64,000 nt of DNA, from NCBI RefSeq assembly GCF_024464595.1, contig NZ_JANHAW010000001.1, forward strand, positions 124,001 to 188,000, written 5' to 3'. Below the pieces are notes generated by a model. The model made no database searches, had not been told where the DNA came from, and saw only the letters and a list, made by a program, of their open reading frames with translations. This DNA comes from Halobellus litoreus (GTDB lineage Archaea > Halobacteriota > Halobacteria > Halobacteriales > Haloferacaceae). Made by a program: the position numbers and the translations under genes. Positions 1-64,000 of this stretch are shown here, one piece after another. Numbering within the stretch: the first letter of the stretch is position 1; each line of letters opens with the position of its first letter.

Positions 1-352
1 CGACCATCGCGCCGGTGGTCGCGAACGCCGCGGGGACCGGATAGCCGCTGTAGACGCCGAAGGCCATAAATCCGGCCGCTGTCAGTAACCCGGCCGTGGC
101 CGCCAGCGACGTGATCTGGACGCCGTCGATGAGGCCCGCACCGACCGTCTCGGAGATAGCCCCGCCTTGGGTCAGCGCGCCGAGCGCCGCGAGGATCCCG
201 ATGAGGAATGCCGCCCGCATTGTCGAGATGGCGTTGGCACCGATCGCGGGGGCGAACGGCGGAGAGTTGCTGTTGGCGCCGAGCGCCCACGCCGTGACGA
301 GACTCGTGAGTGTCGCCAGCACGACGAGCGCCCAAAAGACGAGTCCCGGCAC
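1..352 (-). CDS. PiT-family inorganic phosphate transporter, N-terminal part (cut by window edge)
   Basis: Only the first 117 residues are inside the window; the rest lies to the left. The protein opens with a hydrophobic helix and then shows GANSNSPPFAPAIGANAIS, which matches the PiT/PHO4 signature (GAN...GA.ai), followed by further membrane helices. PiT proteins are membrane symporters that import phosphate with Na+ or H+. The GTG start at 350-352 is chosen because a GGAGG ribosome binding site sits about nine bases upstream; the reading frame is open without an ATG. It is divergent from the cation/proton antiporter, with 113 bp between the starts. Confidence 0.8.
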   Translation of the reverse strand, partial: MPGLVFWALVVLATLTSLVTAWALGANSNSPPFAPAIGANAISTMRAAFLIGILAALGALTQGGAISETVGAGLIDGVQITSLAATAGLLTAAGFMAFGVYSGYPVPAAFATTGAMV

Positions 353-465
353 CCTCAGACGCCTCCGCGGACGGGCGTGACGAACATATCCGATACTTCT
401 GCCAGCACCCGAATAAACGTTCGCCCGCGTCCGGAGAGACGGTTGTTACCGCTCCAGGCGATAGA

Positions 466-2361
466 ATGAATACGTTCGCAGCGAAGGTACGACCACGTCG
501 AACAGTGGCCAGTAGCCTGCTCCCCGTCGTGGCTCTGATCCTCGTCTCCGGGATCGGCGTCCAGTTGCTCGCGAGGCGGATCCGGATCCCGAGCGTGGTG
601 TTTTACCTGGCGTTGGGGCTCCTGTTGGGACCCGAGGCACTCGGGTTCGTCACTGTCGACACCTTCGGCGACGGGTTGGAAACCGTCGTCGGCCTCAGCG
701 TCGCGATCATCGTCTTCGACGGCGCGTTCGCGCTTCAATTCGATCGGATTCGGGAGGCGTCGACGACGTCGCTGCGACTAGTCACGATCGGCGCGGCCGT
801 GATGTTCCTCGGCACGGCTGGCGCAGTCCGCGTGCTCGAGGGGGCGAGTTGGGAGATATCGCTCGTCGTCGGCGCGCTGCTCGTGGCGACTGGCCCGACC
901 GTCATCACCCCGATTCTGGAGGTCGTCCGCGTCAGGGACCACGTCGCCGCGGCCCTGGAGACCGAAGGAATCATCAACGACGTGTCCGCGGCGATCGCTG
1001 CGGTCGTCATTTTCGAGACGATGCTGCTCGACGACATCGGGATCTCCGGCACGCTCCTGGCGTTCATCGAGCGGGCGGGCGTCGGAATCGCGGCCGGACT
1101 CTTGGCGACCGGACTCATCTACTTCCTCCTCCGATACGAACTCACGCCCGAAGGTGGCCCCCAGACGGCCCGGTTCCTGGTCTTCAGCGCGGCGATCGGT
1201 TCGTTCGCGCTCGCGGAGGCCGTCGCCGCCGAGGCGGGTATCGCCGCCGCGGCGACCGCCGGGGTCGCGCTCGGAAACCTGGAGTTGCCCCACCGCGAGA
1301 CGATCGAAGAGTTCGCCCGCGACGCCACGCTGATCGTGCTGGCGTTCGTCTTCGTCTCGCTGGCGGCGCTGATCGACGTCGGTGCCATCGTCCAACTCGG
1401 CGTCGGCGGGATCGTCCTGGTCGCCGTGGTGGTTCTCCTCCTCCGACCGCTGGTGGCGTGGATCGCGACGGTCGGCGTCAGGCAGTTCAACCCCTCCGAA
1501 CGCCTGTTTCTGGCCGCGATCGGGCCCCGAGGGATCATCCCCGCGAGCGTGGCGACGCTCTTCGCGATCGAACTGGCGACGGCGGGCAACCAGGCTGCCA
1601 GCCAGACCCTCCTCGGAACCGTGTTCGTCGTCATCGCGGCCACGGACGCGCTCGAAGCGGGCCTGGCGCGGCAGATCGGCGACGCCTTAGGAGTGACACC
1701 AATGCGCACGATAATCGTCGGCGGGGGCCGGGTCGGTCTGGCGCTCGCCACCCGACTGGAACAGCGCGGAGAGTTCGTCGTCCTGATCGAGGAGGACGAG
1801 AAACAGAAGCAGGCAGCGCGTGAGGCGGGCGTCACCGTCTTCGACGGCGACGGAACCGAGAGCGACACGCTCCGTGCGGCGGGGATCGACGAGGCAAAGA
1901 TCGTCGTCGCGGTGACGGAGGACGACAACGTCAACCTCCTCGTCTGCCAGACCGCGCGTACGAAATTCGGGGTCGAAGACGTCTACGCGCGGGTGAACGA
2001 CCCGCAGAATATGGCCGCCTTCGAGGCGCTCTCGGTCACCGCCGTCGACGCCCCGATGTCGACCGCCTTCGCGATCGACAACGAGATCGAGCGGCCCGAA
2101 CTGGCCAACTGGATGTACGACGCCAGCGACGGCCACGACATCCAGGAGATCGAAATGACCGCCGAAGAGCTGGTCGGGAAGTCGGTCAGAGAGGTGAACG
2201 ACCGGATTCCCGGCGGGTGTCTCATCGCCGAGATCGGTCAGAACGAGGAGGCGCACGTCCCCGACCCCGACGAAGTCCTCGAATACGGCGATCACCTCAC
2301 GTTTCTCGGCGACGCCGCCGCCGTAGCCGAGGCCGTCAAGCGGTTCCATCCGCGGCGTTGA
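466..2361 (+). CDS. CPA1-type cation:proton antiporter with C-terminal TrkA-N/TrkA-C domains
   Basis: The protein has 631 aa. Residues 1 to about 405 are a multi-helix membrane domain with the segments TGPTVITPILEVV and EGIINDVSAAI, which correspond to the conserved ion-path regions of NhaP-type antiporters (Asn-Asp pair visible). A Rossmann TrkA-N domain starts near residue 413 (IIVGGGRVGLALATRL) and a TrkA-C (RCK-C) domain fills about the last 80 residues. The expected role is Na+ or K+/H+ exchange across the cytoplasmic membrane, gated by a nucleotide bound to the TrkA-N domain. Longer upstream starts exist, but the ATG at 466 begins just before the first helix and avoids an Arg/Pro-rich leader that looks non-coding. 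The transported ion cannot be read from sequence. Confidence 0.9.
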   Translation: MNTFAAKVRPRRTVASSLLPVVALILVSGIGVQLLARRIRIPSVVFYLALGLLLGPEALGFVTVDTFGDGLETVVGLSVAIIVFDGAFALQFDRIREASTTSLRLVTIGAAVMFLGTAGAVRVLEGASWEISLVVGALLVATGPTVITPILEVVRVRDHVAAALETEGIINDVSAAIAAVVIFETMLLDDIGISGTLLAFIERAGVGIAAGLLATGLIYFLLRYELTPEGGPQTARFLVFSAAIGSFALAEAVAAEAGIAAAATAGVALGNLELPHRETIEEFARDATLIVLAFVFVSLAALIDVGAIVQLGVGGIVLVAVVVLLLRPLVAWIATVGVRQFNPSERLFLAAIGPRGIIPASVATLFAIELATAGNQAASQTLLGTVFVVIAATDALEAGLARQIGDALGVTPMRTIIVGGGRVGLALATRLEQRGEFVVLIEEDEKQKQAAREAGVTVFDGDGTESDTLRAAGIDEAKIVVAVTEDDNVNLLVCQTARTKFGVEDVYARVNDPQNMAAFEALSVTAVDAPMSTAFAIDNEIERPELANWMYDASDGHDIQEIEMTAEELVGKSVREVNDRIPGGCLIAEIGQNEEAHVPDPDEVLEYGDHLTFLGDAAAVAEAVKRFHPRR

Positions 2362-2400
2362 GGACCGGCCGGACATCGACGTTCGCCGTTCGCCGCCCGG

Positions 2401-2928
2401 TTACCGCGGACGCGACGACCACGGTTCGGGGCGGAGCCCGCTGGGCTTCCGAAGCGGATGTCCCGGCTGTCCGTCCTTCGTCGTGGTCAGCGCGAAGAGA
2501 TCGACGTCGAGCAGGTCCGTCACTTCCCGGTCGCGGTCCCGGTACGATCCGTGGACGCCCCAGGCGGCGACGACTCTGTCCGCGTCCGATGCGATCGACT
2601 GGAGGTGCCGGTCGTTCTCCGGGCCGACGGGGTCCGGATGGCGCTTCAGTTCCGCGGGATCGGTGGCCCTGAGGGCGAAACAGTTCCCGATCACCACGCT
2701 TCCAAACCCCCACTCTCTCGCGAAGCGGACACAGGTCGAGACGGTCCTGTCGTTCTCGTCCTCGTCGGCTGTCGAGGGGTTGAGCGCGATGAACGCCACC
2801 GCGGGCAGTCTCTCGTCCCAGACCCGCCACAGTCGGTAGCGATACTCCCGGTCCTCGCCGAAGATCGCGCCTGCAGCGTCACTCCTCGAACCTTCGGCGG
2901 ACGCCGTGTCGGCGGGACCTTCGACCAC
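2401..2928 (-). CDS. DUF1643 family protein
   Basis: A 175-aa soluble acidic protein. The central part (IALNPSTADEDENDRT, then CVRFAREWGFGSVVIGN and FALRATDPAEL) is the diagnostic core of DUF1643, a family found in bacteria, phages and haloarchaea with no established biochemical function. The C-terminal half ends with ALTTTKDGQPGHPL, also typical of the family. It is convergent with the antiporter (39 bp gap) and divergent from the SUI1-like gene. The first 20 residues are low-complexity, so the true start could be internal. Confidence 0.8.
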   Translation of the reverse strand: MVEGPADTASAEGSRSDAAGAIFGEDREYRYRLWRVWDERLPAVAFIALNPSTADEDENDRTVSTCVRFAREWGFGSVVIGNCFALRATDPAELKRHPDPVGPENDRHLQSIASDADRVVAAWGVHGSYRDRDREVTDLLDVDLFALTTTKDGQPGHPLRKPSGLRPEPWSSRPR

Positions 2929-3103
2929 TACGCACTACGTATGAACGCTGGAAGCTTCAATCGCTGGATGGACCGAGTCGGCCGCACCCTTCGGCCGGCA
3001 GCGTCTTCGGTCGCTCGACCTCCAGTTCCCACGGACAGCTGGTCCGAGACTCGTCGACGGTCGCCGCCAGAGTTAATTCCGAGGGCCGAGAGGACCGCAG
3101 CGA

Positions 3104-3943
3104 ATGACTGTCTGTGACACCTGTGGTCTCTCACCGGAACTCTGCGTCTGCGGTGCCATCTCCGAACAGGAACTCACCGTCGGGCGCGTGGACCGGAACG
3201 GGTGCTCGCAGGTCGTCGTGTGGGCGTTCGACGAGTCGACGACGGTGGATGCGGCCGAATCGACCGCCGACCTCGCTGCCGAGATGAGCGACGCGCTGGC
3301 GGCCGACGTCGAGCGCACGGCGGATCGGATGTACGTAACCGGGGCCTCGATCGAAGCGGTTCGCGCGGTCATCGACGAAGTCGAGGGGTACGGATCGGCC
3401 GAGGGGACCGGGCTGCCGCCCGACCGTCGCCTCGCGGACGTGGAAACGGTCGAACGGGCTCGTCGGGAGGCGTCCGAGGAGGCGGACCTCGCTCGGATGA
3501 CCGGCTACGGTACCCCCGAGAAACTCCGAGCGCTCCTCGCGTTCGAGGACAGCGAGACCAATCGTCAGATCGCCGAGACGGTCGTGCACTGCGGGACCGG
3601 ACCGATCGATGTCATCGTCGCGTGCCTGCCCGCACTCGCCGGCGACTCCGGGCGGGCGCTCACCCGCCGTCGACACACCCTGGAGACGCTCTGGAAGGAG
3701 GTAAACGCCGCAGACTCCGTCGAGGATCCCGCCACGATCGCAGAGGCAGTCGACCCGCTACTGGACGATCCGGACCCGGTCTGTCGACTGTACGCGGTGA
3801 AATCGATCACCGCACTGGCGGAGACCAGCGGCCGACCGATCGGTGAACAGATCGACCTTGAGACCCTGACCGACCGTCTCGACGACGATAACTCGATCAG
3901 TGAGGCGGCGGCGGAAGCACTCGATCGAATCGGAACCGAGTAA
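3104..3943 (+). CDS. aIF1/SUI1-like domain fused to a HEAT-like helical region
   Basis: A 279-aa protein I do not know as a named family. Residues 1-20 (CDTCGLSPELCVC) match the cysteine-containing N-terminus of archaeal translation factor aIF1. Residues 25-95 follow the SUI1 order loosely: a strand pair ending in VVVWAFDES, an acidic helix, then DRMYVTGASIEAVRAVIDE, which parallels the I.l.G.hre.Vre.l element of SUI1. The basic RNA-binding loop of true aIF1 is not conserved (acidic and Cys/Gln residues instead). Residues about 130-279 are alpha-helical with HEAT-like pairs (PVCRLYAVKSITALAE; ISEAAAEALDRIG). I infer a divergent SUI1 domain turned into an interaction module. The ATG at 3104 starts exactly at the aIF1-like N-terminus. 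Confidence 0.7.
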   Translation: MTVCDTCGLSPELCVCGAISEQELTVGRVDRNGCSQVVVWAFDESTTVDAAESTADLAAEMSDALAADVERTADRMYVTGASIEAVRAVIDEVEGYGSAEGTGLPPDRRLADVETVERARREASEEADLARMTGYGTPEKLRALLAFEDSETNRQIAETVVHCGTGPIDVIVACLPALAGDSGRALTRRRHTLETLWKEVNAADSVEDPATIAEAVDPLLDDPDPVCRLYAVKSITALAETSGRPIGEQIDLETLTDRLDDDNSISEAAAEALDRIGTE

Positions 3944-4147
3944 CGAACGCCGCCAACGGTCGTAGTCAGCCGACGGGAACAGTCGGCGCGAGGCGGACGA
4001 CCCGGTCGTCGCGGGTGGTCTCACGGGGGCGGGTCATCTCGAACATCTCGCTCGGTTCCGGATTCATCTCTGTCAGAAGTACGGTCGCGACGGCGCATTT
4101 CGACCCCCGGCAGACACGGAAGCCCCGTAACGTTACGCGGGCCGCGG

Positions 4148-4618
4148 TTACCGTTCGGATGCTCCCGCGTTCCCGGGGTGACGTTCGAACGCCGATCGGA
4201 CGGCGTCTGTGGGATCAAGGTCGTTGAGTTCGCTCTCGACGTTGACGGCGGCGTACGCCTCGCCTCCGGCGGGCGTCTTCTTGAGGACGTTGACGTGGTA
4301 GAGGTACGAGAGTCGAACGAGCCATCGGGCGTGGTCGTAGTCGTCAGGACGTTCGATGGAGAAAGTCGTCCATCCGGATTCATCGAGTATGTGATGGGCA
4401 CCCGTCTGGCCCTCCTGAACGAGTACATCACGGAGCGCGCGGAGATAGGCGACATCGAGCATTCCCCACGGGTGGACGTGGCCGATTTCGCGCGGTCCAA
4501 CGCGCCACTCGGTTCCGCCGAACCGGTGTTCGCCGGTCGTGACGGCAGTCCAGGAGTCCACATCTCCGATGGGCTTTTCGACTGTCGATTCGATCTCCGC
4601 GCTGCGAGAACCTGCCAC
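4148..4618 (-). CDS. DUF5519 (luciferase-like domain) family protein
   Basis: A 156-aa soluble protein. The segment GPREIGHVHPWGMLDVAYLR, followed by HHILDESGWTTFSI and DYDHARWLVRLSYLYH, matches DUF5519, a small domain annotated in some databases as luciferase-like; the function in archaea is unknown. The conserved His and Trp residues are all present, so it looks intact. Two overlapping frames in this stretch are also open for more than 150 codons, but their products are Ser/Arg-rich and match nothing. It is the last gene of a minus-strand pair with the MFS exporter, which ends 60 bp upstream of it. Confidence 0.8.
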   Translation of the reverse strand: MAGSRSAEIESTVEKPIGDVDSWTAVTTGEHRFGGTEWRVGPREIGHVHPWGMLDVAYLRALRDVLVQEGQTGAHHILDESGWTTFSIERPDDYDHARWLVRLSYLYHVNVLKKTPAGGEAYAAVNVESELNDLDPTDAVRSAFERHPGNAGASER

Positions 4619-4678
4619 ACGAGCGGTACGTTCCCGACAGAAATGACTCGTTCGCTGGTGACACTCACTACACGCTGC

Positions 4679-5998
4679 TCACCGTCGCAACATCAGCGCT
4701 ACCGGCACCAGTAGGAGTGCCCCGGCGACGAACGGTGACCAGTAGACCACGACGTAGGCAGCCGCAGCGAGCGGTGGTCCGACCGTTCGCCCGAGGCTCC
4801 CCGCCCCTTGTGTGACTCCGAAGGCTGCACCCTGTGCATCTCCGGTGGCACCTTCCGAAACGAGCGCCGCGAGCCCGACTGTGATCGCGCCGTTTCCGAA
4901 CGAGGCCAACGCGCCAAACGCTACCAGCACGACGAGTCCGCCAGTCACCCACCCGTACCCGCTCCCGGAGAGAGAGGACGTTCCCGCCAGCGGCGACGCC
5001 GCAAGCAGGACAAGCGCGAGGAACAGCGCCACGACGCCCCATCGAACGACGTATCGAACACCGACTTTCCGCGAGAGCCAGCCGATGAGTATCCCTTGGT
5101 TAATGATTCCAAGCGCGCCGATGTAGGCGAGGAACATCGCCGCCGCAGTGGCATCGTACCCGAAGAAATCAGCCAGGAAGGGCACGAACATCACGGTCAT
5201 ACCAGCGAAAGCGAGCGAGGTCAGAAAGAACGCGACAACGAGCGGACGGAGCGTCAGGTCGGCGAGGGCAGTCCGGAACTGCGCGACGAACGTTACACGC
5301 CGTGCCGGGGTGCGGATTCGATCCGGTTCTTTCAGCACGACCGCGGTCGCCCCGAGCGCGAGAAACGAGAAGCCCGCTGCGGCAAAGCTCGGCAATGAGA
5401 ACGGGGTCACCGGAACGAACCCGGGCAAGAGAGCTCGAGCGGTCGATACCACGGTGTCGCTGGCCAGGATACCACCAATCGCCGGGCCGAACACGAATCC
5501 GAGACCGAAGGCTGCTCCGACGAGACCGAGCGCGCCGGGACGGTCCTCCGGTGTCGTCACATCGGCGATATACGCCTGTGCGGTGGCGATGTTACCGCCG
5601 GCTGCGCCGGCTAGCAACCGAGCACTGAATAGGACGACGAGGCCGAGCGTCACTCCGGAGGCTGCACCGATTTCCGCAGCGAATCCGAAGAGAATCCAAG
5701 CAATGCCCGCGACACCGACCGAGAGCATAAGCACTGGTCGGCGCCCCCGCTCGTCGGAAATCCGTCCTAACACCGGTGCAGCTCCGAACTGCGCCAGGGA
5801 ATACGACGCCGCCAGCAATCCGATAAAAACATCACTCACACCGAACGAGCGGACGTAGAACGGAAGGATCGGGATGATGATACCGAAGCCGAGCAGATCG
5901 ATAAAGACGATTGCGACAACGACTGCGACGCGGCGACGTGTTTCCGCGGATGTGGCTGGCCCTGCTTGCGCGCTCGTCGCCGCCTGACTAGAAGCCAC
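4679..5998 (-). CDS. MFS transporter, DHA1 (TetA-like) drug:H+ antiporter family
   Basis: A 439-aa protein with about 12 membrane helices. After a 20-residue polar leader, the first helix reads VVVAIVFIDLLGFGIIIPIL, typical of TetA-like DHA1 exporters, and the loop between helices 2 and 3 has GRISDERGRRPVL, an MFS motif A variant. It is expected to export small hydrophobic compounds with proton uptake in exchange; the substrate is not predictable. The start is GTG at 5996-5998; an AT-rich element (about 6024-6034) lies about 31 bases upstream. No regulator gene is adjacent. Confidence 0.85.
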   Translation of the reverse strand: MASSQAATSAQAGPATSAETRRRVAVVVAIVFIDLLGFGIIIPILPFYVRSFGVSDVFIGLLAASYSLAQFGAAPVLGRISDERGRRPVLMLSVGVAGIAWILFGFAAEIGAASGVTLGLVVLFSARLLAGAAGGNIATAQAYIADVTTPEDRPGALGLVGAAFGLGFVFGPAIGGILASDTVVSTARALLPGFVPVTPFSLPSFAAAGFSFLALGATAVVLKEPDRIRTPARRVTFVAQFRTALADLTLRPLVVAFFLTSLAFAGMTVMFVPFLADFFGYDATAAAMFLAYIGALGIINQGILIGWLSRKVGVRYVVRWGVVALFLALVLLAASPLAGTSSLSGSGYGWVTGGLVVLVAFGALASFGNGAITVGLAALVSEGATGDAQGAAFGVTQGAGSLGRTVGPPLAAAAYVVVYWSPFVAGALLLVPVALMLRR

Positions 5999-6375
5999 TG
6001 GTAGGAGAGGTCGGTGCGGACGAATATACGGATATCGGATTCCACACCCGTTTTTTCGTCGAATCCGGTGGCGGAGACATCAGAAGCCGTTGAGCTGACG
6101 GTTGATTTCAAGTGGCTCACTGACCCCTAATTCAACCGAGATCAGGGCCGATCCAGACAACTGAATCGAATGCTGACCTCAGTGAGACCGCACCGAGAGG
6201 CTCCAGCACCGTCCGTACGGCCCGAATTTCCACGATGGCTGCAGCCACGATAACCGACAGGCCGCGCCTACCGAAGGCGGTGGCACCTTTTCGTCGAGTC
6301 GCTCACGTCGGGTAAACGACGTCGGTCTCGATCCAATCGGGTGTTCGCTCGGATGTGGGCCGGAAAGCGTCTGGG
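5999..6375. other. Intergenic region without a supported gene
   Basis: Besides the promoter of the MFS gene near 6024-6034 I see no coding frame with haloarchaeal character here. The open frames are short and basic. Confidence 0.6.
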
Positions 6376-6455
6376 TGCGCGGGACAGGATTCGAACCGGA
6401 GCGAGACGGTCGCGCTCACATCATTCGCGCGCTGCGACTTGCAGGGCTCGAATCC
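6376..6455 (-). repeat. Fold-back element built from the tRNA-Leu(TAG) 3' end
   Basis: Bases 6376-6397 repeat exactly (22/22) the last 22 bases of the adjacent tRNA (6487-6508), from the second half of the T-stem to the discriminator base. Bases 6445-6455 are an inverted T-arm copy that can pair with 6387-6397 (11 bp, one G.U on the minus strand). The loop between them carries an inner GTCGC/GCGAC stem and the core GCGAATGATGTGAGC. An equivalent element follows the other tRNA-Leu of this window at 62126-62201. Confidence 0.8.
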
Positions 6456-6487
6456 GTGCCTGCTCGTTCGTCGCTGCGCTCCTCACT

Positions 6488-6569
6488 GCGCGGGACAGGA
6501 TTCGAACCTGCGGACCCCTATGGGACAGCGTCCTAAGCGCTGCGCCGTTGGCCACTTGGCTACCCGCGC
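6488..6569 (-). tRNA. tRNA-Leu (anticodon TAG)
   Basis: An 82-base class II tRNA. The acceptor stem is GCGCGGG/CCCGCGC, and the anticodon arm is CAGCG-CTTAGGA-CGCTG, giving anticodon TAG (reads CUA). A long variable arm and the T-loop GGTTCGAATCC are present. CCA is not encoded; the discriminator base is A (6487 on the + strand). Its 3' end is duplicated 111 bp downstream. Confidence 0.95.
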
Positions 6570-6651
6570 GCACGCTCACCTACTTGGAACTCCCAAATCA
6601 ACCTGTCGTTCCGCACGGAGGCTTCTTGTGTACTGCGGCCGACGCTGAAGT

Positions 6652-6960
6652 ATGTACAGCGCCCGGGATCGGGTCGATAACGAACAGTGGCTGACTCGTA
6701 TCGAACGCGCCGCGGATCGGTTGGACCTCGGTTCCGAGGCCCGATCTTACGCGGCCGATATGTTCCTCTCTGAAGTCCCGGACGAGGACCGGTCGAAACG
6801 TGCCGTTGCGGCAGCGAGCTTGTACGCCGGTTCCCTCATCGCCGGAGAAGAGCGACCCCAATCGCGGGTCGCCGACGCGATGGGCGTGAGTCGGCTCAGC
6901 GTTCAACAACACTGGAAGCCGATTCTCGAATCCGCGGGCTTTCGATCGCCGTCGTGGTAG
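6652..6960 (+). CDS. Single-repeat TFB/TFIIB cyclin-fold protein
   Basis: A 102-aa protein covering just one cyclin-like repeat of transcription factor B: RIERAADRLDLGSEARSYA, then KRAVAAASLYAGSLIAGE, then the helix-turn-helix SRVADAMGVSRLSVQQHW. The N-terminal zinc ribbon and the second repeat of a full TFB are missing. Haloarchaea carry many full TFBs plus short proteins like this one. Without the zinc ribbon it cannot recruit RNA polymerase in the normal way, so a DNA-binding or competitor role is my inference. It is a single gene between tRNA-Leu and coaD. Confidence 0.8.
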   Translation: MYSARDRVDNEQWLTRIERAADRLDLGSEARSYAADMFLSEVPDEDRSKRAVAAASLYAGSLIAGEERPQSRVADAMGVSRLSVQQHWKPILESAGFRSPSW

Positions 6961-7043
6961 GCTCTTAGCTGTGTGTCGGCAGTTCGGTGACCGTGACGAA
7001 CTAGCTCGAAAACCGTACTCAGGAGACTAACCCGCTAGGGCGG

Positions 7044-7550
7044 CTACGAGTTCTCTTCGGTCGGACGCTTGGGGCCACGTCCCTCGCGCTCCGGCGTGAG
7101 GTTTCCGTGTCGATCGATCTCCCCGCGAACGATCCGCGTCGACGAAATCCGGTCGCCGTCTTCTGCGGTGACGTGATCGACGACTTCGATGTCGAGCGGG
7201 TCGTGGCCTCGGTTTCGACGAATTTCGTTGATTCGCTCGCCCCCGTCTCGGGTCTCGGGCGAAACGATCAGGAAGTCGAACTGCGGTTCTGTGGCGATCC
7301 CCGTCGGTTCGTCTAATCGCCGGACGGTAAACTCCCGGTCGTGGGCGTCCGCGAGCGGCTGCAATTCGGCGATGAGGTCCTGCTTCCGATCCTCGAAAGC
7401 CCTGACGTAACGGTCCACGTGACGGGTCTTCGGGGCGAGTTCGTCGCTGGTCAGTCCGACGGTGAGGTCACCTAACTCAAAGGCCCGCTCAAAGAGCGCG
7501 CGGTGACCGTCGTGGACAGGGTCGAACGTCCCGCCCAGCGCGACGTGCAT
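7044..7550 (-). CDS. coaD: Phosphopantetheine adenylyltransferase, archaeal type
   Basis: A 168-aa cytoplasmic enzyme of the nucleotidyltransferase superfamily that transfers AMP from ATP to 4'-phosphopantetheine, the step before the last in coenzyme A synthesis. The N-terminus GGTFDPVHDGHRALFERAF carries the (T/H)xGH-type signature (HDGH), and ISSTRIVRGEID near the end is the second nucleotide-binding motif. The last 20 residues are a charged tail. The ATG start is at 7548-7550. The next gene on this strand upstream (the integrase) ends 108 bp away, so it is probably transcribed alone. Confidence 0.9.
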   Translation of the reverse strand: MHVALGGTFDPVHDGHRALFERAFELGDLTVGLTSDELAPKTRHVDRYVRAFEDRKQDLIAELQPLADAHDREFTVRRLDEPTGIATEPQFDFLIVSPETRDGGERINEIRRNRGHDPLDIEVVDHVTAEDGDRISSTRIVRGEIDRHGNLTPEREGRGPKRPTEENS

Positions 7551-7658
7551 ACCCGGCCGAGGTCCTCACGGGACTTAAACGGGCCGGGTCGGGTATCGGG
7601 CCGAGTGACGGATCGACCCTTCGACGGAGGAGGAAAAATTAGTATAGCCAAATATGGT

Positions 7659-8768
7659 TTACTTGGCCGACCTCGAACTGCCGCAGTACAGTGAGTAGAT
7701 GTGAGACTCGTAGGTCTCTCTAACTCTGTCCCCCCAGTTGTGCGTGTAGGTATCGATGATATCGCCGGCGACGTCCCCACGGAGATACTTGACGATACCC
7801 CGGTCGCCCGTCCGATCCCGAAGATGGGTCGTGAAAAAGTGTCGGAAGTAATGTGGCGTGACGTTCTCCTCGGCGCCGCCACCGGGACGATACCATCCCG
7901 AGTCGGTGGCGTGGCCTTCGACGAGGTGGTGAACCATATCCGGTGTGAGACGACTTCCCCAACTCCCCGAGGTGCTGCAAAAGAGCGGTTCCGCGGGAGA
8001 ACGCGTGGCTGGGCGGACCGCCAGCCAGCGCCGCAGGGCAGTCGCGAGTTCGTCGTCGACCGGAATCACCGTCGAGCGCTTCCGTTTGTTCGACGCTGTC
8101 CGCTCTTCGCCCGCAAGAATCTCGCCGGCAGTCGGCTCCGCAGAAACGTATAGCGACGGTCCCCGTCCGTCGAGTTGCGCCCGAGCGGAACCTGCAGAAT
8201 TGGATACAGCCTTCAGGGCTGTATCACGTCGACCAGCCGTGTTCGAGAGCGCGATGTCTCGAAGGTCCAGATTACAGAGTTCCCCGACGCGTATTCCGGT
8301 CTTTAGAAGTGTCGCGACGACGGCGTGATCCAGCGGATGAGCGATATCTGAGAGGAACTCGCGCATCGCCGGCATCGACACGTCTCGTCGGGAGGGGTTC
8401 GTATCGATTCGCTCGTCCATCTCCTCCATCACCAGCGCCATCGGGTTCGAGTCGAACGCGCCGACCTGAGCGAGGTAGGCGTAGAAACGGTGGAGATACG
8501 ATGCATACGTCGCGACAGTGCTGTCCGCGACGTCCGAGCGGCGAAGCGAGTGGATCCACGCCATACAGTCACGGTGGGTGGCGTCTCCCGGATCGATTCG
8601 CGCGCCGCGGGCGTTCCGCGACGGATCGTCGAGGAAGGTCTCGAAGCGTCGGAGAACCCGTTCGTACGCCTCTCGCGTTCGCTCGGACTTCCCGTGATAA
8701 GTCATATCCTGAAGGAAGTAGCCGATCGGGTCCTCCGGCACGTCGCCTGCGGCAGTATCGACGCTCAT
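7659..8768 (-). CDS. Tyrosine recombinase / XerC-D-like integrase
   Basis: A 369-aa protein. Residues 15-110 are a SAM-like core-binding domain and residues about 130-360 the catalytic domain. Visible catalytic residues are Arg160 (KTGIRVGELCNLDL), His306-x-x-Arg309 (PHYFRHFFTTHLRD), His343 (DTYTHNW) and a C-terminal tyrosine (Tyr353, 358 or 361 in RETYESHIYSLY). All are present, so it should be active in strand exchange. The ATG at 8768 overlaps the upstream stop (ATGA) and has GGAGGAG ahead of it, so a longer in-frame start is rejected. It forms an operon with the DUF5805 gene. Whether it serves the chromosome or a lost element is open. Confidence 0.88.
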   Translation of the reverse strand: MSVDTAAGDVPEDPIGYFLQDMTYHGKSERTREAYERVLRRFETFLDDPSRNARGARIDPGDATHRDCMAWIHSLRRSDVADSTVATYASYLHRFYAYLAQVGAFDSNPMALVMEEMDERIDTNPSRRDVSMPAMREFLSDIAHPLDHAVVATLLKTGIRVGELCNLDLRDIALSNTAGRRDTALKAVSNSAGSARAQLDGRGPSLYVSAEPTAGEILAGEERTASNKRKRSTVIPVDDELATALRRWLAVRPATRSPAEPLFCSTSGSWGSRLTPDMVHHLVEGHATDSGWYRPGGGAEENVTPHYFRHFFTTHLRDRTGDRGIVKYLRGDVAGDIIDTYTHNWGDRVRETYESHIYSLYCGSSRSAK

Positions 8769-9202
8769 CGCTCCTCCTCTGAGTCGGCGGTCAACGCGTA
8801 CCCACCGTTTCGACCGCTGTATCGAACCGTGTTCGCCGCTTGGAGCTCCTGGAGCGTCTCGTCGAGTCGGCTCTCGATGTCGTCGGTCAGCGCCGCGAGC
8901 AATTCGTCCCACGACTGGTACTCGGATGCTGAGAGCACGTCGAGAACTTGGTCCTCGACCCCGTCTTTGGCTTCCTTACCCCTGGGGTTGGAGGTGCTTT
9001 CAGCCGGTTCCTCGGGCGCCTGTTTCTCGCCCGCTGCGGACGGAATCTCGAAATCGCGCCGTCCGGCCTGTACCATCGTCCGGACGAACTCGCTCTGGCT
9101 CATTCCCATCGCCTCGGCGTGCTCGCTCCAGCGCTCTTTCTGATACGCGGGAACGTACGTCATCACCGTTTTTCGTTCGGTGGCGGCGTCTTCGGCGGCC
9201 AT
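8765..9202 (-). CDS. DUF5805 family protein, integrase partner
   Basis: A 145-aa protein. The N-terminal part (VMTYVPAYQKERWSEHAEAM, then MSQSEFVRTMVQAGRRDF) looks like a ribbon-helix-helix DNA-binding module. A disordered Glu/Pro/Ser linker follows, and then a winged-helix-like C-terminus (LDETLQELQAANTVRYSGR). Haloarchaeal DUF5805 proteins commonly sit directly before a tyrosine recombinase, as here, with a four-base ATGA overlap. I infer a DNA-binding accessory factor or regulator of the integrase. Confidence 0.8.
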   Translation of the reverse strand: MAAEDAATERKTVMTYVPAYQKERWSEHAEAMGMSQSEFVRTMVQAGRRDFEIPSAAGEKQAPEEPAESTSNPRGKEAKDGVEDQVLDVLSASEYQSWDELLAALTDDIESRLDETLQELQAANTVRYSGRNGGYALTADSEEER

Positions 9203-10027
9203 ACCCGCTCCTCACACGCGACCCACTTGATTGTACTGCAGATAGCAGAATAAGAGAGATTAGGTGTGTATCTAGTAGCTCTTACTCCGCCTGCAATTAC
9301 GTATATTTGTGAGGAAGCTAGTAATATTCCGGAGTGCATTGCACTTTCACATCTATAATAATCTGGGGACAACGGGTCCCGGTCGAGTGAAAGCGATGAT
9401 GTCGCTGAGTGAGCGCGGAGTGGGTCCCAACCACTGGTCGTTGGCAACGAAGTCAGCCTGGTATCGAAGCCGGCCGGACGGATGCGCGCTCGGTTACTAG
9501 GGAAGGCACCGACATTCCCTGGACTGAAACTCTCACCCTGGTTCCAACCGACGCCGTGTAGGCGGTAGGGTGACAGATGCCTCCCGCCATACGCAAATAA
9601 CCATCGACGCCGAACCGCTCGCGTCGATTTTCCGGGCGACAGGGAACCCGACCGCCGACATTCCGCTACTGCGAAGACGAGATCTGATCGTCACTCGCCG
9701 TGGCCGGCACAGCCGTCAGGCCCCGGACTCCGCTCGTACGTCGTGGCATCTGCGAATCATCGGCGGCCGATACGTACTCTGTGGTAGCCACTCCGGGCAA
9801 GATCGCGACGAGGCGACACGTATCAGTGACGCGGCACCATTCGAGAGGCAGACTAAAACGGGACTCTGCTCGTGCAGAGTAGTACTTCCCCGGAGACTCG
9901 CTTCGGTATGAGAGATACAGAAGGTTGGACAGTTGAAATCACCGCACGGACGTGCTGTGAGATCTCACAGGGGGTTCAAGACACATCGGTCGGAGCTGCA
10001 AGGTGAGGGGGTTTGGCCGGGCGGGCG
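9203..10027. other. Gene-poor stretch upstream of the DUF5805-integrase operon
   Basis: About 825 bases with a locally AT-rich part (roughly 9230-9370). Open frames such as a GTG frame at 9570-9911 encode Arg-rich products without family resemblance. I recognise no RNA gene: SRP RNA and RNase P RNA signatures were looked for by eye and not seen. Confidence 0.5.
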
Positions 10028-10411
10028 CTACGGGGCGTTGTCGGGGTCGACACTTCGAGAGATCAACGCATCGAGGAGCGGATCGAGTGGTTTTGGCGCC
10101 ACGGTCTCGTTTTCGCGGTCGTACGACACGACACCGGCGTCGGCAAGGAGCGGAAGGTCCGAGTGTACCAACTTGATGTGTACCTGACTCTGTTCGTCAG
10201 CGTTTCGCCTCGGATCCCTGCCTTCCCACTGAACGAGCATCGCCGCCAGGTCGTCGACAGTGCACTCGCCTGCTTCGCGCAACGAGTACAGGAGGCGGCG
10301 ACGGCGGGTCGAGGCGAGTGCGCGGTAGAGTTGATCCTCGGACAGAAGCTGCGGTCTCTCGAGACTCGTACTCCGATAGAGCGGATCCGCCTCGTCCCTG
10401 TCGTTTCCCAT
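10028..10411 (-). CDS. DUF7344-type winged-helix regulator
   Basis: A 127-aa soluble protein. Residues 20-100 form a winged helix (LYRALASTRRRRLLYSLREA, then CTVDDLAAMLV, then QVHIKLVHSDLPLLADAGVV), the layout of the haloarchaeal DUF7344/ArsR-like regulators. The ATG at 10411 is preferred over a TTG twelve bases upstream because the AT-rich promoter element at 10436-10445 is centred 29 bases ahead of it. Target genes are unknown; the MATE exporter gene lies upstream on the same strand, 172 bp away. Confidence 0.75.
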   Translation of the reverse strand: MGNDRDEADPLYRSTSLERPQLLSEDQLYRALASTRRRRLLYSLREAGECTVDDLAAMLVQWEGRDPRRNADEQSQVHIKLVHSDLPLLADAGVVSYDRENETVAPKPLDPLLDALISRSVDPDNAP

Positions 10412-10435
10412 CCCTCCTGTCAAATGAATACGAAG

Positions 10436-10445
10436 AATATTAAAC
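10436..10445 (-). promoter_or_regulatory. TATA element of the DUF7344 gene
   Basis: The minus-strand sequence GTTTAATATT is centred about 29 bases upstream of the ATG at 10411. This spacing fits a leaderless or near-leaderless transcript and favours this ATG over the upstream TTG. Confidence 0.5.
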
Positions 10446-10583
10446 GTTGTTGCTAGCTGCCAGGTGCGTCGGCTGAGAATCGTCAGGTCCTCCGGTGGCG
10501 TCCGATACCGAATGTCACCGCCACTCGATGATGCATTTCGAAAGCCGTCTGACTGCAGACGTATAAATCATATATAGCTATAT

Positions 10584-12074
10584 TCAATCAACTGTCTCCG
10601 GGACCGTCTCGGTTTCCGGTCGGTTCCTGCCGACGACTCCTTCGGCCCAGGTACCGCGAAGGAAGTACGCCCCGGATAGCACCACGATCAGCACGTTGGC
10701 CGCGGCGATACCGTACCAGATGCCGCTCGCGCCCATATCGAACCACACTAAGAGGCCGTACGCGGGCGGGATACGGAGCAGGACGAGTCCCAGAATGCCG
10801 AAGATCATCGCCAATCTGGTGCTCCCACTCCCACGGTAGGCCCCCTGGATGACGAAAAAGACGCCGAGGAAGACGTACGTCGCACCGACGATTCGGAGGT
10901 ATTCGGCTCCGATCGCGACGACGGAAGCGGCGTCGGCACCGGTGATGAAGATGCCGACGATAGCGGCCGCGTTGAAATACACCGCCAGCGAAACGCCGAC
11001 GAGGACGGCCGCGACGATCCCCGCACTCGCTACGACGGCGCGAGTCGCCCGATCGGGCTGTCTGGCTCCGAGATTCTGTCCGACCACCGTCTCGGTCCCG
11101 CGAGCGAGGCCTAGGGCCGGAAGAACGACCAACGAGGTGACCCGGGTGCCGATCCCGTAGGCAGCGACCGATTCCGCCCCGGCGAGAGCGACGAGCGCGG
11201 TGACGACCGTCACGCCCAGCGACTGCGTGCTCATCTCGACACTCGCCGGTGCCCCGATTCGGAAGATCGTCCGCACGGTCTCCCGCGTGAGAACGAAGTC
11301 CCGTGGGGCGAGGTGGATCCCGACGCGACCGGAGAGGAGAAGCCCCATCGCGATGACCGTACCGACGCCTCTGGACACGATGGTCGCGATCGCCGCCCCC
11401 TGCACGCCGAACCCGGCGAACCCCGTCGACGCGTAGAGGTCGGCCTGCAGCGCCGAGAGCCCGGCGACCTCGAACAGGAGATTGTCCTTGAACCCCAAGA
11501 TGAGAAACGGGTCGATGACGACGTTGAGGACGACTCCCAGCAACATCAGATACAGCGGCGTCCTCGTATCCCCCCACCCCTGTAATAGCGACTGAAAGAT
11601 GAAGAAGCCGAACACGAACGGGATTCCGAGAAACATCGTCCGGGTGTACGTCACCGAGAGATCGAATACGAGCGTGCCGGGAGCGGCGCCGATCAGTCGG
11701 AGGAGCCACGGTGCGAGGGCGTAGCCGAGGATCGAGAAGACGACTGAGAGGCCGATCACGAACGCGATCGTCTGTCCCGCGACCGCGCTGATACGATCGA
11801 GGTTCCCGGCGCCCTTGTGCTGTGCGACGAGCACTGTCCCGGCGACCGTGAACCCGGCCGCAAGCGTAATGACGAGAAAGACGATCGCCCACGAGAAGGA
11901 GATAGCGCTGACGGCCGCCTGGCCCAGTCGGCCCACCCAGAAGGTGTCCGCCAGGTTGTACGCCACTTGCAGCAGATTCGTGAGTACGATCGGTATCGAG
12001 AGGACCAAAAGCGGCTTCAGAAGCGGGCCGTCCGTGAGGTTGACCGAACGCCTCGAACCGGGGCTGTCGCTCAT
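10584..12074 (-). CDS. MATE family multidrug/cation exporter
   Basis: A 496-aa protein with 12 predicted membrane helices in two six-helix halves. The opening (PLLVLSIPIVLTNLLQVAYN, then ADTFWVGRLG) is the standard MATE N-terminus, and the second half repeats it (GAPASVEMSTQSLG). MATE proteins expel organic cations or metabolites using Na+ or H+. A GGAGGA ribosome binding site lies a few bases before the ATG at 12072-12074. It is followed by the DUF7344 regulator on the same strand. Confidence 0.9.
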   Translation of the reverse strand: MSDSPGSRRSVNLTDGPLLKPLLVLSIPIVLTNLLQVAYNLADTFWVGRLGQAAVSAISFSWAIVFLVITLAAGFTVAGTVLVAQHKGAGNLDRISAVAGQTIAFVIGLSVVFSILGYALAPWLLRLIGAAPGTLVFDLSVTYTRTMFLGIPFVFGFFIFQSLLQGWGDTRTPLYLMLLGVVLNVVIDPFLILGFKDNLLFEVAGLSALQADLYASTGFAGFGVQGAAIATIVSRGVGTVIAMGLLLSGRVGIHLAPRDFVLTRETVRTIFRIGAPASVEMSTQSLGVTVVTALVALAGAESVAAYGIGTRVTSLVVLPALGLARGTETVVGQNLGARQPDRATRAVVASAGIVAAVLVGVSLAVYFNAAAIVGIFITGADAASVVAIGAEYLRIVGATYVFLGVFFVIQGAYRGSGSTRLAMIFGILGLVLLRIPPAYGLLVWFDMGASGIWYGIAAANVLIVVLSGAYFLRGTWAEGVVGRNRPETETVPETVD

Positions 12075-12218
12075 CGATCCTCCGCGCGTACCGTCTCGAC
12101 GTGAGTGATCGCTTCGCGGAGTCCGACCGGCGAATCGAGAACAGAGATCGCCTTCGACACTACCGGGGGAATAGTCAGTCAGCGGGTATAGCGATTCCGT
12201 TCAGTCGCCGCCGGCGCG

Positions 12219-13331
12219 CTACCGGCCCCGTCGGTCGGCGTCCGTCGCGAACCACAGACGGGCCCGATGGGCGACGATCCCGGCGACGAAGGCGACGCCG
12301 ACGTTCGTCAGGACGCCTAAGACCCCGATGCCGACGGTGAGCGGAAGATCGTTCGTCTCGAGGCCGGCCCGTCCGAGTTCGACGGCGATGACTGCGAGCA
12401 CGACCCCGAGCATCGCGAGTGGAAACGCGGCCACGACACCCACTGCCAGCACCGCCGCCAGCGCGTAGAGCGCGCCGAGGATCAGGTTCGACCCCGCCGT
12501 TCGCGCGCCGAACGCGTACTTTCCCGCCACGCCGCCGCTGCCGTGACACATCGGCATCGCGCCCAGCGGCACGGCGAGGAGGTTCATCGCGCCCATACTG
12601 GTCGCGAGTTCGTCGGCGGAGACCTCCGCGTCGAAGTAGTCCGACAGGAGCAGCGAGGTCGCGACCGCCGCGTTGCCGACTGTCATCGCCAACTGCCCGA
12701 GGGTCGCGCCTACCGAGGCCGACGACACGTCAGCCGCGGTCGGGAGTGTGAGATCGAGGGCGGGGAGCTGCGGGGTCGGGAGTCCGGTCTGTGAGACGCC
12801 GACGGCGACGCCGAGCGCGATGACGAGGAGGGTGCTCACTCGGTGGTGCCCGGCTGCGACGGTGACTCCCACCACGGCAAGCGCGAGCAGCGCGTAGCCG
12901 ACCCCGTCGAGACTCAACTGGATCCCCGTTTCCAGGAGGACGAGTCCGACGGCGAGTTGCACGCCGCGAACGATCGGCTGTCCGACGTATCGCTGGATCC
13001 GTGCCAGTGCGCCGGTCGTGCCGACGAACAAGAGGACGCCGCCCGCGAGCAGTCCGGCGACCGCGAGTTCGCCGGCCGTGAGCGAGCCCGCGATGACCAG
13101 CGCCGCGAGCGCCTTCATCGGCTCCACGGAGACCGGAACCCCGTAGTGGACCCCCCAGACGACCTGGAAGGCGGCGAACCCCAAGAGGAGTCGCGCGAGC
13201 GACAGCTCCGTGAGCGCGGCGACGGCCACGACGATCGGGAGGACCGTAACCGAATCCCCTAACGCTCCCGTCAACTCGCCGCTCGTGAATCTAAATCGGA
13301 AGCGGCGTCGATTCCACGGGAGGACGTCCAT
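12219..13331 (-). CDS. MOT1/SulP-like molybdate (or sulfate) transporter
   Basis: A 370-aa protein with 10-11 membrane helices. The two MOT1 signatures are clear: VPVSVEPMKALAALV near residues 65-80 and PMCHGSGGVAGKYAFGART near residue 265. MOT1 proteins are high-affinity molybdate transporters split from the SulP sulfate family and lack the STAS domain, as here. The divergent neighbour is a ModE-like regulator with TOBE domains, which makes molybdate the likely substrate. A TATA box (13357-13362) is 28 bases upstream of the ATG, so the mRNA is probably leaderless. Confidence 0.85.
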   Translation of the reverse strand: MDVLPWNRRRFRFRFTSGELTGALGDSVTVLPIVVAVAALTELSLARLLLGFAAFQVVWGVHYGVPVSVEPMKALAALVIAGSLTAGELAVAGLLAGGVLLFVGTTGALARIQRYVGQPIVRGVQLAVGLVLLETGIQLSLDGVGYALLALAVVGVTVAAGHHRVSTLLVIALGVAVGVSQTGLPTPQLPALDLTLPTAADVSSASVGATLGQLAMTVGNAAVATSLLLSDYFDAEVSADELATSMGAMNLLAVPLGAMPMCHGSGGVAGKYAFGARTAGSNLILGALYALAAVLAVGVVAAFPLAMLGVVLAVIAVELGRAGLETNDLPLTVGIGVLGVLTNVGVAFVAGIVAHRARLWFATDADRRGR

Positions 13332-13666
13332 CGATTAGAAAGACTGACCTCTGTCGTATAAATCCGTTCGTACGACTCCCGCTCCCGAACGGCGACTGAT
13401 TCTATCTCAGCGTCGCGGCGTGGTCCTTGGTGTCTAACTCTTCTCGAAGGGTTTCGATACCGACCCGGCGTCGATTCCGACCGGACGCTCGTTTTCGTCG
13501 CGTGAATGACGAAACTCTTTGAAGTTACGTCCGGCGATCGGGACTTCCCGACGGCCCGGCGCGCGCCTTCGGCTCCCCGACACAGCGTTGATATACGATG
13601 GGGGCACTACGTCGAACCGTGATAACACGGTCGTCGGCGTCGCGGTCGGCGGTAGCGAGGTGACCG
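13332..13666. promoter_or_regulatory. Divergent control region between molybdate transporter and ModE-like gene
   Basis: It holds TTTATA on the minus strand (13357-13362) for the transporter and GATATAC (about 13590-13596) for the regulator. The 16-bp dyad ACCGTG-ATAA-CACGGT lies at 13616-13631, 35 bp ahead of the regulator start. I see no gene inside. Confidence 0.5.
13616..13631. promoter_or_regulatory. Perfect dyad, candidate operator of the ModE-like gene
   Basis: ACCGTG-ATAA-CACGGT has two perfect six-base arms with a four-base spacer. It lies between the TATA-like element and the start codon, where a bound repressor would block transcription. It does not resemble the bacterial ModE box, so assignment to this regulator is inference. 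Confidence 0.4.
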
Positions 13667-14449
13667 ATGGGATCGATGCAAACTCGGGGAGAGCCGTTCA
13701 TCGAGATCGACGGCGAGCGGATCGACGCGCGGGACGTCGAGGCGCTGTACGGTATCGACGAGTTCGGCTCGATGTATCGGGCGGCCGAGGAACTCGGGCG
13801 GTCCTACGCCCGGATCCAGCAGCGCGTCACCGAACTCGAGGAGACGCTCGGCCCGCTCGTCGCCCGCCAGCGCGGCGGCAAGGGTGGCGGCGGGAGCACG
13901 CTCACCGACGGCGCGCGCGACCTCCTGGCGCGCTTCGAGCGACTGCGCGCCGAGTTCTCGGGGCTGGCGCGGGCCGAGGAATCGGTGTTCTCGGGGACGC
14001 TCGTCGATCGCGACGGCCTCCTCGGGACCGTCGAGACGCCCGCGGGGACGGTTCGAGCGATCGTCGCCGACGCCGAACCGGGCGGCGAGCGCGACGAGGC
14101 GGCCAAATCCGACAGCGGCGGGACCGACCGCGCGAACGCGACCGTCCAGATCGGCGTCCGGTCGGACGCCGTCGGCCTCACGACGCCGGAGGCCGCGCCC
14201 GAGCCGACGGGGACGAGCATCCGGAACCGGTTCGAGGGAACCGTCGAGAGCATCGAGTCCGAGGACGGCGTCGCCCGCGTGACCGTCGACGTCGGCGTCG
14301 ACGCCCCGCTACGGACGCTCCTGACCGAGACGAGCCGTGAGACGCTCGATCTCTCACCCGGTGACCCGGTGGTCGCGTCGTTCAAAGCGACCGCGGCGCG
14401 AGGCGTGCTCGCCCCCGAGAGAGACGTCGCCGACGCGAGCGAGGAGTGA
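13667..14449 (+). CDS. ModE-like regulator: HTH plus two TOBE domains
   Basis: A 260-aa protein. Residues 20-60 hold a LysR/ModE-type helix-turn-helix (FGSMYRAAEELGRSYARIQQ, then RVTELEETLG). TOBE-like segments follow at about 103-170 (FSGTLVDRDGLLGTVETP) and 187-245 (RFEGTVESIESEDGVARVTV), separated by an acidic linker. TOBE domains bind molybdate or tungstate, so this should sense the oxyanion and regulate uptake, as ModE does in bacteria. It is divergent from the MOT1-type transporter. ATGs at 13667 and 13676 are both possible starts. Confidence 0.85.
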   Translation: MGSMQTRGEPFIEIDGERIDARDVEALYGIDEFGSMYRAAEELGRSYARIQQRVTELEETLGPLVARQRGGKGGGGSTLTDGARDLLARFERLRAEFSGLARAEESVFSGTLVDRDGLLGTVETPAGTVRAIVADAEPGGERDEAAKSDSGGTDRANATVQIGVRSDAVGLTTPEAAPEPTGTSIRNRFEGTVESIESEDGVARVTVDVGVDAPLRTLLTETSRETLDLSPGDPVVASFKATAARGVLAPERDVADASEE

Positions 14450-14470
14450 GCGCCCGGGATCGAGGGGACG

Positions 14471-15202
14471 CTATCCACTCTCGACCGGCTCGATCAGATC
14501 CGCCGCGTCGTTCGCAGGGCTGTTGACGCGCGTGGAGACGGGATAGGCCCGCCAGTCGTCGCCGGTATGCGGTTCGAGCAGTTCCTCGACCGCCGCCGGG
14601 TCGCCGTGGAGCCACGTCGACTCCGCGTCGGGGTCGAGCACGACCGCCATCCGGTGGTGGAGGTCTGCGACCACGTCGTTCGGCTCCGTGGTGACGATCG
14701 TGAACGACTCGACGGCAGCGGTGTCGTCGTTGCTATCGCCAGCTGCTTCGTCTCCACCGCTGCCGCCGCCGAAGTCGCCGAGCCCCGTCTGTGTGTGGGT
14801 CGGCTCCCAGCGCTCCCAGAGCCCGGCCATCGCGAACGGGCGATCGTCGTCGAACGCGACGCGGTAGGGCTGTTTCGTCTCTCCCGCCCGGACCCACTCG
14901 TAGAAGCCGTCGGCCGGCACGAGACAGCGACGACGCTCGTAGGCCTCCCGGAAACTCGCCTTCTCGTCGAGCGTCTCCGCGCGGGCGTTGATGCGGTCGT
15001 TGCCCGCGGATTCGTCGTCGGCCCACGAGGGAATGAGACCCCACTTGAACCGGCGAAAGGTGTCCGGATCGTCGTTCGCGACGACCGGGAGCGACTGCCC
15101 TGGCGCGCAGTTGTACCGCGGTTCGGGCGGGTCCGCGAACGTGGCCCCGAACCGGTTCTCGAGTTCCTCGGCGGCGGTGAAGAGGGTGTAGCGACCGCAC
15201 AT
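14471..15202 (-). CDS. SRAP domain protein (HMCES/YedK family)
   Basis: A 243-aa protein. It starts with MCGRYTLF; Cys2, exposed after removal of Met1, forms the covalent crosslink to abasic sites in single-stranded DNA in this family. NARAET, ADGFYEW and HHRMAVVL carry the other conserved Asn, Glu and His residues. The start at 15202 is fixed by the need for Cys at position 2. A Gly/Asp-rich insert (GGGSGGDEAAGDSNDD) of about 25 residues interrupts the middle and is probably a halophilic surface loop. It is divergent from the exonuclease-like gene, 154 bp apart. Confidence 0.92.
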   Translation of the reverse strand: MCGRYTLFTAAEELENRFGATFADPPEPRYNCAPGQSLPVVANDDPDTFRRFKWGLIPSWADDESAGNDRINARAETLDEKASFREAYERRRCLVPADGFYEWVRAGETKQPYRVAFDDDRPFAMAGLWERWEPTHTQTGLGDFGGGSGGDEAAGDSNDDTAAVESFTIVTTEPNDVVADLHHRMAVVLDPDAESTWLHGDPAAVEELLEPHTGDDWRAYPVSTRVNSPANDAADLIEPVESG

Positions 15203-15356
15203 ACTCTGCGGTCGTTCCGGAGCGACAAAACCGACGCGGCCGACGCGCACGCCCTCTCCGGGGCCGCCCGTCACGGATCCGCCTCGACTCCCAGACCGAT
15301 ATCGACCCCAGGCCCGCCTCGAAGGGTTTAGGCTCACGCCGCTCCCGAAGGCAGGT

Positions 15357-16142
15357 ATGCGCATCGAGAACAGTTTCGTCCCCGCGGAGGGGATCGGCGA
15401 GGGACGCGAGCGCTCGCTGTGGGAGTCGGGTATCCTCACCTGGGACGAGTTCGACTCCGAGCGCGCGCCGCTGGGTCCGAAGACCGGCGAGCGGGTCGAA
15501 TCGTTCGTCGCGGAGGCGCTGGAGCGACTCGACGACGGCGACGCGCGCTACTTCGGCGAACGGTTCCCCGCCGGGGAGACCTGGCGCTTCTACGAGAATT
15601 TCAGAGACGAGGCCGTCTTCTTCGACATCGAGACGACCGGCCTCGACGCTCACCGGGAAGACGTCACGACGGTCTCGTTCACGCGGGACGGCGAGACGAC
15701 GACGCTGATCCGCGGCGAGAACCTGACCGCGGCGGCGCTCCGCGAGCAGTTCCGCGACGCGCCGCTCGTCGTCTCGTTCAACGGGAAGCAGTTCGACGTG
15801 CCGTTCCTCGAAGACAACTTCGACGTGTCGGTCGACGCGCCCCACCTGGATCTGATGTATCCCTGCCGCCGCGTCGATCTGACCGGCGGGCTCAAATCGA
15901 TCGAAGCGGCGGTCGGCATCGATCGGGACCGCCCGGACCTCTCGGGCCGGGACGCGGTTCGGCTCTGGTACCGCTACGCCCGCGACGGCGACGACGACGC
16001 CCTCGACACCCTCGTCTCGTACAACCGCGACGACACGGAGAACCTCCGGAACCTCGCGGACGTGGTCGCCCGACGCCTCCACGACGACTCCCTGGGGGCG
16101 ATCGCCGACCAGTCGCCCGGGATCCCGGATCCGCTGGCGTAG
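15357..16142 (+). CDS. RNase H-like (DEDD) exonuclease domain protein
   Basis: A 261-aa soluble protein. The DEDD motifs are present: FFDIETTGL (Asp90, Glu92), SFNGKQFDVPFLE with the second Asp, and SYNRDDTENL with the last Asp. This layout matches the YprB-type ribonuclease H-like family (RNase_H_2). The first 80 residues (GIGEGRERSLWESGILTWDE) are a family-specific helical lead. The substrate is unknown; the divergent SRAP neighbour suggests a DNA repair setting, which is inference. Confidence 0.85.
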   Translation: MRIENSFVPAEGIGEGRERSLWESGILTWDEFDSERAPLGPKTGERVESFVAEALERLDDGDARYFGERFPAGETWRFYENFRDEAVFFDIETTGLDAHREDVTTVSFTRDGETTTLIRGENLTAAALREQFRDAPLVVSFNGKQFDVPFLEDNFDVSVDAPHLDLMYPCRRVDLTGGLKSIEAAVGIDRDRPDLSGRDAVRLWYRYARDGDDDALDTLVSYNRDDTENLRNLADVVARRLHDDSLGAIADQSPGIPDPLA

Positions 16143-16215
16143 TCGCGCCGCGCCAGTCCCCACCTGTTTTTGGCGAACCTAAAAATTCAAATAGTCGGGC
16201 GCGAAACGGCGGGTA

Positions 16216-16899
16216 ATGACCGAGTACACCTTCGACGACCTCGCGGTCGTGATGGGGACGTACAACGAGGAGGCCGCTATCGAGACGGTGCTGTCGGACA
16301 TCGACGACGTGACAGACGGTCGCGCAGAAGTCGTCTGCGTCGACAGTTCGAGCGACAGAACCCCCGAAATCGCCCGCGAACACGGCGCGACCGTGATCGA
16401 ACAGCCGCCGATGGGCTACGGCTACGCCGTCCGCGAGGCCGTCCTCGCGCCGGATCGGCCCGTCGTCGTCACGACCGACTGCGACGACACGTATCCGATG
16501 GAGAAACTCCCGCAGTTCCTCGAACTGATCAACGAGGGCTACGACGTCGTCTCCGGCGACCGACTCTACTATGGGGCCGAAGCGATGCCCGGTCTGAACC
16601 GACTCGGGAACGCCGCCTTCGCGCTGCTCGCCTCGGGACTGATGGGCGAGCGCGTCCACGACACCACGACCGGAATGCGAGCCTACCGCCGGGAACTCCT
16701 CCACGACATCGAGTGGACCGAGAACACGGGGTTGTCCGCAGAACTGCTGATCCGGCCCCTGATGCGCGGCTACGAGATCCGCGAGGAGCCGATCCCCTAC
16801 CGCGAGCGCGCCGGCGAGACCAAACTCGACCCTCTCGGCGGCGGGGCGGCGATCGCGAAGTCGATCGTGAAAGTGTGTCTCGAAGAGCGGTTCGGGTAA
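16216..16899 (+). CDS. GT2 glycosyltransferase, dolichyl-phosphate hexose synthase-like
   Basis: A 227-aa protein with a GT-A fold and no membrane helices. Motifs are VVMGTYNEEAAIETVL at the N-terminus, VDSSSDRTPEIA, and the metal-binding TTDCDDTYPMEKLP (DxD-like). HDTTTGMRAYRREL is typical of enzymes that move a hexose from a nucleotide sugar to dolichyl phosphate. It is likely to act at the cytoplasmic face for protein N-glycosylation or lipid glycosylation. It resembles the AglJ/AglD type, but I cannot assign which. It starts 73 bp after the exonuclease-like gene. Confidence 0.8.
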   Translation: MTEYTFDDLAVVMGTYNEEAAIETVLSDIDDVTDGRAEVVCVDSSSDRTPEIAREHGATVIEQPPMGYGYAVREAVLAPDRPVVVTTDCDDTYPMEKLPQFLELINEGYDVVSGDRLYYGAEAMPGLNRLGNAAFALLASGLMGERVHDTTTGMRAYRRELLHDIEWTENTGLSAELLIRPLMRGYEIREEPIPYRERAGETKLDPLGGGAAIAKSIVKVCLEERFG

Positions 16900-16926
16900 C
16901 TCGGCGAGAGCGCGTGCCGGCGGCCG

Positions 16927-17124
16927 TTAGCGGAGGATGTCCGCGATCCGGCGCGGTTCGCCGCTCAGCGAGGGGCTCTCCTCGACGATCTTCAGCACTT
17001 CGTGGTCGGTGACGTCCGGGTAGGACTTCTCGGTCGCCTCCTCGATGAGCGACTTTTCGAGCCTGAATTCGGTCCCTTCGTAGACGACGTCGACGCCGTC
17101 CTCGTCGAACGAGAGCGCAGTCAT
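16927..17124 (-). CDS. DUF5800 family protein
   Basis: A 65-aa acidic protein conserved in haloarchaea. It starts TALSFDEDGVDVVYEGTEF and ends with a helical part (HEVLKIVEESPSL). There are no cysteines or membrane segments. The function is unknown. It is convergent with the glycosyltransferase. Confidence 0.8.
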   Translation of the reverse strand: MTALSFDEDGVDVVYEGTEFRLEKSLIEEATEKSYPDVTDHEVLKIVEESPSLSGEPRRIADILR

Positions 17125-17215
17125 AGCTCCGGGTAGGTCGTCGGGTTGTAAAAGCCCATCAGTCTGTACCGTAGGACGGCGGGACTGCGAGCGCGTGGCG
17201 TCGCCGTCGCTCGGC

Positions 17216-18208
17216 TCACTGGCCCGGGAACAGCAGCATCCGGCCGACGATGTACACGAAGTAGAGCCCGATCAGCGTCACTCCAACGTGACGAGTGAGT
17301 ATCCCGTCCTTGTAGCGGACGTAGAGCAGGAGGCCGACGGCGGCGACGATCTTGAACGGGAGGTCCCAGACGACGACCGAGACGGGGACGTGATACGTGG
17401 AGATGACGCCGCCGAGACCGAACCCGATCAGGGGGTTGACGATGTTGCTCCCGATCAGCGTCCCCACGGCGATGATCGGGGTCTTCCGCCGGATTCCGTC
17501 CAGAACCGTACTCAGCTCCGGGAACGAGGCGGCGATCCCGAGCGTGAGGACGCCGACCATCGATCCGCCGAGCAGCACGCCGGCGACGACGTCCTGAATC
17601 ACCGCCAGAAGGATCGACGCGCTGAGGAGGACGAGTCCCAGCATACTCACGGCGACCGTCGAGTCCCTCGCGACGTTCGTACTCGGCGCGCCCTGTGCCG
17701 GAATCCCCTGCCGACGGAGGTACCCGAAGCCGAGGTAGACGCCGAACCCGACGAGCAGAATCGCCCCGTCGATCCGGGAGACGGTCCCGTCCCAGGACAG
17801 CGCCAGCGTGAGGACGAGCCCCACGATCATCGGGACGAAGGTGTCGGTCAGGAGCCGGTTCGAGAGTTCGATCCGACCGAACCCGAGCAGGAGGATGGCG
17901 AACAGCAGGAACTGCTGGGTCGTCGACGAGCCCATATTCCCGCCCAGGACGACGGCCGAGGTCGTCCGATAGTCGAGCGCGCCCGAGACGATGCCAGCGG
18001 AAGCGGTGACGTGCGCACTGAGCTCAGGGAGGCTGGTACCGATCGCGACGACCGTCAGTCCGATGAGTACCTCCGGCACGTCGTACCGTCTCGCGAGTCC
18101 GAGCAGCGCGTCGATAGCTCGCTGCGCCCCGGTGACGAGCGCGTAGAGCGCGACCGCTCCAACCGCCAGTTCAGACAGGAGAAGCGGATCGATGTCGGGG
18201 ACGACCAT
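17216..18208 (-). CDS. Na+/Ca2+ exchanger superfamily (YrbG-like) antiporter
   Basis: A 330-aa protein with about 10 helices in two inverted halves. Each half has the alpha-repeat: VAIGTSLPELSAHVTASAG in the first and IAASFPELSTVLDG in the second, with GGNMGSSTTQQF and IGSNIVNPLIGFG following. These acidic residues line the cation site in CaCA proteins. It is expected to extrude Ca2+ in exchange for Na+ or H+; haloarchaea often carry several. A small zinc-finger protein gene ends six bases upstream, so the two are probably co-transcribed. Confidence 0.88.
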   Translation of the reverse strand: MVVPDIDPLLLSELAVGAVALYALVTGAQRAIDALLGLARRYDVPEVLIGLTVVAIGTSLPELSAHVTASAGIVSGALDYRTTSAVVLGGNMGSSTTQQFLLFAILLLGFGRIELSNRLLTDTFVPMIVGLVLTLALSWDGTVSRIDGAILLVGFGVYLGFGYLRRQGIPAQGAPSTNVARDSTVAVSMLGLVLLSASILLAVIQDVVAGVLLGGSMVGVLTLGIAASFPELSTVLDGIRRKTPIIAVGTLIGSNIVNPLIGFGLGGVISTYHVPVSVVVWDLPFKIVAAVGLLLYVRYKDGILTRHVGVTLIGLYFVYIVGRMLLFPGQ

Positions 18209-18214
18209 CGCTGG

Positions 18215-18388
18215 CTACTTCGAGATGTCCGCGTCCGCCCACGGGACGCGGCGGTCCTCGTCGAGCGGTTCCTTCGTCCACGCGGTACATCGCTCGCAGT
18301 CCCAGATGCGGTGGACCGTCCCGTCGACGGCCGTGACACCGATCGAGGCCCACACGTGTTCGGGGCAGTCGGCAGGGTCCAGCAACAT
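18215..18388 (-). CDS. Small zinc-finger-like protein
   Basis: A 57-aa protein starting MLLDPADCPEHVW. Cys8 and His11 (CPEH) together with CERC near residue 35 could bind one zinc ion. Haloarchaea encode many proteins of this size with paired CxxC/CPxx motifs, mostly uncharacterised. A 26-residue longer start exists but adds non-acidic sequence. It lies six bases ahead of the exchanger gene. Confidence 0.7.
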   Translation of the reverse strand: MLLDPADCPEHVWASIGVTAVDGTVHRIWDCERCTAWTKEPLDEDRRVPWADADISK

Positions 18389-18597
18389 ACGACTGAGTCC
18401 ACTGGCACCGACAAAAATCTGCTTCCGCTCCGACAGAAGAGGGTAGACTCCGGGAGCGCTCGCCACCGCGCCGCGACGTAGCGATCCCCTTCTCCGGGCT
18501 CCCGAGTCGACGTCCCCTTCCCTCCGCGAGAGCTTCCGGGTCGGCCCCGTCGCTCGAACCGCTCGATAGCCTCGTCCGACGACCGTCTGACGCGTCG

Positions 18598-18604
18598 TTT
18601 ATTA
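18598..18604 (+). promoter_or_regulatory. TATA box of the bactofilin gene
   Basis: TTTATTA is centred 27 bases upstream of the GTG at 18628, which fits a leaderless mRNA starting at that codon and rules against the GTG at 18613. Confidence 0.55.
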
Positions 18605-18627
18605 CGCCGCACGTGTTGCTCCGGAGT

Positions 18628-19479
18628 GTGGCACTCGGTCAGGACCGACTCGACGCCTTGGAGATCCCCGACGGGACGACCGTCGAGGAACACGACCTCG
18701 TGACCGACGGGGACATCGTCGTCGGCGGGCAGAGCACCGTCGAGTTCGGCGTCCGCGGGCGGAACGTCCTCGCCGGCGAGCGCGTCACCTTCGGCGGCGA
18801 CATCGAGGCCGAGGGCGACTGTCGCCTCGACGTCTGGTGCGACGTCGCCGGCAACGTCCTCGTCGGCGAGGACGCCTACCTCGGCGAGCGCGTCCACATC
18901 GGCGGTCGGCTGATGGTCTCCGGAGACCTGGACATCGGCGACGACGTCGACATCGAGGAGGGCTTCGAGGCCAACGGCTGGATCGTCATCCGCAATCCGG
19001 TGCCGACGCTTGTCTTCTACTTCGTCGTCCTCTCGCAACTGCTCCACCTCGGCGAGAACGAGAGCGCCGAAGAACTCGCGAACGCGCTCTCCGGGGAGAG
19101 CGAGGACGACCCGCTCGTGATCCCGCGCGGATCGACCGTCTCCGACGACGCCTGGCAGGCCTCGACGCCCGCGACGATCGGCGACGAGTGTCGGCTCCAT
19201 GGCAACGTCCGCGCGGAGACGGTCACGGTCGGTCGGGAAAATAACATCTTCGGCAGCCTCCGGGCCCGCGGCGACGTCGCGGTCGGCGAGGGGACGCGCG
19301 TGCACGGCGACGTGACGACCCGGGACGGCACCGTCACCATCGCCGACGGGGCCGAGATCCTCGGCGACGTCTCCTGTGCGGATCTGGAACTCCACGACGA
19401 CGCCGACGTCCAGGGGACGATCCGGGCCTCGGGCGATATGCGGCTGATTCGCTCGAAAGCGAGCCGCGAAGCCGAATGA
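18628..19479 (+). CDS. Bactofilin/halofilin-type polymer-forming cytoskeletal protein
   Basis: A 283-aa protein made of short beta-solenoid turns (VTDGDIVVGGQSTVEFGV, GERVHIGGRLMVSGDL, RGDVAVGEGTRVHGDV). Residues about 125-145 are hydrophobic (PVPTLVFYFVVLSQLL) and split the solenoid into two halves, which suggests membrane attachment. Bactofilins self-assemble into filaments; in haloarchaea related halofilins affect cell shape. The GTG at 18628 is chosen from the TATA position and from the start MALGQDRLDALEIPDGTTVE. The DUF4349 lipoprotein gene follows 99 bp later. Confidence 0.85.
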   Translation: MALGQDRLDALEIPDGTTVEEHDLVTDGDIVVGGQSTVEFGVRGRNVLAGERVTFGGDIEAEGDCRLDVWCDVAGNVLVGEDAYLGERVHIGGRLMVSGDLDIGDDVDIEEGFEANGWIVIRNPVPTLVFYFVVLSQLLHLGENESAEELANALSGESEDDPLVIPRGSTVSDDAWQASTPATIGDECRLHGNVRAETVTVGRENNIFGSLRARGDVAVGEGTRVHGDVTTRDGTVTIADGAEILGDVSCADLELHDDADVQGTIRASGDMRLIRSKASREAE

Positions 19480-19555
19480 GCGCCGCGTGACGGGTGCTGC
19501 GCTGCCTCCGCTGTAACTCAAAGACCCCTTTGTGTCACCGGCGCGTCTTTCCGTC

Positions 19556-19574
19556 CCTCTCCTGTAGGGAGAGG
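19556..19574 (+). promoter_or_regulatory. 5' hairpin covering the ribosome binding site of the DUF4349 gene
   Basis: CCTCTCC-TGTAG-GGAGAGG forms a perfect seven-bp stem ending five bases before the ATG at 19579. The right arm is the only good Shine-Dalgarno match, so folding would hide it. This is structure seen in the sequence; regulation by it is inference. Confidence 0.4.
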
Positions 19575-19578
19575 CGAG

Positions 19579-20508
19579 ATGGTATCGAGACGTACACTCG
19601 GACTCGTCGCGGTGGTCGCACTCGTCGCAATCGCCGGGTGCGGGGCCACCGGCAGCGGCGGGGGTGACGGCGGGGGCGCCGGCAGCTACGAACAGGCGAC
19701 TGGCGTCGAGGCCGACCGGGCGGCACAGGCCACCGGGACGCCCGCGCCGGAGGCGGCGAACGGCGGTGACGGCGGCGGCGACGCGTCGGGCGACGTCGTC
19801 AACACGAACGGACGCGCGATCATCCGGACCGGCACCGTCGCCGTCGAGGTCGAGAACTTCGAGTCGGCCCGGTCGGACCTCACCGCGGCCGTCGAGGGCT
19901 ACGGCGGCTACGTCAGCGACAGCCGACAGGACCGCAGACAGATCGGTAACGAGACGTGGGTGCGCGGCGAGTTAGTGCTGCGCGTTCCGAGGGAGGACTT
20001 CGACGCGCTCGTCAACGACACCCGCGGCCTCGGCGAGGTCCAGTCGATCGAGGTGAACTCCCGGGACGTGACCGACCAACTCGTCGACATCGAGGCGCGA
20101 CTGGAGAACCTTCGCGCCGAACGCGACCGCCTGCGGGAACTCTACGACCAAGCGAACACCACGGAGGACGTCCTGGCGGTCCAGCGGGAACTCTCGGACG
20201 TGCAGGGGGAAATCGAGCGACTGGAAGCCAGACAGCAGTCGCTTCAGGACCAGGTCGCCTACTCGACGCTGACGGTTCGGCTCGAAGAGCCGCGGCCGAC
20301 GCCGAACCGGGTCGCCCCGGACCGCTGGTACGACACGCCGGTGCTGTCGGCGTTTATGCAGTCGGTCGACGGGGTCGTCGTCGTCGCGCGGGCGGCCGTC
20401 GTCGGCTTCGCGTTCGCGCTGCCGTACCTCCTCGCGTTCTCGCTGCCGGTCCTCGTCGTGGGCGGCGTGCTCTGGCGGGTGGCAGTTCGGTTCAGAACGG
20501 AGTCGTGA
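19579..20508 (+). CDS. DUF4349 lipoprotein
   Basis: A 309-aa surface protein. The N-terminus has a hydrophobic signal and the lipobox AIAGC (Cys near residue 22). A Gly-rich linker follows, then a beta-rich domain (IIRTGTVAVEVENFESARSD), a coiled coil at about residues 165-225 (DIEARLENLRAERDRLRELY), and one C-terminal membrane helix followed by a short basic tail. This order is the DUF4349 family's. The function is unknown; it is anchored at both ends and probably bridges envelope and membrane. The position after a bactofilin suggests a role in the cell envelope. Confidence 0.85.
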   Translation: MVSRRTLGLVAVVALVAIAGCGATGSGGGDGGGAGSYEQATGVEADRAAQATGTPAPEAANGGDGGGDASGDVVNTNGRAIIRTGTVAVEVENFESARSDLTAAVEGYGGYVSDSRQDRRQIGNETWVRGELVLRVPREDFDALVNDTRGLGEVQSIEVNSRDVTDQLVDIEARLENLRAERDRLRELYDQANTTEDVLAVQRELSDVQGEIERLEARQQSLQDQVAYSTLTVRLEEPRPTPNRVAPDRWYDTPVLSAFMQSVDGVVVVARAAVVGFAFALPYLLAFSLPVLVVGGVLWRVAVRFRTES

Positions 20509-20535
20509 CTCAAAGAGAACGGCGCTTCGGACTCG

Positions 20536-21273
20536 CTATTCGTCGTCTGCGGACTCGCCGGTGCTGACGGTCACCTGCGCCTCGCGGAGCACCGTGCCGG
20601 CCATCTCGTAGCCAGGCCGATACACTTCGACGACCGTCCCCTCGGGTCGCTCGTCGTCGACGCGCATCAGTACCTCGTGACGGGTCGGATCGACGTCCGT
20701 GCCCGGGTCCGGATCGATGGGATCGACGTTTTCCTCCTCCAGCACGCGGTCGAACTCCTCGAGCGTCGACTCGATTCCCGGTCGAATGTCGGCGCCCTCG
20801 TCCTGGTCGAGCGCGCGAACGAGGTTGTCTCGAACGCTCACGACCCGACTGACGAAATCCTCGGTCGCCCGCTCTCGGATCTCGTCCTGTCGCTTCTTCG
20901 CGCGCTTCTTGTAGTTCTTGAAGTCCGCCTTCGAGCGCTTCAGCGCGGATTCGAGTTCCGCGATGCGGTCCTCGCGGGCGTCGAGTTCGGACGCCGCCGT
21001 CGCGAGCCGCGACTCCAGTTCCGACACGTCCGCGGCGAGGTCCTCGTCGTACTCGGCGACGCGGTCGGCAACGTCCGGCACGTCGGGTTCCGTGGACCCG
21101 CTTTTTTCCTCGCCCGCGGCCTCTCCCTCGGCGCTCGTCGAGTCGCGATCGGCTTCCGAGACGCCGTTTTCGACGGCAGCGTCCCTCCGTTCCTCGACGC
21201 TCTCGTCGCTCTCGACGTCTGCAGCCTCGGCTGACGCGGCCGCGGCAGTGCTCTCGGGGGACTCCTCGCTCAT
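20536..21273 (-). CDS. grpE: GrpE, nucleotide exchange factor of DnaK
   Basis: A 245-aa protein. Residues 1-90 are an acidic Ala/Glu/Ser-rich disordered extension, and residues 85-150 a long coiled coil (LAADVSELESRLATAASELD, then ALKRSKADFKNYKKRAKK). The compact beta domain ends with EGTVVEVYRPGYEMAGTVLR, as in GrpE. It releases ADP from DnaK in the cytoplasm. The start at 21273 is followed directly by the acidic leader; a longer frame adds Arg-rich sequence. dnaK and dnaJ are not in the window next to it. Confidence 0.93.
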   Translation of the reverse strand: MSEESPESTAAAASAEAADVESDESVEERRDAAVENGVSEADRDSTSAEGEAAGEEKSGSTEPDVPDVADRVAEYDEDLAADVSELESRLATAASELDAREDRIAELESALKRSKADFKNYKKRAKKRQDEIRERATEDFVSRVVSVRDNLVRALDQDEGADIRPGIESTLEEFDRVLEEENVDPIDPDPGTDVDPTRHEVLMRVDDERPEGTVVEVYRPGYEMAGTVLREAQVTVSTGESADDE

Positions 21274-21454
21274 ACCTGCAGGGAGTGGGCGACGAGCCTT
21301 AAGGCTGTAGAAACGACACCGGGCGGTTCGCGGCGTCGGCGACGCGGGCACGAGGAGGGTGCTGGCAAAGAGGCCATCGACCAGATTTCGGGTGCGACCG
21401 AAGGTGTCGTCGACGCGTCCCGATCAGGGGAGACCGGCCCTGGCGGGACCGCAG

Positions 21455-22198
21455 TTACTGATACATCCCGATGGGCCGCGCCTGCGTGCTCTCCTCCTCG
21501 CTGGCCTCCTGCATCCGCTTCGCGAGGCGTTCCTTGGCCTCACGGATCTGTTCGGCGCGGTCGACCAGGTCATCGACGGGGACCTCGACGTCGGTGAGGG
21601 GTTCGATTCCCTCCTTGATCAGGACCCGTGCGGCCTCCGGGTCGGGGAACCGCGGGTCCGACTCGACGACCAACCCGACGGCCGTTCGCCCGTCCTCGAC
21701 GGCGGTGTTCAGCAGCACGCCCGTCGGGCCGGAGACGAGTCCCGTCTCGCTCGGGGCGAGGATCCCGACGTCGGCGACGAGGTCGACGCCCCCCGCGACG
21801 CCCAGGCCGTACAGCGACGGCGCGTCGTCGCTCTTCTCCGTGGGGATACCCGAGAGATAGATCGGCGTCACCCCGTTCTCGTCGAACCACCCGTCGAGGC
21901 AGTCCGCCAGTTCCGAGGCGGCCGCGGGCTGAACCGGGACGTCGCTCTGGAGGACGAGCAGGTCCCGGTCCTCGTCGGCGTAGAGTCTGACCGGCGGCTG
22001 GAGTTTCGCGTCGTTCTCCTGGTAGACCGCGACCTTCGGGAGGGCGTCGCAGTAGACGTTGCCGTAGTGAGTCATCTCGAACTCCTCGGCGAGGTGGTCG
22101 GCGGCGATCTTGCCGACGAGTCCGACCCCGGGGAACCCCTCGACGAGCGACGGATTCGACAGCGACACGTCGTCTGCGAGCACGGAGATTCGCGCCAT
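21455..22198 (-). CDS. PAC2 family protein (proteasome assembly chaperone-like)
   Basis: A 247-aa protein. The segment NPSLVEGFPGVGLVGKIAADH is the PAC2 signature, followed by PLYLSGIPT-like (PIYLSGIPTEKSDD) and GPTGVLLNTAVEDGR. The C-terminal 50 residues form a charged helix (DRAEQIREAKERLAKRMQEA). Relatives assist 20S proteasome assembly in eukaryotes; archaeal members with a C-terminal HbYX-like end can bind the proteasome, but this one ends in PIGMYQ and has no exact HbYX. The ATG at 22198 is chosen because the longer frame adds a non-acidic leader. Confidence 0.85.
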   Translation of the reverse strand: MARISVLADDVSLSNPSLVEGFPGVGLVGKIAADHLAEEFEMTHYGNVYCDALPKVAVYQENDAKLQPPVRLYADEDRDLLVLQSDVPVQPAAASELADCLDGWFDENGVTPIYLSGIPTEKSDDAPSLYGLGVAGGVDLVADVGILAPSETGLVSGPTGVLLNTAVEDGRTAVGLVVESDPRFPDPEAARVLIKEGIEPLTDVEVPVDDLVDRAEQIREAKERLAKRMQEASEEESTQARPIGMYQ

Positions 22199-22305
22199 GA
22201 CCGCCGGTACGACGGGACCGGTGGTAAAACTGCGGGGGGCGGTGGAGGGTGTGTGCCACTGAGACATGAAAAGCGCTTTGTGAACTCGTCACGCTACCCC
22301 CTCCC

Positions 22306-22581
22306 GTGCCCGAAGAACTCCCAGAGCCGAAACGGTTCGACGGCGGAGAGGTACTCGAAGTGGCTGTCGATGGGAAGACGGTCGCCCGAATCGAAGAGGT
22401 CGGCGACATCTCGACGTCTCCCGCGGACGAGGCAGCGCTGATCGCCGTCTACGAGGCCATCATCGAGAACAAACGCCCCGCCGATCCGGACTCGGAAATG
22501 GACGCCGAGACGATCCTCGAGAAGGCCGATCCGGACATTGAAGTCTCCGACACGGAGGAGCGCGAAGAGTTCTCCGGGTAG
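22306..22581 (+). CDS. Small acidic protein, unknown
   Basis: A 91-aa protein with a GTG start (22306) and typical haloarchaeal acidity. A beta-rich half (GGEVLEVAVDGKTVARIEEV) is followed by a helix (ADEAALIAVYEAIIENK) and an acidic tail (ADPDIEVSDTEEREEF). I do not recognise the family. It is divergent from the PAC2 gene, 107 bp apart. Confidence 0.65.
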   Translation: MPEELPEPKRFDGGEVLEVAVDGKTVARIEEVGDISTSPADEAALIAVYEAIIENKRPADPDSEMDAETILEKADPDIEVSDTEEREEFSG

Positions 22582-22715
22582 CGACCGGCGGTTCCGACGG
22601 TCGACAACGGTTCGTCCGGTCGCCGACCTTCCGAGCCCGTTCCCCCCGTCCTCGACACGCGGGACCGACACGTCGAACCGACACCCACAAGCGGGCGCGG
22701 CGAATCCAACTCCCT

Positions 22716-23654
22716 ATGCAACCACTGGAGCGGTACGCGTCGCTCCTCGACGACTACGACGCGTTCCGCACGGCGTGCGAGCGGCCGCTGCCGTCGGTCG
22801 TCCGCGTCAACACCCTGAAGGCGTCGATCGAGCGCGCCCGCGACGCGCTCGACGCCGAGGGCGTCGCCTACGAAGCGACCGACTGGCACCCCGGCGTGCT
22901 CCGACTCGACGAGCGCGGCCCGGGGACCTCCTGGCCGTACTTCCACGGCTGGCTCCACGGCCAGGAGGAGGTCTCCGCGCTCCCGGCGCTGGCGCTCGAC
23001 CCCCAACCGGGCGAGGTCGTCTGGGACGCCTGCGCCGCTCCGGGCAGCAAGACCACGCAGATCGCGGATCTGATGGACGATACGGGCGTCCTCGTCGGCA
23101 ACGACAACAATCTCGGGCGACTCTCGGCGCTGCGGCACAACGCCGAGCGCCTGGGCATCACGAACCTCGCCGTGACGAACCAGGACGCGCGCAACTTCTC
23201 GTTCAAGCCGTTCGGCGACCGCACCGAGGACGAAAAGCGGATCGAGGCGTTCGACCGCGCGCTCGTCGACGCGCCCTGCTCCTGTGAGGGCACGATCCGG
23301 AAGAACCCCGACGCCTTAGCGCGGTGGTCGATGGAGCACGTCAAGGGGATCGTGGGGATTCAGAAGGGGATCCTCCGGCGCGCGATCCAAGCCACTCGAC
23401 CGGGAGGCACTGTCGTCTACTCCACGTGCACGTTCGCCCCGGAAGAGAACGAAGCCGTTCTCGATCACGCCCTCGACGAGGCGAACTGCGAGATCGTCGA
23501 GTGGGACGCGCCCGAGGGCTTCGAGACCGATCCCGGTATTACGGAGTGGAACGGCGAGGAGTACGACTCCTCGGTCGAACTGGCACACCGCGTGTACCCG
23601 CACCGAAACGACACGGGCGGGTTCTTCTGCGCCAAGTTGGAGGTGACGGCATGA
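22716..23654 (+). CDS. RsmB/NOP family RNA (cytosine-5) methyltransferase
   Basis: A 312-aa enzyme using S-adenosylmethionine to methylate C5 of cytosine in rRNA or tRNA. Motif I is VVWDACAAPGSKTTQIADL, motif IV is RALVDAPCSCEGTIRKN, and motif VI with the catalytic Cys is VVYSTCTFAPEENEAV. All catalytic residues are present. The usual N-terminal and C-terminal RNA-binding extensions are short or absent. The next gene overlaps by ATGA and may supply the missing RNA-binding part. It is preceded by 134 bp of non-coding sequence. Confidence 0.92.
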   Translation: MQPLERYASLLDDYDAFRTACERPLPSVVRVNTLKASIERARDALDAEGVAYEATDWHPGVLRLDERGPGTSWPYFHGWLHGQEEVSALPALALDPQPGEVVWDACAAPGSKTTQIADLMDDTGVLVGNDNNLGRLSALRHNAERLGITNLAVTNQDARNFSFKPFGDRTEDEKRIEAFDRALVDAPCSCEGTIRKNPDALARWSMEHVKGIVGIQKGILRRAIQATRPGGTVVYSTCTFAPEENEAVLDHALDEANCEIVEWDAPEGFETDPGITEWNGEEYDSSVELAHRVYPHRNDTGGFFCAKLEVTA

Positions 23655-24205
23655 CGGACGCGAACGACAGCGATGCGGGGACGAATGACGCGACCCCGCC
23701 GGAGAACGACGGCCAGCGGTTCGACCGCCTGCCGGCGACCGCCGCCGAGCGCGTCGTTCCCGGCCGGCCTACCCGTGAGGAGGTCGTCGGCTGGTGGGAG
23801 CAGCGGTACGGCGTCCCGCCCGAAACGTGGGAGGGCCACACGTTCTGGGAGAAAGGAAACGGGAAGCTGTGGGCGTTCGCCGCCGACGTCGTCTCGCCGA
23901 TCGCGGTCGAGGGGCTCGGCCTCCGAATCCTGCGCACCCGACAGGAGCACTGGAAGCCCTCGACGAACGCCGTCCAGCGCTTCGCGACGGAGGCGACGAA
24001 GAACGTCGTCGTGCTCGACGGCGACGAAGCGACACGGTTCGCGAAGGGCGAGGACCAAGAGCTCCCGCGCTGGGACGGCGACTGGGGGTACGTCGTCGCC
24101 GCTCACGAGATCGCCGGTGCCGTGGAACCGATCGGCGTCGGCCTGTACCTCCACGGCGAACTCCGCTCGACGGTCCCGAAGGGGCGTCGCGAGGACCTGT
24201 CGTAG
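23651..24205 (+). CDS. PUA-like partner protein of the RsmB-type methyltransferase (DUF7122-like)
   Basis: A 184-aa protein starting in the stop codon of the methyltransferase gene (ATGA), so the two should be translationally coupled. After an acidic 35-residue leader it has WWEQRYGVPPETWEGHTFWE, then GLGLRILRTRQEHWKPSTNA and an end with GVGLYLHGELRSTVPKGRRE. This resembles the PUA-like C-terminal region of RsmF/NOL1-type methyltransferases. I infer a detached RNA-binding subunit; the family name is from memory and less certain. Confidence 0.75.
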   Translation: MTDANDSDAGTNDATPPENDGQRFDRLPATAAERVVPGRPTREEVVGWWEQRYGVPPETWEGHTFWEKGNGKLWAFAADVVSPIAVEGLGLRILRTRQEHWKPSTNAVQRFATEATKNVVVLDGDEATRFAKGEDQELPRWDGDWGYVVAAHEIAGAVEPIGVGLYLHGELRSTVPKGRREDLS

Positions 24206-24252
24206 GTCCGTCGCGGGCCCTCGTCTGATTCCGTCCGCCGGTTCCGTCCGAC

Positions 24253-25923
24253 TCACTTCTCCTCGACGGTCCCGCCGGAGAGTCCGTCCCACGCGACGCG
24301 GTACCCCAGCCGCGAGAGTACCGCGGAGGCGTCGTCGACGCCGTGGTCGTCCAGCACCGCTTCGGCGTCCGAGAACGACATCCCGGCGTCGATCTCGGCG
24401 TCGAGCGCGTCGAGCACCCCGGGGCGGAGTAGTGTCCCGCCGATGCGCTCGTGGTCGGGGAACGTCACCGAATCGAGCGCGTCGACGCTCACGCCGCGCT
24501 CGGCCGCCAACGCGTCGCGGTCGATCACGTCGGCGTCGGGAACGATCTCTGCGGGGAGCGACGCGGCGGCCGCCTCGACCAGGTCGGACTCGTACGCTCG
24601 CAACGCGTCGACGACGTCTTTCACCCGGACGCGTCCGGAGTAGGTGACGACGCGGTGATCGAGGGACTCGATCTCCTCGCCGACGCCCAGCGACTCGTCG
24701 ACCGCGACGAGCAGTTCCACGTCGTCGGCGACGCTCCCGAACTGGTCGAGTTTCTTCTCGACGTACTCGGGCGTCCAGAAGCCCATCACCTCGAAGTACA
24801 CGCGGAACGGCGTCGCAGTCCTTCCGGTGTCGGCAATGTCTCCGTCGCCTTCCGTCGATTCCCGCTCGCCCGATTTCCGCGAGCCGGCCGGCCGGTAGTC
24901 GAACGCGAAGTCGGGGATCATCGCCCGCGCGCCCGCGGCGAGTGCTTCGGGCTCTCTGGACAGTTCCCAGTCGAGATCGAGGTTCGCAAAGCGGGCGGCG
25001 AAGTCGGCCTCGACGCCGCTATCGTAGGTGGGCGCTGCGACCGGTTCGACGTCCGGGACCGAGACGTCGTCGGGGCCGAGGTGCAACTCGCGATCGGTCC
25101 CGCGGTCGTCGATCGTCGCCGACAGCGACCACTCGGCGGTGGCCGCGACGCTCCGGAGCAGCCGGGCGAACGCGGTCCCGTACCGGCGCGTCCGCCGGAA
25201 CAGTGCGTCGGGGCCGGTGACGATCAGGATCCGCTCTTCGGCCTGATCGGCGTCGTGTGCCTCGGCCGCCGCCACGTCGTCGCCCGCGCCGCCGACATCG
25301 CCCGCACCGCCGACGCCGTCCGAGCCGACGCCACGACGCCGAATCTCGTACAGCAGTCCGAGCCGCTTGACCGCCGAGACGAGCCGCTTCGGGTCCGAAC
25401 TCCGGATCCGGACCTCTGTCGCGTCAAACAGCGCGGTCTGCGCCAGCGAGAGGTTGTACTGCTCGACGAGTTCGTCGGGTCCCCAGCGGGGATCGAACGA
25501 CGACAGGACCTCGTTGACGTCGCGGTCGGCGTACAGCGACCGCTCGACGTCCTCGCTCTCGGCCCCGAGGCGATCGGCCGCGGATTCGAGCGCCGCTCGG
25601 CGGTCCGTCTCGTCGACGACTCCCCCCACCGCCTCCGCGGACTCGAAGGCGACGCGTCGAACGCGTTCGGGCGGGAGCGGCGCGCGCGTCTCGAAGACCG
25701 CCTCCCGTTCGAGCAGCGCGGCGAACCCCCGGACGAGTTTGAAGTCGTCGGCCTCCCGCTCCAGGTCGTCGAGCGCGTCGTCGAGCCGGTGCCGCGGCTC
25801 TCCGACGTGTCCTTGGAACACGCCGACGACCCGCGCGGCGAGTGGCCGCTCCCCGCGCCCGGCGAACTGCGGGTGGTAGCCGCCCCCCGCGCGGGAGACG
25901 CGGAGGAGGTCCTTTCTCAGCAC
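24253..25923 (-). CDS. Bax1 nuclease (DUF790), partner of XPB helicase
   Basis: A 556-aa protein. The N-terminus MLRKDLLRVSRAGGGYHPQF is the typical DUF790 start. The frame is open a further 79 codons but that leader is Arg-rich and overlaps the neighbouring gene, so the GTG at 25921-25923 is chosen. The PD-(D/E)xK core is visible near residues 340-400: ARAMIPDFAFDY, then VYFEVMGFWTPEYVEKK, with an acidic insert of about 25 residues between them. Archaeal Bax1 is a structure-specific nuclease that works with XPB helicase in DNA repair. XPB lies 540 bp upstream on the same strand, beyond a lipoprotein gene on the other strand. Confidence 0.88.
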   Translation of the reverse strand: MLRKDLLRVSRAGGGYHPQFAGRGERPLAARVVGVFQGHVGEPRHRLDDALDDLEREADDFKLVRGFAALLEREAVFETRAPLPPERVRRVAFESAEAVGGVVDETDRRAALESAADRLGAESEDVERSLYADRDVNEVLSSFDPRWGPDELVEQYNLSLAQTALFDATEVRIRSSDPKRLVSAVKRLGLLYEIRRRGVGSDGVGGAGDVGGAGDDVAAAEAHDADQAEERILIVTGPDALFRRTRRYGTAFARLLRSVAATAEWSLSATIDDRGTDRELHLGPDDVSVPDVEPVAAPTYDSGVEADFAARFANLDLDWELSREPEALAAGARAMIPDFAFDYRPAGSRKSGERESTEGDGDIADTGRTATPFRVYFEVMGFWTPEYVEKKLDQFGSVADDVELLVAVDESLGVGEEIESLDHRVVTYSGRVRVKDVVDALRAYESDLVEAAAASLPAEIVPDADVIDRDALAAERGVSVDALDSVTFPDHERIGGTLLRPGVLDALDAEIDAGMSFSDAEAVLDDHGVDDASAVLSRLGYRVAWDGLSGGTVEEK

Positions 25924-26033
25924 GGCGGCGACTTCGGGGCGGCGGGTCAAGAGACTGCCGCCCTCGGGGTCGAGGACGCCGGACGCCGCAGCCACCGAAA
26001 GACCGATACCCGCGGCCGGCCCTCTGACGCACG

Positions 26034-26435
26034 ATGGAGCGACGAACCGCTCTCCGCCTCGCTGTCGTTTCTGGGGCCGCGCTGCTCGGCGGCTGTCTGG
26101 AGTCGTGGCCGAGCGCGACGGGGCCGCGGAATCCCCCCGACGCGCCGGCCGGTCAGTCACGGCAACCCCCCGAACAAGCCGACCTCGTCGTCGGGACGTT
26201 CGACTTCGAGGCCGACGACCAGGGCGCGCTGCGCGTGTTCGGCACCGTCGAGAACCGCGGCGACGCGCAGCGGACGGCCACGGTCACCGTCACCGCCAGG
26301 ATCGACGGGGAGTCGGTCGTTCGAGAGACGTCGCTCGCCGTCGAACCCGACGGAACCGCCGAGTGGTCGGTCGCGTTCGAGACCGCCTACGAGGAGTTCG
26401 CGAGCGGCGGCACCATCAGCGTCGACGTCGAGTGA
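26034..26435 (+). CDS. Secreted lipoprotein with FxLYD-like domain
   Basis: A 133-aa protein. The N-terminus has a twin-Arg-like pair (MERRTALRL), a hydrophobic core and the lipobox LLGGC, so it should be a lipid-anchored surface protein. The rest is a single beta-sandwich (VVGTFDFEADDQGALRVFGT, VENRGDAQRTATVTV) of the FxLYD type. The function is unknown. It lies between bax1 and xpb on the opposite strand. Confidence 0.75.
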   Translation: MERRTALRLAVVSGAALLGGCLESWPSATGPRNPPDAPAGQSRQPPEQADLVVGTFDFEADDQGALRVFGTVENRGDAQRTATVTVTARIDGESVVRETSLAVEPDGTAEWSVAFETAYEEFASGGTISVDVE

Positions 26436-26463
26436 CGGCCGCCATCGCGGCCTCGACGCCGGA

Positions 26464-27813
26464 TCACCGCCGCCGGTCGGCGACCCGTTCCTCCGCCGTC
26501 TCCTCGCTCACGACCTCGTAGAGCAACGCCTGTCCACCGTCCGCCTTCGGTCGGAGGACCCGGCCGAGCCGCTGGGTGAACTCCCGCTCCGAGCCGGACC
26601 CGGCGAGCACCACCGCGACGTTGGCGTCGGGGACGTCGACGCCCTCGTCGAGGACGTTCGCCGTGACGACCCGCGAGTACGTGCCCTCGCGGAACCGGTC
26701 GAGGATCTCCCGCCGCTCCTCGGCCCCGGTCTCGCTCGTGATCGCCGGCAGCAGGTAGCGCTCGGAGAGCCGATACACGAGGTCGGTGTGGGCGGTGAAG
26801 GCGATGACGCGGTCCTCGCGGTGGCGGTCGAGCAACCGGCCGAGCGTCTCGACCTTCGCGTCCGCGTTCATCATTATCCGCCGCGCGCGCTGCTTCGCCA
26901 GCAGCGCCTCCCGCGCCTTCGGATCGTTCCCCGAACGCATCACCAGTTTTCGGTAGTCCGAGCCGCTCCGCAGCGAGAGGTTCGAGCGCTTCAGGTAGTC
27001 GACGAAGGTGCCCTGCGCCGCCTCGTAGGCCTCGCGCTCGTCGGGGCCGAGCGCGACCTCGATCCGTCGGACCTCGTAGTCGGCCAGATGCTCGCCCGCG
27101 AGGTCGTCGACGTCGGCCTCGTACACTTTCGGTCCCACGAGGTCGGCGACGACCTCGTGTGCGCCGTCGGGGCGCTCGAACGTCGCGGTCAGCCCGAGTC
27201 GGGCAGGTGCTGCGACCAGGCGGGCCGCGTCGCGGTAGCCTTCGCCCCCGAGGTGGTGCACCTCGTCGAAGACGACGAGGCCGAAGTCGCCGCCGACGTC
27301 CTCGGCGCGCAGGTAAGCGGAGTCGTACGTCGACACCGTGATGGACTCCTGCGTCTGCTCGCCGCCGCCGAACTGCCCGACCGGGACGTCGAACTCGGTT
27401 TCGAGTTCGCGTCGCCACTGTTCGAGGAGGTCGATCGTCGGGACCACTACGAGCGTCGGCACGCCGAGCGCGGCGATCGCCTCGACCGCAAGGACCGTCT
27501 TCCCGGCCCCGGTCGGGAGTTCGACGACGCCGCGGTCGTCGTTGGCACGCCAGGCCTCGACCGCCTCGCGCTGATAGGGGCGCAGGTCGTAGGCGTGCGT
27601 CAGCGACAGTCGCTCCTCGGGGCGGACGCGGTCTTGGAACGGAGCGTCGCCGGCGTGGAGCGCCGCCCGCAACTCGGCGTACCGGTGAGCGGGCGCGCGT
27701 GCGACGAGTCCCCGGTCGTCCCACGCGACGCCCGGCAGCAAGCCGGTTTTCGAGTCCGACTCGTCGAGGCCCTCGACGCGGATCGTCCCGTCCTCGAACC
27801 GCAGCGTGATCAC
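26464..27813 (-). CDS. XPB/Rad25-type superfamily 2 DNA helicase
   Basis: A 449-aa helicase. Motifs are LRPYQREAVEAWR (Q-like), Walker A LPTGAGKT, DEVH in VVFDEVHHLGG, motif III LGLTATFERPDG, and motif VI QRLGRVLRPK. A ThM-like region (YRKLVMRSGND) lies between the two helicase lobes. It fits archaeal XPB, which unwinds DNA and partners with Bax1 nuclease. The GTG at 27811-27813 is chosen because a TATATATA promoter (27836-27843) is centred 27 bases upstream; longer frames give an Arg-rich leader overlapping the next gene. Confidence 0.9.
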   Translation of the reverse strand: MITLRFEDGTIRVEGLDESDSKTGLLPGVAWDDRGLVARAPAHRYAELRAALHAGDAPFQDRVRPEERLSLTHAYDLRPYQREAVEAWRANDDRGVVELPTGAGKTVLAVEAIAALGVPTLVVVPTIDLLEQWRRELETEFDVPVGQFGGGEQTQESITVSTYDSAYLRAEDVGGDFGLVVFDEVHHLGGEGYRDAARLVAAPARLGLTATFERPDGAHEVVADLVGPKVYEADVDDLAGEHLADYEVRRIEVALGPDEREAYEAAQGTFVDYLKRSNLSLRSGSDYRKLVMRSGNDPKAREALLAKQRARRIMMNADAKVETLGRLLDRHREDRVIAFTAHTDLVYRLSERYLLPAITSETGAEERREILDRFREGTYSRVVTANVLDEGVDVPDANVAVVLAGSGSEREFTQRLGRVLRPKADGGQALLYEVVSEETAEERVADRRR

Positions 27814-27835
27814 GTCCGTGTCTGGGTCGTGATCG

Positions 27836-27843
27836 TATATATA
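27836..27843 (-). promoter_or_regulatory. TATA box of the XPB gene
   Basis: TATATATA is centred 27 bases upstream of the GTG at 27813, the spacing of a leaderless haloarchaeal transcript. It decides the start codon. Confidence 0.7.
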
Positions 27844-27995
27844 CTGTCGGCCGTCGCCGGCACGGTCACCGGCGGACAGAGCACCGACTCCGAGCCGATG
27901 GTCGGTCGTCAGACCGTCGACCGACCGATCGACCGCCGGTCGCTCGAAGCCACTCGTGACGCCGTGTTTTTGTATGCTGAGAGCGGACGACGGGT

Positions 27996-28184
27996 ATGAC
28001 CGACGACGCTCCCGAAACGACCGACGAGACGGCCGACCTCGACGAATCTGTCGTACAGTTCCTCCGTGACGTCGACGCCGCCCACGACGATTACGACCGC
28101 GGTTACACCGACGCGGACGCAACGCTGGCGGTCGTGATGAATCACGTCGAGACGCTGCGTGAGGTCCACGAGGCCAACGAGTAA
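27996..28184 (+). CDS. Small acidic protein, unknown
   Basis: A 62-aa, strongly acidic protein (DDAPETTDETADLDESVVQF) with one predicted helix pair ending in VVMNHVETLREVHEA. I do not recognise a family. The composition, ATG start and divergent promoter region shared with xpb support it as a gene. Confidence 0.65.
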   Translation: MTDDAPETTDETADLDESVVQFLRDVDAAHDDYDRGYTDADATLAVVMNHVETLREVHEANE

Positions 28185-28192
28185 GTCTGATC

Positions 28193-28249
28193 ACTCGCCG
28201 AGAGCGTTCCGCCGTTACTCGCCGAGAGCGTTCCGCCGTTACTCGCCGA
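28193..28249. repeat. Tandem duplication of the ABC ATPase gene's last 24 bases
   Basis: The unit ACTCGCCGAGAGCGTTCCGC plus CGTT occurs exactly twice (28193-28216 and 28217-28240). A third, slightly altered copy (one inserted base) is the true 3' end of the ATPase gene including its TAA. On the minus strand the copies stay in frame and each ends in Gly-Glu-stop. Confidence 0.85.
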
Positions 28250-29060
28250 TGAGCGTTCGGATCCGATCGACGTACTCGCCGAAGGCGGGGTCCGTCCGCT
28301 CGCGCGGGCGGTCGACATTGACGCTGACGACCTCTCGGACGCGCCCCGGATCGGCGGCCATCACGACGACGCGATCGGAGAGCTTCACCGCCTCCTCGAC
28401 GTCGTGGGTGACGAACAGGACGGTTTTCCCGGTCTCAGACCAGATCCGGAGCAGCTCTCCGTGGAGCATATCCCGCGTCTGGGCGTCGACGCTGCCGAAC
28501 GGTTCGTCGGCGAGCAGGATCTCCGGATCGACGGCCAGCGCGCGGGCGATGCCGACGCGCTGTTTCATCCCGCCGGAGAGTTCTTTCGGGTAGGCGTCGG
28601 CGAAGTCTTCGAGGCCGACCAGTCCGAGCATCTCGTCGACGCGACGGCTCCGATCGGGCTCTTCGACGCCCTGCTCCTCGAGTCCGAAGGTGACGTTGCC
28701 CCGGACGGTGCGCCACGGGAACAGCCCGTACTCCTGAAACACCATCCCGCGGTCGGTTCCGGGTCCGGTAACGGGGTCGCCGTCGAGTCGGATCTCGCCG
28801 CCGGTCGGCGCTTCCAGACCGGCGATCGTCCGGAAGAGCGTCGTCTTCCCGCAGCCCGAGGGGCCGACCAGGCAGACGAACTCGCCCTCGGCGACGGAGA
28901 AGCGCACGTCCGAGAGCGCCTCGACGCGCTGGCGCTCGGACTCGTAGACTTTGCTCACGCCGTCGACGACGACTTTGCGGGCCTCGGCCGCGTCGGCTCC
29001 CGTCCGGGCTTCGGTGGTCGACGCCTCGGCCGCGGCCGACTCGTCGCTCAGTCCCGCCAT
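28239..29060 (-). CDS. ABC transporter ATPase, nitrate/sulfonate/taurine type
   Basis: A 273-aa ATPase of the SsuB/TauB/NrtD family. It has Walker A GPSGCGKTT, the Q-loop VFQEYGLFPW, the signature ELSGGMKQRVGIARALA, Walker B ILLADEPFGSVD and the switch His in FVTHDVEEAV. A 30-residue Ala/Glu-rich leader precedes the fold. It energises uptake together with the permease and binding protein encoded upstream; its start overlaps the permease 3' end by 13 bp. It is last in a three-gene operon. Confidence 0.92.
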   Translation of the reverse strand: MAGLSDESAAAEASTTEARTGADAAEARKVVVDGVSKVYESERQRVEALSDVRFSVAEGEFVCLVGPSGCGKTTLFRTIAGLEAPTGGEIRLDGDPVTGPGTDRGMVFQEYGLFPWRTVRGNVTFGLEEQGVEEPDRSRRVDEMLGLVGLEDFADAYPKELSGGMKQRVGIARALAVDPEILLADEPFGSVDAQTRDMLHGELLRIWSETGKTVLFVTHDVEEAVKLSDRVVVMAADPGRVREVVSVNVDRPRERTDPAFGEYVDRIRTLIGE

Positions 29061-29938
29061 GCCAACGCCCTCCGTTCGACCCGCCGGAACGCCCCGTCGC
29101 TCACGAGGAAGACGAGGCTGATGACGGCCATATACGCGACGCTCACGTCGGTCGCGAGGTTCTGTGCGGCGTTGATGATCTGGAAGCCGACGCCGGGCGC
29201 GCCGAACAGTTCGGCGGCGACGACGATCATCCAACACTGGCCGATGCTCGTTCGGATCCCCGTCGCGATCGACGGGGTGGCCGCCGGGAGGATCACCTTG
29301 CGGATCATCCTGAGGTCGCCGTCGACGCCGAGAGTCTCCGCGACCTCTCGGAGGTGCGTCGAGACGCCTTCGACGCCGGCGTAGGCGTTGTAGAAGTTGA
29401 TCCAGAACGCGCCGATCCCGACGATGAACGCCGCGCCGCCGTGGCCGATCCCGATCCAGACGATGGCGAAGACGATCCACGCCAGCGGCGGGATCGGGCG
29501 GAGAAAGCGCGTCACCGGCGTGAGCGCGTCGTCGAGGCGGCCGCTCCAGCCCATCGCGACCCCGAGCGCGATGCCGAGGACGCTCCCGACGACGAGGCCC
29601 GGAAGATAGTGGAGCAGGCTCTGCAGTAGGTTCGCGACGAGCCGCGTCGCCGGGAGCGAAACCCCGACGAACGGGACCGTGAACGTCGTCGGCGCGGTGA
29701 GCTCGACGACGAACGCGGTCGCGACCTCGACCGGCGACGGGAGCAGATACGTCCGGCCGACGGCCATCGCGGCGGCCTGCCAGACCGCCAGGAACGTCGC
29801 GGTCCCGACCGCGCCGTAGGCGAGGCCGGCGGTGTCGACGTCCGAGAGCGAACCGGTCGCCGTCGCGCCCCCGTCGTCCCCCGAACGCGTCGCGTCCGGC
29901 GTCCCCGCCTCGGCCGTCGCGCCGGATTCGAGGCTCAT
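29048..29938 (-). CDS. ABC transporter permease, nitrate/sulfonate/taurine type
   Basis: A 296-aa membrane protein with about six helices (FLAVWQAAAMAVGRTYLLPS, then LVVGSVLGIALGVAMGWSGR) and the EAA-like loop LGVDGDLRMIRKVILPAATP that docks onto the ATPase. It fits the SsuC/TauC family. The first 40 residues are a polar acidic leader. Its ATG overlaps the stop of the binding-protein gene (ATGA), so translation is coupled. Confidence 0.92.
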   Translation of the reverse strand: MSLESGATAEAGTPDATRSGDDGGATATGSLSDVDTAGLAYGAVGTATFLAVWQAAAMAVGRTYLLPSPVEVATAFVVELTAPTTFTVPFVGVSLPATRLVANLLQSLLHYLPGLVVGSVLGIALGVAMGWSGRLDDALTPVTRFLRPIPPLAWIVFAIVWIGIGHGGAAFIVGIGAFWINFYNAYAGVEGVSTHLREVAETLGVDGDLRMIRKVILPAATPSIATGIRTSIGQCWMIVVAAELFGAPGVGFQIINAAQNLATDVSVAYMAVISLVFLVSDGAFRRVERRALAWRD

Positions 29939-31008
29939 AGCGAGTCGTACACCCCGAAGTCGAACAGGTCGTCGTTCGATAGCGCTTCGTCGATCCGGCC
30001 CGCGTTCGCGGCGTACTCCGAGAAGATCTGCGCGCCCTCCGCGATCTTGTGCGGGTCGGTGATGAAGTCGGAGGCGGGCGAGTCCATCGCGCGCCGTGCT
30101 GTTTCGACCGGCAGCGACGACTCGCCGATGACGGTGCTGGCGTGCTGGGCGGCCCCGTCGGGGTTCTCGTTGGCGAAGTTCGTCGCGCGCTGGTGCTGCT
30201 CGACGAAGGCGGCCGCCTGCTCGGGGTTGTCTTCACGGAGCCGGTCGTGCATCAGCGCGACCGCCGCGGGCTGCCCGGGCATAAAGTCGCCCGCCCAGGC
30301 GATCGACTGGTACGGCGCGTCTTTCATCTCGGCGACCGTCGGCACCGGCTCCATAATCGACGTGCCGTCGATCTCGCCGGCCAGAAGGGCCTGTCGGACC
30401 GGCCCCGCGCCGCCGAGCGCGGTGATGTTCACGTCGGATTCGGGATCGACGCCGACGACGTCCGAGAGCCAGTAGCGGAGCAGGATGTCCGGAACCGACC
30501 CGGGCGGGAACGTGCCGAAGGTGAACTTCCGGCCCCGTTCCTCCTCGAAGCGGGCGAAGGCGTCCGCACCCGAATCCGCCGCTTCCCACGTCGCCGCGAA
30601 GTCGTCGTGCGTCAGGATCTGCATCGCGTTCTGGATGTTCGCGGCGGTGATCTTCGCGGGGATGTCCTTGTCCATCACGATCATCGCCGGGACGATGCCG
30701 AACAGCATCACGTCGAAGTCGCCCGTCGCGGAGGCCTGCACGATGCTCGGACCGTCGGAGAACACCTCTCCGGAGACCGTCGCCGACAGTTCGTCGAAGT
30801 ACCCCTCCTCCTCCATCACGAAGTACTGCATGTCCGGGTAGATGGGCATGTACGCCACGCGGATTTCGTCGAGTCCACCGCTCCCACTACCGCTCCCGCC
30901 AGCGCACCCCGCAACACCACCGAGACCGACTGCCGAGGTTGTGGCCGCCGCCTGCAGGAACCGTCGTCGCGAGACCCCCGATCGGGCGTCTGTCGAGTCG
31001 CGCTTCAT
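29935..31008 (-). CDS. ABC transporter substrate-binding lipoprotein (NMT1/THI5-like)
   Basis: A 357-aa secreted protein. The N-terminus has the Tat motif SRRRFLQAA and a lipobox GVAGC, typical of haloarchaeal binding proteins. The mature part (IRVAYMPIYPDMQYFVMEEE, then ATGDFDVMLFGIVPAM and GRKFTFGTFPPGSVPDILLR) is an SsuA/NMT1-like periplasmic-binding fold. The ligand (sulfonate, nitrate, thiamine precursor or other) cannot be told from sequence. First gene of the operon. Confidence 0.9.
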   Translation of the reverse strand: MKRDSTDARSGVSRRRFLQAAATTSAVGLGGVAGCAGGSGSGSGGLDEIRVAYMPIYPDMQYFVMEEEGYFDELSATVSGEVFSDGPSIVQASATGDFDVMLFGIVPAMIVMDKDIPAKITAANIQNAMQILTHDDFAATWEAADSGADAFARFEEERGRKFTFGTFPPGSVPDILLRYWLSDVVGVDPESDVNITALGGAGPVRQALLAGEIDGTSIMEPVPTVAEMKDAPYQSIAWAGDFMPGQPAAVALMHDRLREDNPEQAAAFVEQHQRATNFANENPDGAAQHASTVIGESSLPVETARRAMDSPASDFITDPHKIAEGAQIFSEYAANAGRIDEALSNDDLFDFGVYDSL

Positions 31009-31240
31009 TTGACCCGTTTTAGCGCCCTACGTATATTTGAGACGTGCACGCGGCGAACGTCGCTCCGACGCTCGACGCCTCGAAAACCCGATATCGGCCA
31101 GGTTGCCGGATATCGCGCCCGCACAGTGTGGTCCGACGGGTCCGCATCGCGTCACAGAAACCAGTCAATATTGCTTCCGAACCCGCGAACACTCGGCCGA
31201 GGAAGGAAAACCTAACTCGGTGGCCCACCCGACCCTGTGT

Positions 31241-32362
31241 ATGACACACTTTTCCGAGCGAGTCGAACAGGTGTCGATCAGCGGGATCCGCGAGGTCTTC
31301 GAGGCCGCGGGCGAAGACGCGATCAACCTCGGGCTGGGGCAACCGGATTTCGCGGCCCCGACGCACGCCCGCGAGGCCGCCGCCGACGCGATCCGCGAGG
31401 GGCGGGCCGACGGCTACACCGAGAACAAGGGGCTGGCGTCGCTCCGCGAGGCCATCGCCGACAAACACGCCCGCGATCAGGGTCTCGACGTCGACCCCGG
31501 CGACGTGATCGCCACCGCCGGGGGATCGGAGGCGCTCCACATCGCCCTGGAGGCCCACGTCGACGCCGGCGACGAGGTCGTCATCCCCAACCCCGGATTC
31601 GTCTCCTACGACGCCCTCACCCGACTCACCGGCGGGACGCCCGTGCCGGTTCCGCTCCGCGACGACCTGACGATCGACCCAGCGGCCGTCGAGGAGGCGA
31701 TCACCGACGACACCGCGGCGTTCGTCGTCAACAGCCCCGGCAACCCCACGGGCGCGGTCTCGCCGCCCGAAGATATCAGGGAGTTCGCCCGCATCGCCGA
31801 CGAGCACGACGTCCTCTGTATCTCCGACGAGGTCTACGAGTACACCGTCTTCGACGGCGAGTTCCGCTCGCCGATGGAGTTCGCCGAGAGCGACAACGTC
31901 GTCGTCGTCAACTCCGCCTCGAAGCTCTACTCGATGACCGGGTGGCGACTCGGCTGGGTCGTCTCCTCGACGCGCCGGATCGAGCGGATGTTGCGGGTCC
32001 ACCAGTACGCCCAGGCCTGCGCCGCCGCGCCGTCGCAGTTCGCCGCCGAGGCGGCGCTCACGGGCCCCCAGGATCAGGTCGACGAGATGACCGCGTCCTT
32101 CGAGCGCCGACGCGACATCGTCGTCGACGGCCTCACGGACATCGGCCTCGACGTCCCGACGCCCGGCGGCGCGTTCTACTGTATGCCCGAGGTCCCGGCG
32201 GGCTTCGTCGACGAGTGTCTGGATCGAGGCGTCATCGTCGTCCCGGGCGAGGCCTTCGGCGAGCACGGAGCGGGCTACGCGCGACTGTCCTATGCGACCG
32301 ACGAGGAGTCGCTGCACGAGGCGCTCGATATTATGGGCGACGCGTACGACGCGGTCAGCTAG
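31241..32362 (+). CDS. Class I/II PLP-dependent aminotransferase
   Basis: A 373-aa enzyme of fold type I. NLGLGQPDFAAPTHAREAAA begins the fold, VNSPGNPTG is the conserved substrate loop, DEVYEYTVFDG follows, and the PLP-binding Lys is in SASKLYSMTGWRLGW. The last Arg (ARLSYA) should bind the substrate carboxylate. It probably transaminates aspartate or an aromatic/branched amino acid; substrate choice is unresolved. The ATG at 31241 starts the conserved part; longer frames add basic sequence. Confidence 0.9.
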   Translation: MTHFSERVEQVSISGIREVFEAAGEDAINLGLGQPDFAAPTHAREAAADAIREGRADGYTENKGLASLREAIADKHARDQGLDVDPGDVIATAGGSEALHIALEAHVDAGDEVVIPNPGFVSYDALTRLTGGTPVPVPLRDDLTIDPAAVEEAITDDTAAFVVNSPGNPTGAVSPPEDIREFARIADEHDVLCISDEVYEYTVFDGEFRSPMEFAESDNVVVVNSASKLYSMTGWRLGWVVSSTRRIERMLRVHQYAQACAAAPSQFAAEAALTGPQDQVDEMTASFERRRDIVVDGLTDIGLDVPTPGGAFYCMPEVPAGFVDECLDRGVIVVPGEAFGEHGAGYARLSYATDEESLHEALDIMGDAYDAVS

Positions 32363-32388
32363 CCGATAACAAAAGACGTTGTCGTCGC

Positions 32389-33564
32389 TCAGGACGCCGT
32401 ACTGACGATCTTGATCACGTCGCCCTCTTCGAGCTCGTAGTCCTCGGCGATCCGGCGCTTCGATCGGGCGTCGACCGCGTGGAGGTAGCCCTCGCCGATG
32501 TCGGAGTGAACGGCGTACGCGAGATCTTTCGGCGTCGATCCGCGGGGCAGGAGGAACGCGTCGGGGAGCATCTCCCCGGTGCCGTCGGTCCACCTCGTCT
32601 CGTTCTGCACGGGATAGGCGGTCACCATATCGAGGACGTCGTAGACGGCCGTGTCGATGGCCCGCTGAACGCCCGTTCCGCCGTGTTCGGCCATCACCTC
32701 GCGGATCGTTTCGAGCCCCTCCCGCTGCGCGTCGGAGACGTCGCCGACGACCTCGAAGTCCTCGTCGCCCGGGAGGTACTCGACGACGCCCGCCTCTGCG
32801 GCCGTCCGCAGCGCGAGTTCGCCGTCGGCGGTCGACGAGACGACCGGCTTGTCGGACTTGTGAAGGCGTTCGAGGTTCTCCGGCGGCGCGACGTCGGCCT
32901 TGTTGGCGACGAGCACGATCGGTTTCGTCCGCTCGCGGACGTCCCGGGCCAGCCGTTCGCGGTCCTCGTCGCTCCACTGTTGGGGGTCCTCTGGGTACTC
33001 GACCGCCCGCAACGACGCCGCCACGTCGTACTCGGTCGCGCCGAACCCGGTCAGCATCTCGGTGAGCGACTCGTCGATATCGAAGTCGGGCGAGCGCGAC
33101 TTCCGAACGATCGACTCCCAGTTGCGCTCGATGATGCCCGCGAGCCACTGTTCGAGTTCCGCCTCGACGAAGTCGGCCTCCTCGACGGGGTCGTAGGTGC
33201 CGATCTCGACGGGTTCGCCCTCGGCGTCCGTGCCGCCGGCGGCGTCGAGGACGGCGAGAATCGCGTCGGAATCGGTGAGGGCGTCGAGGAACTGGTTCCC
33301 CAGCCCGCGGCCCTCGTGTGCGCCGGGGACGAGGCCGGCCACGTCGAGCAGTTCGACGGGGACGTAGCGGACGCCGCCCTCGCAGTTGCCGCAGCGCTCC
33401 TCGCGGTCGAGACAGGGACAACGCGTCCGGGCGTGGGTCACGCCGCGGTTCGGGTCGATGGTCGTGAACGGGTAGTTGCCGACGTCGACGTCGGCCATCG
33501 TCGCGGCCTTGTAGAAGGTAGACTTGCCGGCGTTTGGCTTGCCGGCGAGCGCGAGCGAGAGCAT
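32389..33564 (-). CDS. YchF/OLA1-type GTPase-superfamily ATPase
   Basis: A 391-aa cytoplasmic protein. The G1 motif is GKPNAGKST, G3-like DVAGLVPGAH, and the specificity loop VANKADVAPPE. A coiled-coil insert lies around residues 130-190. Two zinc-like pairs (CPCLDREERCGNC) fall near residue 50, as in archaeal members, and the C-terminus has a TGS domain (PDAFLLPRGSTPKDLAYAVH). Family members bind ribosomes and hydrolyse ATP or GTP. It is convergent with the aminotransferase (26 bp). Confidence 0.92.
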   Translation of the reverse strand: MLSLALAGKPNAGKSTFYKAATMADVDVGNYPFTTIDPNRGVTHARTRCPCLDREERCGNCEGGVRYVPVELLDVAGLVPGAHEGRGLGNQFLDALTDSDAILAVLDAAGGTDAEGEPVEIGTYDPVEEADFVEAELEQWLAGIIERNWESIVRKSRSPDFDIDESLTEMLTGFGATEYDVAASLRAVEYPEDPQQWSDEDRERLARDVRERTKPIVLVANKADVAPPENLERLHKSDKPVVSSTADGELALRTAAEAGVVEYLPGDEDFEVVGDVSDAQREGLETIREVMAEHGGTGVQRAIDTAVYDVLDMVTAYPVQNETRWTDGTGEMLPDAFLLPRGSTPKDLAYAVHSDIGEGYLHAVDARSKRRIAEDYELEEGDVIKIVSTAS

Positions 33565-33613
33565 ACCTGTGAGACGAACGACGGCCGGAAGTAGGTTTCC
33601 GTGTACAGGTGCA

Positions 33614-34003
33614 CTACAGAACGTCGCCTGGATGCGCAGCGCCGTGCTCGACGAGTTCGGTATCGAACGAGACGAGTGTCGCGTCCACGGCGTCGGCGGC
33701 CGCGAGTATCAACGCGTCCATCGGATACAGAAGCGTCTCCGACTGGAGCTGATTGGCCGCCATCATATCGGACGCGTCGGGAAACGTGATCGTCGCACGC
33801 GACGTTATCCGATTCTCGATCTGGTCGATGCGATCACGTTCGAACTGCTTCTTTTTCGTGAGAACGCTTCGGAGTTCCATCAGGCTCAGGACAGAGACGT
33901 ACGTATCGTCGGCTTCGTTGAGTAGTGTGATCGCGTCGTCGGATCGTTCAGTATCGTGAGTAACAGCGGCGACGAGAATATTCGTGTCGAGGAGCAGATT
34001 CAT
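33614..34003 (-). CDS. VapC-like PIN-domain ribonuclease toxin
   Basis: A 129-aa PIN domain: LLLDTNILVAAVTHD (first Asp), VSVLSLMELRSVLTKKKQF (Glu), YPMDALILAAADAVDATLV (Asp) and SFDTELVEHG (last Asp). All four acidic metal ligands of VapC are present. VapC toxins cut tRNA or rRNA when the antitoxin is degraded. The gene starts inside the stop codon of a 50-aa antitoxin-like gene (TGA/ATG overlap), the usual toxin-antitoxin order. The codon mix is a little more AT-rich than in the neighbours. Confidence 0.88.
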   Translation of the reverse strand: MNLLLDTNILVAAVTHDTERSDDAITLLNEADDTYVSVLSLMELRSVLTKKKQFERDRIDQIENRITSRATITFPDASDMMAANQLQSETLLYPMDALILAAADAVDATLVSFDTELVEHGAAHPGDVL

Positions 34004-34152
34004 ATGCGCTCTCGGACGTCACGAACGGCGTCGACGGCATCGACGTCAACATCGACGGCTAACTCCGAAAGCGCGTCACCGAGCGGAACGGTTTCGTCAT
34101 CGTCGGGGTCCGAACCGAGGAACTCCCTGAAATCATCCGTGGTGAGGCTCAT
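34000..34152 (-). CDS. Small VapB-like antitoxin
   Basis: A 50-aa acidic protein: MSLTTDDFREFLGSDPDDDE at the start, then VPLGDALSELAVDVDVDAVD and a helical end with RDVRERI. Its stop overlaps the vapC start. No clear AbrB or ribbon-helix-helix DNA-binding fold is visible, so it may only neutralise the toxin. The pairing with vapC is the main evidence. Confidence 0.7.
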   Translation of the reverse strand: MSLTTDDFREFLGSDPDDDETVPLGDALSELAVDVDVDAVDAVRDVRERI

Positions 34153-34194
34153 AAACGAGGATTGAATGGCGATCTGGAAAAACTTGCTGGTGAA

Positions 34195-35487
34195 TCACAC
34201 CAGCGACTCGTAGACGATGCCCCCCCGCCGCGTCACGATCCGCCGACCGTCGACGACGATGGGCGTCGCCATCGCGTCGAACTCGGTATCCAGCTCGGCG
34301 AACTCGGGCCAGTCGGTGACGACGAGCGCCGCGTCCGCGCCGTCGAGCGCCGCGCCCGCGGAGTCGGCGTAGTCGATTTCCGGGTATTCCTCTCGAAAGT
34401 TCTCGGTGGCGACGGGGTCGTAGCCCACGACGTCCGCGTTCGCGTCCAGCAGCGCCTCCACGAGCGGGATCGCGCGGGAGTTGCGGATGTCGTCCGTGCC
34501 GGGTTTGAACGCGAGGCCGAGCACCGCCACGCGCGCGCCGTCGGGGTCGACGTGCTCGCGGAGGCGACCCAGCAGACGGACCGGTTGTCGGTCGTTCACC
34601 TCGACGGCGGCTTGGAGCATCGCGGGATCGTAGCCGACGTCGCGAGCGGCCGCGATGATCGCCGCGACGTCCTTCGGGAAACAGCTACCGCCCCAGCCGA
34701 CGCCCGCGCCGAGAAATTCCGAGCCGATCCGGTGGTCGAGGCCGATGGCCGAGAGGACGGCCTCGGAGTCGATGTCGTACTCCTTGCAGACGTTCGCGAT
34801 GTCGTTGGCCAGCGAGATCTTCGCCGCCAAGAAGCCGTTGTTGGCGTACTTGATCATCTCCGCTTCGGCGACGCCGGTCTCGACGACCGGCGGGTCGTCC
34901 GCCCGCTCGACGAGAGGGTCGAACACGTCGCGGAGCGCCGCGGCCGCGGCGTCGGTCTCGGAACCGAGGACGACTTTGTCGGGGCCCAAGAAGTCCTCGA
35001 CTGCGCTGCCCTCGCGCAGGAACTCGGGGTTCATCCCGACGTCGAGGTCCGCACCCAGCGTCTTGCCCGACTCGGCTTCGAGGATCGGCGCGATCACCTC
35101 TTCGGTCGTCGTCGGGACGACCGTGCTCTTGGTCACGACGAGGTGGTGGCCGTCCTTCTCGGCGAGCGTCTCGCCCAGCGAGCGCGCGCCGGCCTTCATA
35201 ATCGAGAGGTCGATGTGGCCGTCGTCTTCCGAGGGGGTCGGGAGCGCGAGGAACGTGACGTCCGTGTCGCGGACGGCGGCGTAGTCGGTCGTCGCGCGCA
35301 GTCGGTCGCCGGCGTGTTCGGCGACGAGGTCGTCGAGACCCGGTTCGTGGATCGGCGCGTCGCCGCCGTTGAGCGTCGCGACGGTCTCCTCGTCGATGTC
35401 GACGTTGACCACGTCGTGGCCGACCTCGGCAAAGCACGCCGCGATCGTCGTCCCGACGTAGCCGCTGCCGACGATGCTCAGGTCCAT
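34195..35487 (-). CDS. aglM: UDP-glucose 6-dehydrogenase
   Basis: A 430-aa NAD-dependent enzyme that oxidises UDP-glucose to UDP-glucuronate. The N-terminal Rossmann fold is SIVGSGYVGTTIAACFAEVG, the catalytic Cys lies in GVGWGGSCFPKDVAAI, and the C-terminal domain has VLGLAFKPGTDDIRNSRA. In Haloferax the equivalent AglM supplies uronic acids for N-glycosylation. The ATG is at 35485-35487. It is divergent from a DUF368 membrane protein. The symbol is by function; UGD paralogues exist in haloarchaea. Confidence 0.88.
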   Translation of the reverse strand: MDLSIVGSGYVGTTIAACFAEVGHDVVNVDIDEETVATLNGGDAPIHEPGLDDLVAEHAGDRLRATTDYAAVRDTDVTFLALPTPSEDDGHIDLSIMKAGARSLGETLAEKDGHHLVVTKSTVVPTTTEEVIAPILEAESGKTLGADLDVGMNPEFLREGSAVEDFLGPDKVVLGSETDAAAAALRDVFDPLVERADDPPVVETGVAEAEMIKYANNGFLAAKISLANDIANVCKEYDIDSEAVLSAIGLDHRIGSEFLGAGVGWGGSCFPKDVAAIIAAARDVGYDPAMLQAAVEVNDRQPVRLLGRLREHVDPDGARVAVLGLAFKPGTDDIRNSRAIPLVEALLDANADVVGYDPVATENFREEYPEIDYADSAGAALDGADAALVVTDWPEFAELDTEFDAMATPIVVDGRRIVTRRGGIVYESLV

Positions 35488-35634
35488 ACCGCAGCCGACG
35501 CCGGCCGATCGTTTCAATTTTCGTGTTGGGAGGGCAGGCGTGCGAGCCTGCGACGGACGCGGCCCGAACAGGCGGATGAAACCCGAACGGACGGAAGCGA
35601 AAACCCGGAGTAGGGTGAGAGCGAACGGACGGGT

Positions 35635-36663
35635 ATGCCGAACGATCGAGACGGCTCCCACGGGACCACCACGACGTCCCGTGACGCCGTGACGACCCGA
35701 CCGGCGGACTCCGGGGCGTCGTGGCTGGTCGTCTATCTGAAAGGGCTCTGTATGGGCGCGGCGGACGCCGTTCCCGGCGTCTCGGGCGGAACGATCGCGC
35801 TCGTGACCGGGATCTACGAGCGGTTGATCGCCGCGATCACCGCCGTCTCGCCCGCCAGGATCCGCGCCGTCCTCCTCGGATTTCTCCCCGGCCGCCGGGA
35901 CGACGCCGTCGACGCCCTCCGCGCGGTGGACGCGGGATTCCTGCTGGTGCTCGGTGCGGGTATCTTCACCGCCATCGTGACGATCACACGGGTCGTCCAC
36001 GCCGGGATCCAAACCGCACCGGTCCTCACGTTCGGGTTCTTCTTCGGTCTCATCGCAGCCTCGGCGTGGGTGCTGTTCTCGGAGGTCGCCGTCGACACGC
36101 CGCCCCGGGCAGCGGCCGCGGTCGCGGGGTTTGCGTTCGCGTTCGTCGTCTCCGGGCGCGCGGCGGCGACGCTCGGGGACGGGCTCCCGGTCGTCGTCGC
36201 CGTCGGGGCCATCGCGGTCAGCGCGATGATTCTCCCGGGAATCTCCGGGTCGCTGCTGCTCATCATCCTCGGGCAGTACGAGTATATGACAGGAACGCTG
36301 TCGGCGTTCGTCGACGCGCTGCTGGCACTCGTGACCGGCGGTCCGATCGAGCCGATCTGGGAACACGGTGTCGTGGTCGTCGCGTTCGTCAGCGGGGCCG
36401 TGATCGGTCTTTTCACGGTGGCTCACGCCGTACGGGCCGCGCTCGAACGCGCCCGGACGGCGACGCTGGCTTTCCTCGTCGCCCTGATCGTCGGGGCGCT
36501 GCGTGCTCCGGTCGTCCGAACCGGCGACCAGTTGGTCGAACTCGGACGAGCCTGGACGCCGACCGCGATTGCGACGTTCGCCGCCGCCGCAGTCGTCGGC
36601 GCCGCGCTCGTGGTGCTCCTGGACTATTACACGGGAATCGGCGACATCGACGGCGACGGCTAG
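35635..36663 (+). CDS. DUF368 family polyprenyl-phosphate transporter-like protein
   Basis: A 342-aa protein with about 8-10 helices. WLVVYLKGLCMGAADAVPGV, then SGGTIALVTGIYERLI is the DUF368 signature, repeated in part in the second half (MILPGISGSLLLIILGQYEY). Bacterial DUF368 proteins (PopT) return undecaprenyl phosphate across the membrane. I infer a similar role for dolichyl phosphate here, supported by the divergent UDP-glucose dehydrogenase gene. The first 30 residues are polar. Confidence 0.85.
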   Translation: MPNDRDGSHGTTTTSRDAVTTRPADSGASWLVVYLKGLCMGAADAVPGVSGGTIALVTGIYERLIAAITAVSPARIRAVLLGFLPGRRDDAVDALRAVDAGFLLVLGAGIFTAIVTITRVVHAGIQTAPVLTFGFFFGLIAASAWVLFSEVAVDTPPRAAAAVAGFAFAFVVSGRAAATLGDGLPVVVAVGAIAVSAMILPGISGSLLLIILGQYEYMTGTLSAFVDALLALVTGGPIEPIWEHGVVVVAFVSGAVIGLFTVAHAVRAALERARTATLAFLVALIVGALRAPVVRTGDQLVELGRAWTPTAIATFAAAAVVGAALVVLLDYYTGIGDIDGDG

Positions 36664-36998
36664 CGAACCGGCGATCGAGTCGGATCGGTAGACGGAGAAC
36701 GTGGCCCGGACCGTGACTGACGACGGTAGCGCGTCGATCGCCGCGGACGCGACACGGTGGTCCGCTCGACGACGGGAGCGGCCCGCGTGCCGGCAGTCGA
36801 ACGCGACGACGGTGCCCCGACCGCGACGGTGGTCGACAGGTGTGAGGCCCGGCGGTCCGGCTGTCCCGGGCCTCCGCACGGTCGGGTCTAGATCTCTGTT
36901 CCGTGATCGTCGGCGAATCGACGGGTGACGGCGTCACTCGACCGACTGGATGACGCCAACCGTCCCCCTCGCCGACTGTGGTATGCCCGCCTGACGTC
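36664..36998. other. Intergenic region without a supported gene
   Basis: Frames here are Arg/Ser-rich and short. I see no RNA gene or clear promoter. Confidence 0.5.
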
Positions 36999-37148
36999 TC
37001 ACTCCCGCGGGACTGCGATGTTGATCACCGACTCGCTGCCGCACGAGTCGCAGACGCCGCCGCCGTTGCTGCGAGCGCCACAAGAGCGACACTCGTATCG
37101 ACTCGACTCCGGATGGTATGGATCGATGTCACCGTTGTATATCACCAT
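36999..37148 (-). CDS. Rubrerythrin-like zinc-ribbon small protein
   Basis: A 49-aa protein: DPYHPESSRYECRSCGARSN, then GGVCDSCGSESVINIAVPRE. Two CxxCG pairs form a zinc ribbon, and the ends D-P-Y and NIAVPRE are typical of the haloarchaeal 'rubrerythrin-like domain' proteins, which lack the diiron part of real rubrerythrin. The ATG at 37146-37148 lies next to an AT-rich region. Confidence 0.82.
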   Translation of the reverse strand: MVIYNGDIDPYHPESSRYECRSCGARSNGGGVCDSCGSESVINIAVPRE

Positions 37149-37257
37149 ATATGTGTGAGACACTCACGCACAGATAATGGTTATCCTGATATAACAGAAT
37201 ATACTCTATAGATGTATAATCAGATTATATTATTCAGAATATAGTTTTTATTTTGAT
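37149..37257. other. AT-rich spacer between zinc-ribbon and methyltransferase genes
   Basis: This is strikingly AT-rich for this genome. It contains a short dyad (GTGAG-ACA-CTCAC, about 37153-37165) and several TATA-like runs. It serves as promoter for the zinc-ribbon gene and as 3' region for the methyltransferase gene. Confidence 0.4.
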
Positions 37258-37812
37258 CTACCTGGTGCAGATATGAACGAATGTTTCTTTTCTTGTCTTC
37301 CCTTCGACAGTCGTAAATCCAACGTCCTCGAACGCGCCGACGGCGTCGCCGAGACCGAACCGCTCGTCCATCGGCGGTCCGTCGGACCCGGACCCGGAAC
37401 GCGACCAATCGACCGTGACTACCCGACCGCCGGGGCGGATCACTCGCGCGAGTTCGTCGAGCGCGGCGTCCTCGGCGAACTCGTGGTACGTCATCGTCGA
37501 GAAGGCGGCGTCGAGTTCGTCGTCCTCGAACGGCAGCGACGACGCCTCGGCGGTCACGAACTCGACGGCGTCGGGAGCACCCTTGTCCCGATACCGCTCG
37601 TGCATCTCCGCCTGTACGTCGACCGCGTACAGGTGGCCGGCGAACGGCGCGATCTCGTCCGTGTAAAACCCGGTCCCGCTCCCGATGTCGGCGACGACGT
37701 CGTCGGAGGCCGGATCGACCGCGGCCAGCAGTTCCTCGCGGGAGCAGAAGCGATACCGGCCGGCGTCTTCGAGCGCGTCCGCCCGGTCGGCGTCGAACGT
37801 GTGAAATCCCAT
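37258..37812 (-). CDS. Class I SAM-dependent methyltransferase
   Basis: A 184-aa protein. Motif I is VVADIGSGTGFYTDEIAPFA, followed by LYAVDVQAEM (acidic residue for the ribose), EASSLPFEDDELDAAFS (motif IV) and ELARVIRPGGRVVTVDW. This is the methyltransferase_11 fold. The acceptor is unknown. TATA-like TTTTAGG lies about 28 bases ahead of the ATG. Confidence 0.85.
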   Translation of the reverse strand: MGFHTFDADRADALEDAGRYRFCSREELLAAVDPASDDVVADIGSGTGFYTDEIAPFAGHLYAVDVQAEMHERYRDKGAPDAVEFVTAEASSLPFEDDELDAAFSTMTYHEFAEDAALDELARVIRPGGRVVTVDWSRSGSGSDGPPMDERFGLGDAVGAFEDVGFTTVEGKTRKETFVHICTR

Positions 37813-38004
37813 ATCCCGCGTACGAACAGCGTGGACCTAAAACTGTGCTCGTCGGCAGAGTGCGCGGTGCTGTAACCCCGTCGTGAGGAGGGATCGAAGT
37901 CGGGAGTCGGCCGCTCAGGTCGATCGAGTCGGTCGGGAACTCCGAGCCGTCCCGCCGCTGCCGCAGCAGTCAAGATTAACAGGGTCGGACGCGAGTTTCA
38001 AACG

Positions 38005-38208
38005 ATGGCACCGACACTCCGAACTCCGACCGAACGGACCTGTGAGCGCTGCGGCCGCATCGAGGTCTGGGAGGAAGAAGCGGGAACGTGGCGTCTCGCG
38101 GTCGACGAGTCGGGAACCCCCCAGACGGTCGGCAGTCCGTACTGCATCCACGAGTGGGACATCAACGGTACCTTCGTCCCCTTCGAAGGTGGCGCTCTCG
38201 AAGCCTGA
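38005..38208 (+). CDS. HEWD family zinc-binding protein
   Basis: A 67-aa protein with CERCGR near the N-terminus and the family-naming sequence CIHEWDINGTFVPF at the end; Cys and His could hold one zinc. Conserved in haloarchaea, no known function. ATG at 38005. Confidence 0.82.
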   Translation: MAPTLRTPTERTCERCGRIEVWEEEAGTWRLAVDESGTPQTVGSPYCIHEWDINGTFVPFEGGALEA

Positions 38209-38219
38209 ACCGGACTCGA

Positions 38220-38900
38220 CTATTCCTCGGCGAGGGACTCCAACACGGAGGCCGTCCCATCGAAATACGACCCGTCGACGACGGTGTCCGCTGCCTCCCG
38301 AGCGGCGGGGTCCGCGTTCGCGACGGCGAACGAACGGCCAGCGACGCGGAACGTGGAGACGTCGTTCTCGCTGTCGCCGATCGCGACGAAATCAGCGGGG
38401 TCGCGACCGAGCGTCTCGGCGACGGCTTCGAGCCCCGTTCCCTTCTCGACGCCCGGGGTCTTCACGTGGTAGGCGTAGCCGGTGTCGAACACTTCGAGGT
38501 CGAACTCGGCGGCGACGGATCGAAGCAGATCCTCGTCGGCCGACCGGTTGACCGCGATCTCGGTCCGCCGCCACTCGTTGATGGCGTCGAACGAGCCCCA
38601 GCCGATGTCGCCGCCGCGCTCGACGAACGCGTCGGCGGCGGCCTGTGCGCGGTCGCGGTCGCCCTGATACGAGACCGTGTCGTCGGCGAGGACGACCCCG
38701 CCGTTCTCGGCGATCACCGTCAGTTCGAGTCCGAGGTAATGCGAGAGGCTCACCGGGTAGGGAAACGCCTTCCCGGTCGCGAGGACGACGGTCGCGTCCC
38801 ACGCCTGCAGGTATTCGAACGCACGGGGGTCGAGGCGGCCGGTTCCGTCTGTGAGCGTCCCGTCGATGTCGAGGGCGAGCGGCGGCGTCTCGGCAGTCAT
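38220..38900 (-). CDS. HAD phosphatase, archaeal phosphoglycolate phosphatase type
   Basis: A 226-aa HAD enzyme. Motif I is LALDIDGTLTD (nucleophile Asp and acid/base Asp), motif II VVLATGKAFP, the motif III Lys is in PGVEKGTGLEAVAE, and motif IV is VAIGDSENDVSTF. The C2-type cap lies between. This matches the archaeal phosphoglycolate phosphatase / Cof family. It is convergent with the HEWD gene, 11 bp apart. Confidence 0.87.
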   Translation of the reverse strand: MTAETPPLALDIDGTLTDGTGRLDPRAFEYLQAWDATVVLATGKAFPYPVSLSHYLGLELTVIAENGGVVLADDTVSYQGDRDRAQAAADAFVERGGDIGWGSFDAINEWRRTEIAVNRSADEDLLRSVAAEFDLEVFDTGYAYHVKTPGVEKGTGLEAVAETLGRDPADFVAIGDSENDVSTFRVAGRSFAVANADPAAREAADTVVDGSYFDGTASVLESLAEE

Positions 38901-39110
38901 CGGCGCGGCTTGGGGACGAAGCGTCAAAGATCCACCGCTGTCGGTCGGGTCTGAGGCCGTCCGCGACGCCACGAGGCGACTATGGCGAACGCCACCGACG
39001 ACAGTGGGGAAGTGACCGTGACCGGCCCCGGACCGACACGGCGAGACGTTCGTAACGGACGCCACCAGACGCTACAATAAAGTACGTGCTGGCCAACTGT
39101 GTACTGTGAA

Positions 39111-40898
39111 ATGAGTAAAACTCCGAGCGCCCTCGTCCTCGGCGGGGGATCGACCGGTTGCGGCATCGCGCGGGACCTCGCGATGCGCGGCGTCGACGTC
39201 ACTCTCGTCGAGAAGGGGAACTTGACCCACGGGACGACCGGGCGGATGCACGGCCTCCTCCACAGCGGTGGTCGCTACGCCGTCTCCGATCAGAAGTCGG
39301 CGACGGAGTGCATCGAGGAGAACCGCGTCCTCCGGCGGATCGCGAGCCACTGCGTCGAGATGACCGGCGGGTTGTTCGTCCAGCGCCCCGAGGACGACGA
39401 CGAGTACTTCGAGGAGAAGTTAGACGGGTGTCGCGAGTGCGGTATCCCGGCCGAAGTCCTGACCGCGGAGGAGGCACGGGAGATCGAGCCGTATCTCGCC
39501 GCGGACATCGAGCGCGCCATCCGCGTCCCCGACGGGGCCGTCGATCCGTTCCGGCTCTGCGTTGCCAACGCGGCCGACGCGGTCGAACACGGCGCGCGCG
39601 TGGAGACGCACTCGGAGGTGACCGACGTCCTCGTCGAGGACGGCGAGGTCGTCGGCGTCGAGGTCGAACACGACACCGGCTCCGGGCAGTTCGTCCACGG
39701 CGAGCCGGGGACGACCGAGGAACTGTACGCCGACTACGTCGTCAACGCCACCGGCGCGTGGGCGGGACAGATCGGCGAGATGGCCGACGTCGAGGTCGCC
39801 GTCCGGCCTTCCAAGGGCGTGATGACGATTATGAACGTCCGCCAGGTCGACACCGTCATCAACCGCTGTCGGCCGAAGGGCGACGCCGACATCGTCGTCC
39901 CCCACGAGACGACCTGCATCCTCGGGACGACCGACGAGGAGGTCGAAGACCCCGAGGACTACCCCGAGGAGGGCTGGGAGGTCGACCTGATGATCGACAC
40001 CCTCTCGGAACTCGTCCCGATGCTGTCGGAGGCGCGGACCATCCGCTCTTTCTGGGGCGTCCGGCCGCTCTACGAACCGCCGGAGGTCGGGAGCGAGGAC
40101 CCGACCGACATCACGCGGGACTTCTTCCTCCTCGACCACGACGAGCGCGACGACCTCCCCGGAATGGCCTCGATCGTCGGCGGGAAGCTCACGACTTACC
40201 GGATGATGGCCGAGGACATCGCGGATCACGTCTGCGAGAAACTCGGCGTCGACGCCGAGTGCCGAACGGCAGACGAGCCGCTGCCCGGTTCGGAGGACTT
40301 CTCGGTCCTGCGCGACTGGATGGACGAATTCGGCCTCCGGTCGCCCGTGGGTCTCCGCAGCGGCGAACGCCTCGGCTCTCGAACCGACGAGGTGCTCGGG
40401 GAGTGGGACGGCCCGAACCCGACGGTCTGCGAGTGCGAGGCCGTCACCCGGGCGGAGATCCAGGACGCCATCTCCCAGTCGGGGACGGAACTCAACGCCG
40501 TCCGCATCCGGACCCGCGCCTCGATGGGGAACTGTCAGGGCGCGATGTGCTGTCACCGGATGGCGAACGAGTTGACGCCCGAGTACGACGAGCCCACCGC
40601 CCGCGAGGCGCTCGACGACCTCTACCAGGAGCGCTGGAAGGGCGAGCGCCACGCGCTGTGGGGCGAACAGCTCTCCCAGGCGATGCTGAAGCACCACCTG
40701 CACGCGACGACGATGAACCGCGACGCCGACCCCGCGGCGAGCGACGACGCGGTCGACTTCGGCGCGTTCGACGCCGGCGCGGCCGCGGGAGACGGCCCCG
40801 ACGAAGCCGACAGCGGAGCCCGACCGGACGACGCCGTCGCCGACGGCGGTCGACGAAACCGATCCGAGAACCGAGGAGTCACCGATGGCGATTCGTGA
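39111..40898 (+). CDS. glpA: Anaerobic-type glycerol-3-phosphate dehydrogenase subunit A
   Basis: A 595-aa flavoprotein that oxidises sn-glycerol-3-phosphate to dihydroxyacetone phosphate. The FAD site is [20 protein letters not shown], with [20 protein letters not shown] following. The C-terminal BFD-like [2Fe-2S] domain has four cysteines in [11 protein letters not shown] and [14 protein letters not shown] 60-residue acidic tail ends the protein. The ATG at 39111 is preferred to a codon 12 bases upstream. It overlaps glpB by 14 bp. Confidence 0.94.
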
Positions 40899-42189
40899 GG
40901 ACGTCTTAGTCGTCGGCGGCGGCATCGCGGGCGCGACGGCCGCGCTCGCCGCCGCGGAGTCGGGCGCCACGGTCCGCCTGCTCTCGCACAAGAAGAGCAC
41001 GCTCCGGCAGGCCAGCGGCCTCGTCGACGTGCTCGGCGCGGTCGGTGGCGACGGCTCCACCGGCGGCGACGGGTCCGCTGCCGGAGGACCCAAACTGATC
41101 GCAGACCCCTTCGAGGCGCTCGACCGCCTCCCCGACTCACATCCCTACCGCGTCGTCGGCGCGGACGCGATCCGCGACGGGCTCGGCCTCTTCGACGAGG
41201 CGGTCGGGGACGCCTACGCCGGCGAGCACACCGACCGCAACGCGCTCGTGCTCACCCACGGCGGGACGATCAAGCCGACCGCGCGGTATCCGGAATCCGT
41301 CGCTCCCGGACTCGCAAGCAGCGAGGAGGACACGCTGCTGGTCGGCTTCGCGGGGCTGACGGACTTCGATGCCCCTACAGCCGCGGCGCACCTCGAAGCC
41401 ACGGACGTTCCCTTCGCCATCGACGGCGTGACCGTCACGTTCCCGGTCAAGTTCCGCGACGACGCGCTGACGACGCGCTTCGCGAAGGCGCTCGACACGG
41501 ACGAATCGAGCGCCCGAAAGCGACTCGCCGACGCCGTCCGCGACGCGGCGGCGGACCTCGACGACTACGAGCGGGTCGGCTTCCCGGCGATGCTCGGCGA
41601 CGACGCGGGCCGCGAGGTCCGCGCGGAACTGGCCGACAGACTCGGCGCGACGGTGTTTCAGATCCCGACCGGCCCGCCGAGCCTGCTCGGAATGCAACTC
41701 GAGGACCTGTTGCTCGACGCCCTCGACGACGCGGGCATCCGCCTCGCCTCCGGCAACCCCGCGGTCGGCTACGAGGCGAGCGACGGCCGGGTCGAATCGG
41801 TCCTCGTCGATCGTCGCGGGCGCGAGGTCCCCTACGCGGCCGAGGAGTTCGTGCTCGCGACGGGCGGCCTCGTCGGCAAGGGGATCGACTCCGACCGCGA
41901 AGCCGTCACCGAACCGATCTTCGACTGTCACGTTCCACACCCGACGGACCGCTACGACTGGTCCGAACCGGAAGCGTTCGGCGATCACGCCTTCGCGCGG
42001 TTCGGCGTCGTCCCCGACGACGACCTGCGACCGACGGACGGGTCCGGCGCGACCGAGTTCGGGAACCTCCGCGCGGCCGGCGGCGTCCTCGGCGGTGCCG
42101 ACACGGCCCGCGAAAAGTCCGCTGCGGGCGTCTCCCTTGCGACCGGCGCGTACGCGGGCCGCCGGGCGGGCGAGGAGGCGATGCGATGA
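40885..42189 (+). CDS. glpB: Anaerobic-type glycerol-3-phosphate dehydrogenase subunit B
   Basis: A 434-aa flavoprotein with the dinucleotide motif [20 protein letters not shown]. GlpB carries FMN and passes electrons from GlpA to GlpC. The C-terminal region ([17 protein letters not shown] and [20 protein letters not shown]) is typical of the subunit. Near the N-terminus a Gly/Ser/Asp loop ([15 protein letters not shown]) replaces a shorter segment of bacterial GlpB. Confidence 0.93.
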
Positions 42190-42320
42190 CGCGAACGACG
42201 ACGGAGGCGGCGACGAGCGGCACGGACGACCACGAACGAAGCGGCACGGAACCGACAAAGAGGGCGGACAGGATTCAGACGGCTGAGGCGACGGACACAC
42301 AGGAGAGAGCTACCAGATGA
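42186..42320 (+). CDS. Possible 44-aa ORF bridging glpB and glpC
   Basis: This frame begins in the glpB stop (ATGA) and ends in the glpC start (ATGA), so it fills the 127-bp gap exactly. The product is polar, Thr/Glu/Arg-rich ([20 protein letters not shown]) without a fold signal. It may be a real coupling peptide or a relic; glpC also has its own AGGAGA site (42301-42306). Confidence 0.35.
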   Translation: MTRTTTEAATSGTDDHERSGTEPTKRADRIQTAEATDTQERATR

Positions 42321-43687
42321 GCGACGCGGAGAATCCACCCACGACAGAACCGATCGACCCCGCGGTACGGGACGGCCCGTCCGGCGCGGACTTCGAACCG
42401 GTCTCGGTCTTCGGCGACGACGCGACGATGGACCTGCGCCCGGGCGCGGACAACTGTTACAAGTGCTCGGTCTGCGACACGGTCTGCCCGGTCGCGGAGG
42501 TCGACGACGACTTCCCCGGCCCGAAGTTCCAGGGACCGGAACAGTGGCGGCTCAAGCGCAAGGAGGGCTCGGAGATCGACGACTCGATCATGTCCTGCTC
42601 GAACTGTATGCGCTGCGACGACGCCTGCCCGTCGAGCGTGCCGCTCTCGCAGATGCACAACACCGCCAGAGGCGAGTACGTCGACGAGCAGATGAACAAA
42701 CTGTCGGTCGAGTACGTCAGAAACCGGATCCTCGCGAACTACCGGACATCCGCGTGGTTCGCCAGCAAGGTCCCGCGCCTCGCGAACGCCGTGATGCGCT
42801 TCGGGCCGACGCGGTGGGTGATGGAGAAGGCGATGGGCGTCACGAGCGAGCGGGAGTTCCCCGCGTTCGCGACGCAGACGTTCCGCGAGTGGTGGCGCGA
42901 GCGCGGCGGCGCGGACGCCTCCCGGCGCAACGCGCGGGAGGCCCGGGAGCGCCGCGGCGACCCCGTCGACGCCGACAAGAAGGTCGCGTACTTCCACGGC
43001 TGTTACTCGAACTACAACACGCCCGAGGTGGCGAAGGCGCTCGTCCACGTCTTCGAGTCGTTCGGGTACGAACTCGTCGCGCCCGAGCAGCGCTGCTCGG
43101 GGACGCCGATGTTCGCGAACGGAATGCTCGACGACGCCGAGCGCGCGGCGGAGGTGAACGTCTCCTCCTTCGCCGACCTCGTCGAGGAGGGGTACGACGC
43201 CGTCGCCTCCTGTACCTCGTGCTCGATGGCGCTCAGACAGGAGTACCCGGAACTCTTCGACATCGAGGGCATCGAGGACGTCGCCGAGAACACCTTCGAG
43301 GCGCTGGAGTACCTCCGCATCCAGGAGGATCTGGAGGGCGCGATCGCAAACGCGAGCGTCGAGGAGCAGGCGTTCGCCTACCACGCGCCGTGTCACGCCC
43401 GAAACCAGGGCCTGGATAGACAGGCGCTCGAACTGTTCCGCGAGCTCGACGGCGTCGCGATGGAAGACGTCGGTGACTCCTGTTCTGGGATCTCGGGGAC
43501 CTACGGCTGGAAGGAGGAGAAGTACGAGACCTCGATGAAGATCGGCGAGGATATGTTCGAGCATATGCACGACGCCGCGGGCGACGTCGGGATGACCGAG
43601 TGTCCCACCTGCGCGATGCAGATGGAACACGGCACGGGATACGAGATCAAACACCCGCTCCAACTGCTCGAAGAGGCGCTCTGTTAG
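42317..43687 (+). CDS. glpC: Anaerobic-type glycerol-3-phosphate dehydrogenase iron-sulfur subunit C
   Basis: A 456-aa protein. Two [4Fe-4S] sets lie at CYKCSVCDTVCP and CSNCMRCDDACP. Two CCG (heterodisulfide reductase-like) regions follow: YFHGCYSNYNTPEVA with RCSGTPM and CTSCSM, then YHAPCHARNQG, DSCSGISGTYG and TECPTCAMQM. It carries electrons to the quinone pool at the membrane. It is the last gene of glpABC. Confidence 0.94.
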   Translation: MSDAENPPTTEPIDPAVRDGPSGADFEPVSVFGDDATMDLRPGADNCYKCSVCDTVCPVAEVDDDFPGPKFQGPEQWRLKRKEGSEIDDSIMSCSNCMRCDDACPSSVPLSQMHNTARGEYVDEQMNKLSVEYVRNRILANYRTSAWFASKVPRLANAVMRFGPTRWVMEKAMGVTSEREFPAFATQTFREWWRERGGADASRRNAREARERRGDPVDADKKVAYFHGCYSNYNTPEVAKALVHVFESFGYELVAPEQRCSGTPMFANGMLDDAERAAEVNVSSFADLVEEGYDAVASCTSCSMALRQEYPELFDIEGIEDVAENTFEALEYLRIQEDLEGAIANASVEEQAFAYHAPCHARNQGLDRQALELFRELDGVAMEDVGDSCSGISGTYGWKEEKYETSMKIGEDMFEHMHDAAGDVGMTECPTCAMQMEHGTGYEIKHPLQLLEEALC

Positions 43688-43851
43688 ATCATAACAGATC
43701 TCCAGATAAATAATCGGAAGAGGTGATTCTCACATTCAATCGCCCAGTAGAGCGTCTGACTTTTCCACGACGACTCATCTTATTTCACCTACTAGAAATG
43801 GCCAACTGTCCAGAATACTGTCGGATTAAATATATCTACATCAGTGAGATT
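43688..43851. other. AT-rich intergenic spacer
   Basis: Low in GC compared with flanking genes. Contains TGGCCAACTGT (43799-43809), an 11-mer also found just upstream of glpA (39090-39100). No gene seen. Confidence 0.4.
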
Positions 43852-44076
43852 TCAGCTTCGCCTCCAGCCCTCCGGCAAACGTCTCCAGAGCGGTAAAAAT
43901 ATGCCATAGAATGATCCGATAATGACAACGATTGCAAATACAACCAATTCTTCTTCCGATATTTGTAGAACCTCGAATGTGACCAGGATAACGGCGATGA
44001 CTCCAACAGCCCAGATGGCTAAGGGTACTCGCGCCTTCAATGACAAACCCCGATGTATAGACATATTTTCGGGCAC
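43852..44076 (-). CDS. Small two-helix membrane protein
   Basis: A 74-aa protein with two hydrophobic helices (VPLAIWAVGVIAVILVTFEV and ELVVFAIVVIIGSFYGIFLP) and a basic C-terminus. I know no family. Codon use is more AT-rich than around it, which suggests transfer or low expression. Met5 could be the real start. Confidence 0.55.
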   Translation of the reverse strand: MPENMSIHRGLSLKARVPLAIWAVGVIAVILVTFEVLQISEEELVVFAIVVIIGSFYGIFLPLWRRLPEGWRRS

Positions 44077-44223
44077 CTACTGCGAACGTAAATATTGGTC
44101 GGATAGCAGGGGGTCAGCCCCCCTCTTTCAGTTCATTCCGCGTCTAAAGAGTCCGATTTCAACAGAGTCGAGATATCCGGTTTTCGCCGGTCGGTCGTCG
44201 TTTACGCCCTGATCAGTGCTCGC

Positions 44224-47200
44224 TTACGCGTCGACCGGTTCGATGCCGATCGTGACGGTCACGCCCTCGACGTCCCACTCCTCGACGAGCGCCCGCTCGC
44301 TCTCTGCGCCCAGTTCGTCGCCGGCGACGAACTCGCGGGTCCGCGTCTCCTCGGCGACGACGTCGCGGTGGCGGTCGACGAAGTCCGCGACGCGGCCGTC
44401 CGCGACGTCGACGTAGGTGTCGATCTCGCTGTCGACGTCGAGATCCAGACGCTTGCGCATCTCCTGGATCCGTCGGATCACGTCGCGCGCGTAGCCCTCC
44501 GCCTCGATTTCGTCCGTGAGTTCGGTGTCGACGTAGACGGTGCCGCCCTCGAAGTCCGCACCCGAGATGTGTGCCGGCGGTTCGGCCTCGTAGCGCACCA
44601 TCTCCTCGGTGAGGTCGTACGTCTCGCCGTCGACTTCCACGCCGCCTTCGACCTCGGCGCGGGTCTTGCCCTCGACGGCCTCCATCACCTGCTGGGCCGC
44701 TCCGCCGAACTCGGGTCCGATGACACCCATCTCCGGAGCGGCACGCTCGACGAGTTCGTCGAACTCGCTCACGACCTCGATCGATCGGGCGTTGACGCGT
44801 TCGGAGAGGAGCTCGGCGAGCGACTCGACCGCGTCGGCGACGGCGTCGTCCTCGGTGGCGACGACGACCCGCTGGACTGGCCAGCGGAGCTTTCGGCCCC
44901 CCTGCTGGCGCGCGTTCGCCGCGGCCTCCTCGACGTCGCGGAGGACGGCCATCTCCCGTTCGAGTTGCTCGTCACGCAGCGCCTCGTCGGGTTCGGGGTA
45001 CGACAGCGCGTGGACGGTCGTCGCGCTCCCGTCGAGGTGCTGGTACATCTGCTCTGCAAGGTAGGGAGTGTAGGGTGCGAGGAGCCGGATCGTCTCCTCG
45101 AGCACCGTCGAAAGCGTCGCGTACGCGCCGCGTTTCGACGCGGAGTCCTCCTCCTCCCACATCCGCTCGCGGATCGCCTTGACGTAGAAGCGCGAGACGT
45201 CCTCGGTGAGGAACTCCAGCACCGTGTTCAGCGCGTCGCTGACCTCGTAGTTCTCCCAGGCCTCGACGGCCTCGGCCTCGACGGTCTGCAGGCGCGAGAG
45301 CACCCACTCGTCGACGACCGTGAGGTCGCCGTCCGCGAGGTCCGCGTCGGCGGGGTCGTAGCCGTCCAGTTCCATATAGGGAAGCGGGAACCGGAAGACG
45401 TTCCAGAAGATGTTGAGCGTCGACTGCATCTCGCCCAACCCGTCCCACTCGAAGGAGAGGTCGACGCCCTGCTGGTCGTGACTGAGGAGGTACGCCCGCA
45501 GCGGGTCGCGGCCGGCGCGGTCGATCGCCTCCTCGGGCGTGACGATGTTGCCGAGCGACTTCGACATCTTCCGCCCGTCCTCGTCGTTGACGAAGCCGTG
45601 CATCATCACCTGCTCGTAGGGGGCCTGTCCGACCGCGGCGGTGCCCATCCCGAGTTGGGACCAGAACCACCCGCGGGTCTGGTCGTGCGCCTCGACGATC
45701 CAGTCGGCAGGCCACAGTTCCTCGTGGGCCTCGGTCTCCGAGGGGTAGTCGATCGTTCCCCACGTCGCGACCGAGGAGTCGATCCAGACGTCGAAGACGT
45801 CCGGCACGCGCTCGTAGGTCTTGCCGTCCTCGGTGATCGTCAGCGGGTCGACCGACGGTCGGTGGAGGTCGATCTCGTCGGGGTCGATGTCCTGATCCAC
45901 CCGTTCGGCGAGTTCTTCCCGGGTGCCGACGACGATCCAGTCGCCGTCCTCCGCCTGCCAGATCGGGAGCGGGATGCCCCAGTAGCGCTGCCGGGAGATG
46001 TTCCAGTCGGGCGCGTCGGAGACGAAGTCGCGGAAGCGGTTGTCGCGCGCCCACTGGGGGAACCACTCCGTCTCGTCGATGTTGTCCAGCAACTCGTCTT
46101 TGATGTCGGTGACCGTGATGAACCACTGGTCGGTGGCGAGGAAGATGATGTCCGTGTCGCAGCGCCAACAGTGGCCGTACCGGTGCTCGTGGGTTCCCGA
46201 GGCGAGCAGCGCGCCCGACTCGTCGAGGTCGTCGATGATGTCGTCGTTGGCGTCGCGGACGAAGGTGCCGGCGTAGTCGCCGGCGGCCTCAGTGAACTCG
46301 CCGCGGCCGTCGACCGGGACGTACACGTCGAGGCCGAGTTCCTCGCCGCGGGCGAAGTCCTCCTGGCCGTGCCCGGGCGCGGAGTGCACTAACCCCGTGC
46401 GGTCGGCTTCGACGTAGTCGGCGGTGTAGACCTCGGCCGCGCCCTCGAAGTCGGGGATCTCGTTCAGGTGCGATTCGAGCGGGTGGTCGTACGTCCAGCC
46501 CACGAGGTCTTCACCGGTGAGTTCCTCGACGACCTCGTAGTCCTCGTAGCGGCCCTTCTTCAGGACGTCCTCGACGCACGGTTCGGCGATGTAGAGCGTC
46601 TCGGACTCGCCGCCCTTCTCCGCGCGGACGGCCTGATACGTCATCTCGCCGTCGACGGCGACGAAGGTGTTCGCCGGGATGGTCCACGGCGTCGTCGTCC
46701 AGATGACGAGGCTGCCTTCTCGATCCTGCAACGGGAACTTCACGTAGATCGAGGGCGACGTGATCTCGTCGTACTCGACCTCGTTGGCGGCGATGGCGGT
46801 CTGACACCGCGGGCAGTAGTTGACCGACCGTTTGCCCTGTTCGACGAGGCCGCGCTCGTCGACCTGCTGGAACGCCCACCACGCGGCCTCCATATACTCC
46901 GGCGAAATCGTCTCGTACGGATCGTCCCAGTCCATCCAGACACCGATCGACTGGAAGTCCTCGTCCATCGCCTCGCGGTTGCGTTCGGCGAACGCCTTGC
47001 ACTCGTCGATGAACGCCTCCATCCCGTACTCCTCGATATCGCGCTTCGAGTCGAAGCCGAGTTCCTCCTCGACTTTCACCTCGATCGGGAGGCCGTGCAT
47101 ATCGTAGCCCGGGCGGTCGGTGACCCGGTGGCCCGACATCCGCTTGTACCGGATGACGGCGTCCTTCAGCGTCTTGTTCCACGCCGTCCCGAGGTGCATC

Positions 47201-47355
47201 TGCCCGGAGGTGTACGGCGGCCCGTCGACGAAGAAGAAGGCGGGGTCGTCGGCGTGGGCCTCCTTCGTCGCCTCGTAGGCGTCTGCGTCGTCCCAGTACG
47301 TCTCGACCGCGGACTCGACGTCCGCGGGCGTGTACTGGTCGTCGACTTCGTCCAT
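44224..47355 (-). CDS. ileS: Isoleucyl-tRNA synthetase
   Basis: A 1043-aa class I synthetase that charges tRNA-Ile. The HIGH motif appears as SGQMHLGTAWNK, KMSKS as KMSKSLGN. The editing domain lies between them and two zinc-type pairs are seen (NYCPRCQTAI, GHCWRCDTD). The C-terminal anticodon-binding part is acidic. A TATA-like ATATAC (about 47376-47384) lies 25 bases before the ATG, so the mRNA is probably leaderless, yet an array of palindromes sits just upstream. Confidence 0.96.
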   Translation of the reverse strand: MDEVDDQYTPADVESAVETYWDDADAYEATKEAHADDPAFFFVDGPPYTSGQMHLGTAWNKTLKDAVIRYKRMSGHRVTDRPGYDMHGLPIEVKVEEELGFDSKRDIEEYGMEAFIDECKAFAERNREAMDEDFQSIGVWMDWDDPYETISPEYMEAAWWAFQQVDERGLVEQGKRSVNYCPRCQTAIAANEVEYDEITSPSIYVKFPLQDREGSLVIWTTTPWTIPANTFVAVDGEMTYQAVRAEKGGESETLYIAEPCVEDVLKKGRYEDYEVVEELTGEDLVGWTYDHPLESHLNEIPDFEGAAEVYTADYVEADRTGLVHSAPGHGQEDFARGEELGLDVYVPVDGRGEFTEAAGDYAGTFVRDANDDIIDDLDESGALLASGTHEHRYGHCWRCDTDIIFLATDQWFITVTDIKDELLDNIDETEWFPQWARDNRFRDFVSDAPDWNISRQRYWGIPLPIWQAEDGDWIVVGTREELAERVDQDIDPDEIDLHRPSVDPLTITEDGKTYERVPDVFDVWIDSSVATWGTIDYPSETEAHEELWPADWIVEAHDQTRGWFWSQLGMGTAAVGQAPYEQVMMHGFVNDEDGRKMSKSLGNIVTPEEAIDRAGRDPLRAYLLSHDQQGVDLSFEWDGLGEMQSTLNIFWNVFRFPLPYMELDGYDPADADLADGDLTVVDEWVLSRLQTVEAEAVEAWENYEVSDALNTVLEFLTEDVSRFYVKAIRERMWEEEDSASKRGAYATLSTVLEETIRLLAPYTPYLAEQMYQHLDGSATTVHALSYPEPDEALRDEQLEREMAVLRDVEEAAANARQQGGRKLRWPVQRVVVATEDDAVADAVESLAELLSERVNARSIEVVSEFDELVERAAPEMGVIGPEFGGAAQQVMEAVEGKTRAEVEGGVEVDGETYDLTEEMVRYEAEPPAHISGADFEGGTVYVDTELTDEIEAEGYARDVIRRIQEMRKRLDLDVDSEIDTYVDVADGRVADFVDRHRDVVAEETRTREFVAGDELGAESERALVEEWDVEGVTVTIGIEPVDA

Positions 47356-47375
47356 ACCCGTGGAGTACCAGCGGA

Positions 47376-47384
47376 CGTATATGA
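47376..47384 (-). promoter_or_regulatory. TATA element of ileS
   Basis: Minus-strand TTCATATAC is centred about 25 bases from the ATG at 47355, which fits a leaderless transcript. Confidence 0.5.
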
Positions 47385-47465
47385 AATCCGTGGAAGCGCG
47401 GCGTGCACTCTACGGTAGTAGCGGGACGATGCGCAGCGGTCACAGAGGCAGTGCAGTCGCGGAGG

Positions 47466-47604
47466 CAGTGCGGTCGTCGCACTGAACCGCGAGCGAGGCC
47501 GAAGGCCGAGCGAGCGGCTCTTTTTTGGTCCAGATTTTTTGCGCCGAGGGCGAGACGGCTATGCCGTCTCGCTTCCCCACGGGCGACTCGCGAGTCGCCC
47601 GTGG
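47466..47604. repeat. Array of four palindromes with T6 runs upstream of ileS
   Basis: Four hairpins in a row: CAGTGCG-GTCGT-CGCACTG (47466-47484); CCGC/GCGG around GGCC-GAA-GGCC (47487-47517); GCGAGACGGC-TAT-GCCGTCTCGC, two 10-base arms (47550-47572); and a 28-bp perfect palindrome with half CCACGGGCGACTCG (47577-47604). T6 runs on the + strand lie at 47521 and 47535. No coding frame covers the region. Confidence 0.8.
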
Positions 47605-47634
47605 AGAGTGGTGCGCTTCGCGCGCCCGAGGCGT

Positions 47635-47640
47635 AAAAAA
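47635..47640 (-). terminator. T6 run just after the 152-aa gene
   Basis: Six T on the minus strand begin seven bases past the TGA of the preceding gene. Archaeal termination commonly uses such runs. Confidence 0.5.
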
Positions 47641-47646
47641 GGTGGA

Positions 47647-48105
47647 TCAGAAGTCCGGGAGGTCGTCCGGGGCCTCGTACTCGGACTCCCAGGTGATGTA
47701 GTCGTCTTTGAGGACCTCACAGGCGGTCTGTCCGAGTTCGGTCAGGCCGGCGTTGATGCTCGACACCGTCTTCCAGGAGTCGATCTCGGGGTGAAGCGCT
47801 CGCTCCTTCCAGTCCTCGGGGATCCCGGGCGCGTGGTAGCCGACGCGGTCCGCGAAGTCGTCCCAAAAGAAGTCGAACTGGGCGAGGAGGTCGAGATCGA
47901 GGACGATCTGCCACTCCTCGGCCGTCACGTCCGTCGTCGCCCGCCATCGCTCGAAGGCGTCCGCCCACGCGCCGTCGCGGAGGAGTTCCTCGAGTTGGTC
48001 GCGCCGGTAGTCGGTGTCGCCGATCACCTCGGCGTCGTCGTACTCGTTGGGATCGACCACGTCCTCCAGTTCGGGGACCGGCGGCGTGTCCACGGAGAGA
48101 CTCAT
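47647..48105 (-). CDS. Conserved-looking acidic protein, unknown
   Basis: A 152-aa soluble acidic protein, rich in Trp (AFERWRATTDVTAEEWQIVL, FFWDDFADRVGYHAPGIPED). The C-terminal helix-rich part ends DYITWESEYEAPDDLPDF. I do not recognise a family; the even codon pattern and acidic composition argue for a real gene. Confidence 0.75.
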   Translation of the reverse strand: MSLSVDTPPVPELEDVVDPNEYDDAEVIGDTDYRRDQLEELLRDGAWADAFERWRATTDVTAEEWQIVLDLDLLAQFDFFWDDFADRVGYHAPGIPEDWKERALHPEIDSWKTVSSINAGLTELGQTACEVLKDDYITWESEYEAPDDLPDF

Positions 48106-48174
48106 ACCTGTGCCGTTCGGGTGCCGTGGGTATAAGCGATGTGCGACCGCGAGGCGTCTGTCGGGGACGCCGAG

Positions 48175-48690
48175 TTACCCCTCGTCGCCGAAGTCGCCGA
48201 AGTCGTCGAGGTCGTCGAGATCCTCCCGTCGCTCGCTCCCGTCCGCGTCGGATTCGTCGCCGAAGTCGAAGCGTTCGGGCGGTTGCCCCGCGGCGTCGAG
48301 GACGATGTCCGACACTTCGATCGGGCAGTCGACGCGGACCGCGAGGGCGATGGCGTCACTCGGCCGCGCGTCGAAGACGAACCGCTGGGGCTCGCCGTTC
48401 TCGTACCGTTCGGCGTCGATCTTTGCATAGAATGTACCGTCGGCGACGTCGTCGATGCGGACCTTGTCGATCGCGCCGCCGAACTCGGTGAGCATCTCGA
48501 CGAGGAGGTCGTGCGTCAGCGGGCGCTCGAACGCCTCGCCGGTGACCGCGAGTTGGATCGCCCGGGCCTGGTCGGTAGTGACCACGATAGGGAGCAGTTC
48601 CGACCGCGCCGCGACCACGACCGCGGGGATGTTCTCGCCGTCCGCGTCGATACCGACGGCGATGCCCTGGACCTCGCCCGGGTGATTCAT
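48175..48690 (-). CDS. Bifunctional nuclease (BFN, DUF151) family protein
   Basis: A 171-aa protein. The BFN core is visible: LPIVVTTDQARAIQLAVTGE, RPLTHDLLVEMLTEFGGAID, and FDARPSDAIALAVRVDCPIE. Family members in plants and bacteria act on DNA and RNA. An acidic Asp-rich tail (DDLDDFGDFGDEG) of 30 residues is added. The ATG at 48690 is preferred; the longer frame is basic. Confidence 0.87.
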   Translation of the reverse strand: MNHPGEVQGIAVGIDADGENIPAVVVAARSELLPIVVTTDQARAIQLAVTGEAFERPLTHDLLVEMLTEFGGAIDKVRIDDVADGTFYAKIDAERYENGEPQRFVFDARPSDAIALAVRVDCPIEVSDIVLDAAGQPPERFDFGDESDADGSERREDLDDLDDFGDFGDEG

Positions 48691-48922
48691 ACCACCACGT
48701 ACTCCGCCCGGGTACGAATACTTACGGGACGGGTGGACCGGACGCGACGAACCGGACGCCGGAGGAACGCAACGAACCGGCGTCGGACCGGACGCGGCGA
48801 ACCTGACGTCGGACCGAGCGCGGGCCCCCTCCAACACGGAGACTGTGGGCGCTCGATAGGGTATAAACGCCGGCGCGAGAGTCGCGGCCGACGTTCGGAC
48901 CCGGTGGGGGAGGGACGCCCGG

Positions 48923-49543
48923 TCAGCGCTGCCGGACGAACCAGACGCCGAACCACAGGAGAAGTACGGTTAGGCCGCCGAGAAACACCAGCAGTCCCGG
49001 CGGGGGCCCCGACGCGGCGGTCGTCGCGGCCGTGTCGGCAGCGACCTGTACTGACTCCGTCTGCGTCTCGTAGCCGCCGTCGGCCCCGCCCGTCCGTCCG
49101 ACGAACGGGACCCCCTCGATGGCGACCTGCGCCAGTAGGCTCACGAGGCCGACGACGCCGACGCCGGCGAGGAGTCGCTTGAGCACGTCCGAGAGTCCCG
49201 TGGTCTCCTCGTCGTCGGCGGCGACGACGACCAGCGGGCGGTCCGCGGGCGCGTACACCTTCATCTCGCGGCCCTTCTCGGAGTAGACCGTGTCGACGAC
49301 CTCGACCGCGCCGGCGGACTCCAGGCGTTCGAGGTGGTACTGGACGTTCTGCAGGGAGGTATCGACGGAGTCCGCGAGAGCGGCCGGGTTCGCCGGTTCG
49401 TCGTGAAGCGTTGCGAGGACGCGGCGGGCGGTCGCCGACGAGAGCGCCGACAGCAGGTCGTCGGCGTCGTCGTCTTCGAGGCCGACGACGCGCGGCGAGG
49501 CGTCGACGTCGGGCTCTGATTGGGAGGGCAAGAGGCGAGCCAT
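48923..49543 (-). CDS. ArsR-like winged-helix regulator with C-terminal membrane helices
   Basis: A 206-aa protein. Residues 25-90 are a winged helix (LLSALSSATARRVLATLHDE, DTSLQNVQYHLERLESAGAV), then VYSEKGREMKVYAPA forms the wing. Two membrane helices follow (VLKRLLAGVGVVGLVSLLAQ and LLVFLGGLTVLLLWFGVWF). A membrane-bound transcription regulator is common in haloarchaea; the targets are unknown. The ATG at 49543 starts just before the acidic leader. Confidence 0.82.
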   Translation of the reverse strand: MARLLPSQSEPDVDASPRVVGLEDDDADDLLSALSSATARRVLATLHDEPANPAALADSVDTSLQNVQYHLERLESAGAVEVVDTVYSEKGREMKVYAPADRPLVVVAADDEETTGLSDVLKRLLAGVGVVGLVSLLAQVAIEGVPFVGRTGGADGGYETQTESVQVAADTAATTAASGPPPGLLVFLGGLTVLLLWFGVWFVRQR

Positions 49544-49720
49544 CGTTCGCCGGTAGGAGACAGACCGATACAAACCTGTTGTTCGGACCGCCGTTCGTCG
49601 AGGGGAGTCGGCGAAACGCTCTACGTGACACTCGCGACCCGAACGGACCCGTCGGGCGACACTCGCGGCTCGGCCGACGGCTCCGCAATACACTTGCCTC
49701 CCGGTTTCGTACGTCCCGGT

Positions 49721-50308
49721 ATGTACGTCCGGGACGCCAAAAACCGCGACGAGGTCTGGTTACTCGACAGGATCGAGGAGGCGGACATCGACGACCCCGC
49801 GTTCCGGTCTCGTGACTACGTGATCGCGCTCGACGAGGAGACGTCGAGAAAGGCCGGGTTCGGGCGGATCCGGGTTCACAAGACGGATGCTGGGAACTTC
49901 TGTGAACTCGCCTTCGTGTACACGCTCCCCCCCTGGCGACAGCAGGGCGTCGGCGCGCACGTCATCGAGCGCCTCGTCGCGGAGGCGAGCGACGAGGGGT
50001 ACGAGACGGTGTTCACGTTCACGCGACAGCCCTCGTACTTCACGCCGTTCGGGTTCGACCCGCGCGAGACAGGCGACCTGCCCGACCCCGTGAAGGCGCG
50101 GCTCGAAGCGGTCCGAGACGAACGCGGCGACGACGTCATCGCGATGAGCGTCCACGCCGACGACTTCGAGGTCCCCGAGTCGTTCCGCGAGCGGTTCAAG
50201 CAGGCGTCGCCCGCCGACAAGCCGGAGGGCGACGGCGTCGAGGAGACGCCGGAAGACTTCGGTATCGACCCCTCGGAGGCGACCTACAAGTACGACACCG
50301 GGAACTGA
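49721..50308 (+). CDS. GNAT family N-acetyltransferase
   Basis: A 195-aa protein. The acetyl-CoA loop is LPPWRQQGVGAHVIERLVAE, followed by GYETVFTFT and PSYFTPFGFDPRET. It lacks membrane parts. The acceptor is unknown. The ATG at 49721 is favoured because the upstream frame is non-acidic. Confidence 0.85.
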   Translation: MYVRDAKNRDEVWLLDRIEEADIDDPAFRSRDYVIALDEETSRKAGFGRIRVHKTDAGNFCELAFVYTLPPWRQQGVGAHVIERLVAEASDEGYETVFTFTRQPSYFTPFGFDPRETGDLPDPVKARLEAVRDERGDDVIAMSVHADDFEVPESFRERFKQASPADKPEGDGVEETPEDFGIDPSEATYKYDTGN

Positions 50309-50369
50309 GTGAGGATCGCGGCGGCAGACTGCACGGGGACCGAGCGTGGCTCTCGGCGGCGCGTCGAAC

Positions 50370-50651
50370 CTACGTTCGGTCGTCGAGGAAGTCTGTGCTG
50401 AACACGATGTAGGCGAGGACGCTGCAGAAGAGGATCGGCGGGAGGAGCGCGAACGCCCACAGGGGTTCGATGCCCCACCCGAGCAGTAAGACGACGTTGC
50501 CGAGGCCGATCGCGAGGAACGGCGCGACGGCGAGCGCCGCCCGCTTGCGGTTTCTATTGCTTGACTCCGACTCCAGCGGGTCGTTCGGATCGAACTCGTC
50601 GGCGGTCGAGGCGGGATCGGCGCGGTCGCCGGCCGACGTGGACGAGGCCAT
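50370..50651 (-). CDS. Small membrane protein (possibly DUF5822)
   Basis: A 93-aa protein with an acidic/Ser-rich 35-residue head and two helices (AALAVAPFLAIGLGNVVLLL and PLWAFALLPPILFCSVLAYI). The family name is a guess from memory. Convergent with the acetyltransferase. Confidence 0.7.
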   Translation of the reverse strand: MASSTSAGDRADPASTADEFDPNDPLESESSNRNRKRAALAVAPFLAIGLGNVVLLLGWGIEPLWAFALLPPILFCSVLAYIVFSTDFLDDRT

Positions 50652-50734
50652 ACTCGGAGTTCGGAGCGGAGCGATAAAAACGCCGCGCTGTCGTCGGCTC
50701 CGGATCTGTACCGGGCAACCACCCGGACCCGGGT

Positions 50735-51031
50735 TCAGCGACCGACGTCCGACTCCCCCTCGTCGCCTTCCAGCCGCGAGGCGAGTTCCACGAGACCGAA
50801 GAGGAGGCCGAGAAGCAGCGTCGAGACGGCGACCCCGTACAGCGCGACCGCCGCGGGAGTCACGGGGATCGTCACGTCGGTGCCGAGAATCGCCGCTTCG
50901 GAGATCGCCACCGAACCGTTGCTCCCGACGAGCCAGCCGATCGCGCCCGAGAGAGCGACGATCGTCGCGCCGAGCCCCAGCATAATCTTTCGCCCGAGGC
51001 CCGGAGCGGCCGTTTCGGCATCGGAGTTCAC
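50735..51031 (-). CDS. Small membrane protein (possibly DUF7520)
   Basis: A 98-aa protein with two helices (IMLGLGATIVALSGAIGWLV and AAVALYGVAVSTLLLGLLFG) and an acidic C-terminus. Of the same general type as its downstream neighbour, 83 bp away. Function unknown; the family name is uncertain. Confidence 0.7.
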   Translation of the reverse strand: MNSDAETAAPGLGRKIMLGLGATIVALSGAIGWLVGSNGSVAISEAAILGTDVTIPVTPAAVALYGVAVSTLLLGLLFGLVELASRLEGDEGESDVGR

Positions 51032-51150
51032 ACCTGCCCTACGTGAGCGAGCGGCTTTTCGCTTGCCCTTCGGTCCGGCGGTACTGCTGATTATGTGAAC
51101 GGTCCGCCGTCAACGGCAGGTACAAACCGCCGCCGGACGAACCGCGGCTG

Positions 51151-51651
51151 ATGACCGACGAACGCAGGCGAGACGAGGACCTCGTCGAACGCGCCCGCGA
51201 GGCGCTCGAAGACGCCTACGTCCCCTATTCGGAGTACCGCGTCGGCGCGGCCCTGAGAACCGCAGACGGGACGGTGTACACCGGTTGCAACATCGAGAAC
51301 GCGAACTACTCGAACAGCCTCCACGCCGAGGAGGTCGCCATCGCCTCGGCCGTGCGGGACGGCCACCGCGAGTTCGACCGGATCGCGGTCTCCTCCGGCG
51401 CGCGAGACGGGGTGACGCCCTGCGGGATGTGTCGACAGACGCTCGCGGAGTTCGCGAACGCGGATCTGAAAGTCGTCTGTGACGAGGGCGGGACAGAAAA
51501 GACGGCGTACACGCTCGGAGAACTGCTGCCCAACACGATCTCCCTGGAGACGCTGTCTGCGGCCGAGGCGCAGCGCGAGTCCGGAGAAGAGGGGAAATCC
51601 GAGGGCGCATCGGACAGCGACGACGCCGACGCGTCGGCTTCGGGTCGGTAG
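51151..51651 (+). CDS. cdd: Cytidine deaminase
   Basis: A 166-aa zinc enzyme of pyrimidine salvage. The motif VGAALRTADGTVYTGCNIEN is followed by SLHAEEVAI (HAE) and TPCGMCRQTLAEF (PCxxC), the full set of zinc ligands and catalytic Glu. A disordered acidic/Ser tail of about 30 residues is extra. Uridine phosphorylase follows 57 bp downstream, and together they turn cytidine into uracil and ribose-1-phosphate. Confidence 0.93.
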   Translation: MTDERRRDEDLVERAREALEDAYVPYSEYRVGAALRTADGTVYTGCNIENANYSNSLHAEEVAIASAVRDGHREFDRIAVSSGARDGVTPCGMCRQTLAEFANADLKVVCDEGGTEKTAYTLGELLPNTISLETLSAAEAQRESGEEGKSEGASDSDDADASASGR

Positions 51652-51708
51652 CCCGAGACCGGTCCAGCCGGTCGACAGTGTATTTCCGCTGCGGCCGGGA
51701 GTGGTAGT

Positions 51709-52527
51709 ATGAGCGACAGCGAAGACCCCAACGACGACGTGCAGTACCACATCGCCGTCGGTCCCGACGACGTCGCGGACAGCGTCCTCCTGCCGGGGAA
51801 CCCCGAGCGCGTGGACAAGATCACCGCGCTGTGGGACGAGTACGACGAGAAGGCCTACCACCGCGAGTACCGGACGGCGACCGGAACGTACGAGGAGACG
51901 CCGATCTCGGTCACCTCGACCGGGATCGGGAGCCCGTCGGCCGCCATCGCGGTCGAGGAACTGGCGCGCGTGGACGCCGGGACGTTCGTCCGCGTCGGCT
52001 CCTGCGGCGCGATCCAGCCCGAGATGGACGTTGGCGATCTGGTGATCACGTCCGGAGCCGTCCGCCAGGAGGGGACCTCGAAGGAGTACGTCCGCGAGGA
52101 CTACCCGGCCGTCGCGGACCACGAGGTCGTCGCCGCGCTCGTCGCCGCGGCGGAGCGACTCGGCTACGACTACCACGTGGGGCTGACGATGAGCGCCGAC
52201 TCGTTTTACGCCGGTCAGGGTCGCCCCGGCTTCGAGGAGTTCCGCGCCGCCGGGTCGGAATCGCTGGTCGAGGAGTTACGGGCGGCCAACGTGAAGAACA
52301 TCGAGATGGAGGCCGCCGCGCTCCTGACCGTCGCCAACGTGTACGGGCTCCGCGCGGGGGCGGTCTGCTCGGTCTACGCGAACCGGATCACCGGCGAGTT
52401 CCGCACCGAGGGGGAATCGCGCGCCGCCGAGACGGCGAGTCTCGCGGTGCACCTGCTCGCGAAGATGGACGAGGCGAAGCGGGCGGCCGGGGTCGATCAC
52501 TGGCATCCGGGCCTCTCGATCGAGTGA
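51709..52527 (+). CDS. udp: Uridine phosphorylase (nucleoside phosphorylase family)
   Basis: A 272-aa NP-I family enzyme. Phosphate and nucleoside contacts are visible: VLLPGNPERVDKI, TGIGSPSAAIAVEELARV, RVGSCGAIQPEMDVGDLVI, and the Glu region IEMEAAALLTVANVYGLRAG. Uridine phosphorylase is the best match; other nucleosides are possible. Probably in one operon with cdd. Confidence 0.88.
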   Translation: MSDSEDPNDDVQYHIAVGPDDVADSVLLPGNPERVDKITALWDEYDEKAYHREYRTATGTYEETPISVTSTGIGSPSAAIAVEELARVDAGTFVRVGSCGAIQPEMDVGDLVITSGAVRQEGTSKEYVREDYPAVADHEVVAALVAAAERLGYDYHVGLTMSADSFYAGQGRPGFEEFRAAGSESLVEELRAANVKNIEMEAAALLTVANVYGLRAGAVCSVYANRITGEFRTEGESRAAETASLAVHLLAKMDEAKRAAGVDHWHPGLSIE

Positions 52528-52624
52528 GGGCGGCTTCGTCGGTCCCGACCCGTCCGATCCGTCGGACGCGACGCGCCAGTGACGTTTCGCAGTCCCTTTA
52601 TCCGAGGCGGTGACAGACATACGT

Positions 52625-53809
52625 ATGAGCACGCAGATCGTCGTCGTCGGCTCCGGCTATGCGGGTGCCGGTGCCGTCAAACGGCTCGAAGAGGAACTCG
52701 ACGCGGGGATGGAACTCACCTGGATCTCGGAGACCGACTACCACCTCGTCCTCCACGAAGTCCACCGCTGTATCCGCGATCCGAGCGTCGAATCGAAGAT
52801 CACGATCCCGATCGACGACATCAAATCAGACGCCACCGAGTTCCGCAAGGGCCACGTCACCGACGTCGACGCCGACGAACGGGTCGTCGAACTCGAAGAC
52901 GGCGAGGTCGAGTACGATTATCTCCTGCTGGCGATCGGTTCCGGCACGGCCTTCTTCGGCATCGACGGCCTCCGCGAGTACGCCCACGAACTGAAGAGCC
53001 TCGACGACGCTCGGACGATCCACGCCGAGGTCAAGGAGGCCGCCGAGGCGGCCTCCCGCGACGACCCCGCCCAGATCATCATCGGCGGCGCGGGGCTCTC
53101 GGGTATCCAGACGGCCGGCGAGATCGCGGAGTATCGCGACGAACACCGCGCCCCGATCGACGTGACCCTCGTCGAGGGCCTCGACGAGGTCTTCCCGAAC
53201 AACGATCCCGAACTGCAGGGCGCGCTCCGACGGCGACTGGAAGCGCTCGACATCGAGATCCTCACCGGCGACTTCATCTCGAAGGTCGACGAGGAGACGG
53301 TGTACCTCGGCGACGACGAGGACGACGCCGAACTCGCCTACGACACGCTCGTCTGGACCGGCGGCATCACCGGTCACGAGGAGGTCCACGGGATGGAACT
53401 CGATCAGGACGACCGTTCGCACCGCGTCTTCGCCGACGCCGACTTCCAGACGTCCGACGAGCGGGTGTTCGCACTCGGCGACACGGCCCTCGTCGAGCAG
53501 GGTCCCGATTCGGTCGCGCCGCCGACGGCGCAGGCTGCCTGGCAGGCCGCCGACGTCGCGGGCGAGAACGTGGCCCGCGCCGCGGCGGGCAAGCCCCTGA
53601 AGACGTGGCGCCACGACGACAAGGGGACGGTCGTCTCCGTCGGCGACGACGCCGTCGCCCACGACGTCAAACTGCCCGTCTTCGGTTCCTTCCCGATGAA
53701 CGTCTTCGGCGGCCCGGCCGCGCGAAACCTGAAGAAGGCAATCGCCGCCCGCTGGATCGCCGACGTCTCCTCGCCGAAGAACGCCCTCGGCGCGTGGGAG
53801 AGCCTCTGA
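52625..53809 (+). CDS. NDH-2-like NAD(P)H:quinone/FAD-dependent oxidoreductase
   Basis: A 394-aa flavoprotein. The FAD site is IVVVGSGYAGAGAVKRLEEE, the NADH site IIIGGAGLSGIQTAGEIAEY, and the second FAD loop FALGDTALVEQ. It has the type II NADH dehydrogenase arrangement with no membrane helices and probably binds the membrane surface. The ATG at 52625 starts directly before the FAD fold. Confidence 0.88.
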   Translation: MSTQIVVVGSGYAGAGAVKRLEEELDAGMELTWISETDYHLVLHEVHRCIRDPSVESKITIPIDDIKSDATEFRKGHVTDVDADERVVELEDGEVEYDYLLLAIGSGTAFFGIDGLREYAHELKSLDDARTIHAEVKEAAEAASRDDPAQIIIGGAGLSGIQTAGEIAEYRDEHRAPIDVTLVEGLDEVFPNNDPELQGALRRRLEALDIEILTGDFISKVDEETVYLGDDEDDAELAYDTLVWTGGITGHEEVHGMELDQDDRSHRVFADADFQTSDERVFALGDTALVEQGPDSVAPPTAQAAWQAADVAGENVARAAAGKPLKTWRHDDKGTVVSVGDDAVAHDVKLPVFGSFPMNVFGGPAARNLKKAIAARWIADVSSPKNALGAWESL

Positions 53810-53958
53810 GCGGCCGATAACTCATTCTGAGGCGGACGGCCTTCGACCGATCGCGGGCGTCGCGAGCGCCTCGATCTGTCGAGCGTCCGACCGGACGGTC
53901 GGTGGACTCACCGACGGCCGAGCGAGAGAAGAAACCGAAGCAGTAGCGGGCCGCGCCC

Positions 53959-54492
53959 TCAGTGGGAGGATTCGCCGACCGGCGCGCGCATATCCTTGAT
54001 TCGGAGGATGAGAATGTTGCCCGTGTCGTCTTTGCCGTCGACGGTGCCCTCGATGACGAGTTTCGAGAGCGGCGTCGGACCGACCGTGACGTCGTCGCCC
54101 TCGTGGAAGTCGCGGACGGAGCCCTGAATGTGGATCTCCGCGCGGCACAGTTCCGGGTGATGGACCGAGGAGAGGTCGATCTCGTCGACGTTGACGTTCT
54201 CGACCTCTTCGCCGTCGTGGAACAGCGGGACGAACGCCGGTTCGTCCATCTGGTTTACGTCGAGGGCCTCGTACGCGTTCGCTGTCGGCTTGTACCCGCC
54301 CTTCGGGCCGGGAACGCCTTCGACGAGCTGGAGAGCTTTCAGACTCTGCATCTGGTTCCGAATCGTTCCGGGGTTCCGGTCGACCTCTGCCGCGATGTCC
54401 TCACCTTTTACGGCGTCTTCGCTCTCGCGGTGGAGGTTTATCAGCGCGGTCAGGATGGTTTTCTGACTGGACGTCAGCTCGATGGATGACAT
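53959..54492 (-). CDS. Winged-helix (Rrf2-like) transcription regulator
   Basis: A 177-aa protein. Residues 5-65 are a winged helix (LTSSQKTILTALINLHRESE, then GEDIAAEVDRNPGTIRNQMQ). Residues 75-177 are beta-rich with PELCRAEIHIQGSVRDF and GDDVTVGPTPLSKLVIEGTV. Haloarchaeal relatives are annotated as Rrf2 family or HTH regulators. Ligand and target are unknown. TATA-like GATTTAAGAC precedes the ATG. Confidence 0.8.
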   Translation of the reverse strand: MSSIELTSSQKTILTALINLHRESEDAVKGEDIAAEVDRNPGTIRNQMQSLKALQLVEGVPGPKGGYKPTANAYEALDVNQMDEPAFVPLFHDGEEVENVNVDEIDLSSVHHPELCRAEIHIQGSVRDFHEGDDVTVGPTPLSKLVIEGTVDGKDDTGNILILRIKDMRAPVGESSH

Positions 54493-54865
54493 AGCGGATC
54501 GTTCGCCGCAGACGGTCTTAAATCCGGTGGATGGCCACACAGTCTGTGAATGAGTGTCCCAATTTTCGCGAGATTCGGCGGCATTCGTTTCTTTTTCGAC
54601 GGCGGCGGTGTCGCTCTCGTAGCTCCGGCCGCAGGTACGTGCGCGTTCCCGGAACCGCGGAGTGTCGGACTGTCTCGCGCCTCGCGGATGACAGTTTCAG
54701 TCACCGACTCGAACTCACGACTCCCGCCGCGGCAAGGGCCGTGTCGCCGCCGACGTTCGGTCTGCACCACCGGAGAAGAGGGGCGACACCCCGGCGATCG
54801 ACCGTTGCCGAGGACCGTCGGCTGTATCCGGTACCGCTTTGTGAGCCCTCGTGCGTGTGATTGGT
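54493..54865. other. Intergenic region without a supported gene
   Basis: It holds the regulator's promoter near 54514-54522 and the region upstream of the epimerase. Frames in it are basic and match nothing. Confidence 0.5.
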
Positions 54866-55783
54866 ATGGAGAATCAACGAGTCCTCGTCACCGGCGGTGC
54901 GGGATTCATCGGCTCGAACCTCGCGAACCACCTCGCGGCGGACAACGACGTCGTCGCCGTCGACGACCTCCACCTCGGGACGCCCGAGAACCTCGACGAG
55001 GAGGTCGAGTTCGTCGACGCGAGCGTCCTCGACGACGACCTCCCGACCGAGGACGTCGACGCGCTGTTTCACCTCGCGGCGTACTCCTCCTACACGATGG
55101 CCGAGGAGCACAAGCGCGAGGCCACGCGCGTGAACGTCGAGGGGTTCGTCAACGCGGTCGAACAGGCCCGCGAGGACGGCTGTGACACGGTCGTCTACGC
55201 GTCGACCTCCTCCATCTACGGGTCGCGAACCGAACCCTCGCCGGAGGACCTCCCGGTGGAGGCGCGGACGTGCTACGAGGCCTCGAAACTCGCCCGAGAG
55301 CAGTACGGCGAGTACTTCCACCACCACTACGAGATGACGCTCGCCGGACTCCGCTTCTTCTCGGTGTATCAGGGCTACGGGGGCGCGGAGGAACACAAGG
55401 GGGAGTACGCCAACACCATCGCGCAGTTCACCCACAAGATCGCCAACGGCGAGCGACCGAAGGTGTTCGGCGACGGCTCTCAGACCCGGGATTTCACCCA
55501 CGTCGACGACATCGTCCGCGGGATCGAACTCGCCGCCGACCACCGACTTCAGGGCATCTACAACCTCGGCACCGGCGAGAGCTACACGTTCAACGAGATG
55601 ATCGGGATGATCAACGACGAGTTGGGCACCGACGTCGACCCCGAGTACGTCGAGAACCCCCTCGACGTGTACGTCCACGACACGATGGCCGACAGCACCA
55701 AGATGCGCGAGGCGACCGGCTGGGAGCCCGAGATATCCTTCGAGGAGGGCGTCGAACGCGTCTGTGCGCCGTACGAGGTGTGA
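54866..55783 (+). CDS. NAD-dependent sugar-nucleotide epimerase/dehydratase
   Basis: A 305-aa short-chain dehydrogenase-type enzyme. The NAD motif is VLVTGGAGFIGSNLA, the catalytic triad Ser/Tyr/Lys is STSSIYGS with CYEASKLAREQ, and GDGSQTRDFTHVDDIV is the usual C-terminal part. It is likely a UDP-glucose 4-epimerase-like enzyme; substrate uncertain. The ATG at 54866 is preferred to the GTG at 54851. Three bases separate it from arginase. Confidence 0.9.
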   Translation: MENQRVLVTGGAGFIGSNLANHLAADNDVVAVDDLHLGTPENLDEEVEFVDASVLDDDLPTEDVDALFHLAAYSSYTMAEEHKREATRVNVEGFVNAVEQAREDGCDTVVYASTSSIYGSRTEPSPEDLPVEARTCYEASKLAREQYGEYFHHHYEMTLAGLRFFSVYQGYGGAEEHKGEYANTIAQFTHKIANGERPKVFGDGSQTRDFTHVDDIVRGIELAADHRLQGIYNLGTGESYTFNEMIGMINDELGTDVDPEYVENPLDVYVHDTMADSTKMREATGWEPEISFEEGVERVCAPYEV

Positions 55784-55786
55784 GAG

Positions 55787-56698
55787 ATGACGGCCGGATC
55801 CGTTCGCGTCGTCGGTGCGCCGACCGACTACGGGGCGAACCGACGGGGCGTCGATATGGGGCCCTCCGCCATCCGCTACGCCGGACTGGCCGCGGAACTG
55901 GAGCGGGCGGGCCGGGCAGTCGTCGACGACGGCGACGTGCGCGCCCCCCGCGCGGAGGAGCGCGATCCCGAGGCCGAACGCCCCGCGTCCGGGCGGGCCA
56001 AGTTCATCCGGGAGACGCGGGAGGTCGCGACGCGGCTCGCCGACCGCGTCGCTGGCGCGCTCGCCGCCGACGAACTCCCGCTCGTCCTCGGTGGCGACCA
56101 CTCGGTCGCCATCGGGTCGGTCACCGGCTCGGCCCGCGACGCCGAGATCGGCGCGGTCTGGTTCGACGCCCACGGCGACTTCAACACCCCCGAAACGTCG
56201 CCGTCGGGCAACGTCCACGGGATGCCGCTGGCGGCCGTTCTGGGCGTCGGCGAGTTCGCGGACGTCGAGTGGGCGAACGCGACGGGACTCGACGCGTCGA
56301 ACGTCGCGATCGTCGGGCTCCGATCGGTCGACGAGAGCGAACGGTTCGCCATCGCGGACAGCGACGCGACGACCTTCACGATGTCCGACATCGACGAGCG
56401 CGGGATCGCGAGCGTCGCCGACGACGCCCTCGACGTGGCCGCCGCCGGCACCGACGGGGTCCACGTGAGTCTCGACCTCGACTGGCTCGACCCCCGCGAG
56501 GCGCCCGGCGTCGGGACGCCGGTCCGCGGCGGAGCCACGTACCGGGAGGCCCACACGGCGATGGAGACTGTCGCCGAGTGCGACTGCCTCCGTTCGCTCG
56601 ATCTCGTCGAGGTCAACCCGATCCTCGACGACCGAAACGAGACCGCGGCGCTCGCGACGGAACTCGCCGCGAGCGCGCTCGGAAAGCAGATCCTGTAG
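55787..56698 (+). CDS. rocF: Arginase
   Basis: A 303-aa ureohydrolase. The start VVGAPTDYGANRRGVDMGPS, then LVLGGDHSVAIGS, VWFDAHGDFN, SLDLDWLDPREAPGVGTPV and LDLVEVNPILDD give all Mn2+ ligands; the N-terminal part is of the arginase rather than agmatinase type. It cleaves arginine to ornithine and urea. Three bases follow the epimerase stop, so the two are probably one transcript although unrelated in pathway. Confidence 0.88.
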   Translation: MTAGSVRVVGAPTDYGANRRGVDMGPSAIRYAGLAAELERAGRAVVDDGDVRAPRAEERDPEAERPASGRAKFIRETREVATRLADRVAGALAADELPLVLGGDHSVAIGSVTGSARDAEIGAVWFDAHGDFNTPETSPSGNVHGMPLAAVLGVGEFADVEWANATGLDASNVAIVGLRSVDESERFAIADSDATTFTMSDIDERGIASVADDALDVAAAGTDGVHVSLDLDWLDPREAPGVGTPVRGGATYREAHTAMETVAECDCLRSLDLVEVNPILDDRNETAALATELAASALGKQIL

Positions 56699-56821
56699 CT
56701 ATCGCTGGCGTCGTCGAGCCAACAGCAGTCCGTCAGACGACGAACAGGGGTCGCGTGCGAGGACGCCGCACACCACGTTTCCGGTGAAATGCGCCGGTTC
56801 GATCAGACGCCCTCATACTGA

Positions 56822-59416
56822 TTACTCTGTGTCGGCGGTTTCGTCCTCGCCGTCTAGGGTCGCGTCCCCGCCGTCTGCACCCGCGTCTTCGCCCGCTTCG
56901 GACTCTGCGATCGCTTCCTCGCTCTCTTCGGCGGGGAAGTGAACGTCGACGCTGGCGACGCTGTCGCCCGCGTCCAGTTCCATCACGATGACGCCCATCG
57001 TGTTGCGGCCCACCGTCGAGAGGTCCTCGACCGGCGTTCGGAGGATCTGGCCCTCGCCGCTCATCACGAACAGGTGATCGCCGGGACCGACGGTCTCCAA
57101 CTCGCAGACGCGGCCGTTGCGGTCGTTCGTCTTGATGTCGATCAGGCCCTTGCCGTTCCGTGACTGGCGTCGGTACTGCTCGATGTCGGTCCGCTTGCCG
57201 TACCCGTTCTCCGTGACGGTGAGCACCCACTGGTGTCTGTCGGGATCGACGGCCGCCAAGGCGGCCACTTCGTCGCCGTCTTCGAGGTCGATTCCGCGGA
57301 CGCCCCGGGCCGAGCGACCCATCGCGCGGACCTCGTCCTCCGCGAAGCGGATCGCCATCCCGCCGCGACTCGCGAGGATCAGATCCCGTTCGCCGTCGGT
57401 GACCTCGACGTCGGCGAGCGCGTCGTCCTCGTCGAGTTTCGTCGCGATGATCCCGGTCGAACGGATGTTCTGGAACTTCTCGACGCTCGTGCGCTTGATG
57501 TACCCGTTCCGGGTCGTCATCGTGAGGAACTTCTCCTCCTCCGATTCCATCTCCGCGGTGTTGACCACGGCGGTGATCTCCTCGCCGTCGTCGAGATCGA
57601 GCAGATTGACGGCCGACTTCCCGCGGGCGGTGCGAGACATCTCCGGCACCTGGTAGGTCTTCAGCTGATAGACCTGCCCGTGGTTGGTGAAGTACAGCAG
57701 GTAGTCGTGCGTGCTCGCGACGTAGACCGAGGAGACGCGGTCGCCCTCCTTCAACTCCGTTCCGATGATCCCCTTCCCGCCCCGGTGCTGGGCGCGGAAG
57801 GTGTCCAGCGGCATCCGCTTTATATAATCATCCTCGGTGACGACGACGACGACGTCCTCTTCGGCGATGAGGTCCTCGTGAGTGACCGTCCCGGTGTCCT
57901 CGATGATCGAGGTCCGGCGGTCGTCGTCGTACTCGTCTTTGATCTCTAAGAGTTCGTCTCTGACGACCGCGTCGAGTTCGTCGGAATCGCCCAGAATCGC
58001 CTCCAGACGCTCGATCCGCGCCTGCACGTCCTCGTACTCGGATTTGATCTCGTCGGCCTCCATCGCGGTGAGCGAGCCGAGCTGCATCGCGACGATGTGG
58101 TCGGCCTGCGCCTCCGAGAAGTCGAACGACGGCAGCGGCTGGCCGTCGACCTCGACGACGTGCTCGCCGCGCAGCGCGGCCTTCGCGTCGTCCCGGCTCG
58201 CCGAATTTCGAATGACCTCGACGACGTCGTCGACGTGCTCTAAGGCCGTTAGTCGCCCTTCGAGGATGTGGGCTCGATCCTCTTTCTCCTCGAGTTCGGA
58301 CTGGGAGCGCCGCCGGACGACCTCGCGGCGGTGTTCGAGGTACTCGACGAGCGTCTCCTTCAGCGTGAGCACCCGCGGTTGCCCGTCGACCAAGGCGAGG
58401 TTGATGACGCCGAACGTCGATTCGAGGTGGTGTTCGAGGAGTTGGTTCTTCACCACCTCGGCGTTCGCGCCGCGCTTGAGTTCGACGACGACGCGGATGC
58501 CGTCGCGGTCGGACTCGTCGCGCAGATCGCGGATGCCCTCGATCTTCCCCTCGTTGACGTCGTCGGCGATGCGCTCGACGAGTCGCGCCTTGTTCTCCTG
58601 GAAGGGGAGTTCGGTGATGACGATCCGGTCGTCGTCCTCGACCTCGAACTCCGCGCGGACGCGGATCCGCCCGCGACCCGTCTTGTACGCCTTGTGGATC
58701 GCGTTGCGGCCGACGATGTTCGCGCCCGTCGGGAAGTCCGGCCCTTTCACGTGCTCCATCAGGTCCTCGACCGTCGCGTCGGGGTGCTCGATGAGGTGGA
58801 CCGTCGCGTCGATCACCTCCCCTAAATTGTGCGGCGGGATGTTCGTCGACATCCCGACGGCGATGCCCGAGGAGCCGTTGACCAGGAGGTTCGGGAACGC
58901 CGACGGCAACACCTCGGGCTCTTCGAGACGGTCGTCGTAGTTGGACTGGAAATCGACGGTGTCCATCTCGATGTCTTCGAGCAGTTCCTCGGCGATGGGA
59001 GCCATCCGCGCCTCCGTGTAGCGCATCGCGGCTGGCGGGTCGCCGTCGACGGAACCGAAGTTACCCTGGCCGTCGACGAGCGGGTACCGCATCGAGAAGT
59101 CCTGGGCCATCCGCGCGAGCGTGTCGTAGATGGCAGAGTCCCCGTGCGGGTGGTAATCACCCATCGTCTCGCCGACGATCGAGGAGGACTTCCGGTGGGA
59201 GGAGCGGGCGGTGACGCCCGCCTCGTGCATCGCATAGAGGATGCGCCGGTGGACGGGTTTGAGGCCGTCGCGGACGTCCGGCAGCGCCCGACCCGCGATG
59301 ACGGACATCGCGTAGTCGATGTAGGACTGCTCCATCTCCTGTTCGATCCGTGCGGTCTCGACCTCCGCGGCGATGCCTGCCGCGGGGTCGAAGACGTCTG
59401 GTGCGTCAGAGCTCAT
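56822..59416 (-). CDS. gyrA: DNA gyrase subunit A
   Basis: An 864-aa protein. [13 protein letters not shown] and the catalytic Tyr in [10 protein letters not shown] are in the breakage-reunion domain; the C-terminal beta-pinwheel carries the GyrA box QHRGGKG, needed for wrapping and negative supercoiling. A Glu/Ala/Asp-rich tail of 50 residues ends it. Its ATG directly follows the gyrB stop (TAAATG). Haloarchaeal gyrase is of bacterial origin. Confidence 0.96.
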
Positions 59417-61944
<2,528 letters not shown>

Positions 61945-62001
61945 CACGGTCGTTCACGAAAGCGAAACCACTAACCGGGCGTCCGCGGAACTGTGTTCTG
62001 C

Positions 62002-62085
62002 GCGGGGGTGGCTGAGCCAGGCCAAAGGCGGCGGACTTAAGATCCGCTCCCGTAGGGGTTCGTGGGTTCAAATCCCATCCCCCGC
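62002..62085 (+). tRNA. tRNA-Leu (anticodon TAA)
   Basis: An 84-base class II tRNA. Acceptor stem GCGGGGG/CCCCCGC; anticodon arm GCGGA-CTTAAGA-TCCGC gives anticodon TAA (reads UUA). Long variable arm and T-loop GGTTCAAATCC are present. CCA is not encoded; the discriminator is A at 62086. Its 3' end is repeated 110 bp downstream. Confidence 0.95.
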
Positions 62086-62125
62086 ACTCGATGTCCGAGC
62101 GCCAGCGAGGACTCGATAGACACGC

Positions 62126-62201
62126 TGGGATTTGAATCAGAGAGCGTCGCGAACGGAGTGAGCAGCGCGACCGTGGTTCAAATCCCATCCCCCGCACTCG
62201 A
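62126..62201 (+). repeat. Fold-back element built from the tRNA-Leu(TAA) 3' end
   Basis: Bases 62175-62201 repeat exactly 27 bases of the tRNA and its flank (62065-62091). Bases 62126-62138 are an inverted T-arm copy pairing with 62175-62187 (13 bp, one G.U). Between them lie an inner stem GTCGCG/CGCGAC (62146-62151 with 62166-62171) and the core GCGAACGGAGTGAGC. A similar string (GCGAGCGAAGCGAGC) follows at about 62206-62220. Confidence 0.85.
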
Positions 62202-62310
62202 ATCTGCGAGCGAAGCGAGCAGTTCGGTTTCTCCGGTATGACTGCAATCCGATCAGTCGCATATACCAAACCGTCGACAGCGACGGGTCTGAAGACCGAC
62301 CCCGACCCGC

Positions 62311-63126
62311 TCAAATCAGCACTTTCGCCGAGGGGAGGTATTTCCGTCTGGTTCGTTCCGCCTCCGAACCGGCCGGGACCAGCGTCGACTCCGAGACTGG
62401 TTCGGAGAACCGATCCGGGTCGGGGGCGACGGGAGCCAGCATCTCCGTGAACACCGACTCGTAGCGGCCGCCCGCGGAGACGACGCCCCCGTGCTTTCGC
62501 TCCGAGAAGGGGACATCGTCGGGATGCGGGAACTGCTCGCGGATGATCCCGGCGGTCTCTCGGAGGTACTCGGCGGCCCGTTCCTGCTCGTAGGAACTCT
62601 CGTCGAAGTACTGCTGGGTGTGCGGACCGTCGGAGTCGACGTCGGCGTGTTGCGGCGACTCGAACGGGAGCGACTCCGGCGTGGTGTGCTCGCCGGCGAA
62701 CCGGAGGTTCACGGTGAAGCTGTCGGGGTACCGCAGGATGAGCGGGAAAAACAACATCTCGGACACCGTCGAGCGCTGTTGGATCCGCCAGAGTCCCTCG
62801 ATGTAGTACGCCGCGAGCGCTCCTTCCCGGTCCTCGCGTTCACCGCGGAGGTACGCTCTCGCGACAGCCTCGTAGTCGTCGCCGGCGATGCGACGCAACC
62901 GTCGCTCGAACGTTTCGGCGACGCGCTCGAACTCCGTCTCGTAGGCCTTCGCCACCGACACCGACGGATCGGCCAGTAGCTCCGCCTTCCGCTCGCGCCC
63001 GTCCGCGACGGCCGTCATATTCTCGTGGAACAACCGCTCGGCCCGCCGATCCGGGAGCGGCGTTCTGACCGCCCGTCCGTAGAGGACGTTCGTGCCCCCG
63101 TCTGTCCGTCCCGCGCTGCCTCCCAT
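62311..63126 (-). CDS. Acidic protein, unknown
   Basis: A 271-aa soluble protein with helical segments (LAAYYIEGLWRIQQRSTVSE, MLFFPLILRYPDSFTVNLRF) and a His/Asp region (QFPHPDDVPFSERKHGG). I do not recognise a family. Start at 63126 or a few codons later. Codon use is like the neighbours'. Confidence 0.7.
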   Translation of the reverse strand: MGGSAGRTDGGTNVLYGRAVRTPLPDRRAERLFHENMTAVADGRERKAELLADPSVSVAKAYETEFERVAETFERRLRRIAGDDYEAVARAYLRGEREDREGALAAYYIEGLWRIQQRSTVSEMLFFPLILRYPDSFTVNLRFAGEHTTPESLPFESPQHADVDSDGPHTQQYFDESSYEQERAAEYLRETAGIIREQFPHPDDVPFSERKHGGVVSAGGRYESVFTEMLAPVAPDPDRFSEPVSESTLVPAGSEAERTRRKYLPSAKVLI

Positions 63127-63279
63127 ACGGGAGAGACACATCGAAGAGATAATAATTTCAGCGATCGTAAATTTATCCCAGGTTCGGCGCTAATCGACCT
63201 CGATCCCCCCGACAACGGATCGGTTCGGGTTGCAGATTCTCCGACAGGGGTAAAAACCACCGTGCGATATGGAAGACAA

Positions 63280-64000
63280 TGAGTCAGGAAGCGGCCGAAG
63301 CGGGTCGCGTCCGGGTCGTCGGCACGGCGCACGTCTCCGAGGAGAGCGTCCGGGAGGTCGAAGCGACCATCGAGGACGAGCGCCCCGACGTCGTCGCCGT
63401 CGAACTCGACGAGGGGCGATACCGGCAGTTGAAAGGCGGTGAACCGGACGACATCGAGCCGAGCGATCTGCTCTCGGGCAACACGGTGTTCCAGTTCATC
63501 GCCTACTGGATGCTCTCGTACGTCCAGGCGCGACTGGGCGAACGGTTCGACGTGACGCCCGGCGCGGACATGCTCGCGGCCGTCGAGACCGCCGAAGGGC
63601 ACGGCATCGACGTCGCGCTCGTCGACCGCGACATCAACGAGACGATGCGCCGGTTCTGGTCGCAGATGGGAATCGTCGAGAAGTTCCGGATGGTCGGCGG
63701 TCTCGCGTTCGGCGTCGCCGACAGCCGAGGCGTGGGCCTCGCGGCCGGTGCGGTGCTCGGGTTGCTCCTCGGGCCGCTGGTGGCGATCTTCGGCGGCACC
63801 GTCGGACTGGGACTTCCCGTTCTCGGACGGATCACGGGCGGTGTCCTCCTCGCGGTGGGCGTCGCGGCCGCGATCTGGATCTTCGGCGCGTCCGTCCTCT
63901 CGACGGAGGATCGCCTGATCGCGGCGGCCGCGGCCGGCATCGCCGTCGGCGGCGTCGCCGGCGTCGGCTTCGGGCTCGCCGCGCCGGTCGTCGACCGACT
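63280..64000 (+). CDS. TraB/GumN family membrane protein, N-terminal part (cut by window edge)
   Basis: About 240 residues are in the window. The N-terminus VRVVGTAHVSEESVREVEAT is the TraB signature with the conserved His, followed by DVVAVELDEGRYRQL (Glu). Membrane helices begin around residue 145 (VGLAAGAVLGLLLGPLVAIF). Archaeal TraB proteins resemble EreA/ChaN-like metallohydrolases; function unknown. The C-terminal membrane half lies beyond 64000. Confidence 0.85.

Follow-up and report, generated by a model that had tools for sequence, protein, structure and literature searches.

The element beside tRNA-Leu(TAG) belongs to a family of small cassettes built on tRNA 3′ ends (tRNA-tail cassettes) that is found throughout the class Halobacteria and almost nowhere else. 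The unit order is the tRNA tail (positions 52–73), an H1 trailer with a GA-rich hairpin, an inverted T-arm (anti-T), a core, and a second copy of the tail, often followed by another H1. Units are about 75–170 bp long and consist of hairpins only, with no integrase gene or other cargo. The initial annotation of the window, that is, the whole 64,000-nt stretch of DNA analyzed here (C1:124001–188000 of a 3.86-Mb genome), reported two such loci; both are real, but they are two members of a class-wide family rather than a local pair.

The host gene of the first element, tRNA-Leu(TAG), lies on the minus strand at 6487..6569 (ARAGORN; Rfam RF00005), and its 3′ tail at 6487..6508 forms the first copy of a 22-bp direct repeat. 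On the same strand follow a GA-rich trailer segment that extends from the tRNA end to the inverted arm (6457..6486), identified as H1 from its sequence and the class-wide position of H1; the anti-T (6444..6456), with the minus-strand sequence CGGATTCGAGCCC, which pairs with tRNA positions 52–63; a type 2 core hairpin, TGCAAGTCGC...GACCGTCTCGC (6399..6443), of the core type also present at tRNA-Lys(TTT); and the second exact copy of tRNA positions 52–73 (6376..6397), which ends at the discriminator base. The exact 22-nt repeat (6376–6397 versus 6487–6508), its spacing of 111 bp, and its stop at the discriminator base are as originally described, the copy corresponding to positions 52–73 in standard tRNA numbering, and the inverted T-arm, first placed at 6445–6455, is present at 6444–6456. 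A chance origin of the repeat was rejected because its last 20 nt occur at just 2 places in 64 kb, versus 0.01 expected. Upstream of the same tRNA gene, a short open reading frame (6653–6961) resembles, by eye only, a fragment of a TFIIB-type cyclin fold.

The second element, beside tRNA-Leu(TAA) on the plus strand (62002..62087; ARAGORN), was likewise confirmed as a 27-nt repeat (62065–62091 and 62175–62201) with an inverted arm at 62126–62139. Its parts, all on the plus strand, are the tRNA tail, positions 52–73 (62065..62086), an H1 trailer hairpin of the CCGAGCGCCAGCGAGG type (62087..62126), the anti-T, GGGATTTGAATCA (62127..62139), a type 1 core hairpin, GAGAGCGTCGCGAACGGAGTGAGCAGCGCGACCG (62140..62173), and the second copy of positions 52–73 (62175..62196), from which the repeat continues 5 nt into the flank (62197–62201). 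The kinship of the two elements had been argued from a match at 12 of 15 core positions; this match is not significant on its own, with 3 matches in the window versus 1.47 expected. The matching 15-mer is a common haloarchaeal hairpin motif, GCGAAC-N3-GTGAGC, and the outer core types of the two elements differ. Homology of the two is therefore drawn from the genome-wide set described below and not from the 15-mer; a covariance model (R1) scored them at 1.8e-16 and 2.2e-10, both being members of its training set. The sequence GCGACCGT, said to follow the core in both, stands immediately after the motif in one element but 3 nt later in the other. As a separate observation, the common haloarchaeal motifs CGAGCGAAGCGAG and GCGAACGGAGTGAGC form hairpins with tandem sheared G.A pairs across the class (for example, at window positions 62093–62113 and 62149–62163); GCGAAGC is an ultrastable DNA mini-hairpin.

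Within the home genome, 21 of 43 surveyed tRNA genes are followed by a duplicate of their own 3′ end, or 24 when three found later are included, mostly 75–130 nt past the tRNA and with the inverted T-arm 31–91 nt ahead of the copy. The R1 model, trained on 22 home-genome elements, matched 25 places in this genome, all of them tRNA-linked. Three of these were apparent orphans, and a dispersed repeat was rejected because all three were traced to tRNA genes: one marked a tRNA-Pro(CGG) that had escaped Rfam, and two were elements displaced by integrative elements at the tRNA end, one now 3.7 kb from tRNA-Gly(GCC) and the other ∼21 kb from tRNA-Val(TAC). In three congeners, 21/43, 16/45, and 21/43 tRNAs were occupied; the same tRNAs tended to be occupied in G000 and G126 (Fisher p = 6e-5), and the comparison with G218 was not significant. 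A role as terminator was rejected, since T-runs near occupied and empty tRNAs showed no clear difference.

Beyond the genus, R1 matches were obtained from 240 of 242 Halobacteria genomes and 73 of 74 genera, with at most 20 candidates scored per genome. One of the two genomes with zero matches, Haloquadratum walsbyi, has the element at 0 of 42 surveyed tRNAs. In a sample of the phylum, all 11 genomes of the same order matched R1, as against 3 of 69 others; the three matching genomes outside the class (G284, G300, and G310) belong to one genus and gave a single weak match each (E about 7e-4), possibly a related element of a sister lineage. The exact two-sided pattern occurred in 77 stretches in the 257 Gb of an 85,000-species genome collection, and all stretches named to species, genus, or class came from Halobacteria (Halocatena included), two contigs from metagenome-assembled genomes being labeled only “Euryarchaeota archaeon.” A same-strand tRNA lay upstream of 74 of 80 pattern sites, with a copy matching at least 18 of 21 positions in 70, and most of the remaining sites were at contig edges. 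Among 2.9 million viral contigs, R1 and the pattern matched only beside a full tRNA-Glu, and the cassettes were absent from the phage and plasmid records searched; short viral patterns were unspecific as evidence. A viral, phage, or plasmid origin was rejected because R1 or pattern matches there occurred only next to a full tRNA.

The anatomy of the cassette is regular. Of 143 copies, 122 begin at G52, and the end is mostly at the discriminator, position 73; past that base, agreement is largely what chance would give, apart from a minority of cases that are true duplications of the unit. Tandem arrays reach five or six units, and one reads A-B-C-B-C, each unit type having its own H1 and core. 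In the computed fold, the anti-T, core, and tail copy join in a single long hairpin whose stability is limited to the tRNA-sense strand (the better-folding of the two strands in 158/167 elements, p = 5e-27), so that the folded molecule would be RNA or one DNA strand. The anti-T pairs with tRNA positions 52–65, comprising the T-loop and the 3′ strand of the T-stem, and pairing of the acceptor drops towards background. In the core stem, tandem G.A loops often alternate with short Watson-Crick helices; at least one such loop was present in 82 of 167 elements, compared with 4 of 167 after the cores were shuffled.

Both arms resemble the local tRNA, in different ways. In 153 of 167 elements, no other isoacceptor matched the copy as well as its own tRNA did, with 8 ties, and in 160 of 167 the inverted arm was closer to its own tRNA than to the average of the others; at every difference between orthologous tRNA tails of the three congeners, the copy agrees with the tRNA of its own locus. 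Together with cores common to several tRNA loci, this strongly supports the earlier proposal of a shared core with local arms. The accompanying idea that the arms are taken from, or corrected by, the resident tRNA holds for the direct arm and needs correction for the inverted one, which changes mainly via G.U wobble. An exact direct arm was found in 111 of 167 elements, and the match extends to the unpaired acceptor part (66–73), which pairing alone cannot explain; the direct arm is thus copied or homogenized, acceptor part included. The inverted arm spans positions 52–65 only. Given the copy's base, and with position 53 excluded, 60 anti-T transitions gave G.U and 15 gave A.C (Fisher p = 1e-11); at position 53 itself, U.G was found in 111 of 167 elements. 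This wobble bias points to an inverted arm selected for pairing on one strand and not mechanically copied. Covariation was visible at positions 57, 59, and 62 and exceeded that in shuffled controls, a comparison that is inflated by related sequences.

Among 47 full copies from the home genus, 15 are almost perfect except for one extra nucleotide at T-loop positions 57–59, and one further copy has an insertion at position 61; the anti-T of the extra-base copies still matches the tRNA. The extra base could mean that the spare end has been disarmed, or it could be what is left of a joint made within the T-loop. Such copies occur at Lys-TTT, Phe, Val-CAC, Ser-CGA, Leu-CAA, Gly-TCC, Ala, Glu, and Pro-CGG (G000, G126, and G218), and one form tends to be common within a genome, CAACATC in G000 and CACAATC in G126.

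About six core types are shuffled among the tRNA loci. The type switches at orthologous Leu-TAG, His, and Ser-GGA and persists at Arg-CCT, Arg-GCG, and Leu-CAG, and cores at orthologous tRNAs resemble each other more than other cores do (p = 0.001). Preferential spread of cores within one genome was rejected, as cores from the same genome were no more alike than those from different genomes (p = 0.85). In G007, nearly identical cassettes are found at Arg-TCT and Arg-CCT, and the first tail copy of an array at tRNA-Leu(TAA) is of the Leu(TAG) type and not that of its own tRNA, an apparent transfer of a cassette between tRNAs before its arm was reset, judging from these sequences. This 2.1-Mb genome, with 40 R1 matches and arrays of up to six units, is also the densest seen.

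Comparison of orthologous loci revealed how cassettes differ in presence. At Gly-GCC, the tRNA is followed directly by the flank in G126, by H1, a core-containing segment (X), the copy, and then the flank in G218, and by an integrative element, an att repeat, H1, X, the copy, and the flank in G000; this is precise presence or absence at the 22-bp repeats and is consistent with gain and loss alike. Precise deletion mediated by repeats has been published for haloarchaea (PMC3119063), and such deletion would remove cassettes and restore the tRNA. The att repeat (attR) of a Haloquadratum tRNA-Ala provirus is exactly tRNA 52–73; other integrative elements have shorter att blocks of about 13–14 nt. 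A GCGAAC-GTGAGC motif next to the Haloquadratum provirus repeat is probably there by chance. At Val-TAC, homologous ends of an integrative element (CTCGGATTACG...) abut the tRNA in G000 (L014/L284) and the cassette tail copy in G218 (L252), from which it appears that the copy is able to serve as an attachment site. The other integrases found were located at the tRNAs themselves, and a general preference of integrases for the copy as a decoy, with one case only, was set aside as unsupported.

We give about an even chance to an account in which these class-wide cassettes, inserted exactly at the tRNA 3′ end, are gained and lost via their 22-bp repeats, while selection acting on a folded single strand, most probably trailer RNA, preserves the hairpin. 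A cassette of the form H1, anti-T, core, and tail copy (52–73) would insert at the tRNA 3′ end, singly or in tandem; recombination between the two 22-bp tails would remove it and restore a perfect tRNA, and new cassettes would enter there too, through recombination that is either repeat-anchored or of the integrase type. Since the functional tRNA end could be supplied by either tail, repeated exchange together with selection on the tRNA would keep both identical, including the unpaired acceptor. The anti-T and core would be maintained by selection on the folded strand, most likely tRNA-trailer RNA, in which the tail copy may act as a decoy that holds the anti-T and keeps it off the tRNA's own T-arm. 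In folds computed for minimum energy only, leaving out modification and cotranscriptional folding, the anti-T of full trailers is paired with the copy in 33 of 46 cases, whereas in trailers cut short ahead of the copy it intrudes into the T-arm of the tRNA in 35 of 46, which suggests that the copy could act in this way. Folding of the sense strand fits single-stranded DNA as well as RNA. Several facts weigh against the account: the cassettes have no enzyme tied to them, the copy serves as an attachment site in one case and several integrative elements sit at the tRNAs themselves, and Haloquadratum lives without cassettes. A pure spare-end model, moreover, does not fit the extra T-loop base in about a third of home-genus copies, which would break a tRNA into which it was swapped. 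A stronger version, which we entertain tentatively, sees a mobile class of cassettes, universal in Halobacteria, that would dock at tRNA 3′ ends, spread between tRNA genes, move in and out via the 22-bp block used by viruses, and adjust both arms to match whichever tRNA hosts them; this would amount to an array system resembling that of integrons and might offer a landing pad by which the tRNA gene itself is spared.

Among the alternatives, the cassettes might be non-autonomous mini integrative elements, selfish units of ∼110 bp whose 22-bp ends are att sites and which are moved in trans by the tRNA-specific tyrosine recombinases of haloarchaeal viruses or plasmids, the hairpin being a folded recombination or strand-selection site with a logic comparable to that of integron attC. 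The 52–73 boundary shared with the provirus att repeat, the use of the copy by the G218 integrative element, the alternating A-B-C-B-C array, the occurrence of common cassettes at different tRNAs, and the strand-specific hairpin all agree with this; however, the viral contigs contained none save beside the full tRNA-Glu, the phage and plasmid records contained none, no excised circle was seen, and insertion of a foreign tail would break the tRNA, so that spread across tRNAs needs an extra step, and we regard the reading as doubtful. It is also unlikely that the cassettes are a functional RNA and nothing else, that is, a trailer hairpin acting in cis in pre-tRNA maturation, stability, or termination, with core similarity reflecting conserved or convergent structure and copies kept for their use in the transcript. 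Such a role would suit the fixed orientation relative to the tRNA, the sense-strand stability, the wobble bias, the covariation in the hairpin, and the in silico exchange of anti-T partners between truncated and full trailers, these last being the minimum-energy folds qualified above, but it leaves unexplained the exactness of unpaired copy positions 66–73, the switching of core types at orthologous tRNAs, and the complete lack of cassettes in Haloquadratum.

Ordinary att scars, remnants of integrated viruses or plasmids deleted beside tRNA genes, have in their favor the partial tRNAs that haloarchaeal annotators report beside full ones, the reported repeat-mediated deletions (PMC7921747, PMC3119063), and the identity of the 22-nt repeat with one provirus att repeat. 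Scars would nevertheless not be expected to have in common a structured core, an inverted T-arm conserved through wobble, and a constant spacing at roughly half of the tRNAs across a class, and where integrative elements occur in these genomes, the repeats they leave lack an anti-T; scars are thus very improbable, and as the sole explanation they are refuted by the shared core and anti-T. Equally remote is an origin as functionless DNA fold-backs made and corrected by replication template switching at a near-palindromic T-loop: the T-arm is quasi-palindromic and the inverted arms do track the tRNA, but such correction would be strand-symmetric and yield perfect complements, in conflict with the prevalent U.G at position 53 and the excess of G.U over A.C.

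The cassettes invite comparison with several known systems. The tyrT (rtT) repeats downstream of tRNA-Tyr in Escherichia coli are tandem, ∼178 bp long, and each end in ∼19 nt of the tRNA 3′ end; in this they resemble the cassettes, whereas rtT is known from one locus in one lineage and is not known to have a core common across tRNAs. An Rfam search around the element returned RF00005 (tRNA) only, with no match to rtT or another family. The t-elements of Haloferax mimic the acceptor and T-arm for RNase P and tRNase Z and are likewise a tRNA-derived structure in a transcript; identity with them was rejected because the T-arm copy of the cassettes pairs with the anti-T, this pairing ends at the acceptor boundary, and the acceptor lacks its own 5′ partner. 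The tandem arrangement and the strand-specific hairpin, imperfect and with a variable tip, recall integron attC arrays, as may the junctions at a GTT-containing box, but the cassettes carry no open reading frame as cargo, their repeat is the tail of the resident tRNA, and they are not known to be served by an integron integrase. Islands and proviruses integrated at tRNAs by tyrosine recombinases, with the tRNA 3′ end as attL/attR, also produce a direct repeat of that end, in the Haloquadratum provirus the same 22-nt block of 52–73 (PMC3119063); in contrast, the cassettes are ∼100 bp, gene-less, folded into a hairpin with an inverted T-arm, arranged in tandem, and present at half of the tRNAs. 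The haloarchaeal PATEs and other palindromic elements of the IS200-IS605 type are similarly small palindromic repeats and are lost by deletion between 22-bp repeats (PMC3119063), but PATEs are not tied to tRNAs and have no arms that track them; a PATE or MITE identity was rejected because 25 of 25 R1 matches in the home genome are tRNA-linked and not dispersed insertions. The cassettes therefore fail membership in the islands (having no genes), rtT, PATEs, and t-elements and work somewhat like an att-flanked cassette array.

No description of the cassettes as a family was found in the open-access literature, and they are apparently newly recognized as such. “Partial tRNAs” adjoining a full tRNA are mentioned in passing for Haloferax gibbonsii (PMC7921747) and are probably these cassettes seen as remnants; the passage concerned recognizes neither the core, the anti-T, nor a family. 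Annotations of “partial tRNA” or attR in haloarchaea may often be cassettes and not scars. As a feature at a large share of the tRNA genes in nearly every genome of an archaeal class, the cassettes offer a natural experiment in the concerted evolution of 22-bp repeats, bear on how tRNA genes cope with being a favorite site of viral insertion, and might bring to light a trailer RNA new to tRNA maturation; the various readings are testable in Haloferax volcanii, where genetics is easy.

Two further arrangements were noted. The cassette at tRNA-Leu(CAG) (L055/L240/L279), absent in Haloquadratum and G218, lies between the tRNA and a gene that by inspection resembles ribosomal protein L18e, a position that would place it in the leader of the L18e-like mRNA if the two were co-transcribed. 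Downstream of Gly-TCC, Arg-TCT, Arg-CCT, and Asp (L010, L007, L021, L085, and L289), there is a third unit type whose copy retains the acceptor, on which the unit folds, but has a CCCGCTCGC...GCGGGA hairpin in place of the T-loop.
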